From positions 1 to 50,145 of the IMG/VR virus record IMGVR_UViG_3300029258_001349: 50,145 nt of DNA; one strand, given 5' to 3'. The notes under the pieces are model-generated. The model saw only the letters and a list, made by a program, of their open reading frames with translations. It ran no database searches and was not told the DNA's origin. The position numbers and the translations under genes were made by a program. Positions 1-50,145 of the stretch are shown here, one piece after another (position 1 is the first letter of the stretch; every line of letters starts with the position of its first letter). This stretch comes from a virus.

Positions 1-1
1 C

Positions 2-571
2 GTAAATTTAGCATTTATATTCCTAAATAGATACTATGCAGTAGGTAGTGGTAAAATACAATCTATAACGCGTATGTCTTATTGTTTAGAAGAATTTCTT
101 ATTGAGATATCACATGAGCGTTCTTTACTTACTCTATTAAATTACGATGAAAATCAACGCAAACTTATATGTACTTTTATAAGAGAGCTACAAGCATGTA
201 AAAAATCGCGCAAGCTAAAGACTTTCATGAATGAGTACATAAATGGTTATAGAATCGTGTATCCGCAGCATATGCAGGAAAGATCGCGTATGTTTGAAAC
301 TATGTTAGTCATGCTTGATCAGTTACAATCCCGTAAGATGACATATTTTTTTGAAAATCATGCTCTCGAGATTTTAAAAGCACATTTGTGGGGTTTACGT
401 AAGTTTGGTGATCCTATTAGATTACACTTAGGACACTTTAAAGATGATAATGCTTTACATAGATTAAAGACTTATTATAGTTGGATCAGGCGTAGAGATA
501 TAATCGGAGAGCAATCTTATTCTTTTGGAACGCAGAAAGCATCTAGTAATCTTAAAGGTTATGATTTTTAA
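2..571 (+). CDS. hypothetical protein, probably 5'-truncated by the window edge
   Basis: I do not recognise this protein. The reading frame is open from base 2, so the gene may begin upstream. The first ATG in the window is at 74, and no Shine-Dalgarno precedes it, which makes 74 an uncertain start. From 74 the product is 165 residues: mostly helical in appearance, basic, with no clear catalytic motif, signal peptide or membrane segment. It lies directly upstream of the helicase-loader-like, helicase and primase genes, so a role near replication initiation is possible by context only. Confidence 0.55.
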   Translation, partial: VNLAFIFLNRYYAVGSGKIQSITRMSYCLEEFLIEISHERSLLTLLNYDENQRKLICTFIRELQACKKSRKLKTFMNEYINGYRIVYPQHMQERSRMFETMLVMLDQLQSRKMTYFFENHALEILKAHLWGLRKFGDPIRLHLGHFKDDNALHRLKTYYSWIRRRDIIGEQSYSFGTQKASSNLKGYDF

Positions 572-596
572 TCATTTAGTTATTTTATCATAGATA

Positions 597-608
597 TATT
601 TATTATAT
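597..608 (+). promoter_or_regulatory. promoter-like AT element (TATTTATTATAT)
   Basis: The 44-bp gap between the first two genes contains TATTTATTATAT, identical to the first 12 bases of a 15-mer found upstream of the genes at 37861 and 46170. It ends 7 bases before the ATG at 616. That is close for a promoter of that same gene, so the transcript may be leaderless or the start may be further downstream. Confidence 0.3.
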
Positions 609-615
609 TATTAAA

Positions 616-1167
616 ATGGATTTATTAACATTTAAAGACGTACCTTTGTATACACCTAACACTCTTGCTCTACCAGAAGCCTGGCAAGCAGTGTCTTTTA
701 ATACACTGGATTTTACTGATAAGTCTAAACTTAAAAACGTATTGATTACTTATTTAGAAAAGTTTGAATTTAATGGGCGCGATAGCTTATTAATACACTC
801 AGACGCTTTTGCTTTCAGGTTATTCGTTTCTTTATATAGAGAGATAGGTTCACATATTACCCCAGATAATTATAAACTTTTAAATTGGCCTAGCTATATA
901 GCAGCTTTGCGCAGTGAAGGTTTTAAGGGTTTGAATACCTTGATGCAGGATCTTTACAGTTTACGGTTTTTATTTATATTTGATCTAACTTTGTCTACTA
1001 AGGATGATAATAACTATTTTGAAAAGATAGTAGATTACACACATTTACATAACATAATTCTATTTATAGTTACACGAATTGATGGACCTAAAGTCGTAGA
1101 TAGTCTACCTTTAGAATTAGCAAAAGTATTTAACGAGAAATTTTTACGTATAGGAATTAATGAATAG
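616..1167 (+). CDS. putative degenerate AAA+ helicase loader-like protein
   Basis: This 183-residue protein ends directly against the replicative helicase gene. Its layout resembles a DnaC-type ATPase that has lost its active site. A hydrophobic strand LLIHSDAF sits where a Walker A loop would be, but no GKT/GKS is present. FLFIFDL sits at the Walker B position and IILFIVTRI at a sensor-1-like position. Seen: these hydrophobic strands in the expected order. Inferred: a helicase-loading role from this order and from adjacency to dnaB. No strong Shine-Dalgarno is visible before the ATG. It could equally be an unrelated small protein. Confidence 0.6.
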   Translation: MDLLTFKDVPLYTPNTLALPEAWQAVSFNTLDFTDKSKLKNVLITYLEKFEFNGRDSLLIHSDAFAFRLFVSLYREIGSHITPDNYKLLNWPSYIAALRSEGFKGLNTLMQDLYSLRFLFIFDLTLSTKDDNNYFEKIVDYTHLHNIILFIVTRIDGPKVVDSLPLELAKVFNEKFLRIGINE

Positions 1168-2589
1168 ATGCAGCCAGATCAAATAGAATTACTATTAAAA
1201 TCTATAGTACACGATGATTCCGTTTTTGTTGAGATTGTACATAGATTGAAAGGTGATTTATTTGCTCATGAATCATATAACTTATTTCTGCAGCAACTGC
1301 GTAAGTTCTACAGTGCACAACATAAAAAGCCTACTTTTGATGAATTTAGATTATTCGTAGATGTAGCTGTCTGGGATAAATTAATTTTCTGCAAATCTCT
1401 TTTTGATTCACCCGCAAATTTAAGTACTGAATTAGTAAAGAAAAAGTTATATGGATGCTATCAGGAAAGAGAAACACAACTCTTTTTAGAGCAGACTGAA
1501 GGTAAGCTTACGCGGAATACTTTAGATGTAAAAGATTTATACGCTGAAATGCGTGATATTGTACGTAGAACTTCTGAACCTGATACATCTTATATAGAAT
1601 TAAATAAGGAGAATATAAGAACAGAATATATAGAGGCAAGAGATTTTCGTTTGTTAGGTACAGGACCTTTTTGTTTCAAGCAGCTTAATAAGATTACAGG
1701 CGGTATAGCTAAGAAAGAACTAGCTATTTATATTGCTCCATCAAATAGAGGTAAGACTGTTTTTCTCTTAAACGATCTATATACAAGTTTATTAAATGAA
1801 GAAAAGACTTTATTCTTGTCTATGGAAAATGAACCACCCAGTTTAAAATCTAGGTTATGCGATCGCATACTACTCATGAATAAGGCTGAACAACGTACGC
1901 ATGAAGATTTTTGCGTTAAACATTTAAGGAAATTTTTTGGTTTTCCTAGTGTTCAATCTCCTACTTTTATTTACAGAAGTCCGAATACCTTTTCTGTAGA
2001 AGAACTAAGTATATGGTTAGATGAATATGAATATCGAAATGACTTAAGATTTGATAGAGTAATAGTGGATTATATAGGTAAATTTAAAAAACCTCAAGGA
2101 AAGAATTTACAGCTTTTTGATCAAGAGCGTTTATTAACTGATGAATTACGTGCGTTGGCTATATCAAGAGATATAAGAATAGTTACTGCTGCTCAGACAA
2201 ATAGGGGTGGTATAAAAACTAAAGATGGTGTAACGAAGACAATTGATGAAACAAATTTACAGGGAGGTTTTGGGCAATTTGAAACTGCTGATATTGTTTT
2301 AGGTTATTCAGAGACAGCTGAAGAAAAGGAATCCGGAGGTGGTAGAGTTAAGATTTTAAAGATGCGCGAAGGTGGTGGTCGCGGTGTAGAAATCATTGTT
2401 AAGATGGCTCCGTGGTTAGGTTTGATTACAGATTCGCCCGAGTCTTTAATTCCGCCACATAATATGTATGTATTAAATAATCCAGATAAACGTTACGGAC
2501 AGCTTGCAGGATTAACTGCTCAGTCTACACCACCATCAACACAGAATGTACAGGCTATACCCAAACAGGCAGGATCACATGATACCTAA
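1168..2589 (+). CDS. dnaB: replicative DNA helicase, DnaB/gp41-like (SF4)
   Basis: This is the 5'-3' replicative helicase that unwinds DNA ahead of the fork and pairs with the primase encoded next. Its 473 residues have a helical N-terminal domain and a RecA-fold C-terminal domain. Walker A APSNRGKT lies near residues 190-197, Walker B VIVDYIG near 300 and the polar motif TAAQTNRGG near 340-348. LSMENEPPS, a typical DnaB segment after Walker A, is also present. Length matches the family and no intein interrupts it. The C-terminal tail of about 40 residues is Pro/Gln/Thr-rich and may contact the primase. The start abuts the preceding stop, and the last 11 bases overlap the primase start. Confidence 0.93.
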   Translation: MQPDQIELLLKSIVHDDSVFVEIVHRLKGDLFAHESYNLFLQQLRKFYSAQHKKPTFDEFRLFVDVAVWDKLIFCKSLFDSPANLSTELVKKKLYGCYQERETQLFLEQTEGKLTRNTLDVKDLYAEMRDIVRRTSEPDTSYIELNKENIRTEYIEARDFRLLGTGPFCFKQLNKITGGIAKKELAIYIAPSNRGKTVFLLNDLYTSLLNEEKTLFLSMENEPPSLKSRLCDRILLMNKAEQRTHEDFCVKHLRKFFGFPSVQSPTFIYRSPNTFSVEELSIWLDEYEYRNDLRFDRVIVDYIGKFKKPQGKNLQLFDQERLLTDELRALAISRDIRIVTAAQTNRGGIKTKDGVTKTIDETNLQGGFGQFETADIVLGYSETAEEKESGGGRVKILKMREGGGRGVEIIVKMAPWLGLITDSPESLIPPHNMYVLNNPDKRYGQLAGLTAQSTPPSTQNVQAIPKQAGSHDT

Positions 2590-3478
2590 TTGGGCTTTTG
2601 ATATAACTGTACAGTTTCGCGTTAAGGAATCAGCAGGTGTTATTAAAATTAAACAATGTCCTTATTGTGGTAATGATAGGTCAAATCTAGAAATATCTAT
2701 ACCTAAGTGTGTCTTTCATTGCTGGGCTTGTGACGCTGGCGGATCTGTTAAAAAATTTTTAAGGGATCAAGAAATTCCCTTTGATGTTGCCGATATTAGG
2801 CCCGAAGCACCAGTAAAAAGAAAAGAAGATAGTATTTTTTTCTTACCTGATAACATGCCTTTATTACAACAACATTCTAGATACGCGATAGCTGCAGTTA
2901 ACTATTTGAAGAGTAGGGGAATGACTGAAGAGGATATTAAAGAGTGGGATATAAGGTTTGCTACCGGTAAAGACGCAGAAGCTTTAGATTATAATTATTT
3001 AGGTTACGTGCTTTTTCCTTTTTATGGTCTAAAAGGTCTTGAATACTTTCAAGCAGCTAGTTATGTAAACAAGGGATATAAATTACCCGCAACGACTAAA
3101 GATAAATTCTTACCTAAGCAGCGCGGATCTCATACTCTGGTTTTTGTCGAAGGTATTTTCGATGCTACCACTATATGGAAATATACCACTCATGATATAT
3201 TCATGATTTTTGGTAAATATTTAGGACCTTATCAGTTAGATATGCTTACTAAAGCTAATTATACTGAGGTTATAATGTGTTTAGACGGTGATGCTTATAA
3301 AGACGCAATTACTCTTGCGAACTTACTGTATTCTCGAGGTATTCGCGTTAAAATAGCTAAATTACCTGAGGATAAGGATCCAAATGATCTAAAAGAACAG
3401 GTTGTTGAGTATATTAATAGGGCATACGACGTTACTGAAAGCTATTTAAGGAGAGAACGTGCAAGGTCGCATAGATAA
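2579..3478 (+). CDS. dnaG: DNA primase, DnaG-type (zinc finger + Toprim)
   Basis: This enzyme makes RNA primers for lagging-strand synthesis. A CHC2-like zinc finger lies at the N terminus (C27-x2-C30, then H47/C48-x2-C51). A Toprim domain follows with FVEGIFDA near 190 and the acidic pair LDGDA near 236-239. I chose the ATG at 2579, which overlaps the helicase stop, over an in-frame ATG at 2546 that would add 11 residues from within dnaB. The C terminus is short, as in T4 gp61 or T7-type primases. It overlaps the next gene by 20 bases. Gene order helicase-primase-UvsW-like is consistent with one replication operon. Confidence 0.88.
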   Translation: MIPNWAFDITVQFRVKESAGVIKIKQCPYCGNDRSNLEISIPKCVFHCWACDAGGSVKKFLRDQEIPFDVADIRPEAPVKRKEDSIFFLPDNMPLLQQHSRYAIAAVNYLKSRGMTEEDIKEWDIRFATGKDAEALDYNYLGYVLFPFYGLKGLEYFQAASYVNKGYKLPATTKDKFLPKQRGSHTLVFVEGIFDATTIWKYTTHDIFMIFGKYLGPYQLDMLTKANYTEVIMCLDGDAYKDAITLANLLYSRGIRVKIAKLPEDKDPNDLKEQVVEYINRAYDVTESYLRRERARSHR

Positions 3479-6116
3479 AGGAAGTGTTTGGCTAGAAAAT
3501 TATACGCAATCTGAGATCGCCCGATTATCTGAGATTTTATCTTTTGATATACCAGGTAGAGAACATATGCCTTTATATAAACAGGGTAAATGGGATGGCA
3601 TCAAAAGATTTCTTGATTGGCGGTTAAAGAAGTTTTCCGTAGGATTATTATCTTACGTAGAAGAGAAGTTAAATCATAAAATAGAGATTCTATCTGATGA
3701 GCGCGTATTTTTAGATTTACCCTACGTACCTGTTAAGATTGATGGTAAATATGATTTTAGAGATTATCAAGAAATATCTATAAAGAAATTGTTAAAGAAT
3801 AATGGCGGTGCAGTCGAGTTAGCAACTAATGCAGGAAAGACGGCAGGTATAGCTTCTGTCGCAGCTTCTTTTGCTAAAATAGGAAAGACAACTGTTATTT
3901 TAGAACGCACGGTTAATTTATTAACTCAAGTAAAAGCCGCAGTTGAATCATGTTTGGGATATTCAATAGGGCAGATAACACGAAAGAAAAAAGAATATAA
4001 TTATGATTGTATAATTATTATGGTTCCACTTGTTACACGTATACTGGATAGAGTCGCTAAAGATGAGGGTTCTGACGAGGATTATGAGATATTTGATATA
4101 CTTTCTAATACTGACGCTTTTCTCGTTGATGAATGTGTTGCAGGGAGCTCACTTATCCAAACAGAAAAAGGTACTATACAGATAAAAGATGTGCCTGCTA
4201 TTAAACCTTTATTTATATTATCTTATGATGGTTATCAGTCAACATACAAGCGTATAAGACGTTTTTGGTCTAAAGGCTTAAAAGAGACTTTACAAGTTAC
4301 ATTTTCATCAGGAGAAAAACTTGTATGTACGCCAGAACATTTGATTTATACAGAGGAGCACGGATGGGTAGAAGCGGGCAAGTTACAAAAGAATCAGACA
4401 TGCTTTACTGGGAAAAGAAGTTTCAAGAGTATAATGGGTCAGTCAAAAAATGCGCTTGTGGTTGTGGTAAGGAAATACCTCGTAAACAGTATATGTCTGC
4501 CGAAAATTTTAAAAGATATTATACTGCTAAAGCAGATTCCCAGAAATATATCAATAAGCATGATAAAAGACCTAAAAATTGGGCTCTTATTCTTACACCT
4601 AGGGAAGAACACTGTATTCTCGGTACATGCCTTGGCGACGGCCTTTTACGTATACCTAATCCAACCTCTAAGAATCCACATCTTTGCTGGAGTCATAGTA
4701 CCGCACAATTATCTTGGGGTAGATATAAAAAAGACGTACTTTCTAGATTACTTATTCATGAGTACGGCGCGCCAAATCAAGGTTATACAAAAGGGCGCAC
4801 GTATATTCATACGTTTAGGACACGCTGTTTACCGGCACTTAAACCTTTATATGACAAAATGTATAAAAACAATAAAAAACAGGTTACACTGTCTTGGCTT
4901 AAAAATCTTAAAGACGAAAGTTTTGCTTGGTGGTTTTGTGACGACGGATCTTATGATAAAAAAGGAAAGATTATTCACTTACATACAGAGGGTCTTACGC
5001 TGGAAGAAAATATATTATGTAAAGAATTTCTTTCTAAAGTTTTCGGACGCGTTTCACTGGTTACAGCGAAAAATAATCAAAATCGTATATATACACATAT
5101 TAGATTTCTACGTAGCTCAACTGACATGTTTTTTGACAAAATTTTACCCTTTGTACCAAAAGACATGTACTACAAAAGTCCTAGACATTCAGAAGTATAA
5201 ATCTGTGGATGTTTATGATTTAGAAGTAGAGGATACGCATTGTTTTTTTGCTAATAATATTTTAGTACATAATTGCCATCACGCACAAGCCGCATCGGAT
5301 CAAGCTATTTTAAATATGAATAGACAAGCTTTACGCTTTGGTTTTTCTGGCAGTTTACCTAAACCTGGTACAATAGCGGATTTGAATATGAGAGAAATAT
5401 TAGGAGAAACTCTGCATAAAGTATCAAATAAAGAATTAATTGATAGAGGTATCAGCGCAAAACCTACAATACACTTTATTGCTTATGAGACATCTTTAGG
5501 CAGTAAATTAGATGCATACAAACAGGCTATTCGAAATGATTGTTTTAAAATGCAATTTCAGGGCTATGATCATACAGGTAAAGAAATATTGAAAAATGTC
5601 TTTAGCGTACCTACTTATACGAATAAGGTAAAAGAATTTGTGATGAATTATGCTATAAAACATAATCCTGCCTTTACTTCTATAATTAAGCTCTTAGTAG
5701 ATGTACATGTAGCAGTAGATCAGTCTACCGTAATTATAGTAGACTGGAAAGCTTTTGGAGCAGACTTAGCAGAAACTATAGATGCACCTTTACTATACAG
5801 TAAAACGAAAAACAGAGAAGAACTTATAGAAGATTTTTCTTCAGGAAAAATAAAGAAATTAGTAACGACTAGTATTTTAGATGAAGGTATGTCTATTAAT
5901 AGAATTAAAGTATTAATCTTAGCTACAGCAGGTTCTTCTAGACGACAATTTTTACAACGTGTTGGTCGCGCCTTACGTGTTAAAAAAGATGGTGATAATA
6001 CAGCAATTATTTATGATTTCTGGCGTTTAGGTCATAAGTATTTATTAGAACCAAGTAAGAAAAGACTAGCTTTATGGAAAGAAGAAGGCTTTGATGTGGA
6101 GATGAAAACAGTTTAG
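3459..6116 (+). CDS. uvsW: UvsW-like SF2 DNA helicase interrupted by an intein
   Basis: The GTG start has a strong Shine-Dalgarno (AAGGAGAG). The 885-residue precursor holds a helicase of about 505 residues split by a 380-residue intein (residues 226-605). The helicase has an N-terminal UvsW-type domain, motif I ATNAGKT (122-128), and motif VI QRVGRALR near 833. The DEAD/H motif II is split exactly: VDE ends the N-extein and CHH begins the C-extein, so splicing restores VDECHH. UvsW-family helicases reverse forks and unwind branched or R-loop structures. Without splicing the ATPase cannot function. Confidence is high for the helicase and for the intein borders. The exact substrate is inferred from the T4 homologue. 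Confidence 0.9.
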   Translation: MQGRIDKGSVWLENYTQSEIARLSEILSFDIPGREHMPLYKQGKWDGIKRFLDWRLKKFSVGLLSYVEEKLNHKIEILSDERVFLDLPYVPVKIDGKYDFRDYQEISIKKLLKNNGGAVELATNAGKTAGIASVAASFAKIGKTTVILERTVNLLTQVKAAVESCLGYSIGQITRKKKEYNYDCIIIMVPLVTRILDRVAKDEGSDEDYEIFDILSNTDAFLVDECVAGSSLIQTEKGTIQIKDVPAIKPLFILSYDGYQSTYKRIRRFWSKGLKETLQVTFSSGEKLVCTPEHLIYTEEHGWVEAGKLQKNQTCFTGKRSFKSIMGQSKNALVVVVRKYLVNSICLPKILKDIILLKQIPRNISISMIKDLKIGLLFLHLGKNTVFSVHALATAFYVYLIQPLRIHIFAGVIVPHNYLGVDIKKTYFLDYLFMSTARQIKVIQKGARIFIRLGHAVYRHLNLYMTKCIKTIKNRLHCLGLKILKTKVLLGGFVTTDLMIKKERLFTYIQRVLRWKKIYYVKNFFLKFSDAFHWLQRKIIKIVYIHILDFYVAQLTCFLTKFYPLYQKTCTTKVLDIQKYKSVDVYDLEVEDTHCFFANNILVHNCHHAQAASDQAILNMNRQALRFGFSGSLPKPGTIADLNMREILGETLHKVSNKELIDRGISAKPTIHFIAYETSLGSKLDAYKQAIRNDCFKMQFQGYDHTGKEILKNVFSVPTYTNKVKEFVMNYAIKHNPAFTSIIKLLVDVHVAVDQSTVIIVDWKAFGADLAETIDAPLLYSKTKNREELIEDFSSGKIKKLVTTSILDEGMSINRIKVLILATAGSSRRQFLQRVGRALRVKKDGDNTAIIYDFWRLGHKYLLEPSKKRLALWKEEGFDVEMKTV
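4134..5273 (+). mobile_element. intein in helicase motif II
   Basis: The borders are set by Cys1 (codon 4134-4136), a block B with T-P-E-H near 4330-4341, a block F-like VYDLEVEDTH and the C-terminal VHN followed by Cys+1 (5274). The splicing halves are about 90 residues at the start and 35 residues at the end, both in the helicase frame. The middle, about 4395-5170, reads in that frame as a stop-free but featureless hydrophobic and basic stretch. In another frame the same bases encode a LAGLIDADG endonuclease. Inteins normally carry the endonuclease in the same frame, so this arrangement is unusual. The insertion site, a nearly invariant ATPase motif, is typical of inteins. Confidence 0.92.
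4364..5200 (+). CDS. LAGLIDADG homing endonuclease nested out of frame inside the intein
   Basis: This gene lies wholly inside the helicase intein but in a different frame. The ATG at 4364 has AGAGGAG at 4352-4358, five bases upstream, a better site than the in-frame ATGs at 4325 and 4400. The 278-residue product has a small zinc-type motif KCACGCGKEIP near residue 30. It has a first LAGLIDADG helix LGTCLGDG (catalytic Asp near 92) and a second WWFCDDGS (Asp near 193-194), as in LAGLIDADG_2-type enzymes. These make a double-strand break at the empty insertion site to copy the element. Two acidic helices and intact spacing suggest activity. Independent translation from an internal start is inferred. 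Confidence 0.85.
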   Translation: MGRSGQVTKESDMLYWEKKFQEYNGSVKKCACGCGKEIPRKQYMSAENFKRYYTAKADSQKYINKHDKRPKNWALILTPREEHCILGTCLGDGLLRIPNPTSKNPHLCWSHSTAQLSWGRYKKDVLSRLLIHEYGAPNQGYTKGRTYIHTFRTRCLPALKPLYDKMYKNNKKQVTLSWLKNLKDESFAWWFCDDGSYDKKGKIIHLHTEGLTLEENILCKEFLSKVFGRVSLVTAKNNQNRIYTHIRFLRSSTDMFFDKILPFVPKDMYYKSPRHSEV

Positions 6117-6127
6117 GAGGCTATACA

Positions 6128-6562
6128 ATGAGGAAGTGGTTAATAAGAGAGTGGGTAAAATTTTTCTTGACTTATCTTGCTCTAGTTGTAGGTATTGTAG
6201 GCATAGGTTTAGGTTTTAATTTTGTTTTAACGCAGAAACCTTCTGTTAATACGAGTGTGGATAAAGCAATAAACAGCGCTGATTGGTTTGAACAACAATA
6301 TGGACAATATCTGCTTGTAAACAGTAAAGTAGAAAAAGCGCAGAGAGCAGCTAAGGCTTTTAAGAGTGAATTAGCTTTACGAAGGATTTGGCGTCCAGAA
6401 GATACAACTAAGTATTTACATTTAACAAAGGTTTTATATAATTTAGCTTACCAAAAAGAACTACTCGTAGCTACTTACAATGCTCGTTCGGGTATGATAG
6501 CAAAAGAGTTATTTAAGTCTAAAGCAGCACCTTATCGATTACCTTTAAGCGAGGATAATTAA
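6128..6562 (+). CDS. hypothetical membrane-anchored protein
   Basis: This 144-residue protein is unknown. It has one strong N-terminal membrane segment (about residues 13-35, rich in Leu, Val, Gly and Ile) followed by a basic and hydrophilic helical domain. The charge pattern (RKWLIREWVK before the segment) suggests N-in, C-out topology. The start has a good Shine-Dalgarno (AGGAGG, 6116-6121). It sits just downstream of the helicase. It could be an inner-membrane phage protein of unknown purpose. There is no cleavage site of the lipoprotein type. Confidence 0.65.
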   Translation: MRKWLIREWVKFFLTYLALVVGIVGIGLGFNFVLTQKPSVNTSVDKAINSADWFEQQYGQYLLVNSKVEKAQRAAKAFKSELALRRIWRPEDTTKYLHLTKVLYNLAYQKELLVATYNARSGMIAKELFKSKAAPYRLPLSEDN

Positions 6563-6563
6563 T

Positions 6564-6803
6564 ATGGTTGTTTCAACAGAATATTCTATTGGTGATATTG
6601 TTTATCTTAAAACAGATACCGATCAAGATCCTAGAATGATTACTTCTGTACAAATATTAGCAGATAATTTTTGTCAATATAGATTAAGTTTAGGATCAAA
6701 TGTTTCTTGGCATACAAGTATAGAAATTAGTAAAGAGAAGTCTGTTTTAGGTATAGATAATTTACAGAATATTAATAAAAGGAGTAGCGATGAAGATAGC
6801 TAA
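6564..6803 (+). CDS. small hypothetical protein with SH3-like N terminus
   Basis: The 79 residues begin YSIGDIVYLKTD, a pattern typical of small SH3-like or KOW-like beta barrels found in many phage proteins (for example YodC/DUF2158-type). The rest is polar. No catalytic residues are visible. It starts one base after the previous stop and overlaps the next gene by 14 bases. The next gene also begins with a VDDIVY motif, so the two may share an N-terminal fold. Confidence 0.55.
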   Translation: MVVSTEYSIGDIVYLKTDTDQDPRMITSVQILADNFCQYRLSLGSNVSWHTSIEISKEKSVLGIDNLQNINKRSSDEDS

Positions 6804-7287
6804 ACCAAAGTTTAAGGTAGATGATATTGTTTATAGTATAAGAGATATCTTTACAGATGTAAAAGAGTATTGTGGTCTTTGTAGAAATTCGGGGAAGATT
6901 TATATAAAAAAGTCAAAAAATTCTACTGCTTTTGTACCTAAATGTTGTCCCTCTTGTCATGGCTATACTACAACATGGCGTAAACGCACAGCTGTTAGCC
7001 AGAGAGCACGTGTATGCACTGTTAAAACAAAGAGTGTAACCTATAAAAAAGGTAAGAAGATAGTATCTGATGTTACTATTTCTTATCGTTTGTGTGCTAT
7101 AGATAATACATATGCTACTCTATTAAATAATCTTATGAGTTCTGTATTCATAGATAAACTTGCATATAGTAACGCTCCTTTAGTAATAAGTAGCGATTAT
7201 CCCGAAGAATTTCTTTATAAGACTGAACGGGGTGCTAAGGCGCGTGCTAGAAAAATAAATAATAGTAAGGAGTATAAAAATGGATGA
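6790..7287 (+). CDS. hypothetical zinc-binding protein (DnaJ-like cysteine pairs)
   Basis: The 165-residue protein starts with a VDDIVYS strand like its upstream neighbour. It then carries two cysteine pairs, CGLCRNSG and CCPSCHG, spaced like a DnaJ or 'CxxCxGxG' zinc module. The remainder is basic (KTKSVTYKKGKK) and may bind nucleic acid. The ATG has AGGAG at 6780-6784. The function is unknown. The gene ends 7 bases into the next small ORF. Confidence 0.6.
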   Translation: MKIAKPKFKVDDIVYSIRDIFTDVKEYCGLCRNSGKIYIKKSKNSTAFVPKCCPSCHGYTTTWRKRTAVSQRARVCTVKTKSVTYKKGKKIVSDVTISYRLCAIDNTYATLLNNLMSSVFIDKLAYSNAPLVISSDYPEEFLYKTERGAKARARKINNSKEYKNG

Positions 7288-7459
7288 TAACATAGAGAAG
7301 ACAATCAAAGAACAAGTGCCTACTAAAGAAGATTTAACTGATAGACCTGCTATGCACGCTGCTCCCAAGAAACCTATAGGTGTAGGTCTTGCAGCACAAT
7401 TTTTACAGAAGTGCGCTAAAAAGAGACAAAACCGTTTAGCTAAAAGGTTTCGTAAATGA
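7280..7459 (+). CDS. small hypothetical protein, 59 aa
   Basis: A 59-residue ORF has a good Shine-Dalgarno (AAGGAG, 7267-7272) and coupled ends: it overlaps the preceding gene by 8 bases and shares ATGA with the next start. The N-terminal half is acidic to neutral. The C terminus is strongly basic (KKRQNRLAKRFRK), suggesting a nucleic-acid-binding tail. No family is recognised. Tight coupling on both sides supports that it is real. Confidence 0.55.
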   Translation: MDDNIEKTIKEQVPTKEDLTDRPAMHAAPKKPIGVGLAAQFLQKCAKKRQNRLAKRFRK

Positions 7460-7881
7460 TCGTTGTTGGTTCGAACTTAGCTATTGTAGCTAATGAATTA
7501 AATACTCAAATTGAATCCATAGCTTCCTATAAAATAACAGAGGCTAATTCTGTTAGTGTCTATGACGTAGATAATATTAATCATTTCTTAAATATAGCAA
7601 ACGATTTTTATCGATTACATAACGCTTGGGTAACCGTACCCGGAGAGTATTTATCATATTTATCTGATGAGTTACTTAAAATAAAAATTGGTGGTGCAGA
7701 ATTATTGATGCCTCATCCATTATCTAAGTTTGCGGTTAAAGATGAACCTGATATTTTTACTTTTATTAATAAGCATTATAATATAGAGGTAACGCGCATA
7801 TTTGATTTAGTTTATACTTATGCCTCGATTAATAAAATGAGTTTTTTGGATTTTTTAAATGCATATGCAATTAAGTGGTAA
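7456..7881 (+). CDS. hypothetical protein, 141 aa
   Basis: I do not recognise this protein. It is 141 residues long, mildly acidic, with no cysteine clusters, signal peptide or clear membrane helix. It is translationally coupled to the preceding 59-residue ORF by an ATGA overlap and is followed nine bases later by a lysine-rich protein. It belongs to the run of small unknown genes between the helicase and the nuclease/deazaguanine block. Confidence 0.55.
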   Translation: MIVVGSNLAIVANELNTQIESIASYKITEANSVSVYDVDNINHFLNIANDFYRLHNAWVTVPGEYLSYLSDELLKIKIGGAELLMPHPLSKFAVKDEPDIFTFINKHYNIEVTRIFDLVYTYASINKMSFLDFLNAYAIKW

Positions 7882-7890
7882 GGATATTTT

Positions 7891-8358
7891 ATGAAAAAAG
7901 AGAAAAGAGTTCTAACAGAAGAACAAAAAACAGTAGGTAAAGAAAAGGCTAAGAGAGCTAAATCGCGCAAAGCTAAAGAGCGTCTTCGTCTAAAGACCTT
8001 AGAAAAGGATAATAAGCAGAAAAAACACCAGAAGCGCTTAAAAAGACAAGAGCAAAATTCTGTTAATAAAATGGAGGCTAAAGAGGATAGAAAGTTAAAG
8101 ATGCAAGAGATCTATCAATTAGCTAAAGATAAAAAACATGTTAAAGGTAAAGTAACTGATATAGTAAAGACTGAAATGGAAAAACAGTTTAAGATACACA
8201 GACCAGGTTTACCGGAACATGCGGATCTAAAGGATGTGAAATATAATCCTAAGAAAAAAAGTTTTAAAGTCACTACTGACTTAAAGTCTTTAGATAAGGA
8301 GAATAAAGATAATGGGCAAGATAAGCGAGCTACAGAAGAAGCTGAATCAGCTGGATAA
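7891..8358 (+). CDS. lysine-rich coiled-coil-like protein
   Basis: The 155 residues are extremely rich in Lys, Arg, Glu and Gln, especially residues 1-100 (for example KEKAKRAKSRKAKERL). That predicts a long charged helix or coiled coil with a net positive charge. A more ordered segment with Pro-Gly-Leu-Pro lies near residues 105-110. Such proteins often bind nucleic acid or act as scaffolds, but no specific family is recognised. Its 3' end overlaps the MazG-like gene by 47 bases, and both frames appear genuinely coding. Confidence 0.55.
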   Translation: MKKEKRVLTEEQKTVGKEKAKRAKSRKAKERLRLKTLEKDNKQKKHQKRLKRQEQNSVNKMEAKEDRKLKMQEIYQLAKDKKHVKGKVTDIVKTEMEKQFKIHRPGLPEHADLKDVKYNPKKKSFKVTTDLKSLDKENKDNGQDKRATEEAESAG

Positions 8359-8650
8359 AGAGTTTTTTCCTCACAACACTACGGAGTTAATGGCTTTAGG
8401 TGTTGCAGAAGAAGCTGGCGAGCTATCACATGCAGTGTTAAAGAGAGCGCAAGGCTTGGGTGATAAACAAAAAAGATGTGAGCAGATAAAAGATGCTATA
8501 GCAGATATTATGGTTTTTTGCGCGCAAATTGCTAGCTTTGAAGGTTTTGATTTAGAAGAGAATTTTATCTCTGTATGTGAAACTGATATATTAAAACGTA
8601 CGCGAAAAAGTAGAGAAGAACATTATACTCAGGGAGATAATACTAAATGA
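8312..8650 (+). CDS. mazG: MazG-like nucleotide pyrophosphohydrolase
   Basis: This 112-residue all-helical protein shows the MazG pattern: LMALGVAEEAGELSHAVLK (metal-binding EExxE, near residues 32-40) followed by KDAIADIMVF (near 65-75, the second acidic helix). MazG-type enzymes hydrolyse NTPs or dNTPs to monophosphates. In phages they are proposed to tune nucleotide or alarmone pools. AAGGAG lies upstream of the ATG. It overlaps the lysine-rich gene upstream by 47 bases and the nuclease gene downstream by four (ATGA). The fold is convincing. The substrate cannot be told from sequence. Confidence 0.75.
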   Translation: MGKISELQKKLNQLDKEFFPHNTTELMALGVAEEAGELSHAVLKRAQGLGDKQKRCEQIKDAIADIMVFCAQIASFEGFDLEENFISVCETDILKRTRKSREEHYTQGDNTK

Positions 8651-9603
8651 TAGTAATCGATGGTAATGGTGTAGCTGCAAAAGCTTTTTTTGGTACACAC
8701 TATAATGCACCTTCTTATAATGAAAATTTATTTTATAGTACATGTATTAAAATGTTCATTAATATTTTATCTAATTTAAGTGAATTAGATAACAAAGTAG
8801 TTATATGTGTAGATTCACCTAATTGGCGAAAAAAGTTATATCCAGCTTATAAAGCTAATCGCAAGGAACTTAAGGATGGATCTTTCTATAAAGAGTATAT
8901 CCAATCATTTCACTCTTTATGCGCAGATATAAAGCAGTCATTGCCTATAGGTATTGTTAAGAGAAATAATTACGAGGCTGACGACTTACTCGCATATTTT
9001 GCAAAGAAAGAATCTACATCTATTTTAGTATGTTGTGATCGTGATATGTATCAGCTTTATGAGCCACCTCGTGTACAGATATATAATTTTACTAAGGATC
9101 AGATGATCGAAATTAATGATCCGAAGTTATATTTACATATTAAGATATGTATAGGTGACAGCTCCGATAATATTAAGCCTATCATGTTACGTAATAAAAA
9201 TAATAGAGCAGTTATGCAGTTTGGAGAGAAGAGTGTTCCTAAATATTATGATCCATCTATGCCTATGAGCTTAGATAATTCTTTTTGGATGACTTTAAAT
9301 ACTTCTTTAGAGAAATGTAGAAAAAAGGCTCTAATGGATGACAGTGTTGTTAGTAAAGTAACAGATACACTAGAACTTTCTACTGAAACATTAAGAGAAG
9401 AAATAGAAAAACGCTATGAATTCAATAAAACGTTAATTGATTTAAATTGTAGTCCTGTACATAAAGAAGAGATAACTTATTCTATTAATAAATATGATAT
9501 GAAAAACGTTAGTGATTTTTTCAGTTATTATACACCAGATTTTTGGGCAGGAGATTTTCAAGCGCAGCGTATTCAAGGTATAATGCAGAGATTTGGAGGA
9601 TAA
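8647..9603 (+). CDS. rnh: 5'-3' exonuclease / RNase H, flap endonuclease family
   Basis: This 318-residue protein of the T4 RNase H/FEN family removes RNA primers and 5' flaps during lagging-strand maturation. Visible acidic motifs are IDGNG at the N terminus, VICVDSPNWRKKLYPAYKANR, NNYEADDLLAYFA (the two-Asp motif), LVCCDRDMYQL and the H3TH-preceding CIGDSSDNIKP. Length matches T4 RNase H (305 residues). It is coupled to the MazG-like gene by an ATGA overlap and to queE with no gap. It complements a polymerase that has no 5'-3' exonuclease domain of its own. Confidence 0.88.
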   Translation: MIVIDGNGVAAKAFFGTHYNAPSYNENLFYSTCIKMFINILSNLSELDNKVVICVDSPNWRKKLYPAYKANRKELKDGSFYKEYIQSFHSLCADIKQSLPIGIVKRNNYEADDLLAYFAKKESTSILVCCDRDMYQLYEPPRVQIYNFTKDQMIEINDPKLYLHIKICIGDSSDNIKPIMLRNKNNRAVMQFGEKSVPKYYDPSMPMSLDNSFWMTLNTSLEKCRKKALMDDSVVSKVTDTLELSTETLREEIEKRYEFNKTLIDLNCSPVHKEEITYSINKYDMKNVSDFFSYYTPDFWAGDFQAQRIQGIMQRFGG

Positions 9604-10257
9604 ATGCAGATAGTAGAAATATTTGAATCAATTCAAGGCGAAGGACCTTTTATAGGCCAGCCAGCAGTATTTATAAGAACTTACGGCTGCGTAGCACCTT
9701 TATGTTCATGGTGTGATAGTCAGCATGCTATAAAAGGCGATCAGTATAGAGATATGTCTATACGCGATATAATGACAGCTATTAGGTATAAGAACTCTAA
9801 ATTAGTAGTACTGACTGGCGGTGAGCCTTTAATACAAAAAGATTGTGCAGAATTACTACATAATTTATTGGCTGCGGATTATAGAGTTCAAGTTGAAACT
9901 AGTGGTAAAGTCAGTTTTATGCACGAACAATTTGCTGCCGTACATTACGTAGTATCACCTAAGCAATATAAAGGTGTGTTTCATATAGAGAGCTGTTGGT
10001 TATCTACAGTAGGCCCTGTAAAGAATCCTAATCTCTATTATAAATTTGTCGTGAGTAATAAAGAGGATGTTATAAGAATTGATAATTTTGCTAGTGCATG
10101 TGGAGTATTATCTAAGTGTTACCTGATGCCTGAGGGTGTTTCAAGAAAAGAGCAAGTAAAAAAATTACCTCAAGTATCCGAGTGGTGTATTACTTATGGT
10201 TTTAAACTATCACCTCGATTACACATATTAACTTGGGATACAAAGAAAGGTGTTTAA
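9604..10257 (+). CDS. queE: 7-carboxy-7-deazaguanine synthase (QueE), radical SAM
   Basis: QueE converts 6-carboxy-5,6,7,8-tetrahydropterin to 7-carboxy-7-deazaguanine using SAM and a 4Fe-4S cluster. The N terminus EIFESIQGEGPFIGQP and VFIRTYGC are diagnostic, and LTGGEPL is the SAM-binding GGEP motif. The cluster cysteines are C29, C34 and C37, a C-x4-C-x2-C spacing. That is one residue longer in the first gap than the usual C-x3-C-x2-C. It begins directly after the nuclease stop and sits with FolE and QueD, the two preceding steps of the pathway. Confidence 0.92.
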   Translation: MQIVEIFESIQGEGPFIGQPAVFIRTYGCVAPLCSWCDSQHAIKGDQYRDMSIRDIMTAIRYKNSKLVVLTGGEPLIQKDCAELLHNLLAADYRVQVETSGKVSFMHEQFAAVHYVVSPKQYKGVFHIESCWLSTVGPVKNPNLYYKFVVSNKEDVIRIDNFASACGVLSKCYLMPEGVSRKEQVKKLPQVSEWCITYGFKLSPRLHILTWDTKKGV

Positions 10258-10259
10258 CT

Positions 10260-10688
10260 ATGCGTAAAGATTCTGCATACTACGAAGAAGTAAAGAAGAA
10301 TAAAAAAGCTAAAGTACTTACATGGAAGGATTTTCAACGTGATGTCCAGATGGACTTATGTAATGGTTTAGATAAGAATTATGGTGATTGGTTAAAATAT
10401 ACCTGTAAAGGCGTATATGCTGTACCTAGGGGAGGTTACGTTGTCGGTTTAGTTTTATCATCAAAATATAATTTACCTATGCTTGCTGCACCATGTGATA
10501 ATTGTCTTATAGCCGAAGATATCATACATACAGGTTTACAATCGAAACCTTTAATTGAAAAATACGTTAATAATGGTTTAGGCGTTTTAGTTAGTTGGCT
10601 TGCAAATCCTGATTTACATCTGACAGGTACATATAGTGCAAGACCTGCGGATATTAATACTTTCTATTCTTTCCCATGGGATCATTAA
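10260..10688 (+). CDS. phosphoribosyltransferase-like protein
   Basis: The 142-residue protein contains VYAVPRGGYVVGLVLS, like the substrate-side loop of purine phosphoribosyltransferases. CLIAEDIIHTG matches the PRPP-binding motif (hydrophobics-E-D-hydrophobics-TG). I chose the ATG at 10260, two bases after the queE stop, over an upstream in-frame ATG at 10233 inside queE. Known members join a base to PRPP. Lying between queE and folE, it might act on a deazaguanine intermediate or in purine salvage, but that is inference from position. Confidence 0.7.
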   Translation: MRKDSAYYEEVKKNKKAKVLTWKDFQRDVQMDLCNGLDKNYGDWLKYTCKGVYAVPRGGYVVGLVLSSKYNLPMLAAPCDNCLIAEDIIHTGLQSKPLIEKYVNNGLGVLVSWLANPDLHLTGTYSARPADINTFYSFPWDH

Positions 10689-10709
10689 AATAATAAGGAG
10701 AAACAGCAA

Positions 10710-11318
10710 ATGAAGATTTTAGGTAATGAGAATACTACCTTATCAAGAAAAGATTTAAAAGAGAGAAGAGAAAAATTAGAATCTCTTTTTAGTGAAATGT
10801 TAGACGTTATGGGTTTCAATTACTCAGAAGACCCCAATATGCAAGGCACGCCACGTAGAATGGCTAAGATGTATATGAATGAGTTATTTACTGGATGTTT
10901 TAGTAAGGCACCTAAGTTTACCGTTTTTCCTAATACTAAAAAAGTAGACGAGATGGTATATCTGCGTAATATAAAAGTTACTTCTATGTGCAGTCATCAT
11001 TTTATGCCTTTTATAGGTGTCGCGCATATCGCTTATGTGCCAGATAAGAAAGTATGCGGTGTAAGTAAACTATCTCGCGTAGTAAGGCATTTTGCACGCA
11101 GACCGCAAATACAAGAAGAATTAACGGCGCAGATTCTTGTTTATTTACAAGAAGCATTACAACCTAAAGGCATTATGTGTATTATAGAGGCACAACATAT
11201 GTGCATGTCAGTTAGAGGTGTTAATGAACCAGAGACATCTATGGGTACATCAAGAATATCAGGTGTATTCAAAAAAGATGAGGTACGTCAAGAATTTTTA
11301 TCTTTATTAAAGCATTAA
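10710..11318 (+). CDS. folE: GTP cyclohydrolase I (FolE)
   Basis: FolE converts GTP to 7,8-dihydroneopterin triphosphate, the first step of the 7-deazaguanine pathway. The 202-residue protein has the full FolE fold: TPRRMAKMY, the zinc-binding CSHHFMPF (C94, H97) with a second Cys in GIMCIIEAQHMCM, and the signature GVSKLSRVVRHFARRPQIQE. The C-terminal SMGTSRISGVF is also typical. A Shine-Dalgarno AAGGAG lies at 10695-10700. All catalytic residues appear present. Together with QueD and QueE it gives de novo CDG synthesis. Confidence 0.95.
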   Translation: MKILGNENTTLSRKDLKERREKLESLFSEMLDVMGFNYSEDPNMQGTPRRMAKMYMNELFTGCFSKAPKFTVFPNTKKVDEMVYLRNIKVTSMCSHHFMPFIGVAHIAYVPDKKVCGVSKLSRVVRHFARRPQIQEELTAQILVYLQEALQPKGIMCIIEAQHMCMSVRGVNEPETSMGTSRISGVFKKDEVRQEFLSLLKH

Positions 11319-11322
11319 CCTT

Positions 11323-11505
11323 ATGAGGAGAATGCCTAAATCAAGGAGTACACAAACTAGAAACAATTATTTTAAGATTTATTATATTAATAATGAAGGT
11401 TTAGAAAAATGTATTAGAAGTGTTCCAGCAAGAAATCTTACAGAAGCTAGAGCGTTTGTAGCTTCTATAGACGGTGTTAAACAAGTTTTAAGGAAGAGAG
11501 GTTAA
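11323..11505 (+). CDS. small basic hypothetical protein, 60 aa
   Basis: The 60 residues are basic with a mixed alpha/beta look (FKIYYINNEGLEKCIRSV, then a helix, then VKQVLRKRG), resembling a small nucleic-acid-binding or ferredoxin-like domain. It sits between folE and queD, four bases after folE and one base before queD. The ATG at 11323 lacks a clear Shine-Dalgarno. The in-frame ATG at 11332 has GAGGAG only one base upstream, too close to be used. No known function. Confidence 0.5.
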   Translation: MRRMPKSRSTQTRNNYFKIYYINNEGLEKCIRSVPARNLTEARAFVASIDGVKQVLRKRG

Positions 11506-11506
11506 T

Positions 11507-12004
11507 ATGTTTTATGTAACAAAAGATTTAGAAGAAGCAGCTATATCTCATAGATTAGGTAATGGTTACCCACATAAGTGTTTAAATCTTCATGGCCATA
11601 ATTATCATTTCCAAGTGACTATAAGATCTGAACATTTAGACAGATATGGTATGGTAATAGACTTTGGTACCATAAAAAAATTATTCAGCGATTGGATTCA
11701 AAAAAATTGGGATCATGCAACTCTTGTAAGTAAATCAGACATAACACTTTTAAATTTTTTACAGTTAGAAGAACAGCGTTTTTATACCTTCCCCGCTTAC
11801 GTTAATACAACAGCTGAATATATGTCTAAATATCTCTTTAAAAAGTTTACTACTTTAATGAATGATGCGATTGCGAAAGCTGTAGGTGATAGTATTAATG
11901 ATAAAGAAAAGACCCAGCCGCCTTTATGTAATTGTGTAGAACTTGTCGAAGTTAAAGTATGGGAAACTAAGTCTTCTGTTGCTACCTATAGAGAAGAAAG
12001 CTAA
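11507..12004 (+). CDS. queD: 6-carboxy-5,6,7,8-tetrahydropterin synthase (QueD)
   Basis: QueD converts dihydroneopterin triphosphate to 6-carboxy-tetrahydropterin, linking FolE to QueE. Zinc-binding histidines H15, H29 and H31 are present, as is the catalytic Cys25 in PHKCLNLHGHNY. VIDFGTIKKLF and WDHATL complete the family pattern. Length (165) is slightly above the bacterial 120-150 because of an insertion near residues 125-140 with two cysteines. It follows the 60-residue ORF by one base and precedes the polymerase by two, so the deazaguanine and replication genes share one transcript. Confidence 0.92.
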   Translation: MFYVTKDLEEAAISHRLGNGYPHKCLNLHGHNYHFQVTIRSEHLDRYGMVIDFGTIKKLFSDWIQKNWDHATLVSKSDITLLNFLQLEEQRFYTFPAYVNTTAEYMSKYLFKKFTTLMNDAIAKAVGDSINDKEKTQPPLCNCVELVEVKVWETKSSVATYREES

Positions 12005-12006
12005 CT

Positions 12007-15000
12007 ATGGCTATAAGAAGAAAAGCAAAAGACGATAATTTTTTACCTAAGAAAAAGAAACCGAAAATAAAAGGTTGTCCTGATTGTAGAAATTTTCCTT
12101 TTAAACAGAATAAGCAGTTACAGAAAGATTATTATTGTCCTGCGCCTAATGCTAAAGGAACACTTGCTTTTATTCTTTCACCTATGGATTTCAATAATTT
12201 AAAAGTAAATAATTGGATGTATATTATGCAGTCCTATTTATCGGATTTTAACTTATTATTTATACCTTTTCCTTACTGTTATGCTCATGCATTTGATGCA
12301 AAGAAAACATCAATAACTATATTACGTATATGTAAACATAAGATTATAGATACGTGTATAGATCTTTTTAATGTAGATTTATTAGTAGTATTTCCGGAAA
12401 CTAAGGATCTTTTATCTATTGATAACCCTACCAAGAAAGGTACTATTGATTGGCCGGGCAATTGGGGTGAATATAATGGTTTACGTACATATTATGCGAA
12501 AAAACTTTATTCAATTACAACTAAAGGTATTTGTGGTGCACATGTAGAGCATACGGCTAACAAAATTAAAAAGTATTTTAATAAAGAATTAATTTGGCAG
12601 CAAAGTCCTGATTTTCGCAGGGTATTAACGCTAGAAGATTTAGAAAATACTAAGAAGTTAATAGCTGATTTACCTTTAGTGACTATTGATGTTGAAACGA
12701 GTGGTTTAGATGTGCTAGCACCAGATTTTCGATTAAAGACAGTAAGTATTTCCTGGTTGACAACTACAGTGTGTATAGGCTATGATGTCGAGGAATGCGT
12801 AGATATAAAATATAAAGAGGCTGTTAAAACTTTTTTTATTGAATTGTCTTCGCGTAAAACCATATGTAAAACAGCCCATAATCTTAAATACGAAATGAGT
12901 GTATTTTACGTAGTCTTTGGTATGCGCGACTTCACTAATTGGGAAGATACCATGTTTTTATCTAATTTATTTGATGAAAACAAGCAATCTAATTCTCTGA
13001 AGTTTTTAGCTGGTGAATATTGTGATGGTTATGATAAATTAGTAGATGATTTTGAGAGTGCTACTTATGAAGAATTATTCTTTTATAATTGCTTAGATGG
13101 CGTATTTACTTATCAGTTAAAAGAAGGACCTTTAAATTGGTCTAAGCAACCACCTGAACTAGCTGAAAGATTAAAATATGCTTATCATAAATGTATGTTA
13201 CCGCTTTGTTACGAATTATGTTTAATAGAAATGCATGGCGTACAGATTAATTATGATTACATAAATGAATTTAATGCAAAGACTGCTAAACAACTACAAG
13301 AGATTGATGCCGATATTAAGGATAAGTTTCCCGTAACTATAGGAGCTAATTTAGGTTCGCCAAAACAATTAGCTGATATACTATTTAATAAACTTAAATA
13401 TCCTATTATAAAGAAAACTAAGACCGGTATTAGTACTGATTATGAAACTTTATTAACTTTAGCAGAAAGTCATAACTGTGATTTGGCTACTTTATTAGTT
13501 ACGCGAAAGAAATTAGCCAAGATGCGCTCTACTTATGTTACACCTTATATAGAAAAACGTTCTGAATATCGAAATGATATGGTTAGAACTAATTATGGTC
13601 AAACGCGCAATGAAAGTGCACAATCAGGCGAAGCTAAAGGCACTAGAACCGGTAGACTCTGTGTTCATGGTGATACTATATTAAATACGAATAAGGGATC
13701 TTTTAAAATTAAAGACTTAGATTTAATTAAGTATCCTAACTGTACTATTTTAACACATAAAGGTAGACAGAGAAAGATTATAGCTAAGTATTATAAGGGC
13801 AGGGAAAAGATGTTTCGCGTTGTCCTTGATCATACTAAAAGCATATTATGCACAGTGGGTCATAAGTTTCTTACACCCGATGGCTGGAAACACTTAAGAG
13901 ATTTAAGATATAAATCTAGAATATATACATATACAAATAATAATTTATATCCTACAACTATTGAAGCTATTATTCCTAAAAATACTTGTGATGTCTGGGA
14001 TATAGAAGTAGAAGAAGATCATTCGTACTTAGCTCAAGGATTTGTTAATCACAATTCAAGTGCGCGCCCAAATCTCCAAAATATACCCAGAGATCCTACA
14101 GTAAAGAGAATATTTAGACCGAAAAAAACTAAAAATGATTCACGCGTAATGCTTCAAGCAGATTTATCTCAAGCGGAACTACGTATAGGAGCATCTTTAG
14201 CTTTTGAACAGCGTATGCTCGATATCTACGAGAACGCTGGTGATATCCACTGGGAAACAGGTAAGGCATCTTCTAAACCAGAGGATTTAGCTGCCTTAGA
14301 AACTATGGATCCAGAAAAAAAGAAGAAAGAGATAAAGTATATACGTACAAAAGCAAAGGCTATTAATTTTGGTCTTTTATATGGTGGAGGACCTGGTGTG
14401 CTACAAAGTGTAGCTAAGTTAGGTTACGGGATTGATATGAGTGAAGCAGAAGCTACTGAAGCAAGAGAAGCTTTCTTTAGAACTTATCCTAATTTAACAG
14501 TATGGCACGAGGCTGTTAAAAATTTCGTAAAAAACCACGGTTATTCTATTTCACCCTTCGGTCGTATTCGTCACTTACCTAATGTGTTTAACTATCCAGA
14601 ACACGCAGAAGAATTTCACAAGTGTTTAAGACAAGGAATTAACGCACCTGTACAAAATTCTTGTGCCGATTTTTTGTCACAGGTATGGGCTATGAGCGGA
14701 GAGGATATACGTAAATATAAACTGGATGCACCAGCCTGTTTAACTGTGCATGACTCCATTGTGTTTGATTGTCTTAATGAAGATACAGCTTATCATGTTA
14801 TACAAATTATAAATAAGACTACGGCATACTGGACTGATTTTCATAGACAAACATGGTTAAGATGTCCTATGGTTATGGATTATGAATTAGGACCTACCTG
14901 GGGTGATTTAGAAGAGTTAGATACTAATTCCTGTCTAACGGAAGATCGTAAAAAGGCTTATGCATCTCTTACAGCAGGGTTTATGCCTACAGAAGTTGCA

Positions 15001-15036
15001 AATAATATAGAAAGGAGATCTAATATAGTAGTTTAG
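12007..15036 (+). CDS. polA: DNA polymerase I (family A) with mini-intein
   Basis: The replicative polymerase precursor has 1009 residues, of which 132 are an intein. Residues 1-200 form an N-terminal domain with CPDC and a layout like a degenerate family-4 uracil glycosylase. A 3'-5' proofreading exonuclease follows (IDVETSG near 225, TAHNLKYE, YNCLDG). Then comes the polymerase domain: motif A QADLSQAELR near 717, motif B KAINFGLLYG near 783, motif C VHDSIVFD near 914. Motif C reads HDS instead of the usual HDE, a variant I believe occurs in other phage polymerases. There is no 5' nuclease domain; that job falls to the flap nuclease at 8647. The intein splits TGRL from SSARPNLQNIP, the conserved primer/template-binding motif. 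Confidence 0.95.
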   Translation: MAIRRKAKDDNFLPKKKKPKIKGCPDCRNFPFKQNKQLQKDYYCPAPNAKGTLAFILSPMDFNNLKVNNWMYIMQSYLSDFNLLFIPFPYCYAHAFDAKKTSITILRICKHKIIDTCIDLFNVDLLVVFPETKDLLSIDNPTKKGTIDWPGNWGEYNGLRTYYAKKLYSITTKGICGAHVEHTANKIKKYFNKELIWQQSPDFRRVLTLEDLENTKKLIADLPLVTIDVETSGLDVLAPDFRLKTVSISWLTTTVCIGYDVEECVDIKYKEAVKTFFIELSSRKTICKTAHNLKYEMSVFYVVFGMRDFTNWEDTMFLSNLFDENKQSNSLKFLAGEYCDGYDKLVDDFESATYEELFFYNCLDGVFTYQLKEGPLNWSKQPPELAERLKYAYHKCMLPLCYELCLIEMHGVQINYDYINEFNAKTAKQLQEIDADIKDKFPVTIGANLGSPKQLADILFNKLKYPIIKKTKTGISTDYETLLTLAESHNCDLATLLVTRKKLAKMRSTYVTPYIEKRSEYRNDMVRTNYGQTRNESAQSGEAKGTRTGRLCVHGDTILNTNKGSFKIKDLDLIKYPNCTILTHKGRQRKIIAKYYKGREKMFRVVLDHTKSILCTVGHKFLTPDGWKHLRDLRYKSRIYTYTNNNLYPTTIEAIIPKNTCDVWDIEVEEDHSYLAQGFVNHNSSARPNLQNIPRDPTVKRIFRPKKTKNDSRVMLQADLSQAELRIGASLAFEQRMLDIYENAGDIHWETGKASSKPEDLAALETMDPEKKKKEIKYIRTKAKAINFGLLYGGGPGVLQSVAKLGYGIDMSEAEATEAREAFFRTYPNLTVWHEAVKNFVKNHGYSISPFGRIRHLPNVFNYPEHAEEFHKCLRQGINAPVQNSCADFLSQVWAMSGEDIRKYKLDAPACLTVHDSIVFDCLNEDTAYHVIQIINKTTAYWTDFHRQTWLRCPMVMDYELGPTWGDLEELDTNSCLTEDRKKAYASLTAGFMPTEVANNIERRSNIVV
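13660..14055 (+). mobile_element. mini-intein in DNA polymerase I
   Basis: A 132-residue insertion begins at Cys1 (residue 552) and ends VNHN before Ser+1 (residue 684). Block B reads ILCTVGHKFLTPDGW (T-x2-H). Block F/G reads VWDIEVEEDHSYLAQGFVNHN. No endonuclease domain is present in any frame of this short element, so it splices but cannot home by itself. The extein joint TGRL-SSARPNLQNIP is a near-invariant family A motif. All residues needed for a class 1 splicing reaction are visible. Confidence 0.93.
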
Positions 15037-15051
15037 ATCTATTTATAAAGT

Positions 15052-15384
15052 ATGGAAGGTGTAAGACAAGTATATAACCCAGAATCACAGTCAGACTCTT
15101 ATTATATAACACCAACTACTCTAAAAAAGTTATTGGATTATTTACCTAAGATATATGGTGAACGCCCTATTACACGAAGGATAAGTTTAGATGTACCTAT
15201 GAGTTCTACGCGTATAAAAATTGAAGAAGCAGAGGTTACTTATCCCGTTACACCGAGTATGCGTTACATAACATTATACTTTGAAGCTATACCACTTAGA
15301 GTAGGTCAAGGAATTATATACTATAAATGGTCTTTATTACATAGAAAAGATCTCCGTATAGTAGCTGATATTAAAAATTTATAA
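15052..15384 (+). CDS. hypothetical protein, 110 aa
   Basis: I do not recognise this protein. The 110 residues look mostly beta-strand (RITRRISLDVPM, MRYITLYFEAIPL, GIIYYKWSLL), with no catalytic motif or membrane helix. It lies 15 bases after the polymerase and 24 before a recombination-mediator-like gene, within the replication and recombination block. The intervening bases include CTATTTATAAAG, weakly like the promoter element seen elsewhere. Confidence 0.55.
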   Translation: MEGVRQVYNPESQSDSYYITPTTLKKLLDYLPKIYGERPITRRISLDVPMSSTRIKIEEAEVTYPVTPSMRYITLYFEAIPLRVGQGIIYYKWSLLHRKDLRIVADIKNL

Positions 15385-15408
15385 TAGAAGGAGGTTATCA
15401 TAGCAACA

Positions 15409-15903
15409 TTGTTGAAATTTACGCAGGATGATTTAATCATTAACTTGCAAATAGGCGAACAGGTAGAGATTATAGATTTACGTACATGCTTAGCTATAAA
15501 TGATGGGGATTTACCCAAAGAATATACACAGCAGCCTAGTTGGTACGCATTTTATGCATCAATACTTGCGAGTCAGGAAGATAAGTTAGCGACCGTAGAA
15601 AGAGAGTATACTAAGTATAAAGCAGATATTTCTTTACAGCTGCGCCAAGGTAAATTACAGATACTGGATAGTAATAACAAATCGTTAAAATTAACAGAAG
15701 GAGCTATACAAAATTATATAGATACAGATGAACATACTTTAATATATCAACAAAAAATACAAAAAATGCAAACAATATGTAAAAAATTAAAAAGTTTAGT
15801 TAATGGAAGTATACAAAGAAAAGACATGTTAATTCAATTAGGACTATTAGAGAGACAAGAAAGAAAACAGATTCCAATGAATAATGGATTAAGACAACAT
15901 TAA
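15409..15903 (+). CDS. possible UvsY-like recombination mediator
   Basis: About 164 residues, helical and charged. The C-terminal half (LKLTEGAIQNYID, then LKSLVNGSIQRKDMLIQLG) recalls small phage proteins that load UvsX/RecA on SSB-coated DNA. The next two genes are exactly SSB and UvsX. The family call is tentative. The start is odd: the perfect Shine-Dalgarno AAGGAGGT (15388-15395) lies five bases before an in-frame ATA at 15400, while the first standard start, TTG at 15409, is 14 bases away. Either the ribosome uses TTG at long spacing or a non-standard ATA. Confidence 0.5.
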   Translation: MLKFTQDDLIINLQIGEQVEIIDLRTCLAINDGDLPKEYTQQPSWYAFYASILASQEDKLATVEREYTKYKADISLQLRQGKLQILDSNNKSLKLTEGAIQNYIDTDEHTLIYQQKIQKMQTICKKLKSLVNGSIQRKDMLIQLGLLERQERKQIPMNNGLRQH

Positions 15904-15922
15904 AACAAAAGGAGAAATTATT

Positions 15923-17071
15923 ATGGCAATTAATCAAAAGAAAGCAGCAGATAAAGCAGCTAATCCTGGCGGCGGCTTTTCTAAGCCCCTTAAACCTAAT
16001 GAATTTAGGCCTCAAGCAAACAAATCTTACATACTACGTATTTTACCTGCTAATATCGATGAGTACGAAGCGGATGAAGCGGATGATTTTGCTTACTTAT
16101 TTAAAGATCACGGTTCATACATTAAGAGTAATGGAGAAGCTTTATATGATATTCCTTGCCCGAAGATGTTTGATCCTAGAGCAGAATGCCCTCTTTGCAA
16201 AGAGAGTTGGGAATTACATAATAGTCCTCATCCTGAAGATAAGAAAATAGCTAAGGATTTATATAATCCGCCAAGAATGTATTTAAATATTTTAGATTTA
16301 TCCGATCAAGAATCCGTAGCTAAAGGTGTACAATGGTGGAGCGCCCCTAAAAAAGCAATTTATGATAAGATTAAAGAATTACTTTTAAATCCTCAGTGGG
16401 TTATTAATGATAAGGATATTCTCGATCTTAAAGAAGGACGCAATTTTACTATAAAGATGATACCAGGTAAAGAATCATCCACAGGCTATGCCCAATATTC
16501 TATACAGCCGGCACCTAATGCTTATGATATAACGAGCTTTCTTGTAGGTGATTGGAGAGAGCGTATTAATAGTTTAGAAACTAAAAGACCTAGCATTACA
16601 GTAAAAGAAGTAACTGATATGCTTACATGTGAAGCAACTGCGACTACGCCACCACAAGTAAATGTACCAGCAATGCCTTCGAGTAACGCGACTACGCCCG
16701 GACTTCCTCAAGCTGCTGCAACTACACCGAATCTTCCTAATAATAATTCTGTTGCTCAAGAACTTCCTGGGAATAGCCCGACTACACCAAACCTACCTGG
16801 CGCTAACTCTATTACTCCAGAACTTCCTCAAGCTGCTGCGACTACGCCGACTTTACCAGAAGAAAATACTATACCGCCAGCTTTACCTACTGACACGCCT
16901 CCAGCATCACCCACGAATAACGCTGCCCAAGAAGCTTCTGTTGATGTTGAAAATAAACCTGAGTGTTTTGGTAAATATGTTCCGCGAGCAGAGAATTGTA
17001 AAAAATGTCAAAAGGAGAATCCTTCAGCGCACAAAGCATGTTGCGAAATATTCATGAATGAAGGTATGTAA
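15923..17071 (+). CDS. single-stranded DNA-binding protein, T4 gp32-like, with repeat linker and C-terminal zinc motif
   Basis: The first 230 or so residues resemble T4 gp32. A zinc site of H63, C79, C89 and C92 shows the C-x9-C-x2-C spacing of gp32, and the N terminus is basic. A Pro/Thr/Asn-rich linker of about 110 residues follows, made of imperfect units such as TTPNLP and LPQAAATTP. The protein ends in a second cysteine module (C-F-G-K ... C-x2-C ... C-C). gp32 instead ends in a simple acidic tail that recruits partners, so the tail here is unusual. SSB coats single strands for the polymerase and UvsX. The Shine-Dalgarno AAGGAG is near 15909-15914. Confidence 0.82.
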   Translation: MAINQKKAADKAANPGGGFSKPLKPNEFRPQANKSYILRILPANIDEYEADEADDFAYLFKDHGSYIKSNGEALYDIPCPKMFDPRAECPLCKESWELHNSPHPEDKKIAKDLYNPPRMYLNILDLSDQESVAKGVQWWSAPKKAIYDKIKELLLNPQWVINDKDILDLKEGRNFTIKMIPGKESSTGYAQYSIQPAPNAYDITSFLVGDWRERINSLETKRPSITVKEVTDMLTCEATATTPPQVNVPAMPSSNATTPGLPQAAATTPNLPNNNSVAQELPGNSPTTPNLPGANSITPELPQAAATTPTLPEENTIPPALPTDTPPASPTNNAAQEASVDVENKPECFGKYVPRAENCKKCQKENPSAHKACCEIFMNEGM

Positions 17072-17094
17072 TAATTACTTTAATAAGTAAGTCG

Positions 17095-17140
17095 AATGAG
17101 GAGTACTTTCTTAATTGCGAGTACTCTTCATTTTATTTTA
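17095..17140 (+). terminator. rho-independent terminator after SSB
   Basis: AATGAGGAGTACT (17095-17107) pairs with AGTACTCTTCATT (17120-17132) over 13 pairs with one G-U, around a 12-base loop. TTTATTTT follows. It stands between the SSB stop and the Shine-Dalgarno of uvsX, so it would lower uvsX relative to the abundant SSB. Confidence 0.8.
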
Positions 17141-17161
17141 AAGGTAATTAAGGAGATACGC

Positions 17162-18361
17162 ATGAGCGATAAGAAAGATAAAATATTTGCGGCATTACAA
17201 GGTCATAAAACCTTAAGTAAAGCCCTTGTTGTAGGTTTAGAAGATACACGCACGTATTCTGTGAATACACAGCATTACGCATTAAATAAAGCTATATCTG
17301 GTTGCTGGCACAAAGGCTGGCCTGGAGCATCAGTATCTGAAGTATTTGGTGATAACAGTTCAGGTAAATCATTATTGATATCTAAGGCTATGGCTTCTAT
17401 ACAGAATAATGATATTTTTATAGAAGATTCCGGCAAAGATCAGTTAAAAGCTGAAGATGGCTTAGTTATTTTAGACGATACAGAGAAAGCCTATTCTGAA
17501 TCTTTTTGTGAGATGTTAGGTGTTATTAGAAAAGATATTGTTCAAATGGATAATAGCCTAACCGTAGAGAATCACTTTGAAACTATGGAAGAGACAATTA
17601 AGACTATAAGAAAAGTTTTACGTAAAGCTCCTATAGGCGTATTTTTAGATAGTAAAGATCAGTTATCAACAGATCACGAAATTTCTACTGATATGGATAA
17701 AAAAGATATGTCTAAAGCCGGTGTATTGCACAAAGCATTTAGAAAATACAGTGATTTTATTGCTAAAAAGAATGTTATGTATATGATAGCGTCGCACGTT
17801 ATTGATAATGTTGGCGTAATGTTTGGTCCTAATAAGACAGTTAAAGGCGGATCAGCAACAGCCTATCAAAGTTCGATACGCGTAGATTTAAGAGTTAAAA
17901 AACGGTTTATGAATAATAAGATAAAGACTGATGAAATAGGGGAGCGGTCTGATACCTACGGTGTTAAAGTAATAGCAGAAGTGGTTAAAAATAAAATAGC
18001 TAAACCTTTTCAGTATGCTATCTTAGATGTATTTTTTGATCATGGGATTGATCCCTATTCTGGTTTGCATGATTATTTTATTAGACATAAGAATTTATAT
18101 ACAGATACACCAGCAAAAGGAGGAAAAAATCCTCAATCTGCCATATTACGCTTTATCAATGAACGTACAGATAAAACTTTTAGTGATGGTGATTTAATTC
18201 CTTTTATTATTGATAATGATATATTAGATATTAAAAAGTACGGTCAAGAATACATGGAACCTATAGATTTAGGTAAGGTGCACGCAGAGCCTTCGGTGGA
18301 TACATTTTTAGCTGATAATGTAACAGAAGATGATATTATAGATCGAACACCGAAAGTATAG
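17162..18361 (+). CDS. uvsX: RecA/UvsX-like recombinase
   Basis: The 399-residue strand-exchange ATPase pairs homologous DNA for recombination-dependent replication and repair. Walker A is GDNSSGKS (63-70) and IGVFLDSKDQL is at the Walker B position. An L2-like segment contains GGSATAYQSSIRV. I chose the ATG at 17162, with AAGGAG ten bases upstream. An in-frame ATG at 17096 lies inside the terminator stem. Neighbours SSB, UvsY-like and SbcDC support the role. It ends in an acidic tail, as in UvsX and RecA. Confidence 0.88.
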   Translation: MSDKKDKIFAALQGHKTLSKALVVGLEDTRTYSVNTQHYALNKAISGCWHKGWPGASVSEVFGDNSSGKSLLISKAMASIQNNDIFIEDSGKDQLKAEDGLVILDDTEKAYSESFCEMLGVIRKDIVQMDNSLTVENHFETMEETIKTIRKVLRKAPIGVFLDSKDQLSTDHEISTDMDKKDMSKAGVLHKAFRKYSDFIAKKNVMYMIASHVIDNVGVMFGPNKTVKGGSATAYQSSIRVDLRVKKRFMNNKIKTDEIGERSDTYGVKVIAEVVKNKIAKPFQYAILDVFFDHGIDPYSGLHDYFIRHKNLYTDTPAKGGKNPQSAILRFINERTDKTFSDGDLIPFIIDNDILDIKKYGQEYMEPIDLGKVHAEPSVDTFLADNVTEDDIIDRTPKV

Positions 18362-18390
18362 CTACTTTAATATTTCTATTTTTAAGTAAG

Positions 18391-18417
18391 GGCGTGTATT
18401 TCACTATGCGCCTTTTT
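18391..18417 (+). terminator. rho-independent terminator after uvsX
   Basis: GGCGTGTA (18391-18398) pairs with TATGCGCC (18405-18412), eight pairs with two G-U, around the loop TTTCAC, followed by five T. A TCTATTAATAG element at about 18427 follows immediately and could restart transcription for sbcDC. Confidence 0.75.
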
Positions 18418-18469
18418 GTTTACTATTCTATTAATAGTATGAACTTATTATTTAAATTACGAGGCATAA

Positions 18470-21400
18470 ATGAAAATAACGATTACGTCAGATTGGCATT
18501 TGCATAACTACAAAAATTTTAGCAAGATCAATCACGAAGGCTTTAATACTAGACTCATTGATATTATCAATGTAGGTAAGTACATTAATCAATATAATAT
18601 TAAGAATGATATATGGTTGACCCTTCTTACAGGCGACCTTTTTCATACTTTCTCTTTTGTAGAAAATGATGTTTTAAATAATGCTATAAATTTACTGCGT
18701 AATTGGTCTGGCACATTTGCTTACATACCCGGTAATCATGATTTGAAAGCTAAAGGCGCTTATACAGATGATGCTGTAGCTTCTGCTGCTTTACAAGATT
18801 TAGCTAACGTTAGGTATTTAAATGGCGATATGATCCAACCAACCGCTGATCTTAGTATTTATGGTCTAGGTTGGCAAAATCAAGAAGTATTCCAAAATCA
18901 CGAATTTCCTAAAGCAGATATTTTTATAGGACACCAGTTTATAGAGAATAGCTTATTACCTGGCGGACAAGCTGTTAATGAAGCATTAAAAGAAAAATAT
19001 AAATTTCTAATTTTTGGAGATATTCATAAACCGGAATTACAAGGAAGTAATGTATTAATACCAGGTGCTCCATTGCAACATAATTTCGGTGATGAAGGTC
19101 AGGAAAGAGGTTTTTGGGTTTTAGATACAGATACATGGACTTGTGAATTTATACCTGTTAACATATCACCAAAGTTTATAACTGTTACTGACGTTAAGGA
19201 CATTAAAGATGATATTAACTATTATCGTTGCAGAAAACCTATTAAATCATTAAAAGATATCAATAGAGAAAATGTAATCGTACAAGAAGAAACGAATAAA
19301 AGAGAATTTCGTACAACAGAAGTGAGTGCGGATCTGCAAGATGAGGATTTGCTTCTATCTTATATGAAAGAAGAGAATGTAACTTATGATACTGCTATAG
19401 GTTTAGACTTTTTAAAGAATTGTGATTCTAAAGCTTTAACACCTAGTAATTATATTATTACAAATATTCAACTTGAGAACTTTATGTCTTTTCAGGGTGC
19501 TCATTCTTTTGATTTTACAGAAGGTTTACATCTATTTCAAGGTGAAAATGGCAATGGGAAAACTACCCTATTTGAAGCAGTATACTACGGTTTGTATGGC
19601 GATACTACTAAAGGTGTAGGAGCTGACGAAGTTGTTAATGATGTAATAAACAGTGATTGTTTTGTTGAAATAACGTTAAAAGAAAGACAAAACGAATTAG
19701 TAATTAGACGTTATAGAAAGCATTCTCAGCATAAGAATGATTTTGTATTCTATTTGGATGATACAGAAGTACGTAGAGAAAGTATTAAAGAAACGCAAGC
19801 GGAACTTGATAGAGTATTAGGATCAAGTAAAAACTTTTTTAAGAATACTTGTTATTTTAGTCAAGAAGCTTTTGAATTTTTTAGCACGCTAGGCGATTCT
19901 GCACAAAAAACTGTATGTAAGAATTTATTACAGATCGATCGTTTTGAAGAAGCAGGACATAAGGCAAATAGAGAATTAGAGAGTATTAATACGCGCTATA
20001 ATACTATACATAAAGATATCGGTACACAAGAAGCTGTTAAACACGAAAGAGAACTACATTTAGAAGCTCTTGAATTATCTTCTGCGCGTTGGCAGACTGA
20101 CTATAATACGCGATTAGCTACTGCTAAACAAACAGTTAATGATTCTGAGATACTTAAACCCGATTTAACTGCACAATTAACTGATATATTAACAAGTTTA
20201 ACTAACGTAAAAAATGCACAGAATTTAATTAATGAAAAAAAGCCTGTTGTTGATCCTAAATTTGATAATAAAATAAAGAGAGTAGAGATGCTTAAAGATG
20301 GTGCACAAGAAGACTATGAAAATTCTTTACAGGCACCGAGCGAGTTAACTGCTTTGCAAACGGATCTTACAAAAATAAAGGCAGAACAATCTGAATCTGA
20401 TAGTCGTAACACACTATTTACAACTAGAATAGCTGAATCTCTTGAGTCTATTAAAACGTATGAACTCAAATTACAGTCTCTCGATTCTAATTTATGTCCT
20501 GAATGTAAACAGAATTTAAAGAATACAAGTGAGTTACGCGGCGTATATACAAAGAAGATTAATTCTTATAAAGCGTTGATTGAAGAATCTAATATGGCTA
20601 TTTCAACTATTCCGGATAGTGATACTTATGCTGCACGCATAGCTACTTTAGAAGAAGGTGTTAAACAACTAGAGGAAAAACATAATAAACAGGTTCAATC
20701 AGCCAAAGAGAATGTTGAATTTTTTCAGGCTAATCTATTAGAAGCATATAATGAAAAATCTGCGGAAACTAATCGTCTGGCTACAGAATATACATCTAAG
20801 ATACATACGTATAAAATGCAGCAAACAGAATTAGAAGCACAAAAAAGCGTACTTGAAGAAAAAATACAGTCCGTCGATACACAAATACATAATGCTAAAT
20901 TAACGTTAAATCAATTAATGGAAGAAACTAATACTTATTTACCTTCGATAGATAACGCTAAAAAATCCCTTGCAGATATATCTGATAAAATAGATAGTTT
21001 AGCTAAAGAATATGAGAAACTCGCTACTGATCAATCTATTATGCAATTTTGGAGTAAAGCTTTTTCTAATCAAGGTATTGTGTCTTATTTACTAGATGAT
21101 TTTTCTAAAGAATTTACTACGATTATAAATGATGTATTACTTGATTTAACACAGGGAACATATACAGCTGTATTGAGTACGCAGAAAAAATTAAAGTCAG
21201 GAGAGTATAGAGAAAAGTTTGAGTTTCTTATTTCAATAGAAGGTAAAACACGATCTTATAAAGCTCTATCTGGAGGACAGAAATCGCGGATCAACTTAGC
21301 GACGGTTATTACCTTAACACGTTTAGTACAGAAGTATTATGGTTTATCGGGTATACCTTTCGGATTTCTCGTACTGGACGAATTAGTAAGTCAGTTAGAT

Positions 21401-21550
21401 CCTATAGGTTTAGAATGCGTTTACGCTGAATTAGAGAAGATTTCTAAAAATAATTCTGTATATGTTATAGCTCATAATCCTGAGCTTAAGAGCCTGTTTA
21501 ATCACTGCATAGATATTTCGCGTGATGAGACTGGTACTCATATAAATTAA
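18470..21550 (+). CDS. sbcDC: fused SbcD-SbcC (Mre11-Rad50-like) nuclease/ATPase
   Basis: One 1026-residue chain carries both partners that are normally separate (T4 gp47 and gp46). Residues 1-300 form the SbcD metallophosphoesterase: SDWHLH, TGDLFH, GNHD, GHQF and GDIHKP. From about 315 comes SbcC: Walker A GENGNGKT (358-365), a long coiled coil with zinc hook CPEC (C676, C679), signature LSGGQKSR near 934 and Walker B VLDE (968-971). The pair processes DNA ends for recombination. All key residues are present and the frame is unbroken, so this is a true fusion. The coiled coil is short compared with cellular SbcC. Confidence 0.93.
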   Translation: MKITITSDWHLHNYKNFSKINHEGFNTRLIDIINVGKYINQYNIKNDIWLTLLTGDLFHTFSFVENDVLNNAINLLRNWSGTFAYIPGNHDLKAKGAYTDDAVASAALQDLANVRYLNGDMIQPTADLSIYGLGWQNQEVFQNHEFPKADIFIGHQFIENSLLPGGQAVNEALKEKYKFLIFGDIHKPELQGSNVLIPGAPLQHNFGDEGQERGFWVLDTDTWTCEFIPVNISPKFITVTDVKDIKDDINYYRCRKPIKSLKDINRENVIVQEETNKREFRTTEVSADLQDEDLLLSYMKEENVTYDTAIGLDFLKNCDSKALTPSNYIITNIQLENFMSFQGAHSFDFTEGLHLFQGENGNGKTTLFEAVYYGLYGDTTKGVGADEVVNDVINSDCFVEITLKERQNELVIRRYRKHSQHKNDFVFYLDDTEVRRESIKETQAELDRVLGSSKNFFKNTCYFSQEAFEFFSTLGDSAQKTVCKNLLQIDRFEEAGHKANRELESINTRYNTIHKDIGTQEAVKHERELHLEALELSSARWQTDYNTRLATAKQTVNDSEILKPDLTAQLTDILTSLTNVKNAQNLINEKKPVVDPKFDNKIKRVEMLKDGAQEDYENSLQAPSELTALQTDLTKIKAEQSESDSRNTLFTTRIAESLESIKTYELKLQSLDSNLCPECKQNLKNTSELRGVYTKKINSYKALIEESNMAISTIPDSDTYAARIATLEEGVKQLEEKHNKQVQSAKENVEFFQANLLEAYNEKSAETNRLATEYTSKIHTYKMQQTELEAQKSVLEEKIQSVDTQIHNAKLTLNQLMEETNTYLPSIDNAKKSLADISDKIDSLAKEYEKLATDQSIMQFWSKAFSNQGIVSYLLDDFSKEFTTIINDVLLDLTQGTYTAVLSTQKKLKSGEYREKFEFLISIEGKTRSYKALSGGQKSRINLATVITLTRLVQKYYGLSGIPFGFLVLDELVSQLDPIGLECVYAELEKISKNNSVYVIAHNPELKSLFNHCIDISRDETGTHIN

Positions 21551-21558
21551 GGAATATT

Positions 21559-21732
21559 ATGGGTTTAGCAAGCAGATACAGAGAAGATTTTTTAACATGT
21601 CCTGTATGCCGAATGGGTAAGAAGGATACTGGTATAAAGTACGATGTGTGTGATGATTGTGCTGATACTATTAGTATAGAGGACAAAGAAAAAGATATTA
21701 TAATTTATAAAAAAGAATTGAGGAGAATTTAA
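21559..21732 (+). CDS. small zinc-ribbon protein, 57 aa
   Basis: A 57-residue ORF has two cysteine pairs, CPVC and CDDC, about 20 residues apart, a classic zinc ribbon, followed by a charged helix. A Shine-Dalgarno-like AAGGAA lies at 21549-21554. It starts eight bases after sbcDC and ends just before the next ORF's ATG at 21734. No specific function is recognised. Confidence 0.65.
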   Translation: MGLASRYREDFLTCPVCRMGKKDTGIKYDVCDDCADTISIEDKEKDIIIYKKELRRI

Positions 21733-21733
21733 T

Positions 21734-21973
21734 ATGAAAGCCTTAAAGTTAGCCAAGGATGTGCAAAAAGCTCTTGACCAGTTGCCTACTAAAGTAAAAC
21801 TCGTTGAGCAGCTACGTGATCATTCTAGGAGAGTATCTATAGATGGTATAGGTCGGTTACATATACATCCCTGTGAAGGACTTCCTATGGCAAGAGATGA
21901 GATAAGTTTATCCGTCGAAGAGGTTACGGCTCTTAAAAAATTTATTGATAAGTATTATACGGAGGAAAAGTAG
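21734..21973 (+). CDS. hypothetical protein, 79 aa
   Basis: The 79-residue product is mixed alpha/beta with no cysteine pair. The middle contains GIGRLHIHPCEGLPMARDEISLS, which looks like a beta-hairpin. It has AGGAG eight bases upstream (21721-21725) and abuts the DEDD exonuclease gene with no gap. I do not recognise a family. Confidence 0.55.
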   Translation: MKALKLAKDVQKALDQLPTKVKLVEQLRDHSRRVSIDGIGRLHIHPCEGLPMARDEISLSVEEVTALKKFIDKYYTEEK

Positions 21974-22546
21974 ATGAATATTAAAGATAAACTATTTATG
22001 TATATTGATACAGAAACAACTAGTTTAGATGAAAAAACGAGAGAACCATTAGAGATAGCTGTAATCTTAGAGCGCAATTTAGAAATTATAGATTCAACAA
22101 CTTTGTATATGCAACCATCGGATTATGGCTTAATAGAAACGGCTGCAATCGAAACCAGTGGTTTAACTATTGATAAAATTAGGACTTTTCCCTCACAAGC
22201 AGAAGGCTTTCAGAATCTCAAAGCTTTTTTGGATCAATATATTGATCCTTATGATAGAAATGATAAGGCGTATACTGCAGGTTATAATGTAATGTTTGAT
22301 ATAAGAACTATAAGAAATTTATTTGAAAAACAAGGTGATAAATATTTAGGTTCTTATGTCAATTGGCGTACACTAGATTTAATGTACTATTTCCATATGC
22401 ATGACGCTTTAGGTAACCTTAACCTAGCTAGCTACGCCTTAAAGAATGTTTGTATAGCTTATAACATCCCTTTAGATGCGCACAAAGCTATGGATGATAT
22501 TACTGCTACTAGAAGTCTTATACATAAGCTTATATTAAATAGATAA
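21974..22546 (+). CDS. DnaQ-like DEDDh 3'-5' exonuclease
   Basis: The 190-residue nuclease has all four DEDDh motifs: MYIDTETTSLDE (Asp, Glu), YTAGYNVMFDIRTI (Asp) and AHKAMDDITATRSL (His and Asp). It resembles DnaQ/exonuclease X-type proteins. It could degrade DNA or RNA 3' ends, or serve as a separate proofreading activity, although polA already has an exonuclease. It starts directly after the previous stop, with GGAGG upstream. The gene is last before an AT-only terminator, so it ends a transcription unit. Confidence 0.85.
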   Translation: MNIKDKLFMYIDTETTSLDEKTREPLEIAVILERNLEIIDSTTLYMQPSDYGLIETAAIETSGLTIDKIRTFPSQAEGFQNLKAFLDQYIDPYDRNDKAYTAGYNVMFDIRTIRNLFEKQGDKYLGSYVNWRTLDLMYYFHMHDALGNLNLASYALKNVCIAYNIPLDAHKAMDDITATRSLIHKLILNR

Positions 22547-22566
22547 TATCACCTTTAAATAGAAAA

Positions 22567-22591
22567 AATAAAAAATTTGATATTTTTTATT
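22567..22591 (+). terminator. AT-only hairpin, probable terminator
   Basis: AATAAAAAAT (22567-22576) and ATTTTTTATT (22582-22591) are perfect inverted repeats around TTGAT. The right arm doubles as the T tract. It lies 20 bases after the exonuclease stop and just before a promoter-like element. Confidence 0.55.
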
Positions 22592-22601
22592 AAATAAAGT
22601 A

Positions 22602-22611
22602 TATTAATAAG
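22602..22611 (+). promoter_or_regulatory. promoter-like element TATTAATAAG
   Basis: TATTAATAAG follows the hairpin at 22567 and precedes a 45-base leader of the nuclease gene at 22657. The same 10-mer recurs at 39600-39609, and related forms (TTATATAAG) occur at 37834, 38625 and 46112. This suggests a phage-specific -10-like element. No consistent -35 is visible. Confidence 0.35.
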
Positions 22612-22656
22612 GTAAGAGCATATAACACTTATCATTATCTAGGAATATACAACGTA

Positions 22657-23196
22657 ATGCGTAAAGGCGGAGGCAAGGCTAAGGGAAATTCTTACGAGCG
22701 TAAAATCTGTCGAATAATATCTAAATTTTGGTCTAATGATAAACACAAGGATTTATGCTGGCGCTCTGCCAGTTCGGGAGCAAAAGGTACTATTACCCGC
22801 ACAAAAACCAAAGCATACCATGGCGATCTGGTTGCTACTTCACCTTTAATAGAACCGTTATTCCAAAAGTTTTGTATTGAATTAAAGCATTATAAAAAAA
22901 TAGACGAGTTCAGTTATTTACGTGATGTAAAAAATCAAGGCATCTTACCCTTTTGGAAACAGACAGTACGTTCAGCACGTTTATCACAGAGAATACCTAT
23001 ATTGATTTATAAAGCAAATAATAAGCCGGATATGATTGTATGCGAAGAGCACTTACTAGCTACTAAACATCTCTTATTTTCAAATAAACCTATTCGTTAT
23101 ATTTCTTTCGGAGGCGCTTTAATATGCTTTACTTTAGAATCTTTTTTACGGAATGTTAACAGGGAGAATTTTATTCAATGGGTGTCTTGCGAGTAG
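22657..23196 (+). CDS. PD-(D/E)XK nuclease, Holliday-junction-resolvase-like
   Basis: The 179-residue protein begins with a glycine- and basic-rich KGGGKAKGNSYERK (first catalytic Glu). WRSASSGAKGT, HGDLVAT (Asp) and CIELKHYK (Glu-x-Lys) follow in the order of the PD-(D/E)XK fold used by archaeal-type resolvases. It would cut branched DNA before packaging. The C-terminal half after residue 100 is not recognised. It is the first gene after a terminator and a promoter-like element. It overlaps the sigma-like gene by 19 bases. Confidence 0.65.
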   Translation: MRKGGGKAKGNSYERKICRIISKFWSNDKHKDLCWRSASSGAKGTITRTKTKAYHGDLVATSPLIEPLFQKFCIELKHYKKIDEFSYLRDVKNQGILPFWKQTVRSARLSQRIPILIYKANNKPDMIVCEEHLLATKHLLFSNKPIRYISFGGALICFTLESFLRNVNRENFIQWVSCE

Positions 23197-23846
23197 CAAA
23201 AGAAGCCAGCACATTAGTATCTAAAGAAAAGAAAATGTCTTTTTCTGATTTAGAGGAAGAGATTATGACTACCTTAGAGATTAATCCTCGCGCAAGTGTT
23301 TTAAAGAAGTTAAATCAGTTATTCCATCCATTATTTAACTATTATATTAATTTTCAATTATTTAGCCGCCGCATATATGATCAGCATGATGAGTATCCAG
23401 AAGCTTATCAAATTCTATATGAAAAATGTCTTACACTCATCCCTAAGTTAGATACGAATAAAGCAACTTATAATGTTATTAAGTTGTATATCAATAAGAG
23501 TGTTCAAGGTTGGTTATTTAATTTATTGTATAAAAAAAGTAGTCGCTTAGATGTAACGCGCGATGATTTAGCTATGGCTACTGTTATTGATCCATATGAT
23601 TACTATGGTGATATAGAATGTAATGCTGATTTTAGACGCATGGAAGAGCATATTCGACGTGAGGGGGGTCTTTATGCTGAGTTACATAATGTTCTTTTTG
23701 ATCATGATTATTTACCTCCTTCGAGATTAAGGCGTTATTTTAGAGACCGCGTATATTTACATTATCATAAGACAGGTAACTTACTGTCTGCTGGAGAACT
23801 TGCACATCAACGTTTTGGAGGCCTTTTTGGGAAAGAAGACTGTTAA
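23178..23846 (+). CDS. sigma-factor-like protein (T4 gp55-type)
   Basis: The 222-residue protein contains LDTNKATYNVIKLYINKSVQG and WLFNLLYKKSSR, which match the sigma-70 region 2 pattern (core-binding helix, then -10 recognition helix). A C-terminal helical part contains GELAHQRFG. Phage late sigma factors such as T4 gp55 are of this size and lack most other regions. It could direct host RNA polymerase to the recurrent AT-rich elements in this genome. The ATG at 23178 overlaps the nuclease gene, with GGGAG about ten bases upstream; an in-frame ATG at 23235 is possible. Confidence 0.55.
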   Translation: MGVLRVAKEASTLVSKEKKMSFSDLEEEIMTTLEINPRASVLKKLNQLFHPLFNYYINFQLFSRRIYDQHDEYPEAYQILYEKCLTLIPKLDTNKATYNVIKLYINKSVQGWLFNLLYKKSSRLDVTRDDLAMATVIDPYDYYGDIECNADFRRMEEHIRREGGLYAELHNVLFDHDYLPPSRLRRYFRDRVYLHYHKTGNLLSAGELAHQRFGGLFGKEDC

Positions 23847-24288
23847 GATATCTGAGCCAGATCTTATGATTTATTATTTGGCCATGGAAAAGAAATATTA
23901 TGAATTACTAGAGTTATACGGTTTATTTCATGAATTTACTCAGTGCCCTCACTGTAAGAAAGATAATAACGTACATTTTAAGATGATGCGCGAAGTAATT
24001 CATACTTTTGGCGGCACGAAAGAGGGTCTAAGAATACCCAAGGGAGTAGAACTTCAAAGAATTTCTAGGGATCTTACTATATGGAAAGGTTTAAAACGTT
24101 ATAGAGAATCATCTCTTAACGCTTCAGCACAAGCGAAAGAGTATTCTGAACGCTACGATATTACTGTAGACAATGTAAATAAGATCTATACGAATATTCA
24201 GAAAGTAGTAGATAAATACTTAAATTTGAAATCCATATATACTAAAGCTAAAGGAGGTAATCGTGATACAACTCGAATTATTAGATGA
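23827..24288 (+). CDS. hypothetical zinc-motif protein (TTG start)
   Basis: A TTG start at 23827 has a perfect Shine-Dalgarno GGAGG (23817-23821) five bases upstream. Earlier in-frame TTGs (23800, 23815) lack one. The 153-residue product has one CPHC near residue 40, a following His-rich stretch and a mostly helical basic C-terminal half. Size and position between sigma-like genes might fit a small terminase or a transcription accessory protein, but nothing specific is recognised. It overlaps both neighbours. Confidence 0.55.
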   Translation: MGKKTVKISEPDLMIYYLAMEKKYYELLELYGLFHEFTQCPHCKKDNNVHFKMMREVIHTFGGTKEGLRIPKGVELQRISRDLTIWKGLKRYRESSLNASAQAKEYSERYDITVDNVNKIYTNIQKVVDKYLNLKSIYTKAKGGNRDTTRIIR

Positions 24289-24814
24289 AATCCGAGCTTC
24301 TTTGGATGTTAAACGCACGCCTAATAACTACGATTCAGCTTACGTTGAACCTACTGAAACATTGCCCTCAATTATTGAGAACGAGGAATTTACTAATTTT
24401 ATTGTAGGACAATCATCAGGAGTCTCAGAAGATACACATGCGTGTATAAAGCAAATAACGCAGCACGCCGATGATAAAATGAATTTATTTTTTACTGCTT
24501 ACGCACAAAAAAATATGTCTAGAATGGCTAGAGTAATGACTTTTCTAGACAAAGCTGACAATGAACTATTTAATAATGAATGGCGGTTAAAAGCTCTTGA
24601 TAATGCGACACTTGTAGATTTAATCGATAATCTTACTAGAGATAAAGCACGTTCATTAAAAGAATTAATGGATATTTCTTTAAAGTTTGGATCATCAGCC
24701 CAATCTTATAAAAAAATTGAGCAATCAGATAATACACGCGTTGCAGCAGAAGATTTACCCGAAGAATCAAGAAATAAACTTTTATCATTTTATAAGCAAA
24801 AAGTTGCTTGTTGA
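24263..24814 (+). CDS. hypothetical helical protein (GTG start)
   Basis: The GTG start at 24263 is preceded by the ideal AAAGGAGGT eight bases upstream. The 183 residues are helical and acidic, beginning IQLELLDEIRASLDVKRTP. There is no metal site or membrane segment. It overlaps the preceding gene by 26 bases. Residues 90-180 could be a helical oligomer. I do not recognise the family. Confidence 0.55.
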   Translation: MIQLELLDEIRASLDVKRTPNNYDSAYVEPTETLPSIIENEEFTNFIVGQSSGVSEDTHACIKQITQHADDKMNLFFTAYAQKNMSRMARVMTFLDKADNELFNNEWRLKALDNATLVDLIDNLTRDKARSLKELMDISLKFGSSAQSYKKIEQSDNTRVAAEDLPEESRNKLLSFYKQKVAC

Positions 24815-24841
24815 GTCTATTAATGTATTTGGAGATATCAT

Positions 24842-25351
24842 ATGTTTAGAATTACCATAAAAGAATTAGCACAATTACTAAATAGACCGCGTTCTTGGGT
24901 TTATAATGCTTTGCGCAGTATAAATCACCCTAATACTAAAGGTTTTCTCGATTTTACCTTAGCAAAAAAATTAGTAGAATTTTCTTTTATTTCTCGAAGT
25001 AAATCATCTTACGATTATAAGAAATTGGCTAAACCGGAAATGATTGAGCTAGTAGAAACTACTAAGATTACTTCTATACCTAAGAGAAGAATTAATCTAA
25101 CGTTTTATTACAATATAATTATAGCTAAGTACGTTATATCTCCGCACATGTCTTTATCTAATATTATTGCTTATATAAATAAGCGCTTAGATGTAGGTAT
25201 ACATGATAATAAAGCATTTAAAAAATATCTATATAAATTATATGTTAACCTGTTAAAAAATAACGAGATAACGCCTAAATACTTCTTCAAAAAGAAATCT
25301 CTTTCCACTATTGAATCAGAATTTATATCACTTTTTGTAGAAAAAGCTTGA
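24842..25351 (+). CDS. HTH-containing hypothetical DNA-binding protein
   Basis: The N terminus ITIKELAQLLNRPRSWVYNALRS is a clear helix-turn-helix. The rest of the 169 residues is basic and helical. GGAG lies near 24830. It could be a transcription regulator or a terminase-type DNA-recognition protein. It is followed by a 68-base AT-rich gap with an imperfect inverted repeat (ATTGTAA ... TTACAAT), a possible operator or weak terminator. Confidence 0.6.
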   Translation: MFRITIKELAQLLNRPRSWVYNALRSINHPNTKGFLDFTLAKKLVEFSFISRSKSSYDYKKLAKPEMIELVETTKITSIPKRRINLTFYYNIIIAKYVISPHMSLSNIIAYINKRLDVGIHDNKAFKKYLYKLYVNLLKNNEITPKYFFKKKSLSTIESEFISLFVEKA

Positions 25352-25431
25352 TTTTTTTAGATGAATTATTGTAAATTATAATTAAGAATTTTTTAAACAA
25401 TCTTACAATTAAATTTAACATGGGAGGCACA

Positions 25432-25674
25432 TTGTTAAATCACGCAATAATTAAAACTTATATTTCTAACAAAAAAGTAGTAGAAGGTATTCAGTTAGAG
25501 CTTGCTCCTAAGGGTATAATGGTTTTACCTAGTAAAGATTACTATATTATTTCCGCAGCGGATGTTACCAAGGCTTTACTATACATTAAACATTATTTAG
25601 GAGCTTCCGGTATTTTTTGCAAAGTGCTCGGACCTATTACGAGTCAAGAATTTGTTAATTTTATCGGAGAATAG
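25432..25674 (+). CDS. hypothetical protein, 80 aa (TTG start)
   Basis: The TTG at 25432 has GGAGG four bases upstream. An in-frame ATG at 25420 would place the Shine-Dalgarno inside the gene, so I prefer the TTG. The product appears alpha/beta (MVLPSKDYYIISAADVTKAL, then LGASGIFCKVLG), with a possible small-molecule or protein-binding fold. No known family. It is followed three bases later by the next gene. Confidence 0.5.
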   Translation: MLNHAIIKTYISNKKVVEGIQLELAPKGIMVLPSKDYYIISAADVTKALLYIKHYLGASGIFCKVLGPITSQEFVNFIGE

Positions 25675-25677
25675 ATT

Positions 25678-26019
25678 ATGGCCCACGAAAAGAATTTTAA
25701 AGAATATCAAACTAAGTTTAATCCACAATTATTAGAAGAGTTGCAGAAGGTTGTTAAGACTAAGTTGTTAAAATCTTCCGAAAAATACGGCGAAACTTAC
25801 TTAATTAATGATGTAGCAAAAGAATTGCGCGAAGAAATTATTGATATTGTAGGTTGGTCTACCCTAGAAGCTTTACGCCTTTTAGAAGTATTAAATACAC
25901 GCTTTGTTGATTTAGACAAGGTATATTGGAAACAATTTTTAAAAATTCAAAGTACTAAAACTTTAGCTACTTTAGCTGGTCGTATAGGTGAAGAGTTAAA
26001 CAAAAGAGGTAACAAATGA
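25678..26019 (+). CDS. MazG-like / all-alpha NTP pyrophosphatase-like protein
   Basis: The 113-residue helical protein contains KYGETYLINDVAKELREEIIDIVGW, where E-L-R-E-E-I-I-D-I resembles the metal-binding ExxE-x-x-D helix of phage MazG-like dNTP pyrophosphatases. The second acidic helix is less clear, so the call is tentative. It overlaps dpdA by ATGA. If real, it is the second nucleotide pyrophosphatase here and may clear dGTP competing with the modified base, a speculation from context. Confidence 0.5.
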   Translation: MAHEKNFKEYQTKFNPQLLEELQKVVKTKLLKSSEKYGETYLINDVAKELREEIIDIVGWSTLEALRLLEVLNTRFVDLDKVYWKQFLKIQSTKTLATLAGRIGEELNKRGNK

Positions 26020-26819
26020 AACATTGTTTTATAGTACCTGAAGCTTATATAAACCCTATAGGTATGAATTCTGATATGCATTTGGTATTAGCTCATGAAA
26101 TACTTAAACGTAAAACCTATACTGCGCGATATCGTGCCTTAAAGAAAAGTAAAAAGCATTTTATAATATTGGATAATGGCGCTTTTGAATTAGGTAAACC
26201 TTTACCTACAAAAAAACTAATTGAAGCAGCGAAAATAGTTAACGCTGACGAGATAGTAGCACCAGATATTCGAGGTAACTTATCTGCTACCTTAAAAGCT
26301 GTAAAAAGATTTATTATGTTTCTCAGAATATATCACGAGAAGAAATTTTCCGTAGCCGGAGTAGTGCAAGGATCATCTTTAGATGAATGTATAAAATGTA
26401 TAGCAGAGTATCAAATTAATCCGAATATTTCTACTGTATGCATTCCCATGATTGATCCGATAAGCGATATACATTCTTGGATTAAAGATAAGAATACGCG
26501 TATTATACAGAATCGGTTATATTTACTAAAGGGTATGTCTCGAATGTTTGCGCCCAAACCTGTACATCTTTTAGGCCTAAGAAATCCCATTGAGTTAACT
26601 TTAGCTAAGCAATTTGACTTTGTAAGGTCTAACGATAGTTCCTCAGCTTTTATTCACGGAATGAATTTAAGGTTGTTTGATAATAAATATGGTTTAATTG
26701 GTGATAAGGAAAAGAAACTCCTAGACTTTGATATAGATAATCTTACGTCACAACAGCGCGGCGCTATTGAGATAAATGTACAACAAATTCTTTCTTACAT
26801 AGGAGATGATAATGCGTAG
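26016..26819 (+). CDS. dpdA: DpdA-like DNA-guanine transglycosylase (TGT-fold)
   Basis: DpdA proteins swap guanine in DNA for a 7-deazaguanine base. The 267-residue protein has the TGT-like barrel pattern of phage DpdA: IILDNGAFELG, ADEIVAPDIRGN, FSVAGVVQGSSLDECI, and HLLGLRNPIELTLA followed by FVRSNDSSSAFIHG. It is shorter than tRNA TGT and lacks the tRNA-recognition zinc site. FolE, QueD and QueE at 9.6-12.0 kb supply the substrate, which strongly supports the call. The start overlaps the previous stop (ATGA). The exact base inserted depends on whether QueC or other tailoring enzymes exist outside the window. Confidence 0.78.
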   Translation: MKHCFIVPEAYINPIGMNSDMHLVLAHEILKRKTYTARYRALKKSKKHFIILDNGAFELGKPLPTKKLIEAAKIVNADEIVAPDIRGNLSATLKAVKRFIMFLRIYHEKKFSVAGVVQGSSLDECIKCIAEYQINPNISTVCIPMIDPISDIHSWIKDKNTRIIQNRLYLLKGMSRMFAPKPVHLLGLRNPIELTLAKQFDFVRSNDSSSAFIHGMNLRLFDNKYGLIGDKEKKLLDFDIDNLTSQQRGAIEINVQQILSYIGDDNA

Positions 26820-27447
26820 CCCTATTGAAAGTATTAAGCGCATACCTATAGAGGCTACAGTATATACACCTATAAGCGCTTTCGTACAAGAACCTTATAC
26901 TGATGCCTGGGGTTATATTTTACTGAATTTTGATAAGTTAGTTAGATTTCATGCTAATCGTTATGCATTCATGATAAATAAACCTTACTTGATAGAGGAT
27001 TTTCATTCCGATATGCTGTTAGAATTAGTCAAAACTTATAAAAAGTATTATATAGAAAGAGAATTACCTCTTAAACAAGTAGATAAGATACTCAAGACAG
27101 TTTTAGGCTACTATTATCAAAATGAAATTAAGCGCAAAAAGCATTCAGCTACTAGTATTAGCATGGATACAACGGATATTCAAATCAAAGAGACTGATAA
27201 TTTTTTCTCTACATATGATAAACAGTACACTTACTTTGTAGATAATTATCTATTAATAAAAGATGATGATCAAAAAGCTCTTGTTAATGAAGTTGTAGCT
27301 ACATCAAAGGATTTTATTAAATTTATGAAAGAACATTCTTACCGATATCCGTCGCAAAAATCTTTGCGAGCTTATTTTATTCAGAAAAAGGATTGGAGTC
27401 TTAGTCGTTTTAAACATGCTTTTAATTCTTTGCGAGAGGTAGCATAG
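26812..27447 (+). CDS. second sigma-factor-like protein (ECF-like)
   Basis: The ATG at 26812 has AGGAG six bases upstream; the ATG at 26806 touches it and cannot be used. The 211-residue protein looks like region 2 of an ECF sigma: FHANRYAFMINKPYLIEDFHSDMLLELVKTYK, a following helix YYQNEIKRKKHSATS (an N-x3-K/R type pattern) and SISMDT. A region-4-like C terminus includes SQKSLRAYFIQK and WSLSRFKHAFNSL. It may be a phage transcription specificity factor. It overlaps the dpdA end by eight bases. Confidence 0.55.
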   Translation: MRSPIESIKRIPIEATVYTPISAFVQEPYTDAWGYILLNFDKLVRFHANRYAFMINKPYLIEDFHSDMLLELVKTYKKYYIERELPLKQVDKILKTVLGYYYQNEIKRKKHSATSISMDTTDIQIKETDNFFSTYDKQYTYFVDNYLLIKDDDQKALVNEVVATSKDFIKFMKEHSYRYPSQKSLRAYFIQKKDWSLSRFKHAFNSLREVA

Positions 27448-28263
27448 ATGCAGATATATTATTGTAAGCGTCAAGGTATGGTAACTAATTTAGAATGTAT
27501 GGCATGCTTTGAAAAAGATTATAGAGATAAAGGAGATTTACGTGAGTATTTTAAAAGACCTTTATGCAAACATTACAATGTTGAAGATAGTACACTTATA
27601 CAAAGGAGGGGCGTAATGTCCGAAACTACAGGAAATATTAAAGAAAAAATATTACCATTAATTAAAACGATTAAAATTAATCATCCAAGAGGTGAAGAAT
27701 ATTTAGCTAAGATGTCTAAATCAGGTGATTGCTTTGCTATAGCTTTTGATGTTGATGCTAAACCTTGTAGTAAATGCACGATAGAAGCTCTCTATGAGGG
27801 TAAAAAATATATTCTTAAGGATCTTTGTAAGCACTTTATGACCTTATCTTTAGCTACAGGTAAACCTAAAGTCGCTACTGCGGAAGAAACCAAAGTAGAT
27901 ACGCCTGCCGAACAATCTAAGAAAGACGCTAAGCCTGAAGCAACTAAAGAGGAGAAAAAGGAAGATACACCTAAGAAAGAAACTGTAGTAAAAGATACAC
28001 CTAAGAAAGAAACTGTAGTAAAAGATACACCTAAGAAAGCCACACAAACTACTAATACAGAAAAGCCTTTAACACCTAATCAGACTATTGTATACGAAGC
28101 AGTAAAAGCAGGTAATGAAACACAAGCTGCTATAGCTAAAGCTGCAAACATGGCTGGGCCTAGTGTTAATACAATTTTACGTAAACTCGCTTCGCTCTCT
28201 TTAATTGCGCGCGCTAAAAAAGAAGGCGATAAATCTTTTACCTATTCATTAGTGGCAGAGTAA
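27448..28263 (+). CDS. zinc-finger/winged-helix protein with internal repeats and possible second start
   Basis: The 271-residue protein has an N-terminal four-cysteine module (C6, C17, C20, C40), a central domain with further cysteines and a Lys/Glu/Pro/Thr-rich linker. It ends in a winged-helix domain (NQTIVYEAVKAGNETQAAIAK ... NTILRKLASLSLIAR), typical of MarR-type DNA-binding proteins. The linker carries three copies of DTPKKETVVK. An in-frame ATG at 27616 has the excellent AAGGAGGGG upstream, stronger than the signal at 27448. The gene may therefore give a 271-residue and a 215-residue product. A transcription regulator is inferred. Confidence 0.65.
   Translation: MQIYYCKRQGMVTNLECMACFEKDYRDKGDLREYFKRPLCKHYNVEDSTLIQRRGVMSETTGNIKEKILPLIKTIKINHPRGEEYLAKMSKSGDCFAIAFDVDAKPCSKCTIEALYEGKKYILKDLCKHFMTLSLATGKPKVATAEETKVDTPAEQSKKDAKPEATKEEKKEDTPKKETVVKDTPKKETVVKDTPKKATQTTNTEKPLTPNQTIVYEAVKAGNETQAAIAKAANMAGPSVNTILRKLASLSLIARAKKEGDKSFTYSLVAE
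27964..28041 (+). repeat. 30-bp in-frame tandem repeat
   Basis: The unit starts GATACACCTAAGAAA and recurs at 27964, 27994 and 28024; the third copy is partial. The first two units are identical at DNA level, pointing to recent slippage. It encodes a flexible charged linker. Confidence 0.9.
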
Positions 28264-28276
28264 GGAGAATTAGTAA

Positions 28277-29782
28277 ATGAAAAAGATAGCAATGTTAACA
28301 ACTTTTCATGGTTATTTAGAATCATATTCTTTGTGCCAAGTAGCCAGAACACAATTAAAGATGATGCAGCGGGCAGGTTATGAATGTCGTTTTATATTTA
28401 GAGGTGGTCCAGAAGAAACCTGGAAAGAATTTACTAACGATATTAAGATAATTCCTGACTACATTGTAGATAATGATGGTGATTACTCAGGTATGGAAAA
28501 AAGAGCTAAGAAAATGTATGATGAAATGGTTATGGATACATTACATTCATTAAAAGAGCATTTATCTGATATAGATGTAATTATTACACATGATTTATTT
28601 TATCAACCGAGTAATAGTATTCAAGATGCTGCAGCACAATTATATGCTACTGAACATCCAGATAAACTTTGGTTACACTGGATTCATTCAGCAACGAGTC
28701 CTAAGGATTTAAATAAGACGATTAAAGGTAAATTTCCTAATAGCTTTATTTGTTATCCGAATGCTTGGGATATACCTAGAGTAGCGCGAAATTTCGGTTT
28801 TCATGAATCAGAAATTAAAGTTGTACCTCACCCAATAGACTACGTAACTTTCTTTGATTTACATCCTTTAACACAGCGTTTAATTGATGAGAAGGATATT
28901 TTAAGTGCAGATATTTTATGCTGTTATCCTCTACGTCTCGATCTAGGAAAACAGCCCGAGATGGCTATTCAAATATTAGATCAAGCAAAACATCACTATA
29001 AACAAAGCATAAGACTTATTATTGTAGATTTTCAATCTTCTGGCGGAGATAAACTACAATACAAACAAATGTTAAAAGCTCTTGCTGCACAGTCTGGCTG
29101 GTCAGACGCTGAATTAACTTTTATGAGTGATTTTGAACCTAGAGTTGATGATCAAAATTTAGGTTGCAGTATTCAAACGCCCGTAAAAGTTGTTAGAGAT
29201 TTATTTATGCTATCTAATGTTTATATACATCCGAGTAAATCCGAGACTTATTCATTAACAACACAGGAAGCTCGTGCGTGTAAGAATATGTTAATTCTTA
29301 ATCAGGATTTTCCTCCAATGCAGACAATATACAAAGAAGGACCTATGTATAAGAAGTTTGGTTCTTGCGTAGATGTATTAAATCATACTGATGGAGAAAC
29401 GAAAACTGTTTATAATCCTGATGTATATTCTTTTGCAAAAGATGTTGCGGGCGAGTTAATTTTTAATTTAAAGAATCAAGCAGTCCTGTCTATGTCTACC
29501 GAAACAAGACAAAATAAAAACATTGATACAGTGTTCAGGAAACATATAGAGCCGTTGTTTTATGGTAAAGCTAGCGCGCCTAGTATACCTACAGAAGAAT
29601 CTAAACCACAACTTATAGATCCGATTACAGGCGATCTTATAGTTAATTTAGATGGCGGCTTAAATCAGCAGATAAATGTACCTGAGAATACGCCTAAGCA
29701 TGAGTCTTCTAAAAACACGATACTTAAACCTAAAACATCTTCAGAAGATAATATTATTCAATTTGGTAAGGAGAATAAATAA
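28277..29782 (+). CDS. glycosyltransferase, GT-B fold (GT4-like)
   Basis: The 501-residue protein has an N-terminal Rossmann-like half (LTTFHGYLESYSLCQVART) and DLFYQP ... LHWIHS. The C-terminal half contains SKSETYSLTTQEA, the E-x7-E nucleotide-sugar motif of GT4 enzymes. The last 90 residues are Pro/Ser/Thr-rich and probably disordered. It would transfer a sugar to an unknown acceptor: phage DNA, a virion protein or host surface glycan. AAGGAG precedes the ATG. It is the first of four glycosyltransferase genes in 8 kb. Confidence 0.8.
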   Translation: MKKIAMLTTFHGYLESYSLCQVARTQLKMMQRAGYECRFIFRGGPEETWKEFTNDIKIIPDYIVDNDGDYSGMEKRAKKMYDEMVMDTLHSLKEHLSDIDVIITHDLFYQPSNSIQDAAAQLYATEHPDKLWLHWIHSATSPKDLNKTIKGKFPNSFICYPNAWDIPRVARNFGFHESEIKVVPHPIDYVTFFDLHPLTQRLIDEKDILSADILCCYPLRLDLGKQPEMAIQILDQAKHHYKQSIRLIIVDFQSSGGDKLQYKQMLKALAAQSGWSDAELTFMSDFEPRVDDQNLGCSIQTPVKVVRDLFMLSNVYIHPSKSETYSLTTQEARACKNMLILNQDFPPMQTIYKEGPMYKKFGSCVDVLNHTDGETKTVYNPDVYSFAKDVAGELIFNLKNQAVLSMSTETRQNKNIDTVFRKHIEPLFYGKASAPSIPTEESKPQLIDPITGDLIVNLDGGLNQQINVPENTPKHESSKNTILKPKTSSEDNIIQFGKENK

Positions 29783-30159
29783 TGTATTGTCCTAAGTGTA
29801 AGAAGAATGTCCTAACTACGACTAAAATACAGACTATAGAAGAAAACCGATCAGCTGATTCTGTTATAAAAGTAGCAACAAATCAACTTCTTAATAGACC
29901 CGAAAGACTTTCAGAAAAAAGAAATACACTTATTAAATGTAGTCAATGTAATATAGAAATACCTATACATGATTTTGTTGCACAAAAGAAAAAACAAAAT
30001 GCTGCTAAGCTATCGCAAAAAGAATGGGATATTATTAGAGAACACAATAGCCAGTTATCAGAACATTATGATGAGAATGAACCCTATTATACAAGAGACA
30101 ACTTACCAGAAGAGTACGCCAAAATACTTACTGCTGAACGTGAAAAGGGAAATCTATAA
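29782..30159 (+). CDS. zinc-ribbon hypothetical protein
   Basis: The 125-residue protein begins MYCPKCKKN and has CSQCNIEIP about 50 residues later, a two-knuckle zinc ribbon split by a helical segment. The C-terminal half is charged and helical. It overlaps both neighbours by a single base (TAATG), implying translational coupling. No known function. Confidence 0.6.
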   Translation: MYCPKCKKNVLTTTKIQTIEENRSADSVIKVATNQLLNRPERLSEKRNTLIKCSQCNIEIPIHDFVAQKKKQNAAKLSQKEWDIIREHNSQLSEHYDENEPYYTRDNLPEEYAKILTAEREKGNL

Positions 30160-30476
30160 TGAATCTTTCTGAAGAAGTCGAGAGAAAAAGATCTATTAAT
30201 AAAGCAGTTACTGCCTTTGCCCAGGCAATGGTGAGTAGAATGTACGAGAAAATTCGCTATAAAGGATGGGATGATCCTAAGTTATTAAGCAATGATTTAC
30301 TCAAAGTACAGATGCAAGCAGATTTACAGACTGATATGATTAATCAACGCGAAAGTAAAATGATAGATATTGCTAATAGAGCGATGATGCTTTGGTACAG
30401 AACTTATGGTAATCAAATACTAAAATATCAAAAACATATTAAACAGACAATTGAAAGGAAAGAAACAGATGCCTAA
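30159..30476 (+). CDS. helical hypothetical protein with MazG-like features
   Basis: The 105 residues are helical. KGWDDPKLLSNDLL and MIDIANRAMMLWYR resemble the phage MazG-like pattern in which a helix ends with D-x-A-N-x-AMM. The key acidic residues are only partly present, so enzymatic activity is doubtful. It overlaps the next gene by eight bases. Confidence 0.5.
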   Translation: MNLSEEVERKRSINKAVTAFAQAMVSRMYEKIRYKGWDDPKLLSNDLLKVQMQADLQTDMINQRESKMIDIANRAMMLWYRTYGNQILKYQKHIKQTIERKETDA

Positions 30477-31605
30477 ACCTTTAGATATACCTTTACATTA
30501 TTCTCTTAGAGGACCTATTAAAGGTGAGATAACAAAGAACAAAGAATATAAGTATGACGTAAGTGTGATTATACCTTTTGCCGCAGAAGATATAAATTCC
30601 TTATGGTTTACTTTACAGAATATAGCTAGTACTCTTGTACATTCCAAACTCACACATGAGATTATCGTTATTGCTAATAATACCGGCGCTAAATATGAAA
30701 GATGTCCGCAGTGTAATAATAAATTTCAACCTAGAAAATCTCAACCTAGTGAAGAATTAGCAAGAGGTGTACTTACGGGAAGAGACTTTGCAAATTTTCA
30801 CAATACGCGCATGTTAGTTGTAGATCGTCCTTCTAATGCATCTGCTGCTAATGCTGGCGCTGTTGAAGCTAAAGGTAAGTATTTATGCTTTGCGGATGAG
30901 CATATTATTGTACATCCAAATATGTTCACTGAATGTATTAAGACCATGGAGAGACATGGAGATGCAGGTTTAGTGCATCCTTATGTAAACTGGTCGGGAG
31001 CACCTTATGGTAAAAATTTTGAATCTTTAGGCGGCAGAAGTTGTTTTCAGTATTTGTATAGAGAATACGATAAGAAAAAACCTGGAGTAGAGTATTGGAC
31101 GCATGCTTTTCACGGTGTATATAATAGTAAAAAATGCGCTAACGAGCCTTATCCTATATTGGGTTGTGGTCATGGCGTATATATGATTAAGCATGATGTT
31201 TGGGAGCGTCTTGGCGGTAAAGATTTTTATCATAATGCACAATCCGCTGTAACAGGAAGAGAAGCTGCACCTACATTTAAGTCATGGTTATTTGGTTATA
31301 AAAATTATTCTGTATGTACAGCAGGACATCAACATTCTAACCTGTCTAGGTCTTACTTTTGGACTAATGATTATTCAATGCAAAATAACATGCAGATGGC
31401 TTATATTATTGGTGGTACAGGCGCTCTGGATGTAATATATATGAGCATGAGTAAAAAGCCTGGCGTGCGACCTGAAGTTTTAAAAGCATTAAGAGAAACA
31501 GCACAAGCAACTTCAGAAGAGCATAGGAAGTTTGTTCTAGCTAATCAAAAATTAGAGTTTAAAGATTTATTTGATTATTGTGATAGTGTAGGAGCTTTTT
31601 GTTAA
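30469..31605 (+). CDS. glycosyltransferase family 2-like protein
   Basis: The ATG at 30469 follows AAAGGAA; an in-frame TTG at 30451 is less likely. The 378-residue protein has VSVIIPFAAED at the N terminus, NASAANAGAVEAKGKYLCFADEH at the position of the D-x-D metal motif (here ADEH) and a C-terminal GT2-like part. An inserted CPQCNNKF near residue 75 looks like a zinc knuckle, which is unusual for GT2. Substrate unknown. It resembles the gene at 34840 in length, fold and C-terminal pattern (KFVL ... KQK ... F), so the two may be distant paralogues. Confidence 0.75.
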   Translation: MPKPLDIPLHYSLRGPIKGEITKNKEYKYDVSVIIPFAAEDINSLWFTLQNIASTLVHSKLTHEIIVIANNTGAKYERCPQCNNKFQPRKSQPSEELARGVLTGRDFANFHNTRMLVVDRPSNASAANAGAVEAKGKYLCFADEHIIVHPNMFTECIKTMERHGDAGLVHPYVNWSGAPYGKNFESLGGRSCFQYLYREYDKKKPGVEYWTHAFHGVYNSKKCANEPYPILGCGHGVYMIKHDVWERLGGKDFYHNAQSAVTGREAAPTFKSWLFGYKNYSVCTAGHQHSNLSRSYFWTNDYSMQNNMQMAYIIGGTGALDVIYMSMSKKPGVRPEVLKALRETAQATSEEHRKFVLANQKLEFKDLFDYCDSVGAFC

Positions 31606-31621
31606 ATAAGGAGGAGGAAAT

Positions 31622-31855
31622 ATGTCCTATGCAAAAGATGAAATTTCACCTGCAGATGATCTAAATAATGTATTTAGCTATCATGCACCTAAAGGTGATC
31701 AGCCTCAGCGTTATGAAAAAATAAGGGAAGCAGCAAAAATTTTTGCTAAGGTGATAGAAGAATGCTGTCCCTATAGCGCGGATAAATCTGCGGCTATAAG
31801 AAAAATACGTGAAGCGGTTATGACTGCTAATGCTAGTATAGCCATAAATGAATAA
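31622..31855 (+). CDS. acb2: Acb2 anti-CBASS cyclic-nucleotide sponge
   Basis: The 77-residue protein matches the Acb2 (T4 Vs.4) family closely: FSYHAPKGDQPQRYEKIREAAK, a helical middle, and the signature AAIRKIREAVMTANASIAINE. Acb2 forms a hexamer that traps cyclic di- and trinucleotides and so stops CBASS effectors from being activated. Length is typical (70-90). A strong AAGGAGGAGG precedes the ATG. It sits upstream of groES and a patatin-like phospholipase, an enzyme class also used as a CBASS effector. Confidence 0.88.
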   Translation: MSYAKDEISPADDLNNVFSYHAPKGDQPQRYEKIREAAKIFAKVIEECCPYSADKSAAIRKIREAVMTANASIAINE

Positions 31856-31869
31856 TTAAAGGAGAAAAT

Positions 31870-32193
31870 ATGTCAGAAGAAACAAAAGAATTAAAAAACC
31901 AACCTTTATACGACGGTACTTTGATAAAACCTATCAAGCACGATGAGTATAAAACTCTCGGCGGTATCATTATGAAAGAACCACCTAATCCAAATACCGT
32001 TATGGGTGAAGTACATACCGTAGGTTTAGGACAGTATACTGATGCTGGCGTATTGTTACCTACATTATTGAAAAAAGGTGATATCGTATTGTATGGTAGT
32101 AATACTTTTGCTGAAGTTAAACTAGAAGGTGTGGACTATCATTTAATACAGGAAACTAAAGTTTTAATGATTATAGAGCGTAAAGCTAAGTAG
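31870..32193 (+). CDS. groES: GroES-like co-chaperonin
   Basis: The 107-residue protein follows the GroES pattern: YDGTLIKPIKHDE at the start, a mobile loop region with TLGGIIMKEPPN, GEVHTVGLGQ, LLKKGDIVLYGS and the final DYHLIQETKVLMIIE. Phage co-chaperonins such as T4 gp31 replace host GroES to fold capsid or replication proteins in GroEL. No GroEL is encoded in the window. AAAGGAG precedes the ATG. Confidence 0.82.
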   Translation: MSEETKELKNQPLYDGTLIKPIKHDEYKTLGGIIMKEPPNPNTVMGEVHTVGLGQYTDAGVLLPTLLKKGDIVLYGSNTFAEVKLEGVDYHLIQETKVLMIIERKAK

Positions 32194-32214
32194 TTTTATA
32201 TTTTTATTTTAATA

Positions 32215-32284
32215 AGGGCTATATTTATAGTAATATCTAGCGTGGTGCCTCACACCGGATATGAGTGATTGTTTATATAGCCCT
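32215..32284 (+). terminator. large stem-loop after groES, terminator or structured RNA
   Basis: AGGGCTATAT (32215-32224) pairs perfectly with ATATAGCCCT (32275-32284), followed by TTCTTTTATTT. The 50-base loop holds a second helix ATATC/GATAT (about 32233-32255) with a GGTG/CACC hairpin inside. Far larger than an ordinary terminator, it may double as a processing or regulatory element between groES and the patatin operon. Confidence 0.6.
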
Positions 32285-32318
32285 TTCTTTTATTTATATT
32301 ATTTACAGGAGGTATTTG

Positions 32319-32477
32319 ATGCCGAATTTAAATGAACAAATGGATAAAGTTTTACGCGATAGCATCCTTCTTAGAAAAAGAACTGCCTTACATAAAAAGA
32401 AAATGTTTCTACAGTTTTTACGCTTTCAAGCCAGTGCGAATACTTTAAAAGAATATTCAAAAAAGGATAATGTATGA
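32319..32477 (+). CDS. small basic hypothetical protein, 52 aa
   Basis: The ATG at 32319 has AGGAGG seven bases upstream; the longer in-frame ORF from 32265 would start inside the stem-loop. The 52 residues are helical and strongly basic (RKRTALHKKKMFLQFLRFQ). It overlaps the patatin gene by ATGA, so the two are likely co-translated. It might be a partner or a membrane-targeting peptide for the lipase; that is inference. Confidence 0.5.
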   Translation: MPNLNEQMDKVLRDSILLRKRTALHKKKMFLQFLRFQASANTLKEYSKKDNV

Positions 32478-33430
32478 AAAAAATTTTAGAATTATCTGGT
32501 GGGGGTATTAGAGGTATTATTCCAGCTATTCTATGCGCACATATAGAAAAAGAAGCAGGTAAACCTCTTAATCAAATTTTTGACTTCTTTTCAGGCACGT
32601 CTACGGGCGCAATATTAGCTACGTTATATAGCGCAGGCATACCTGCAAATATTGTAAGAGATATTTATATACAGAAAGGCAAAGCTTTATTCAAAAAGAA
32701 CTCTATGTTTAAACGCGTTTTTAGTAAGAATAAAGCTAAGTATGACAGAGGACCTTTACAACATGAAATACGTAAGCATTTATGTAAAAATAAGATAGTA
32801 TATATGAAAGATTTACCTTCTAAAGTTGCTATGACTGCTTATGGTCTATATGCGAATAGAACACATTATATCACTTCCTGGAATTCTGATCATGCTTTTT
32901 TAAAAGTTTTAGATGTGGTAAGCTGGAGCGCATTGACTGCGGCAAATTATTTCGGTAAAATCTGCGTACCTGCTTATAAATGGCCTCAATACTTAGATCA
33001 AAAAATTATACACACGGGAGAAGTATTTCAAGATGGTGGTCAAGGTATTCATAATTGCACAGCAAGAGACGCCTTAACTACTGCATTATACGGTTTAAAG
33101 TGGCAAAAAGACGATGATATTTATTTATTATCTTTAGGTTGTGGTAGTGTTAAACTTATGGCTGATTCTTACAAGTCTGTCGCTAATGACGGATGGTTAG
33201 AACAAGTTAGCGCTTATTTTTCTCAAGCGAGAGATGAAAGTACTTACGATCAAGTACATACAGCATCTTTTATGCTTAGTAAGACATATAATAACTTAGA
33301 GCACTTTACGCGCATTAATCCTAGATTATCCAAAAAATTAGATGTATTAGACGGCCTTTCTTATATTAATAAGTATAAAGATATTGGTTATGCCCTTATT
33401 AATCAAATTCCTGAAATATATGTGAAATAG
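32474..33430 (+). CDS. patatin-like phospholipase
   Basis: The 318-residue protein has the complete patatin catalytic set: oxyanion hole GGGIRG (9-14), nucleophile GTSTG (Ser43) and the Asp of DGG near 187. The opening LSGGGIRGIIPAILCAHIE ... FDFFSGTSTGAILA closely resembles bacterial patatins of the CapV type, which are CBASS effectors that degrade membranes. In a phage it might assist lysis, remodel host membranes or interfere with CBASS. There is no signal peptide, so it acts from the cytoplasm. Catalytic residues are intact, so it should be active. Confidence 0.87.
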   Translation: MKKILELSGGGIRGIIPAILCAHIEKEAGKPLNQIFDFFSGTSTGAILATLYSAGIPANIVRDIYIQKGKALFKKNSMFKRVFSKNKAKYDRGPLQHEIRKHLCKNKIVYMKDLPSKVAMTAYGLYANRTHYITSWNSDHAFLKVLDVVSWSALTAANYFGKICVPAYKWPQYLDQKIIHTGEVFQDGGQGIHNCTARDALTTALYGLKWQKDDDIYLLSLGCGSVKLMADSYKSVANDGWLEQVSAYFSQARDESTYDQVHTASFMLSKTYNNLEHFTRINPRLSKKLDVLDGLSYINKYKDIGYALINQIPEIYVK

Positions 33431-33437
33431 GAAAATT

Positions 33438-34010
33438 ATGTTAACAAAAATAAGAGACAGAAATTTAAATACTAAAGAGATATGGGATAGATTCTATAAA
33501 GAAATGCCCATGCCTGTCATGAAAAAACGCCTATCTTTCTATGAAGCTGCATGCTCTTACATAACAAAGCCAAAGTCATCTGTTGTTGATATTGGTTGCG
33601 GTTCAGGTTATGGCATGTATTATTTAATTCAACATAATTCTTATATTGAGAATATTCATGGTTTCGATATTTCATCTACAGCCTGCGATATTTCTAGAAT
33701 GCAGGGTATACATGCCTATTGTCTAGATATCACAAAACAAGATATATCATCTTTAAAAACTGATTATATTACTTTATTAGAAACTTTGGAGCACTTGGAT
33801 AATCCAATGGAGGTAGTTGATAAGTGTTTAGAGTGCTGCGGATCATTAATCATTACTGTACCGTACAAAGAAGCTTGTAAAAAAGAAGAATTACATGTAT
33901 ATACAGGATTTGATGAAGATACTTTTAAAGATTATGATGTACTATGGACAGAAATTATAAGAAATCGTAGAAATATTTTATTTGTTTTAAAAGGAAAGTA
34001 CTATGAGTGA
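33438..34010 (+). CDS. SAM-dependent methyltransferase, class I
   Basis: The 190-residue protein has motif I VVDIGCGSGYGMYYL, IHGFDIS (motif II), YITLLETLEHLDNP (motif IV region) and a C-terminal strand pair, all typical of small Methyltransf_11-like enzymes. Target unknown: it could be a sugar, lipid, protein or base. The surrounding glycosyltransferases make a sugar or DNA-modification context plausible. Confidence 0.82.
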   Translation: MLTKIRDRNLNTKEIWDRFYKEMPMPVMKKRLSFYEAACSYITKPKSSVVDIGCGSGYGMYYLIQHNSYIENIHGFDISSTACDISRMQGIHAYCLDITKQDISSLKTDYITLLETLEHLDNPMEVVDKCLECCGSLIITVPYKEACKKEELHVYTGFDEDTFKDYDVLWTEIIRNRRNILFVLKGKYYE

Positions 34011-34128
34011 GACAAATGATTTTATTTATGACTATGATAACGATAATGATGAAGATGGGATATGTGAAGATTGTGGTTGGCCAGAAGATGACTGTCATTG
34101 CATAGATGATGCAGAGGAGGATTTTTAA
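34003..34128 (+). CDS. very acidic 41-aa zinc-like protein
   Basis: A 41-residue ORF has AAAGGAAAG upstream of the ATG and overlaps the methyltransferase end by eight bases. About half of the residues are Asp or Glu, with CEDC and CHC giving a possible zinc site. Highly acidic mini-proteins sometimes mimic DNA and block DNA-binding enzymes; that is a possibility only. It ends directly against the next ATG. Confidence 0.5.
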   Translation: MSETNDFIYDYDNDNDEDGICEDCGWPEDDCHCIDDAEEDF

Positions 34129-34704
34129 ATGTCAGAAATAGAAACATTTATATGTACACTGGGCGGATGTGAGGCTGACTGTTCTCATAGACGTTACGGT
34201 AAAGCTAATAATTTAAGTCTATGTGATTTAGTTTATGATACTTCAACGGAGAAATGTCCTTATCAAGAAAAAGCACTTTTTTTATCTGTGGATAGTTTTG
34301 ATACTACAGACCTTAATCAATTTTTAGCGCATAGGTGTTCTCTACAACGACCAGCTTCTTGTACGAAACAATCTACAAATAATTCTGCTTGTATTTGTAA
34401 TACAGCGCTTGCTTCAAATATAAAAGATGAATGTGTTTATTATACAGAAACTACTGTCAAAATATTACCGAGTAGTGCGCCAAAGGAATCCGAGGATTGT
34501 ACTAATACTTCAGATCTAAATATTAAATCACCAAAAACTTCTGAAGATTTAAATATTAAATCACCAAAAACTTCTGAAGATTTAAATATTAAATCACCAA
34601 AAACTTCTGAAGATTTAATATTTACTCAAGTACACGATGTGCTACGTAAAAAAATATCTAGTGGAAATATCTGTTTTAATTCGGGAAGAGCTGAGATCTC
34701 TTGA
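34129..34704 (+). CDS. cysteine-rich protein with 11-aa tandem repeats, ending inside an acyl-carrier-like domain (frame break)
   Basis: The N-terminal 110 residues carry about 13 cysteines (for example CTLGGCEADC, CSLQRPASC), probably zinc-binding. Three perfect copies of DLNIKSPKTSE and then TQVHDVLRKKISSGNICFNS follow before a stop. That last part looks like helix I and the loop of an acyl carrier protein, and the rest of that domain continues in the +1 frame at 34637-34831. A one-base skip near 34680 would join them into one protein of about 230 residues. Either a frameshift mutation, a sequence error or programmed +1 frameshifting explains it. Confidence 0.6.
   Translation: MSEIETFICTLGGCEADCSHRRYGKANNLSLCDLVYDTSTEKCPYQEKALFLSVDSFDTTDLNQFLAHRCSLQRPASCTKQSTNNSACICNTALASNIKDECVYYTETTVKILPSSAPKESEDCTNTSDLNIKSPKTSEDLNIKSPKTSEDLNIKSPKTSEDLIFTQVHDVLRKKISSGNICFNSGRAEIS
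34513..34611 (+). repeat. three 33-bp in-frame tandem repeats
   Basis: Units at 34513, 34546 and 34579 encode DLNIKSPKTSE. The second and third are identical at DNA level and the first differs by one base (GATCTA vs GATTTA). A partial fourth unit follows. They form a linker between the cysteine-rich and acyl-carrier-like parts. Confidence 0.92.
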
Positions 34705-34831
34705 ATGTATAGAAATCATGATGATGTTAGAAGAAAAGTACGGTATTGAGATTACTGATGCAGAAGCTCAAAAGATTCAAACAGTTAAAGACCTCGTAGA
34801 GTATTTAAAATTAAAAAATGTTAAGGTATAA
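34637..34831 (+). CDS. acyl-carrier-protein-like C-terminal domain (second frame)
   Basis: From about 34690 this frame reads RSLECIEIMMMLEEKYGIEITDAEAQKIQTVKDLVEYL, the helix II-IV part of an acyl carrier protein. The Ser in RSLE sits where phosphopantetheine attaches, but the usual preceding Asp (DSL) is Arg. As a separate ORF it would begin at ATG 34637 without a Shine-Dalgarno and with no ACP-like N terminus. The missing N-terminal helix is in the other frame just upstream. I therefore regard it as the 3' part of the gene at 34129. Confidence 0.55.
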   Translation: MCYVKKYLVEISVLIREELRSLECIEIMMMLEEKYGIEITDAEAQKIQTVKDLVEYLKLKNVKV

Positions 34832-34839
34832 AGGATAAC

Positions 34840-35754
34840 ATGGCAATAATAACACTAGCAATAGCAACTAAGAATGATCCGGAAGGTTTGTGGTATACAA
34901 TAAATTCAGCGATACTTAGTGTAATGAATACTAATTTAGCAGGTAAACTAGCTTTCGCTGTAGTAGATAATTCGGATACTCAGGATTACGCAAACCAGGT
35001 GCATAGTGTTGCTGTAAAAATGGGTGCAGCTTATAAAAGGATAACTTTTCCATCTAATCATTTAGCGCGCAATGAAGCTGTCCGTCTATCTGAGACAGAA
35101 TACACAGTACTCTGTGACAGTCATGTTTTATTCAGTCATGGATTCTTTAGTGAATACGTAGATATCCTAAGTAAAAATCCTAATATAGGGCTTGTACATT
35201 CATGTATGACCAATGGCGGAACGCCAACACATAGAGGTTATTGCTGTTATAACTTACAAAGGTTTGAAGCTAACTTACATGGTATACTTAGTTCGTATGG
35301 AGCATTAGCCAATGATAAGTTTCCTGTAGGTTTGCAAGGTTATGGTAGTGTTGGTTTTAGAACAGAGCAGTGGTTAGAATACGGCGGTTTTATAGAAGAA
35401 TGTGCTGGTCATGGCGGCGGAGAAGTATTTGTTAGTTATAAGTATTGGATGTTTGGTAGCAGCGTATATACAACAACTAAGGTAGGGCTTATACATCGCG
35501 TTAGCAAACCTTATAAAAGGACCAGAACACAGTGGTTTAAAAATTTTACTACTTCAGCCTTTGCTTTAGGTGGTTACGAAGTAGGTTGTAAATACGCGGT
35601 ACGTTTAAGATGTAAACCTTATATAGATGAACTTTGGAAAATAGCTAAACCCTACCATAAATTTGTTTTATCTAAACAAAAGTTTCCTTTTTCAGAATTA
35701 ATTAATCATTTTAAAAAAGTACGGGCTAGACCTTTTATATCAGGTAAAAAATGA
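34840..35754 (+). CDS. glycosyltransferase family 2-like protein
   Basis: The 304-residue protein opens IITLAIATKNDPEGLWYTINS, a GT2 N terminus. HLARNEAVRLSETEYTVLCDSHVLF carries the metal motif as D-S-H. GFIEECAGHGGGEVF resembles the acceptor-side GT2 motif (E-D/E). The C-terminal pattern is similar to the gene at 30469. AAAGGAT precedes the start. Probably acts on a nucleotide sugar; acceptor unknown. It overlaps the next glycosyltransferase by ATGA. Confidence 0.78.
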   Translation: MAIITLAIATKNDPEGLWYTINSAILSVMNTNLAGKLAFAVVDNSDTQDYANQVHSVAVKMGAAYKRITFPSNHLARNEAVRLSETEYTVLCDSHVLFSHGFFSEYVDILSKNPNIGLVHSCMTNGGTPTHRGYCCYNLQRFEANLHGILSSYGALANDKFPVGLQGYGSVGFRTEQWLEYGGFIEECAGHGGGEVFVSYKYWMFGSSVYTTTKVGLIHRVSKPYKRTRTQWFKNFTTSAFALGGYEVGCKYAVRLRCKPYIDELWKIAKPYHKFVLSKQKFPFSELINHFKKVRARPFISGKK

Positions 35755-36581
35755 AACGAATATTATTTCTCTACGATAAGCGGTATACTACACATAAAAA
35801 CGCTAAATTACACTTAGAATGGCACAAATATTTAAAAGATGAATTTGTCGTACAATACTGGGGTAAAAACTTTAAAAATGAATTTACTCAAGAAGGTCTC
35901 GATAAAATGATAGATAAGTTCAAGCCTGATTATATCTATTGTACTATTAGAACTCGTTATCGTAAGTGGCCTATTTATTTTAATAAGATACAGATACCTA
36001 AAATTTTTATTTCAGTAGATTCTTATAAATATAAAAGATCTCATAGGTGGTATAAAAATTTTGATCAGGTATATACTAGACCCGTAGTTGGAACAGGTAA
36101 GAGCTGGATTACTACGCCAGTATTCATGTGGTCTATACCTGAACAGCAGATACAACGCGTAGACCCTAAGTTACGTATAAGAGACATCGGTTTTTCTGGT
36201 ACAGGTAAATCTCATGTTTATCCTATTAGACAAGCTATCGCTGATGTAGGTATACGTAATACACCTATTAATAATCCAAAAGAGTACTGGAATTATTTAC
36301 GTAGTCACAGGGCTTTAGTTTGTCCTACAGAAAGTAGCGTCGGAGACTTTTTACCAGGTAAATTTTTTGAATATTTAGCTGCAGGTGCTGCAGTAATTAC
36401 AAATATCAATTTAGAAAAATACGGTTTAGAGGAATTTGATGATAAAGTAATTCGTTATAAGTCTTTAAACGATTTAAGAACAATAGCTAAAATGGATTTT
36501 GAACCTTACTATGAAAAAGCTTTCGATCTTTTACGCGCTAAGTATATTGATAGAGTGAGATATAAAGAATTATTTAAGTAG
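35751..36581 (+). CDS. glycosyltransferase, CgeB/GT1-like
   Basis: The 276-residue protein resembles CgeB-type glycosyltransferases: RILFLYDKRYTTHKN at the start, IPKIFISVDSYKYK in the middle and the conserved FLPGKFFEYLAAGAAVITN near residues 200-218, where the Glu contacts the sugar nucleotide. It is coupled to the preceding GT2 gene by ATGA, so the two may act in sequence on one acceptor. Confidence 0.75.
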   Translation: MKRILFLYDKRYTTHKNAKLHLEWHKYLKDEFVVQYWGKNFKNEFTQEGLDKMIDKFKPDYIYCTIRTRYRKWPIYFNKIQIPKIFISVDSYKYKRSHRWYKNFDQVYTRPVVGTGKSWITTPVFMWSIPEQQIQRVDPKLRIRDIGFSGTGKSHVYPIRQAIADVGIRNTPINNPKEYWNYLRSHRALVCPTESSVGDFLPGKFFEYLAAGAAVITNINLEKYGLEEFDDKVIRYKSLNDLRTIAKMDFEPYYEKAFDLLRAKYIDRVRYKELFK

Positions 36582-36590
36582 AGAAACCGA

Positions 36591-36962
36591 ATGAATATAT
36601 TTGAGCTTTGTTATAATGATTGGGATGCCTATAGTCCTTATTTATTTACTCACCCAACAAAAACTCCGCAGGAATTTGAAAAAGATGTTAAAAATTGTTT
36701 CAAATGTTTCGGTAAAGATTACTTAAAGCAGGAAAAATGCTTTGCCGGTGTTGATAGTTGGACTTCTTTTGTAGCATCAAAATTGCCTTTATTAGGTTAT
36801 ATTAAAATAAAGAATACAGGTACCGTAATAACTAGCGGTACTAAAATTCTTGAGAAAAACGACCACGATGACGGTACAGAAAATTTTCTTGAAGAATTTA
36901 TAACACCTGAATTAACTGAAGCTGCTTATAAACATAATGCTAACATAAGAAAGGAAAGTTGA
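36591..36962 (+). CDS. hypothetical protein, 123 aa
   Basis: I do not recognise this protein. It is 123 residues long, with CFKCF and a third cysteine shortly after (EKCF), and an acidic C terminus. A weak Shine-Dalgarno (AGAGAAA) precedes the start. It lies between a glycosyltransferase and a methyltransferase, one base before the latter. Confidence 0.5.
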   Translation: MNIFELCYNDWDAYSPYLFTHPTKTPQEFEKDVKNCFKCFGKDYLKQEKCFAGVDSWTSFVASKLPLLGYIKIKNTGTVITSGTKILEKNDHDDGTENFLEEFITPELTEAAYKHNANIRKES

Positions 36963-36963
36963 C

Positions 36964-37584
36964 ATGACTGATATAGAAATACAATTAAAATATTGTAGTA
37001 ATAGTAGGCAAGGTAAAACAGAAACACCTAGTCGTATGGGTAAGCGTGTATTAAGAAACGTAGAAGAAGCTTATGAAACTCATTTTAGTAAGTATGATAG
37101 ATCTATCTTAGATGTAGGTTGCGGAGATGCTTTAAGCGTAGCTAGATTTAATCAGTTAGGAGCACATGCTGCGGGTATAGAATATGTACCAGAAAGAGTA
37201 ACTACAGCGCAATCTCACGGATTAGAAGTTATTCAGGGCAGCGTAGAAGATTTAAATTGTGTACAACCATATTTTAATATTTTCTGTAGTCACGTATTAG
37301 AACACGTACGTAATCAAGAAAAAGCCGTTAAAGAGATACAACGCGTAGCAGGTGAAATTATTTATATTTTAGTACCTATAGAAGCGGGTAAGGATGCTCA
37401 TGGTAATCCTCGATCTGGTAATGCAGCGCATTTTTCACCTGTAGGTAGCTTAAAACAATTGCGTAATATGTTTGATGATAGTATATGGGAATGCGTACAA
37501 GAAGAGTATCGTTTTGATTTAGAACCCGTAGGTATACTTGTTATGCAAAGAAAACAGGCTACACCGTCCGCATGGAAGGGTTAA
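36964..37584 (+). CDS. SAM-dependent methyltransferase, class I
   Basis: The 206-residue protein has motif I ILDVGCGDALSVARF, AAGIEYVPERV (motif II acidic residue) and FNIFCSHVLEHVRNQEKAV (motif IV), as in sugar O-methyltransferases and Methyltransf_11 proteins. The acceptor is unknown. Context with glycosyltransferases suggests a sugar. It ends the glycosyl/methyl block, and a long low-coding region follows. Confidence 0.8.
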   Translation: MTDIEIQLKYCSNSRQGKTETPSRMGKRVLRNVEEAYETHFSKYDRSILDVGCGDALSVARFNQLGAHAAGIEYVPERVTTAQSHGLEVIQGSVEDLNCVQPYFNIFCSHVLEHVRNQEKAVKEIQRVAGEIIYILVPIEAGKDAHGNPRSGNAAHFSPVGSLKQLRNMFDDSIWECVQEEYRFDLEPVGILVMQRKQATPSAWKG

Positions 37585-37725
37585 TCATGTTTAAAAAAGA
37601 CGATTTAATAGAGCAAACTAAAACATAAATTATGAAAAAGAAAGTTGATCCGTTTATTTGGGGTATAGAGGAAATTATATAAAATTATGAAAGTATTCTT
37701 ACTGCTGACGAGCAAACTAAATAAA

Positions 37726-37789
37726 CCTCTGTTGTGGCGCTTTGACATAGAAAGCGCTAACTTTCTTTCCATTATATGACTTTCAGAGG
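37726..37789 (+). ncRNA. nested hairpin in intergenic region
   Basis: CCTCTG (37726-37731) pairs with CAGAGG (37784-37789). Inside, TGGCGCTTT (37735-37743) pairs with AAAGCGCTA (37751-37759) around GACATAG, nine pairs with one G-U. There is no T tract, so it is more likely a structured leader or processing site than a terminator. Confidence 0.4.
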
Positions 37790-37812
37790 ATTCGAGCTAG
37801 AGATTAGTTAGA

Positions 37813-37827
37813 TTAATAACTTATTAA
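37813..37827. promoter_or_regulatory. palindromic operator-like site
   Basis: TTAATAA-C-TTATTAA is a perfect palindrome around a central C (extended by A/T on each side), just seven bases upstream of the promoter-like element at 37834. Position and symmetry fit a dimeric repressor or activator site. AT-richness lowers its significance. Confidence 0.35.
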
Positions 37828-37833
37828 TAATTA

Positions 37834-37848
37834 TATTTATTATATAAG
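37834..37848 (+). promoter_or_regulatory. promoter-like element TATTTATTATATAAG
   Basis: This 15-mer is identical to the one at 46112-46126 upstream of nadM. A 13/15 variant lies at 38625-38639 and a 12-base match at 597-608. It precedes the micro-gene at 37861 by 12 bases, with GGGGGTG acting as Shine-Dalgarno. Confidence 0.5.
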
Positions 37849-37860
37849 GGGGTGATCATT

Positions 37861-37986
37861 ATGGAAGTAGGCCAGAGTGCAACAATCATTAACAATTTAA
37901 TGACAGATGAAGAAAAAGAAACTATTCTTACGGAAGAGGAATTACAAGCAACAGAACAGGAACAAACCGTCTTTTTAGGATTCTAG
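37861..37986 (+). CDS. acidic micro-protein A (41 aa)
   Basis: The 41-residue peptide starts after a strong Shine-Dalgarno (AAGGGGGTG) and a promoter-like element. It is very acidic, and its middle (IINNLMTDEEKETILTEEELQATEQEQ in overlapping parts) matches the peptide at 38023 residue for residue at many positions. It ends TVFLGF. The two could be small anti-defence proteins, or leader-like precursor peptides. There is no modification enzyme nearby to support the latter. No known homologue is recognised. Confidence 0.55.
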   Translation: MEVGQSATIINNLMTDEEKETILTEEELQATEQEQTVFLGF

Positions 37987-38022
37987 TGTTTAATTATTTT
38001 ACAAGAAAGGTTAATACTAATT

Positions 38023-38163
38023 ATGGAAAAAACTGTACTAAGTTGTTGTGGAGGTGATTCTATCATTGCTAATCTTATGACTAAAGAAGAGCGCGAAGAA
38101 ACCTTTACAAAAGAAGAACTACAAGCAATAGAGAAACAAGACCAGCCAATGTTAGCAATCTAA
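38023..38163 (+). CDS. acidic micro-protein B (46 aa), paralogue of A
   Basis: The 46-residue peptide has SCCGGDS near the N terminus, then IIANLMTKEEREETFTKEELQAIEKQ, aligned without gaps to peptide A. It ends PMLAI. AAGAAAGG lies upstream. Conservation is highest in NLMT(D/K)EE and EELQA, while the ends differ, suggesting a shared fold with diverged tips. Confidence 0.55.
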   Translation: MEKTVLSCCGGDSIIANLMTKEEREETFTKEELQAIEKQDQPMLAI

Positions 38164-38312
38164 AGACTTTTGAGCGTAATCGGTTTGTACTACAAGTGAG
38201 CAGATCAGCGGTGTCCAAGACCACAGAGAAAGCTCGCTCTGATTTTATCACAAGATTAACGTTTAAGTGCCCTTGGTAGGACGATTGCTTTTAATTTAAA
38301 ATAGAAGGTATT
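38164..38312 (+). other. non-coding gap with weak hairpins
   Basis: This 149-bp gap is more GC-balanced than its surroundings. CAGAG ... CTCTG (around 38231-38250) forms a hairpin nested in ATCAG ... CTGAT, with a short T-rich tract after it. It may terminate the micro-gene transcript. No ORF of note is present. Confidence 0.4.
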
Positions 38313-38540
38313 ATGAGTATAAGTAGAATAGATAACGATGAGTCTGTAGTAACTATTAAATGTGATAAATGCGGTAATATAAGTACTAGTACAAAATCCT
38401 TATATAATAAACAATTCTACGAAGAAGGCTGGGTATTAAGGCCTAGAGCCAAGAAATACAAACATTTATGCTATGATTGTTTGCCTAAGAAAGACAAAAG
38501 AACTCATGCTTTTGTTAAAAATATTTTTTATGTCGGTTGA
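38313..38540 (+). CDS. zinc-ribbon hypothetical protein, 75 aa
   Basis: The 75-residue protein has IKCDKCGNIS and LCYDCLPKK, a two-pair zinc ribbon of the type seen in many small phage proteins, with a basic C terminus. AGAAGG precedes the ATG by four bases. Function unknown; nucleic-acid binding is plausible. Confidence 0.62.
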   Translation: MSISRIDNDESVVTIKCDKCGNISTSTKSLYNKQFYEEGWVLRPRAKKYKHLCYDCLPKKDKRTHAFVKNIFYVG

Positions 38541-38624
38541 ATTTTAATTGTACAAAATCAAAGCAGACTGCAAAACCTCATTCCTGCATTTCAATAAATT
38601 CCTTAAATAATTCAGGTATTTTAC

Positions 38625-38639
38625 TATTATTTATATAAG
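38625..38639 (+). promoter_or_regulatory. promoter-like element TATTATTTATATAAG
   Basis: It matches the element at 37834 and 46112 at 13 of 15 positions and lies 27 bases before the gene at 38666, the expected place for a -10-type element with a short leader. A small hairpin CTCAT-TTG-ATGAG (38644-38656) follows in that leader. Confidence 0.45.
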
Positions 38640-38665
38640 TAGCTCATTTGATGAGGGTTTATTAC

Positions 38666-39088
38666 ATGGCAGCTAAGAACGCGGATTTTATAGATAAATT
38701 AGTAGATATTGTTGAGAAAGTTACTTCTACCCTAACTAAAGTGGTGGATAATCAAGAAGAACTTATTAGATTAACTTCAGATGAAACTGTACCTATCTTA
38801 AATGATGTCTCAGCAGATTTAAATAACTCTTCAAAAGAGATCCATAATGTTTCTGGTAATATTGAGGATTTAAAAGCTATATTAAAAACAGCTACAGCAC
38901 AACAAGTTTTAATAGGTAAAGTATTACATAATGATAACTATACTATAGCAGAGATTATTCAGATTATTACTTCAGTAAAAAAGTTTTTAGTGTTCATTAA
39001 GGTGTTAGTTTATATTATTAGTGTATTAGCAGCAGGTGGAGCAGTGTACGGATTAGTAAAAATAGGCATGTCTGTTGCTACAAAATAA
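38666..39088 (+). CDS. membrane-anchored coiled-coil protein
   Basis: The ATG at 38666 has GAGGG upstream; in-frame starts at 38648 and 38651 are poorer. The 140 residues are a long amphipathic helix with heptad-like spacing (VEKVTSTLTKVVDNQEELI ... SKEIHNVSGNIEDLKAIL). A membrane segment near residues 107-133 (FIKVLVYIISVLAAGG) follows. The layout, soluble coiled coil plus C-terminal anchor, recalls DUF948-like proteins. Function unknown. Confidence 0.6.
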   Translation: MAAKNADFIDKLVDIVEKVTSTLTKVVDNQEELIRLTSDETVPILNDVSADLNNSSKEIHNVSGNIEDLKAILKTATAQQVLIGKVLHNDNYTIAEIIQIITSVKKFLVFIKVLVYIISVLAAGGAVYGLVKIGMSVATK

Positions 39089-39096
39089 GGAAGGCT

Positions 39097-39291
39097 ATGA
39101 GTAATAAATTTTGGAAAAAACAGTTAAATAAGGTAAGTCAGTTATCCGCTCGGTTAGAATCTGCAGGCAATAAACTTCGAGCTAGTAAAAAGAGATTATT
39201 TCAAAGTAATGCTTGTTATGCTTATGAAAGATCGCTTAGGTTATTAAATAATGACAAAAACAATAGCAGCGGTACAGCGCTTAGCCACTAA
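39097..39291 (+). CDS. small basic hypothetical protein, 64 aa
   Basis: The 64-residue helical, basic protein (SARLESAGNKLRASKKRLFQ) starts eight bases after the membrane protein, with AAGGAAGG upstream. Its last 41 bases overlap the STAS-like gene in another frame, which implies coupled translation. No family recognised. Confidence 0.5.
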   Translation: MSNKFWKKQLNKVSQLSARLESAGNKLRASKKRLFQSNACYAYERSLRLLNNDKNNSSGTALSH

Positions 39292-39586
39292 ACAAATAGA
39301 GCTTTTAATAGTGTTTTGTTCCGGGGATTGTCCGGAAATCCAAGATATTAAAACGCTCATACATAAGTGTTTTGCTATAGGTATTAAACATATCACACTA
39401 GATTGCAGACACTTAACATTCACCTCTCTTCTTGTAGGTGATTTACTCGCAATTCTTAAATTTATTCAAACACGTAAATGTTATGTACATATAAGAGGTA
39501 TTTCGCAGAAAAACTACGATATTCTTAATACGATAAACCTCTTTAGTTTAGCTGATGAATATATTTCTTTTGATATAGACACTTAA
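39251..39586 (+). CDS. STAS-domain-like protein
   Basis: The 111 residues resemble a STAS domain (anti-sigma factor antagonist fold): a first strand IELLIVFCSG, IKHITLDCRHLTFTSLLVGDLLAILKF at the phospho-loop position, CYVHIRGISQKNYDILNTI and a final FSLADEYISFD. The conserved D-S-S-G of classical antagonists reads T-S-L-L-V-G here, so phospho-regulation is uncertain. STAS proteins bind anti-sigma kinases or act as scaffolds. A role with the phage's two sigma-like proteins is an inference. Confidence 0.5.
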   Translation: MTKTIAAVQRLATKQIELLIVFCSGDCPEIQDIKTLIHKCFAIGIKHITLDCRHLTFTSLLVGDLLAILKFIQTRKCYVHIRGISQKNYDILNTINLFSLADEYISFDIDT

Positions 39587-39599
39587 TTATCACTAAGTC

Positions 39600-39637
39600 T
39601 ATTAATAAGTTGACAAAATAATAAAGGATTCTATTAT
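39600..39637 (+). promoter_or_regulatory. compound promoter-like site
   Basis: TATTAATAAG (39600-39609) is followed at once by TTGACA (39610-39615), a perfect host-type -35. TATTAT (39632-39637) lies 16 bases later and overlaps the ATG at 39636. It would give a transcript starting inside that gene and running into ligA. The overlap could also be chance. Confidence 0.35.
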
Positions 39638-39851
39638 GAAACGCTTTCTATCTTTATACGCACTTCTATTAACCTTTTTATTAAGGTGTTTGCAATTTAG
39701 CTTTTTTAGCGCAGTTATAAGCGCATCAGGCGCATATCTTATAATCAACTACGGTTTCTGCGAGATCTTTCGTTTTAGCCTAGGTATTATGCTTGTATGC
39801 TATATGATAGTAGAATTTATTAAAATGATAATTAAGATATTTAAAAGTTAA
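39636..39851 (+). CDS. small membrane protein, 71 aa
   Basis: The 71 residues contain two hydrophobic segments (LSLYALLLTFLLRCLQFSFF and FSLGIMLVCYMIVEFIKMII), so a two-pass or hairpin membrane protein. It starts after AAAGGA. Holin-like size, but no lysis genes are adjacent; function unknown. Confidence 0.55.
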   Translation: MKRFLSLYALLLTFLLRCLQFSFFSAVISASGAYLIINYGFCEIFRFSLGIMLVCYMIVEFIKMIIKIFKS

Positions 39852-39879
39852 TTAATTATATTCATTTAAGGAGGCATAA

Positions 39880-41868
39880 ATGAAAAATGAACCATATGTA
39901 GAAGCAATTAGTAAATTAAGAACATTTGATGATTTATATGCTGAAGGAAATCCAGCGATTACTGATGCACAATATGATAATTTCAAATTAAAAGTAAAAA
40001 CTAAATACCCAGACCACCCTTATTTTCAAGAAGTAGGAGCACCTGTACCTGATAATACACCGTGGAAAACTATTAAACACGATATACCTATGGGTTCTAT
40101 AGCTAATATAGAACCGGATCCAGAAAATTTTGTAGAATCGATTTTAGAAAATACAAAAAAGTGGTTTAATAATTATGCTTTATTAGGTGACATATTGATA
40201 CAGCATAAACTAGATGGCTTATCTGTAAGTTTAAAGTATAACGATCATAAATTATCGCATGCTATTTTAAGAGGTGACGGTCAATTCGGGGAAGATATAT
40301 TGCGTAACGTTATAAAAATGCGCAACGTACGGCGGGAATTACCTATTAACACTTTAGAATTACGTGGTGAAATAATTTTATCTAGAGAAGCTTTAATACG
40401 TATTAACAAAACACTAGAAGCAGCAGGAGAAAAAACTTATGCCAATTGTAGAAATGCTGCCGCAGGTATTGCTCGTAGACTTGATGGTAAATTTTCAAAT
40501 GAATTAAAGATTATTTATTTCACGTGTATAGGTGCTTCATCTTATATTGATGAGAATAGTACTGACGAGAAGCTATTTACCTATATGCATTCTCTTGATC
40601 TAGAAACGGTGTCTACTTTGCAAGTAACATCAAAAGACTTTCAAGATATAGTTAATCAATACACTACTATGATTAAAGATCGAGATAACCTTAATTATGA
40701 TATTGACGGTTTAGTTATAAAAGTTAACGATCTGGATGCTAGACAAGATATGTCTTTAAAACCTGAATGGATTCGCGCAATGAAATTTCCGCCAGAAGAG
40801 AAACTCTTTACTGTAGATGATATTCTCTGGGAAGTAGGTAAAACAGGTAAAGTAAATCCAGTGTTACATTGCGAAGCAGGTACGCAATTTCAGGCTAAGA
40901 TAGTTCATCGCGTTACACTACATAACTATAATCAATTTTGTCTACATAAAATAGCACCACAAGATAAAGTATCTGTAGTTATTTCTGGTGATGTAATTCC
41001 AAAGATTGAACAGGTAAAAGAGCGATCAGGTAATAAAATGTTTGAAGCTCCTAAAGCTTGTCCTGAATGTAATTCTATTTTACGTATAGAAGAAAAGTTT
41101 CTTTTTTGCGACGCTGAAGGTTGTCCGGGTAGAGTTAAATCTTTAATAAATGCTCACGTTAAAGTAATGGATATAGAAGAGTGTGGTCCAGAACTTGTTG
41201 AGAAATTATACGATCTAGGACAAAGGAATATTATACAGTTTAATGATATGGCTAGTTTATATCAATTAACTATACCCGATATTCTAAAAGTAGAAGGTTA
41301 TCAAAGACCTTCAGCAGAAAAGGTCTGGGATAATATTCAAGCAGCTAAAACCGTATCTCTAGAAAAATTTATAGCTTCTTTAGGTATACCTAGTATAGGC
41401 GAAAAGAAAGTAGCTAAGATTAAAGCTAAGTCTATTAATGAGATAACAGCGATGAGCTTAGAGCACTTAAAGAATATTCAAGGTATAGGTGGAGCAACGG
41501 CAATCGCCTTAAAAGAAGGTTTAGAAGATAATTATGCATTAATAGGTAAGCTACTTGCTAATGGCGTTAAGATAAAAGAGAAACAAGAAATAGTACAAAC
41601 CTCAGATAGATTAAAAGATAAGACTTTTTGCTTTACCGGTAACGTAGATTTGTTAAACCCTGATACACGTATAGCTTTTAAAAGAGAGGAATTACAAGAG
41701 TTAGTTGTACAGAATGGTGGTATTAATAAATCGGGTGTATCTAAAAAATTAGATTATCTCGTTATTGCAGATCCAGCAAGTACGAGCTCTAAAGCAACTA
41801 AGGCACGAAAATATGGTACGCAATTAATTTCACCCGAAGAATTTTTAAAATTGGTAGGTTTACTATGA
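39880..41868 (+). CDS. ligA: NAD-dependent DNA ligase (LigA)
   Basis: The 662-residue ligase seals nicks using NAD+. The adenylated Lys110 lies in KLDGLSVSLKY. The Ia domain is present, and an OB-fold follows (VGKTGKVNPVL, DVIPKI). A four-cysteine zinc finger includes CPEC ... CDAEGC near residues 394-417. Helix-hairpin-helix repeats (SIGEKKVAKIKA, IQGIGGATAIA) and a C-terminal BRCT domain from about 583 complete the standard order. Nearly full length compared with bacterial LigA (about 670). AAGGAGG precedes the ATG. Dependence on NAD+ links it to the NAD+ genes at 46-48 kb. Confidence 0.96.
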   Translation: MKNEPYVEAISKLRTFDDLYAEGNPAITDAQYDNFKLKVKTKYPDHPYFQEVGAPVPDNTPWKTIKHDIPMGSIANIEPDPENFVESILENTKKWFNNYALLGDILIQHKLDGLSVSLKYNDHKLSHAILRGDGQFGEDILRNVIKMRNVRRELPINTLELRGEIILSREALIRINKTLEAAGEKTYANCRNAAAGIARRLDGKFSNELKIIYFTCIGASSYIDENSTDEKLFTYMHSLDLETVSTLQVTSKDFQDIVNQYTTMIKDRDNLNYDIDGLVIKVNDLDARQDMSLKPEWIRAMKFPPEEKLFTVDDILWEVGKTGKVNPVLHCEAGTQFQAKIVHRVTLHNYNQFCLHKIAPQDKVSVVISGDVIPKIEQVKERSGNKMFEAPKACPECNSILRIEEKFLFCDAEGCPGRVKSLINAHVKVMDIEECGPELVEKLYDLGQRNIIQFNDMASLYQLTIPDILKVEGYQRPSAEKVWDNIQAAKTVSLEKFIASLGIPSIGEKKVAKIKAKSINEITAMSLEHLKNIQGIGGATAIALKEGLEDNYALIGKLLANGVKIKEKQEIVQTSDRLKDKTFCFTGNVDLLNPDTRIAFKREELQELVVQNGGINKSGVSKKLDYLVIADPASTSSKATKARKYGTQLISPEEFLKLVGLL

Positions 41869-42158
41869 CAAATATGACGGATAAAATAATAGAAGAAAAA
41901 GCAGCTCGCTTAGCTGAGGATATAGCTGAAATAGAGGATAAGACAAAAGATCTTAAAAAGAGTCTTAAATGGTATCTTAAGTTATTAGTCTTTCTTGTTA
42001 TTAATGCTTTAGTAATTACTCTTTGTTGGAATATTACTATGCCTTATTTATTTGAATTAAAAGAGTTATCTATACACAAATCTTTTTGTTTATATCTTCT
42101 AGTACGCTGTTTAGTTAACATTAGTATAACAAAAGCTGTTCCGAAGACGAATAAATAA
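41865..42158 (+). CDS. membrane protein with coiled-coil N terminus, 97 aa
   Basis: The gene overlaps the ligA stop (ATGA). An N-terminal acidic/basic helix (EEKAARLAEDIAEIEDKTKDLKK in parts) is followed by one clear membrane segment (WYLKLLVFLVINALVITLCW) and a second weaker one. Function unknown. Confidence 0.55.
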   Translation: MTNMTDKIIEEKAARLAEDIAEIEDKTKDLKKSLKWYLKLLVFLVINALVITLCWNITMPYLFELKELSIHKSFCLYLLVRCLVNISITKAVPKTNK

Positions 42159-42160
42159 GT

Positions 42161-42457
42161 ATGATAGGCACTCAAGGAATTAATAATACTAAGTGTATCA
42201 TATGTAAAACGTGCACTAAACCTTTTCGCATTACGGGTGAAATTGATTATTACATCGATGACATACTATTACGCGGTTATTGTTCTGAGGAATGCTTTAA
42301 AAAGAGTGGTGAATATAAAAAAGAAAAAGAAGATTTTTTAAAATTTTATAAATCTTTAAATACTGAACAGCAAGAATACTTAGTTGATAGATTATCTTTA
42401 TATAGCGGTTGGTGGGATTTGCAAAAAGATTTTTGGTTAAAGGAGTTAAAACAATGA
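42161..42457 (+). CDS. zinc-finger hypothetical protein, 98 aa
   Basis: The 98 residues begin with CIICKTCTKPF and YCSEECFKKSG, giving four or more cysteines in a zinc-finger arrangement like small phage MYND/TRASH-type fingers. The C-terminal half is helical and contains many Trp and Tyr residues. There is no strong Shine-Dalgarno; it starts two bases after the previous stop. Function unknown. Confidence 0.58.
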   Translation: MIGTQGINNTKCIICKTCTKPFRITGEIDYYIDDILLRGYCSEECFKKSGEYKKEKEDFLKFYKSLNTEQQEYLVDRLSLYSGWWDLQKDFWLKELKQ

Positions 42458-42729
42458 GTTATACGACATTATGGGAAGAAGTATTAAGGATTATACGGCG
42501 TAAAGGTTATGGTTCTCTTATTAGCAGACAAGATATATTAAATCATTGTAGACAGTTTAGTATAGTAAACGATGATAGTGTAGATACATATAGGAGATAT
42601 CTAACAAAAGCTTTATTCTTACAGGCTACAGATAAAAGAGGTTTATATTGCATAATGAAAACACCTTGGTTAGGTTTAGGTAAGAATGAAGTTAGACGTA
42701 TGGCTTATCGTAAAATAGAGGATAATTAA
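42454..42729 (+). CDS. winged-helix-like hypothetical protein, 91 aa
   Basis: The ATG at 42454 (AAAGGAG upstream, ATGA overlap with the previous gene) is preferred to an in-frame ATG at 42409. LWEEVLRIIRRKGYGSLISRQDILNHCRQF and DTYRRYLTKALFLQATDKRGLY resemble a winged helix. It is basic, so DNA binding is likely. No family recognised. Confidence 0.57.
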   Translation: MSYTTLWEEVLRIIRRKGYGSLISRQDILNHCRQFSIVNDDSVDTYRRYLTKALFLQATDKRGLYCIMKTPWLGLGKNEVRRMAYRKIEDN

Positions 42730-42731
42730 TT

Positions 42732-43253
42732 ATGGGTAAAGGATCAAATAGAAGACCGACATTAGTAGATCAAGCAACAGCTGATCGTAGATGGGATAAA
42801 ATATTTAATACTGACATAAACATATGTGATACTTGTATAAAAGAGTTTGCTACATGTGATACAGTAGAACCTATATTTGGTGAAGGTTTCAGCGGAGATA
42901 ATGTAGTTAACTGTACTAGTTATACTGCTAAAAATATGCAAAAAGATGTTGATTATATGAATACTAAGATAGCAGATGCTTTAGAAATACCTAAAGAGTA
43001 CTTAACTAAACGTAAAAAAGAAACTAAAGAATTTGGTGGGCTGTCTAGGTCAGAGAGTTATTCTCTTGCGAGAGATATAGCGGATCATGTAGATAAAACA
43101 ATTTTAGAAAAGACTCTCCCGATACATACTGATTATCTTAGTTGCGGTATTTACAAGCAAAACGGTTCAATAAAAATAGGTGTTACATCTACTATAGATC
43201 AACTACTTAAATTTACACCCGAAAAAGATAATACCGATGAACTATACATATGA
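42732..43253 (+). CDS. hypothetical phage protein with GKGSNRRP N terminus
   Basis: The 173 residues start MGKGSNRRPTLVDQATADRRWDKIF, a start seen in many unrelated phages but without known function. CDTCIKEFATC may bind metal. The last codons lie in a 13-bp tandem duplication (43237-43262). Without one copy this frame would run on through the next ORF (43237) and form one protein of about 240 residues. Confidence 0.6.
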   Translation: MGKGSNRRPTLVDQATADRRWDKIFNTDINICDTCIKEFATCDTVEPIFGEGFSGDNVVNCTSYTAKNMQKDVDYMNTKIADALEIPKEYLTKRKKETKEFGGLSRSESYSLARDIADHVDKTILEKTLPIHTDYLSCGIYKQNGSIKIGVTSTIDQLLKFTPEKDNTDELYI

Positions 43254-43262
43254 ACTATACAT
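43237..43262 (+). repeat. 13-bp tandem duplication at gene junction
   Basis: ATGAACTATACAT occurs twice in direct succession (43237-43249 and 43250-43262). Being 13 bases, the extra copy shifts the frame. Confidence 0.95.
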
Positions 43263-43461
43263 AGTATTAGAGTATGATGCCAATACTTTCGTTATATCGC
43301 ATAAATGGCTTAATGATAGACATTGCTGGGTAAGTTGGTCTAATATGTTCTTTCGAGGTTCTTTTGGGGAATTAGCTAGAGATGCTGCTAATGGTAGGAT
43401 AAAGCGTAGTGCTTATCCAGAATTTTTTGACGTATTAGTGATAAAGGATAGAATAGATTAA
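43237..43461 (+). CDS. hypothetical protein, 74 aa, possibly split from the preceding gene
   Basis: The ATG lies in a 13-bp direct repeat and lacks a Shine-Dalgarno. The 74 residues (YELYIVLEYDANTFVISHKW ... NGRIKRSAYPEFFDVLVI in parts) form a small beta-rich domain with many aromatics. It shares the bases encoding ELYI with the end of the previous gene in a different frame, so the two may once have been one gene. Alternatively it is a genuine separate short gene. No function known. Confidence 0.5.
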   Translation: MNYTYELYIVLEYDANTFVISHKWLNDRHCWVSWSNMFFRGSFGELARDAANGRIKRSAYPEFFDVLVIKDRID

Positions 43462-43883
43462 TGTCGGAAATAAAAGGTTTTTCAGGTAAACATGCGTATT
43501 TAAGCAATTTTTATCCCGTAAAAGTACCTTACGGCGGCATAGTATTTCCAACTGTCGAAAATGCTTATCAAGCAGCTAAAACAGAAAAACAGGAAGAGAG
43601 AATATTATTTCAATCTATGACACCAGGTCAAGCAAAGAGAGCAGGTAAAAAATTAGTTTTAGATATTGAAGATTGGCTTTTACGCAGAGATATGATAATG
43701 GAACACTTAATTCGCTATAAATTTTCCGTAAATATTCCTTTACTTATTGCTTTAAAAAGTACAGGTAAAGCCTACATTGAAGAAACAAATAATTGGGGAG
43801 ATACATATTGGGGTGTTTGCAACAGCATAGGTAAAAATAAACTAGGTCGCATACTTATGAAGATAAGAGATGAATTGTTATGA
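43461..43883 (+). CDS. NADAR domain protein (YbiA-like N-glycosidase)
   Basis: The 140-residue protein fits the NADAR family throughout: FSGKHAYLSNFYPVKVPYGG, FPTVENAYQAAKT, MTPGQAKRAGKKL, NNWGDTYWGV and LGRILMKIRDEL. NADAR proteins are N-glycosidases; some remove ADP-ribose from guanine in DNA and oppose DarT toxins, and others act in riboflavin intermediate clean-up. The flanking NAD-dependent ligase, NadM and NadV make an NAD/ADP-ribose role likely here. Overlaps the preceding gene by one base. Confidence 0.88.
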   Translation: MSEIKGFSGKHAYLSNFYPVKVPYGGIVFPTVENAYQAAKTEKQEERILFQSMTPGQAKRAGKKLVLDIEDWLLRRDMIMEHLIRYKFSVNIPLLIALKSTGKAYIEETNNWGDTYWGVCNSIGKNKLGRILMKIRDELL

Positions 43884-44023
43884 CAATTAAAGAATTCTTA
43901 GTATTTCTAAAACACAGACTGGGTTTTCATACAAAAGATTGTCCTATACCCTGTTTAAATAAAGAAGAAAAATACTACACGTGTAAATATACCTATATGA
44001 ATTTTAAAAAGAATGACAAATAA
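43880..44023 (+). CDS. small cysteine-containing protein, 47 aa
   Basis: A 47-residue ORF is coupled to NADAR by ATGA and overlaps terL by 11 bases. It has CPIPC and one further Cys and is basic. Small genes directly before terL can encode small terminase subunits, but at 47 residues this is too short for a typical one. Function unknown. Confidence 0.45.
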   Translation: MTIKEFLVFLKHRLGFHTKDCPIPCLNKEEKYYTCKYTYMNFKKNDK

Positions 44024-46085
44024 ACAACAAGAAGCATTAGCAGCGTTAATAGCATCAGGTAGAACAACAAAAAAAGAATTAGAACAATTCTCTGAGCAAG
44101 AGCTTACTGTTATAGCTCAATCAACCCTCGAATATCTAGATAAAGGTGAATCCCTAACTATGAAAGATATCGAGTTGGGTGATTATTTATTCGAAATGCC
44201 TGACATAGTCCAATTCATTGAAGATCCTTATTACTTAGGTAATGAACTCGGTTATCCTCGTAATGAAAGTGGCTCTATTATAAAAGGAAAACCTAGACAA
44301 ATCTACACGTACTGGTTAGAACAATTAGAGAAGATATATACACCAGGGGAAATGTACACAGAAGTTCTTATTACAGGTGCTATAGGCGGTGGTAAAAGTA
44401 CTGGAGCAAATGTTATACAAGCGTACGATCTATTACATCTGTTAGCACTTAAAAATCCACAAAAGCATTATGGCTTAATGCCTTCAACCACTATCGTACT
44501 AGCCTTTTTTAGCATTCTAAAAGAGTTATCAACTGATGTGGGTTACGCTCAGTTTCAGGGTATGTTAGATAGTAGCCCCTGCTTTAATTCTCTCTTACAT
44601 AGGAATAAGCGTTTATCTGAAGGCTTTCAGATGATACCACCTAAAGATAAAAATATAAAGTTTGTATTAGGTTCACGTGCAACGCATACTTTGGGCAAAG
44701 CAGTATTTAGTGCTGTACTTGATGAAGCTAACTTTGGGCAAAGCACTACAGATAAGAATGCTGATGAAAAAACAAGTCAAGTATATGATAATTATACTAA
44801 TCTGCTTAGGCGTAAGAAATCCAGATTCTTACACGCACCTGGTCACTTTTGTATTATATCATCTAAAAAAGGCGAAGCAGATTTTCTTGAACAACATATT
44901 GAAAAATCTAAAGGCCAAAAAGGTGTTTATGTAATAGATGCTCCTATTTATGAATTTAAAAAATGCAGAGGAGAATATTCTAAAAAAACTTTTCGTGTAT
45001 TATTAGGTGACCTAACGCGTAATCCGCGTGTACTTAAAGACGACGAAAAAGTTCCATCTAATTTACGTGATAAAGTTAGAAAAGTACCTGTTAATTTAAA
45101 GAAAGATTTTGATACTAATATAATAGAAGCTTTGCGTGATCTAGCAGGCATTGCTGCTCAACCTAAAAGCGCTTTCTTTTCTAATAGAGATCAATTACGT
45201 GCATTATTTGATAAGAGCAGAAAATCTCCTTGGAAATATTCAGCGTCCAGCAAAATTCCTAATACAGTAAATATCAGTTTTCGCGGAACAGATCAAATAA
45301 GTGATTTTTTAATAAAAGAAAGGCTCTTTTGTAATAAAGGTAAATTGCCCTTTGCGGACAAGCCTAGATTTTTAGCCGTTGATACTGGAGTTACTGGCGA
45401 TGCTTGTGGTATATCAATGGTTTGTAAATGCGGCGTTAGAGTATTAAAAACGGATAAAAAATCCTATTTTGTACCTAAGTACTACGCTGATTTTTATATA
45501 CGCTTAAAAGGCAAAAATAAAGATCCTTTTCCTTTATATAAAATTACAGAATTTGTTAAATATTTACGTAATGGTTTAAGTATAAACATTAAGGGTGTAA
45601 GTACTGATGGCTATCAATCTACAGAAATGAGACAAAATATATCTATAGCTTTTCCTTCAATGATTGTAGAGCTACTATCCGTAGATGCAGATGATATTGC
45701 CTATTTGAGTCTAAGAAATAATGTTACTGATGGTACTCTTACGGGACTATATCCAGATAAGAATTTATTAGTAGAAGCTTTGGATTTACAGCATATAGTA
45801 ACAGGACAACGAGGAACAAAAGGTTCCTTAATAAAAATGAAAGTAGATCATCCTAGAATAGCTTCTGATGGTTTCGTAGGGAGAAAAGATGTTATCGATT
45901 CTTTAACTTCTGCCTTATACTCCTGTAAGGTACACGATACAGCAGCATCTATAGAAGAAATTCAAGAACAAGTAAAAGAAATAAAGAATATTGATATAGA
46001 TAGTGTAATTGCTGAAGCTGATAAATCTGTAGAAGATGCTTTAAAGAAAGTTGACGACATAAATTTAGACAATCTTTTGGAATAA
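44013..46085 (+). CDS. terL: terminase large subunit (TerL)
   Basis: TerL is the ATPase-nuclease that packages DNA into the prohead. The 690-residue protein has Walker A TGAIGGGKST (121-130), Walker B AVLDEANF near 234-241 and a coupling motif after it. An RNase H-like nuclease begins FLAVDTGVTGDACG near 453-466. It is longer than many TerL proteins because of its N-terminal 100 residues and an acidic C-terminal tail of about 50. No small subunit is evident nearby. Head and tail genes must lie outside the window. Confidence 0.92.
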   Translation: MTNKQQEALAALIASGRTTKKELEQFSEQELTVIAQSTLEYLDKGESLTMKDIELGDYLFEMPDIVQFIEDPYYLGNELGYPRNESGSIIKGKPRQIYTYWLEQLEKIYTPGEMYTEVLITGAIGGGKSTGANVIQAYDLLHLLALKNPQKHYGLMPSTTIVLAFFSILKELSTDVGYAQFQGMLDSSPCFNSLLHRNKRLSEGFQMIPPKDKNIKFVLGSRATHTLGKAVFSAVLDEANFGQSTTDKNADEKTSQVYDNYTNLLRRKKSRFLHAPGHFCIISSKKGEADFLEQHIEKSKGQKGVYVIDAPIYEFKKCRGEYSKKTFRVLLGDLTRNPRVLKDDEKVPSNLRDKVRKVPVNLKKDFDTNIIEALRDLAGIAAQPKSAFFSNRDQLRALFDKSRKSPWKYSASSKIPNTVNISFRGTDQISDFLIKERLFCNKGKLPFADKPRFLAVDTGVTGDACGISMVCKCGVRVLKTDKKSYFVPKYYADFYIRLKGKNKDPFPLYKITEFVKYLRNGLSINIKGVSTDGYQSTEMRQNISIAFPSMIVELLSVDADDIAYLSLRNNVTDGTLTGLYPDKNLLVEALDLQHIVTGQRGTKGSLIKMKVDHPRIASDGFVGRKDVIDSLTSALYSCKVHDTAASIEEIQEQVKEIKNIDIDSVIAEADKSVEDALKKVDDINLDNLLE

Positions 46086-46111
46086 TGTTGTCTCCTTTCA
46101 TATATTTTATC

Positions 46112-46126
46112 TATTTATTATATAAG
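46112..46126 (+). promoter_or_regulatory. promoter-like element TATTTATTATATAAG
   Basis: Identical over 15 bases to 37834-37848. It lies after terL and 44 bases before the nadM start, followed by a hairpin in the leader. It probably starts the NAD+ transcript. Confidence 0.5.
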
Positions 46127-46142
46127 AGCGCAGGGAGCGCTC
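46126..46142 (+). promoter_or_regulatory. leader hairpin before nadM
   Basis: GAGCGC-AGGGA-GCGCTC is a perfect six-pair stem with a five-base loop, directly after the promoter-like element. There is no T tract. The loop/stem junction reads GGAGC, as in the hairpin at 47215. Confidence 0.5.
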
Positions 46143-46169
46143 ATTCTCATTTAACTACGGAGGTCGTAG

Positions 46170-47213
46170 ATGAACTATTCTATCTTTATAGGCAGATTTC
46201 AACCCTTTCACAATGGGCATCTTAACGCTTGTGAACAAGCTTTGCATCGTTCAGGTCATATCATTATTTTAGTAGGCTCAGCTTTTTCATCGAGAAATAT
46301 AAAAAACCCTTTTTCTTGGGAAGAACGCCGCAGCATGATCTCGAGTGCTCTTGACGCTAAAAAATATAACGGTCAATATACTATCTTACCTATTCGCGAT
46401 TACTTTTATAGTGATAATGCTTGGGTAGCTAATATACAGAAAAAAGTAGAAACTATTATAGGCCCTACAGATAAAGTTTTTCTATGTGGCAGAGATAAAG
46501 ATGCTACGACTTATTACCTTAATTTATTTCCTCAATGGGATTTTATGCCTATTATGGTAGATTTTCCTGTAGATGCTACAGGTGTCCGACGCGCATATTT
46601 TTCAGAGAAACTTGCGGGCGATTTTAAATCTACTTTTAAGGAAGATAGATTAGCACCTATCAACGTACCAAAGAGTACCTTACAGTTTCTCAAAAAATTT
46701 AGTAAGACTAAGGAGTACATTAGAATGCGAGAGGAGGCTTCCTTTATTAAAAAGTATAAAGAAGACTGGTCATCTGCGCCCTATGCTCCTGTCTTTGTTA
46801 CTACAGATGCTGTAGTAGTATGCGGTGGTCATGTATTATTAGTTAGGCGTAGAGATAATCCCGGAAAAGGTTTATATGCTCTACCCGGCGGTTTTATTCA
46901 ACCAGATGAACCTTTAGAAAAAGGTTGCTTACGTGAACTAAAAGAAGAAACGCGAATTAACGTACCGAAAGCAGTGTTAACTGGTTGTATCAAAGCAAAA
47001 CGCGTCTTTGATCATCCGTTTAGATCTTTGCGTGGAAGAACCATTACACATGCTTTTTATATAGAATTAAATGAAAAGAAACTACCAAAAGTAAAAGGTG
47101 AAGATGACGCTGATAAAGCTTTTTGGTTACCTCTAAATGAAGTTATTAATAATATGAATAAGTTTTATGAAGATCACTTTCAAATAATAGAAAGTTTTAT
47201 AGGAAAAATTTAA
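46170..47213 (+). CDS. nadM: bifunctional NMN adenylyltransferase / Nudix hydrolase (NadM-Nudix)
   Basis: The 347-residue enzyme joins NMN and ATP to NAD+. IFIGRFQPFHNGH carries the H-x-G-H nucleotidyltransferase motif (H14, H17) and NIKNPFSWEERRSM is the ATP-binding end. A Nudix domain follows; its box at about 241-264 is G-x5-E-x7-REL-x-EE with Arg instead of the usual Gly near the end. The Nudix half of related enzymes hydrolyses ADP-ribose. TACGGAGG precedes the ATG. With NadV next door it forms a two-step NAD+ salvage. Confidence 0.93.
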   Translation: MNYSIFIGRFQPFHNGHLNACEQALHRSGHIIILVGSAFSSRNIKNPFSWEERRSMISSALDAKKYNGQYTILPIRDYFYSDNAWVANIQKKVETIIGPTDKVFLCGRDKDATTYYLNLFPQWDFMPIMVDFPVDATGVRRAYFSEKLAGDFKSTFKEDRLAPINVPKSTLQFLKKFSKTKEYIRMREEASFIKKYKEDWSSAPYAPVFVTTDAVVVCGGHVLLVRRRDNPGKGLYALPGGFIQPDEPLEKGCLRELKEETRINVPKAVLTGCIKAKRVFDHPFRSLRGRTITHAFYIELNEKKLPKVKGEDDADKAFWLPLNEVINNMNKFYEDHFQIIESFIGKI

Positions 47214-47214
47214 C

Positions 47215-47233
47215 CTACTGCATGGAGCAGTAG
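47215..47233 (+). promoter_or_regulatory. hairpin between nadM and nadV
   Basis: CTACTGC-ATGGA-GCAGTAG is a perfect seven-pair stem in the 39-bp gap, nine bases before the nadV Shine-Dalgarno AAAGGAG. The loop is ATGGA, close to AGGGA of the hairpin at 46126. It may set mRNA processing or nadV translation. Confidence 0.5.
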
Positions 47234-47252
47234 TAAGCAAAGGAGATTTGCA

Positions 47253-48620
47253 ATGAACATTTTAACACTAACAGACAGTTACAAAGTATCACACTACAGA
47301 CAATACCCGCCTAATTCAGAGCATGTGTATGCTTATTTTGAGTCAAGAGGCGGTTTATATAAGAAAACTGTAGCCGCAGGTATGCAATATTATAGAGATA
47401 AATATATAGCTAAACCTATTACAATGGCCGATATTGACGCCATGGAATCTCTAGTAATTGCGCACCTCGGTCCAGGCGCTTTTAATAGGGCAGGCTGGGA
47501 ATACATTCTAAGAGTGCATGGCGGGTATTTACCTATTGAAATAAAAGCTGTTCCCGAAGGCACAGTTCTTTCAAGTGGTAATATACTGATGAGTGTTGAG
47601 AACACCGACAAAAAAGTGCCTTGGCTAACCAATTATGTAGAGTCTCTTCTTGTTAAAGTATGGTATCCTACGACAGTAGCTAGTACTAGCTACTATATAA
47701 AACAACTTATTTTAGAAGCCTTAGAAAAGAGTGGCGACCCATCATTGATAACTTTTAAACTGCACGACTTCGGCGATAGAGGAGTAAGTTCACCGGAATC
47801 GGCAGCAATTGGTGGTGTAGGGCATCTCTTTAATTTTAGAGGAACGGATACTCTTACCTCTTTAGATATGGCTAGAACTTACTACGGCTGTGACATGGCG
47901 GGATTTTCAATACCAGCTAGCGAGCACTCTACTATAACATCATGGGGTCGTGAACACGAGGTTGACGCCTATCGGAATATGTTACACCAGTATCCCGAAG
48001 GTTCGGTAGCATGTGTTAGTGATAGCTACGATATCTATAATGCCTGTGAGAATCTATGGGGTGGTGTACTAAAAGAAGAAGTTCTTGCTAGGGATGGCGT
48101 TCTCGTTATTAGACCTGATAGTGGTGATCCACAAGAAGTACTACCAAAAATGCTAGATATTCTTGGTGATAAATTCGGCTATACACCAAATAGAAAAGGC
48201 TATAAAGTACTAAATGATAAAGTACGCGTGATTCAAGGCGATGGTGTTACGCCTCAATCTATACCACTTATTATGGATGCTGTGATGAATGCTGGTTGGT
48301 CTATAGATAATATAGCCTTCGGTTCTGGCGGCGGTCTCTTACAGAAGATGGATAGAGATACATTAAAATTCGCTTTTAAGTGCTCGAGTATAATCATTGA
48401 TGGTGAACCGAGAGATGTTTTTAAACAACCAATTACAGCTGCGTGGAAAAGTTCAAAGGCTGGTAGGTTAAAACTTACTCAGGATAAGGGTATCTATAAA
48501 ACAGTTAGAGAGGAAGAGGGTGGTACTAATCTGTTGCGGACAATTTATCGTAACGGAGAAGCTTTTAATACAGATAATTTAGATACGATTCGACAAAGAA
48601 CTGAGAGTAAAGTATATTAA
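47253..48620 (+). CDS. nadV: nicotinamide phosphoribosyltransferase (NadV/NAMPT)
   Basis: The 455-residue enzyme makes NMN from nicotinamide and PRPP. Family motifs are NILTLTDSYKVSHYRQYPP, HDFGDRGVSSPESAAIGG, SIPASEHSTITSWG (catalytic His near 229), RPDSGDP near 286 and FGSGGGLLQK. Length fits NAMPT (about 470-490) with a slightly short C terminus. With NadM it reproduces the phage NARP2 pathway, reported to restore NAD+ after NAD+-depleting defences. Whether that is its use here is inferred. Confidence 0.95.
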   Translation: MNILTLTDSYKVSHYRQYPPNSEHVYAYFESRGGLYKKTVAAGMQYYRDKYIAKPITMADIDAMESLVIAHLGPGAFNRAGWEYILRVHGGYLPIEIKAVPEGTVLSSGNILMSVENTDKKVPWLTNYVESLLVKVWYPTTVASTSYYIKQLILEALEKSGDPSLITFKLHDFGDRGVSSPESAAIGGVGHLFNFRGTDTLTSLDMARTYYGCDMAGFSIPASEHSTITSWGREHEVDAYRNMLHQYPEGSVACVSDSYDIYNACENLWGGVLKEEVLARDGVLVIRPDSGDPQEVLPKMLDILGDKFGYTPNRKGYKVLNDKVRVIQGDGVTPQSIPLIMDAVMNAGWSIDNIAFGSGGGLLQKMDRDTLKFAFKCSSIIIDGEPRDVFKQPITAAWKSSKAGRLKLTQDKGIYKTVREEEGGTNLLRTIYRNGEAFNTDNLDTIRQRTESKVY

Positions 48621-48632
48621 TATTATAGTTTT

Positions 48633-48787
48633 GCTATTTAGATGTGCGAAAGCATTTTATATGTTGAGTGACACTTGTAGTCATATAGCTGAGAACAGAG
48701 TCGCGAATCGATGCTCAGAACTCCCGGATGGATAGTTGTGTATTAAGTCCCCAAGGCGCATATAAAATAATACACCGTCTAAATAGC
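48633..48787 (+). ncRNA. 155-nt structured RNA candidate after nadV
   Basis: A 10-pair perfect helix encloses the element: GCTATTTAGA (48633-48642) with TCTAAATAGC (48778-48787). Inside are GTGC-GAAA-GCAT, a GAAA tetraloop hairpin (48644-48655); TATATG/CATATA (48658-48663 with 48682-48687); CTGAG/CTCAG around GAG-TCG ... CGA-TG-CTC (about 48689-48718); and the perfect GTGTATTA/TAATACAC (48738-48745 with 48768-48775). The 190-bp gap has no convincing protein gene. It does not match any RNA class I can recognise. Confidence 0.6.
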
Positions 48788-48809
48788 TTGCTCAAAATAG
48801 GTAGTGAAT

Positions 48810-49487
48810 ATGAATATTATAGATAAAATTATTAAGTGCTTAAATATGTCAGAGTCTAACGTGAATGAACACGAGGCTGCTAATGCTCTACACGCAGCTA
48901 AAAAACTCGCAGCCAAACACAATTTAGATATTGCAGAAATAGAAGCCATAAAACAGGACAAAGATTCATCAGAAATTACTTATGATATAGTAGAAGGAAA
49001 TACTAAGACCAAAAGAGCATACTCTATTTATGAAAAGCAATTATTCTTTGTCTGTGATCATCTTTTTGGTACTAAACACTATTTTTCTACTAGAACTTGT
49101 GGTCATTTAAGAGAAACACATACAGCATTTATAGGCACACCAACTGATGTAAAATTATCTTTAGCCGTATTTACAATATTAAGAAAGATGGTTGAGCGCA
49201 ATGCTCGAAAAACTTATGGCAATAAATGGACTAGCATACATCGTAGTTATTGTTTAGGTTTTGCTTATAAATTAAAAGATAGAGCCATAATGCAAGTACA
49301 AGAGCCTTCTACAAGTTATGCTTTGGTAGTACAAAATAAAGAACAACAGATAAAAGACTTTTTCGATGCTATGGGATTAGATCAAAGTAGAGCTAATGAT
49401 TCTGCTGACATAGACGACGAAGCTTTTGTTCAAGGCGCTATCAAAGCCAGAAAAGTTAATTTAAACTTTAAAGAATCATTGGTTTAG
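48810..49487 (+). CDS. DUF2786 family protein
   Basis: The 225-residue protein opens IIDKIIKCLNMSES ... NEHEAANALHAAKKLAAKHNLDIAEIE, the DUF2786 signature. The middle part (CDHLFGTKHYFSTR, IHRSYCLGFAYKLKDR) matches the longer phage members. Function unknown, though such proteins are common in phages. The GTG at 48804 is in frame, but the ATG at 48810 has a better-spaced upstream AGG. Confidence 0.8.
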   Translation: MNIIDKIIKCLNMSESNVNEHEAANALHAAKKLAAKHNLDIAEIEAIKQDKDSSEITYDIVEGNTKTKRAYSIYEKQLFFVCDHLFGTKHYFSTRTCGHLRETHTAFIGTPTDVKLSLAVFTILRKMVERNARKTYGNKWTSIHRSYCLGFAYKLKDRAIMQVQEPSTSYALVVQNKEQQIKDFFDAMGLDQSRANDSADIDDEAFVQGAIKARKVNLNFKESLV

Positions 49488-49496
49488 GATTATATA

Positions 49497-49697
49497 ATGA
49501 CTAATAAAAAATTAGTAAGATGTAATAAAGCGGATACGTGTGGTCAGATATTTTGCCTACATGCAGAGCCGCATAAAATACAGAGTGTATATCTGTACGA
49601 AAATGGTCCTGAGCGTACTTTGTGTGATAAACCTTCTTATTGCGCAACATTAGAAGCGAATATGAAGTGTATACCTTATAAGGAGAAAGCTAAATGA
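49497..49697 (+). CDS. cysteine-rich hypothetical protein, 66 aa
   Basis: The 66 residues contain seven cysteines and two histidines (RCNKADTCGQIFCLHAEPH), a likely metal-binding mini-domain. It starts nine bases after the DUF2786 gene and overlaps the next by ATGA. Function unknown. Confidence 0.55.
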   Translation: MTNKKLVRCNKADTCGQIFCLHAEPHKIQSVYLYENGPERTLCDKPSYCATLEANMKCIPYKEKAK

Positions 49698-49945
49698 AAT
49701 TTAGTGAAAGACTAAAATTAGAAAAACAGTTTCATCAATGGCGTAAAAGATATGCTGAGACTAATGATGTTATGCCAGCTGATACACCGGCTAGTTTTTT
49801 GGTTTTTCTTGAACAGAGAGGTTTAATTAAAAAGTATAAGATATGCCCTCAATGTAATGGTAAGGGTGATCATACTGGTTTTCCGAATAATCAAGATTGT
49901 TATGCCTGTAATGGTACTGGCGTAGAGATACTAAAAGAGGAATAG
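49694..49945 (+). CDS. DnaJ-type zinc-motif protein, 83 aa
   Basis: The C terminus carries CPQCNGKG and CYACNGTG, two repeats of the DnaJ CxxCxGxG zinc module. The N-terminal half is a helical domain. Such fragments are frequent in phages, possibly as redox or RNA-binding proteins. AAGGAG precedes the ATG. Confidence 0.63.
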   Translation: MKFSERLKLEKQFHQWRKRYAETNDVMPADTPASFLVFLEQRGLIKKYKICPQCNGKGDHTGFPNNQDCYACNGTGVEILKEE

Positions 49946-49960
49946 CTGGGAAGGGTTTTT

Positions 49961-50122
49961 ATGTATAAAGCTAAGAGGTTAAACACTCAAGAATATGTTC
50001 AAGGTACTCTTGTTATGGATACAGGATTTTGTTATATATTCCAAGGAATAAAAGAACATATTAAACGGGATGATTATGTATGTACTTTAGTTACAGTAAC
50101 CTTTTCGTTATATAACGTCTAA
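49961..50122 (+). CDS. short protein resembling a YopX N terminus, 53 aa
   Basis: The 53 residues read YKAKRLNTQEYVQGTLVMD and GFCYIFQG, recalling the first part of phage YopX-like proteins (RAKRxDTGEWVxGxL). They stop where YopX would continue, so the gene may be truncated or the match superficial. A GGGAAGGG lies upstream. Confidence 0.45.
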   Translation: MYKAKRLNTQEYVQGTLVMDTGFCYIFQGIKEHIKRDDYVCTLVTVTFSLYNV

Positions 50123-50145
50123 AGAATATAAGGAATTTTTAAATA

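What the first reader, a model, noticed from the sequence alone, without database searches (positions are those of the whole stretch)
4134..5273. Homing endonuclease encoded out of frame inside a splicing intein, with both frames open
The splicing blocks are in the helicase frame, while the LAGLIDADG endonuclease (LGTCLGDG, WWFCDDGS) reads in a different frame from about 4364 to 5200. The helicase frame has no stop over the same 837 bases. In this AT-rich DNA a random frame of that length should hold many stops. The next longest ORF nested in another gene here is 131 codons, in a low-complexity region. This implies selection on both frames: one to keep the helicase continuous, one to keep the endonuclease. 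I know of inteins with in-frame endonucleases and of endonucleases free-standing in introns, but not of this arrangement as a general class.
Basis: partly seen in the sequence, partly recalled or inferred. Interest (0 to 1): 0.9.

Follow-up and report, generated by a model that had tools for sequence, protein, structure and literature searches.

The report
Endonuclease hidden out-of-frame inside intein
A phage helicase gene carries a self-splicing protein insert (intein) whose DNA-cutting enzyme is written in a different reading frame of the same DNA, and the same double-coded layout recurs in other phages and in dozens of cyanobacterial genomes, so it is a widespread kind of mobile element that I could not find described.

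Summary
In a UvsW-like helicase (3459-6116) a complete intein (4134-5273, 380 aa) splits the DE|CHH motif. An I-SceI-type LAGLIDADG endonuclease (4364-5200, with its own Shine-Dalgarno) lies inside it in the -1 frame. The intein frame has no stop over 837 bases; 3,000 synonymous recodings of the endonuclease give 8.3±1.8 stops, never fewer than 2. AlphaFold2 models the intein frame as a Hint domain plus a structureless 250-residue loop, and the endonuclease frame as an I-SceI fold. The arrangement recurs in two registers: class A (phage SF2 helicases, about 40 cyanobacterial dnaX genes) and class B (terminases, Ski2-like and UvrD-like helicases). In the dnaX family 0 of 39 inteins have a stop in the intein frame, although about six endonucleases are broken. 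Substitutions concentrate at endonuclease third positions, so selection preserves the endonuclease sequence but only the openness of the intein frame. The class A start codon is made from the intein's conserved Gly-Trp codons (GGN TGG); ATG is kept in 39/39 dnaX copies. Sequencing error is excluded. The closest published precedent is the ShiLan element (out-of-frame HNH, no intein). Expression and homing are untested. New variant of a known kind.

The parts
3459..6116 (+). UvsW-like SF2 DNA helicase gene (GTG start), interrupted in motif II by an intein
   Evidence: Pfam ResIII, Helicase_C, UvsW_N; intein-free homologue L190 48% identical over the joined exteins
3459..4133 (+). N-extein, ending LVDE
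4134..5273 (+). complete intein, 380 aa, C1 ... HN, followed by Cys+1
4134..4409 (+). N-terminal splicing domain (blocks A and B)
   Evidence: HMM hit 98.8 bits; AF2 residues 1-92 pLDDT about 95
4329..4340 (+). block B TPEH
   Evidence: T66 and H69 invariant
4362..4367 (+). block B Gly-Trp codons GGA TGG, which contain the endonuclease start ATG at 4364
4353..4358 (+). Shine-Dalgarno GAGGAG, 5 nt before ATG 4364
   Evidence: duplex energy -8.3 kcal/mol, in the best 2.8% of all window ATGs
4364..5200 (+). I-SceI-type LAGLIDADG homing endonuclease, 278 aa, out of frame with the intein; alternative start ATG 4325
4451..4468 (+). CACGCG motif of the endonuclease N-terminal module
4634..4639 (+). 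Gly-Asp (G91 D92) of the first LAGLIDADG motif (LGTCLGDG)
   Evidence: invariant
4925..4951 (+). second LAGLIDADG motif AWWFCDDGS, with D193 D194 G195 invariant
4419..5162 (+). intein-frame linker of about 248 residues overprinted on the endonuclease; stop-free, no predicted structure
   Evidence: AF2 residues 96-343: pLDDT below 50 over 96-229 and 262-343; stop statistics
5166..5273 (+). C-terminal splicing domain (blocks F and G, ILVHN)
   Evidence: HMM hit 60.9 bits; AF2 pLDDT 91-97 for residues 351-380
5274..6113 (+). C-extein, beginning CHHA (Cys+1)

Best explanation
This is a bipartite mobile element: a class-1-like splicing intein on which an I-SceI-type homing endonuclease gene is overprinted in the -1 frame. 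Translation from GTG 3459 makes a helicase-intein precursor. The Hint halves (4134-4409 and 5166-5273) splice it, and the overprinted stretch is only a loop in the intein (inferred from anatomy and from splicing of family relatives). A second initiation at ATG 4364, on its own Shine-Dalgarno inside block B, makes a separate endonuclease (inferred). The endonuclease cuts intein-free helicase alleles at the DE|CHH codons, and repair copies the whole intein (inferred from the family). Selection keeps the endonuclease as a protein and the intein frame merely stop-free (shown for dnaX relatives). Because an indel that is not a multiple of 3 would also break the host protein, the parasite is entangled with an essential gene and decays only by substitution or by deletions that keep the frame.
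For: Zero stops against 8.3±1.8 expected. The intein frame folds as Hint plus a low-confidence loop and matches mini-inteins; the endonuclease frame folds as I-SceI/I-WcaI (pLDDT 89). Splicing residues C1, TxxH, block F His, HN and C+1 are all present. The empty site is LVDE|VHHA in L190. Recurrence: 43 (+2 FoX3 copies) class A and 13 class B loci with no intein-frame stop, host genes by Pfam. dnaX family: 0/39 intein-frame stops, HEN codon position 3 most variable, HEN identity above linker identity in 740/741 pairs. Stop-forming codon neighbours are absent in both classes and common in controls. Start codon kept as GGATGG 38 / GCATGG 1, against GGA in 72/152 at other conserved Gly positions. 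Natural mini-inteins of 144-162 aa show the linker is dispensable. Splicing of Ssp DnaX inteins in E. coli is published (PMC3620165).
Against: No expression, splicing or cleavage data for this locus. A second ATG (4325) with a comparable Shine-Dalgarno and an in-phase -1 slippery heptamer A AAA AAT at 4445 leave the initiation mode open. In dnaX the Shine-Dalgarno before the ATG is weak (median -3.9 kcal/mol). The window is a single metagenomic contig. A few class A relatives (L003, L005, L072) have stops in the host frame.
Confidence: 0.92

Rival explanations
1. The endonuclease is made as a fusion by -1 ribosomal frameshifting from the helicase-intein frame, not by internal initiation.
For: The HEN lies in the -1 frame; heptamers A AAA AAT (4445) and T TTA AAA (4508) are in slipping phase.
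Against: No slippery heptamer is conserved near the HEN start in the dnaX family; HEN-frame stops usually lie 1-12 codons before a conserved ATG. ATG is kept even when Gly becomes Ala (GCA TGG), and a copy with a shortened HEN has GTG. The window ATG has a good Shine-Dalgarno. Class B HENs are in the +1 frame and need another signal.
Confidence: 0.1
2. Assembly or sequencing frameshift: an ordinary in-frame intein endonuclease.
For: Two compensating errors could in principle produce it in one contig; about 20 relatives in the census are in-frame.
Against: The same layout, with no intein-frame stops, occurs in isolated phage FoX3 (MT161383), finished cyanobacterial chromosomes (e.g. L098) and many independent contigs. 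The codon-position pattern inverts exactly over the overlap.
Confidence: 0.01
3. A frozen relic: a dead endonuclease in an intein, with openness persisting by inertia.
For: Homing endonucleases commonly degenerate; several dnaX copies are broken.
Against: The window HEN is full length, with catalytic Asp residues and a confident fold. In dnaX the HEN frame is under purifying selection. An unconstrained frame would have gained stops.
Confidence: 0.08
4. Split intein / fractured gene: the helicase is made as two trans-splicing halves with the HEN between them.
For: Pectobacterium phage relatives have this form (stops in the host frame, C-half annotated with its own start).
Against: In the window the helicase frame is continuous over 885 codons and selected to be so.
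Confidence: 0.03

Closest known systems
ShiLan domain of mycobacteriophage DNA methylases (PMC11855218, Genes 2025)
   Same: A homing-type endonuclease gene overprinted out of frame on an insertion that stays stop-free in the host frame
   Different: HNH not LAGLIDADG; the paper found no intein or intron splicing domain and proposes that the insert stays in the protein; no Shine-Dalgarno detected; one host family. Here a real splicing intein carries it, in several host genes.
Bifunctional inteins with in-frame LAGLIDADG endonuclease (PI-SceI type; about 20 in-frame relatives)
   Same: Hint domain with the endonuclease between blocks B and F; homing into conserved motifs
   Different: There the endonuclease is a domain of the spliced-out intein; here it is a separate protein read from another frame and the intein carries a structureless loop
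I-SceI / I-WcaI (group I intron endonucleases, LAGLIDADG_2)
   Same: Sequence (7e-26 and 1.5e-29 with profile A2) and fold
   Different: Those are intron ORFs; this one sits in an intein and has an added CxCGCG N-terminal module
Cyanobacterial DnaX inteins (Ssp DnaX; Spl DnaX mini-intein, PDB 7cfv)
   Same: The dnaX loci here are this family (L105 against 7cfv 9e-38); window intein hits 7cfv at 8e-11
   Different: The papers read (PMC3443213, PMC3620165) speak only of a putative in-frame endonuclease domain; the endonuclease lies in another frame
Fractured genes / split inteins with a free-standing endonuclease between the halves (Dassa et al. 2009, from memory, paper not held)
   Same: The endonuclease is a separate protein located between intein halves
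   Different: The host frame is broken there; here it is kept open through the endonuclease gene

Membership tests
Intein (class 1) | Blocks A, B, F, G with C1, TxxH, block F His, terminal HN, Cys/Ser/Thr +1 | tested here: met
   Pfam Intein_splicing 1e-14
Intein (class 1) | Hint fold in the host frame | tested here: met
   AF2 residues 1-92 and 351-380 pLDDT about 95; Foldseek to Mtu RecA and Spl DnaX mini-inteins
Intein (class 1) | In-frame insertion in a host gene that exists without it | tested here: met
   L190, LVDE|VHHA
Intein (class 1) | Protein splicing activity | not testable with these tools
   Not assayed for this intein; reported for Ssp DnaX inteins (PMC3620165)
Bifunctional intein with in-frame endonuclease domain | Endonuclease in the same reading frame as the splicing blocks | tested here: not met
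   offset 2
LAGLIDADG_2 / I-SceI-type endonuclease | Pfam profile above cut-off | tested here: met
   78 bits against cut-off 25
LAGLIDADG_2 / I-SceI-type endonuclease | Two LAGLIDADG motifs with acidic residues | tested here: met
   G91 D92 and D193 D194 G195 invariant
LAGLIDADG_2 / I-SceI-type endonuclease | Site-specific cleavage of the empty allele | not testable with these tools
   biochemistry needed
ShiLan-type out-of-frame insertion | Insert lacks any splicing domain | tested here: not met
   intein blocks and Hint fold present
ShiLan-type out-of-frame insertion | Endonuclease in an alternate frame with the host frame open | tested here: met
Split intein / fractured gene | Host frame broken, two ORFs | tested here: not met
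   885-codon continuous frame; met in L003, L005, L072
Group I intron | Intron RNA fold around the ORF | tested here: not met
   no Rfam match at E<=1 in 3400-6200

The most novel reading that the evidence does not exclude
Inteins with an overprinted, out-of-frame LAGLIDADG endonuclease are a widespread, previously unrecognised class with two registers (HEN at -1 or +1). In the -1 class the endonuclease start codon is built from the intein's conserved Gly-Trp codons, because GGN TGG always contains NTG. The class includes the cyanobacterial DnaX inteins, whose central region has been treated as an in-frame endonuclease domain. Entanglement with an essential host frame prolongs the endonuclease's life by making frameshift decay lethal.
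Probability: 0.75. Interest if true: 0.88.

Novelty: new variant of a known kind. Interest (0 to 1): 0.85.

Why it matters
It gives a third way to combine self-splicing and homing: beside the in-frame endonuclease domain and the ORF in an intron, a fully overlapping gene inside an intein. It is a long same-strand gene overlap with dozens of natural replicates in bacterial and phage genomes, so selection on overlapping frames, and the idea that entanglement protects a selfish gene from decay, become directly testable. It also means that intein annotation that looks only in frame misses endonucleases, including in a DnaX intein family used as a protein-engineering tool.

Tried and rejected
Sequencing error: rejected by recurrence in isolates and finished chromosomes. 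Group I intron: no Rfam hit. Chance openness: rejected by synonymous shuffles, though for GC-rich L051 chance is not excluded (P0 = 0.32). Frameshift expression: weakened, not excluded. Direct scan of viral contigs with the single HEN protein found nothing; profile scans were needed. Nucleotide search of phages gave one short hit only. A claim of several independent origins was dropped: the quick tree scatters class B, but AU tests do not reject B as one clade (p 0.54) or A+B as one clade (p 0.70). Ten literature searches found no description of an out-of-frame endonuclease inside an intein; only open-licence papers are held.

Full report
WHAT IS THERE. The ORF 3459-6116 (+) encodes a UvsW-like SF2 helicase (Pfam ResIII, Helicase_C, UvsW_N). 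Its motif II, DE|CHH, is split by a 380-residue intein at 4134-5273. The closest intein-free relative found, L190, aligns with the joined exteins at 48% identity and reads LVDE|VHHA across the site, so the boundaries are exact. All residues expected of a class-1 intein are present: C1, TPEH, block F His, HN and Cys+1. Inside it, ORF 4325-5200 (probable start ATG 4364) is a LAGLIDADG_2 endonuclease (1e-21) in the -1 frame. Its family profile matches I-WcaI and I-SceI (1.5e-29 and 7e-26), and its model (pLDDT 89) has these as best structural neighbours. Both catalytic acidic motifs are intact.

IS IT MORE THAN CHANCE. The intein frame has 0 stops over the endonuclease and the third frame 36. Shuffling synonymous codons of the endonuclease 3,000 times gives 8.3±1.8 stops in the intein frame, minimum 2. 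In AlphaFold2 the intein frame is a confident Hint domain in its two ends, while most of residues 96-343, read from the endonuclease gene, is below pLDDT 50. The model matches Mtu RecA and Spl DnaX mini-inteins. No Rfam intron is present.

IT IS A CLASS. Profile searches brought relatives from phage records, IMG/VR and GTDB genomes. A census with HMMs of the two intein halves (counts include near-duplicate contigs) found 20 in-frame inteins, 43 loci with HEN in the -1 frame (class A; FoX3, two more records, missed by the N-half model), 13 with HEN in the +1 frame (class B), all of these out-of-frame loci with zero intein-frame stops, three with the host frame closed, and two whose intein halves lie in different frames. 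Class A hosts are SF2 helicases of phages, including isolated Xanthomonas phage FoX3, and dnaX of about 40 cyanobacteria. Class B hosts are terminase large subunits, a Ski2-like DEAD-box helicase and UvrD-like helicases ('Ski2-like' is my reading of L028/L031/L039). Class A including the window, together with L003, L072 and L011, is one side of a branch (SH-aLRT 95). Whether A and B arose once or more is unresolved: AU tests do not reject one clade. The deposited annotation of FoX3 lists one helicase gene and no endonuclease there; the Pectobacterium phages, where the host frame is broken, are annotated with the endonuclease.

HOW THE FRAMES ARE SELECTED. In 39 dnaX inteins the most variable intein codon position is the third outside the overlap (0.51 and 0.48), but the second inside it (0.42; first 0.17, third 0.23). 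That second position is the endonuclease's third. Endonuclease identity (0.70) exceeds linker identity over the same bases (0.49) in 740 of 741 pairs. No sequence has an intein-frame stop, whereas about six endonucleases are truncated (L089, L104, L106, L112, L121, L122). Class B pairs show the same pattern. At codon level, class A has no NTA before A or G and no NTG, Met included, before A; class B has no codon ending in T before AA, AG or GA, against 323 ending in C; unlinked relatives use all of these freely. That last comparison restates the absence of stops but shows how it is achieved. Selection therefore keeps the endonuclease as a protein and the intein linker only open.

WHERE TRANSLATION STARTS. 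In class A the start codon sits in the conserved Gly-Trp of block B: GGN TGG always contains NTG. In the window it is GGA TGG behind GAGGAG (5 nt; duplex -8.3 kcal/mol, top 2.8% of ATGs in the window). In dnaX it is GGA TGG in 38 of 39, and in the one case where Gly has become Ala the codon is GCA TGG, keeping ATG; GGA is used in only 72 of 152 other conserved Gly codons. A copy with a shortened endonuclease (L180) has GGG TGG. HEN-frame stops usually lie within a dozen codons upstream, and no slippery heptamer is conserved near the start. Internal initiation is therefore the best reading, but not proven: the dnaX Shine-Dalgarno is weak, and the window has an alternative ATG at 4325 and a possible slippery site at 4445.

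THE LOOP IS DISPENSABLE. Natural derivatives lack the overlap: 148-aa DnaX inteins in two relatives of L090 (L188, L189), 162 aa (L181), 144 aa (L182) and 229 aa (L180), all in frame. Published work shows splicing by Ssp DnaX inteins and mini-inteins after removal of a 'putative endonuclease domain' (PMC3620165, PMC3443213).

MECHANISM PROPOSED. One message yields a helicase-intein precursor that splices, and a separate endonuclease. The endonuclease cuts intein-free alleles at the motif II codons, and repair copies the element. Shown: anatomy, recurrence, selection pattern, and natural loss of the loop. Inferred: expression, splicing of this copy, cleavage, homing. A consequence worth testing: an indel that is not a multiple of three destroys the host protein together with the endonuclease; the decayed dnaX copies I saw carry stops or frame-keeping deletions.

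NOVELTY. The nearest published case, the ShiLan element, has an out-of-frame HNH gene but no splicing domain (PMC11855218). I found no paper describing an out-of-frame endonuclease in an intein, within an open-licence library only. I rate it a new variant of a known kind: known parts in a new, recurrent gene architecture.

Noticed in passing
L003 (OP748251.2) 1857-4967; L005; L072: Pectobacterium phages Abuela, Amona and kin, and one viral contig: same site and out-of-frame HEN, but stops close the helicase frame and the C-half is annotated as its own gene with an intein C-terminus; looks like a split intein derived from the overprinted form.
   Followed up: partly
L008 (Bacillus phage SIOphi KC699836) 908-3787: UvsW-like helicase with an intein at the same DE|CHH site that stays in one frame and carries an in-frame insert with an ADG-type motif.
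   Followed up: partly
L001 (LR756500.1, 462 kb phage): Polymerase-like gene with an N-intein in one frame, a different endonuclease-like ORF in a second and the C-intein in a third: looks like a fractured split-intein arrangement. Its C-intein is 82% identical in DNA to window 5209-5273.
   Followed up: partly
L188, L189, L181, L182: Natural cyanobacterial DnaX mini-inteins of 144-162 aa lacking the overprinted region, beside relatives with the 430-aa form.
   Followed up: partly
L012 1928-5470: Terminase ORF that seems to hold two inteins; the second carries an out-of-frame class B endonuclease.
   Followed up: no
L011, L035: Intein halves in two different frames around the HEN; HEN in phase with the C-half only. 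Possible further split types.
   Followed up: no
L044, L045: Class B terminase inserts with a weak, possibly degenerate N-intein half and HENs with long C-terminal extensions, so open overlaps of more than 430 codons.
   Followed up: no
   Followed up: no
window 1168-41868: Replication module of a tailed phage: DnaB-like helicase, primase, UvsW, exonuclease, DNA polymerase, SSB, UvsX, SbcCD-like fusion, NAD-dependent DNA ligase.
   Followed up: partly

Follow-up and report, generated by a model that had tools for sequence, protein, structure and literature searches.

Comparative evidence for a pseudoknotted RNA carried by an uncultured phage and two Alteromonas megaplasmids

A long intergenic region downstream of nadV

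The window analysed here is a 50,145-nt stretch of the genome of an uncultured phage (positions 1 to 50,145 of IMG/VR record IMGVR_UViG_3300029258_001349). Close to its end, the nadV gene for a nicotinamide phosphoribosyltransferase (47253..48620, + strand; Pfam NAPRTase and NAMPT_N) is followed by a gene of the DUF2786/DUF7168 type (48804..49487, + strand, assigned with Pfam; alternative start at 48810). The gap that separates them, at 48621-48803, is 183 nt long and ranks second in length among the 73 gaps of the gene set made for this analysis, the median being 2 nt. The longest open reading frames on this strand of the gap (34 and 32 aa) are not convincing. Most of the gap is taken up by the element described in this work, a 155-nt RNA at 48633..48787 (+ strand), whose closing helix P1 starts 12 nt after the nadV stop codon and whose distal strand P1' is separated by 16 nt from the start of the DUF2786 gene. 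A first-pass annotation had proposed a structured RNA of no recognised class in an unusually long gap without convincing coding capacity, preceded by nadV and followed by a DUF2786 gene. All the claims about the gap and its neighbours held, and the proposal itself is now supported by covariation and by the absence of Rfam matches. A conserved protein frame across the region, which would have refuted it, was not found.

Several other features of the window deserve mention. Genes for NADAR, terminase, NadM-Nudix and NadV proteins lie close together at 43461-48620, as identified with Pfam. The longest gap (37585-37851) contains another strongly folded segment at 37637-37768 (+ strand), with a 10-bp closing helix, a 9-bp hairpin and a z-score of about -3.5 to -3.9, for which no Rfam match was obtained. 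We rejected it as a member of the same RNA class, its pseudoknot being near chance level (103 of 10,000 shuffles as good) and a model of the three copies described below, R3, giving no match. Two adjacent short paralogous open reading frames (37862-37987 and 38024-38163) have a common LMTxEExExxxTxEELQAxE segment. Their sequences are reminiscent of the leaders of peptide precursors, a possibility inferred from this likeness only. The helicase-like (3459-6116) and DNA polymerase I-like (12007-15036) reading frames appear to be broken by intein-like insertions, seen as breaks in their alignment to a relative phage, and a homing-endonuclease-like reading frame is present at 4325-5200.

Folding of the lone sequence gives a modest signal. 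The minimum free energy of the element is -40.3 kcal/mol, with a z-score of about -2.6 (range -2.5 to -2.7), and 3% of the background windows of this genome attain -2.5. In this AT-rich window, 10-bp inverted repeats within 200 nt are ordinary when taken singly (23 observed versus 19 expected). One perfect 10-bp inverted repeat arose in 1.0% of dinucleotide shuffles of the gap, and two, as are present in the gap, in none of 20,000. A score that combines P1 with a pseudoknot flush with it was likewise unmatched by 20,000 shuffles, and neither the window nor a 141.8-kb relative contains a higher one. As this descriptor was made after the element had been seen, the test is post hoc; covariation provides independent proof of the fold, and the comparative evidence is decisive.

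Homologs on two Alteromonas plasmids

When 7.3 Gb of plasmid sequences were searched with blastn (word size 11), a single short stretch matched (41 nt, 85%, E 3e-3); it lies between genes of plasmid pKD01 from Alteromonas macleodii. A covariance model built from the window sequence alone gave 67.8 bits at this site, the match covering model positions 1-155. With the pKD01 copy as the query, a third copy was identified in the A. mediterranea plasmid MRG65-300, to which the window-only model gave 50.6 bits, again over positions 1-155. Both plasmid copies lie between annotated genes, and each whole plasmid has only one. They are 79.9% identical to each other, and around this locus the plasmids resemble each other only from 9 nt before P1 to a point inside P1'.

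Beyond these copies, the element appears to be very rare. In IMG/VR, only a near-identical contig matched it, and no homolog was found in annotated phages. Searches of viral contigs with three 15-nt patterns gave chance matches only, besides that near-identical contig, and so did the core pattern in viral and GTDB contigs, an exact search that would miss variants. A terminase scan of GTDB contigs returned nothing, and comparison of the plasmid copies with phage and E. coli records revealed no more copies. The RNA is absent from the 80 NadV neighbourhoods of IMG/VR that we searched, all but one of which are at most 60% identical. Among terminase relatives, we found one syntenic phage, IMGVR_UViG_3300032018_000001 (G001; 141.8 kb, terminase 57%), which has neither nadV nor the RNA. 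A run of 15 identical nucleotides in this phage and a weak nhmmer match in L100 were both discarded, as they fall within coding sequences. Finally, R3 detected no fourth copy in the window, G001, the plasmid stretches, the NadV loci or 40 more virus records. As a separate observation, G001 carries a tmRNA gene at 83199-83546 (Rfam, 89.1 bits) that ARAGORN did not report.

The element does not correspond to any described RNA family that we could identify. No match was found at the curated (gathering) threshold when the whole window was searched with the 4,227 models of Rfam 15. A relaxed search of the element (E up to 10) returned nothing beyond a chance match of 14.8 bits to the opposite strand, and the pKD01 homolog had no match at E up to 1. 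In the open-access literature, neither searches on structured RNAs of mobile elements nor searches with the core letters retrieved an earlier description.

Architecture of the element

The helices are arranged in the order P1(12)-H1-a(10)-H2-H3-H4-b(7)-14 nt-a'-b'-P1', where the numbers in brackets are base pairs. The first-pass annotation had reported a perfect 10-bp closing helix, which held (48633-48642/48778-48787) and which lengthens to 12 bp through a U-G and a G-C pair, so that the strands of P1 span 48633..48644 and 48776..48787. It had also reported a hairpin with a GAAA tetraloop and a stem of eight perfect pairs. The former, H1 (UGC-GAAA-GCA, 48645..48654), is present in the window, but the homologs do not keep its loop. 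The latter is helix b, which in the window forms eight perfect pairs (48738-48745/48768-48775), seven of which are conserved in the homologs. It had missed a second perfect 10-bp helix, a (48654..48663 with 48759..48768), which combines with helix b into a pseudoknot; A48654 is common to H1 and helix a.

Between the 5' strands of a and b, invariant UUGA (48664..48667) and AUAG (48685..48688) segments flank H2 (48668..48684), a hairpin with a 5-bp stem and a 7-nt loop. They are followed by the nearly invariant core hairpin H3 (CYGAG-AACAGAGnYGCRMAUCRAYG-CUCRG, 48689..48718) and by H4 (AACUCCC...GAUAGU, 48719..48737), which is invariant in all three copies, as are UUGA and AUAG. Downstream of the conserved 5' strand of b (48738..48744), a bridging strand of 14 nt, A-RGUC-nnn-AAGGCG (48745..48758), is conserved and of equal length in the three copies. 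The resulting core, UUGA-H2-AUAG-CYGAG-AACAGAGnYGCRMAUCRAYG-CUCRG-AACUCCC...GAUAGU...b-A-RGUC-nnn-AAGGCG, is almost invariant.

The 3' part of the molecule is an unbroken strand of 29 nt, a'-b'-P1', that pairs with three separate 5' segments. The conserved 3' strand of b (48769..48775) is flush with both a' and P1', and the lengths of the segments (10, 7 and 12 nt) are equal in all copies, apart from one bulged nucleotide in P1' of MRG65-300. As the order of the strands is a-b-a'-b', helices a and b cannot both be nested, and folding that allows a single structure therefore displays only one of them: the minimum free energy structure contains helix a, and forcing helix b gives -36.5 kcal/mol. 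They can nevertheless coexist as an H-type pseudoknot, with a', b' and P1' following one another without a gap.

Covariation of the helices

To assess the fold, we used an alignment of the three copies, A9, built with MAFFT without structure information. With both pseudoknot helices included, 96.7% of its cells are paired. Of 41 pairs, 25 are changed on both sides with pairing kept, against a mean of 9.0 in shuffle controls, none of which (0/500) reached this number, and at most 3 when the partner was slid by 1-3 columns. These changes are distributed over most helices, with 8/12 pairs in P1, 5/7 inner pairs in a, 4/5 in H2, 1/5 in H3, 1/2 in the inner part of H3 and 6/7 in b. Those of H3 consist of a U-A to C-G change in the stem and a C-G to U-A change in an inner pair. 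A hand alignment, in which the outermost pairs of P1 and a are correctly placed, adds support. Both a and b covary, and the pseudoknot is thus supported. The compensatory changes that the first-pass annotation had named as a check are present in most helices of the homologs.

G-U pairs also bear on the strand. There are four, at P1-11 and H2-1 of the window and at P1-6 and b-5 of MRG65-300, which fit an RNA made from this strand, as the other strand would have A-C at these positions.

The obvious caveat is that only three sequences are available, two of which are 80% identical. Many of the changes consequently represent one event, the divergence between the window and plasmid lineages. The same fold is kept with largely different letters on two plasmids, which argues for a real RNA. 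We consider it very likely that the element represents a genuine structured RNA class, new to Rfam, although no transcript data are available. Its newness lies at the level of the RNA family, no described class being matched; a new biochemical mechanism is not shown.

Genomic context of the three copies

In all three copies, P1 starts 6-15 nt past the stop codon of a gene on the same strand. These upstream genes are nadV in the window and genes for hypothetical proteins of 61 aa in pKD01 and 55 aa in MRG65-300, and we found no relation among them. Downstream are the DUF2786 gene in the window, an unrelated short hypothetical gene 180 nt away in pKD01 and a convergent gene in MRG65-300. In the window, a promoter-like sequence (10/12 match) ends 14 nt before P1; it has no counterpart so placed in the plasmids, and we found neither a promoter-like site common to the copies nor a terminator after the element.

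Both plasmids carry Dot/Icm-like genes of conjugation-type secretion systems, though they are typed as non-mobilizable, and no phage structural genes are annotated in the parts examined. Taken with the phage nature of the window, their gene content indicates that a tailed phage and conjugative megaplasmids carry the RNA as a unit. This distribution, the rarity of the RNA and the lack of a common neighbour are supported by the data, as are the fold with its pseudoknot and the conserved core. Both plasmids also have the type IV CRISPR genes csf1-csf5.

A stand-alone RNA or an alternative

Our preferred reading is that the element is a stand-alone non-coding RNA acting in trans, to which we assign a probability of roughly 0.5 in the absence of transcript data. 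It would be transcribed together with the gene just upstream and set free from that transcript by processing, a release that is inferred only. Helices a, b and P1 would stack coaxially into a near-continuous rod of ~29 bp comprising the H-type pseudoknot. In this inferred rod, UUGA, AUAG, H3, H4 and the bridging AAGGCG would form the conserved core at one end: the 14-nt strand would cross helix a and put AAGGCG beside UUGA, thereby gathering the conserved letters. As the helix letters vary freely and those of the core do not, the core is the presumed acting site. The RNA might act in trans through it, probably by binding a host protein, and might represent accessory cargo of phages and conjugative megaplasmids. 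Trans action and protein binding are both inferences.

The first-pass annotation had listed a regulatory RNA, a riboswitch-like element, a small ribozyme and an RNA decoy as possible roles. This choice remains undecided, except that riboswitch-like control of the downstream gene has become less likely than a stand-alone RNA, because the three copies have no neighbouring gene in common, downstream or otherwise, and one of them faces a convergent gene. Against the stand-alone reading, only three sequences are known, including the closely related plasmid pair, the copies have neither a promoter-like site in common nor a terminator behind them, and there is no evidence of a partner protein. The failure of the core pattern to reveal further copies also fits uneasily with an important general function, with the reservation that the search was exact.

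What the RNA might do is a matter of conjecture. Genes of the kind found upstream can rebuild NAD+ against NAD-depleting defences, and NARP systems have been mentioned in this respect (PMC11984713). By analogy, the NADAR, NadM-Nudix and NadV genes possibly make up an NARP2-like NAD+ salvage set of the type used against such defences. With these neighbours, a counter-defence role of the RNA is a reasonable guess, inferred and untested. It is tempting to speculate further that small pseudoknotted RNAs of this class serve phages and conjugative megaplasmids as counter-defence factors or as an unknown type of ribozyme with the core as the active site, a bolder reading that we consider rather less likely than not.

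The strongest rival explanation, and a possible one, is a self-cleaving or otherwise catalytic ribozyme. Its active site would be the core, and cleavage in or beside it, which is inferred, would part the upstream transcript from the rest. Known self-cleaving ribozymes do occur in phages. Small ribozymes typically have such a compact fold, with a pseudoknot and a conserved core amid helices that vary freely, and the intergenic location 6-15 nt past a stop codon would suit such an element. However, none of the ribozyme models of Rfam matches, even when E values up to 10 are allowed, comparison by eye with the hammerhead and twister cores failed, no conserved cleavage site could be identified, and the P1 helix would keep the two halves joined after cleavage.

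A cis-acting switch, i.e. a riboswitch or leader in the 5' untranslated region of the downstream gene (here that of DUF2786), is unlikely. According to this hypothesis, re-pairing of the 5' arm of P1 near the ribosome-binding site would toggle translation. The short distance between P1' and the DUF2786 start in the window is in its favour, as is the possibility for the P1 5' arm to pair with 48792-48800, beside a putative SD sequence. Nevertheless, the next annotated gene is convergent in MRG65-300, and in pKD01 it is both distant and unrelated, so that the conserved downstream gene of one pathway expected for a riboswitch is missing, albeit from three copies only. The apparent competition between a and b need not denote a switch either, because the two helices are compatible in the pseudoknot and both covary.

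We also regard it as unlikely that the element belongs to the 3' UTR of the upstream gene, where it would block exonucleases or fix the end of the mRNA. All three copies do follow a same-strand stop codon closely, and pseudoknots with a long closing helix can halt exonucleases. However, the genes upstream have no relation to one another (nadV and two different short reading frames), and the large conserved core exceeds the needs of a roadblock.

An element acting at the DNA level, such as an attachment site, an origin or a MITE-like inverted repeat, is even harder to defend. It would account for the long perfect inverted repeats and for the restriction of plasmid-plasmid similarity at the locus to the element, but the a/b pseudoknot and the one-strand G-U pairs are meaningless for a DNA cruciform, each plasmid has a single copy, and no target-site duplication is apparent by eye. 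Lastly, a short protein-coding gene can be all but excluded: a frame that overlaps the core (IAENRxAxxxSELP) is open in the window and both plasmids, but this frame of roughly 26 codons has a TTG start in the plasmids and differing ends, substitutions affect all codon positions, one in the H3 stem being compensatory, and the best covarying parts, namely P1, the greater part of a and a large part of b, lie outside it.

The reading as a stand-alone RNA thus remains the one we favour. Carriage by a phage and by megaplasmids without common neighbours indicates that the element behaves as a portable RNA gene. First noticed in the reading of a single sequence and then confirmed through homologs on unrelated elements, it represents an RNA family absent from Rfam, and compensatory changes already back its fold, pseudoknot included. 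As Alteromonas carriers are culturable marine bacteria, its expression, structure and partners are directly testable.

Comparison with known RNAs

Some resemblances were dropped after comparison by eye, namely those to twister, hammerhead, RNase P and group I RNAs. In the case of RNase P, the likeness is topological only. Bacterial RNase P has the helix order P1[P2...P4...P2' P4']P1', which the order P1[a...b...a' b']P1' of our element parallels. In contrast, the element is only 155 nt long, lacks the CR-I/CR-V signature and has no Rfam match at any threshold used, and helix b, the counterpart of P4, is made of different letters in the window and in the plasmids. Similarly, the 5-bp stem and 7-nt loop of H2 are those of an anticodon arm, but the loop is not conserved, no T arm is seen, and neither ARAGORN nor Rfam identifies the element as a tRNA or tmRNA. 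As for retrons, none of the neighbours scanned with Pfam in the window, and none of the nearby annotated genes in the plasmids, is a reverse transcriptase gene.

With H-type pseudoknot riboswitches and small ribozymes such as c-di-GMP-II, HDV-like, twister and pistol RNAs, the element has in common a compact pseudoknot and a conserved core. It differs from them in its core letters and in having no constant downstream gene, and none of the 4,227 models of Rfam matches it, even at relaxed thresholds. Further parallels are offered by GOLLD, ROOL, OLE and other RNAs of phages and bacteria with an unknown or accessory function, which are structured, were recognised by covariation, lie in some cases on mobile elements and long had no known function (PMC12286853, PMC2864571). 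The element described here is likewise supported by covariation and resides on mobile elements, but it is far smaller, very rare and matched by no Rfam family.
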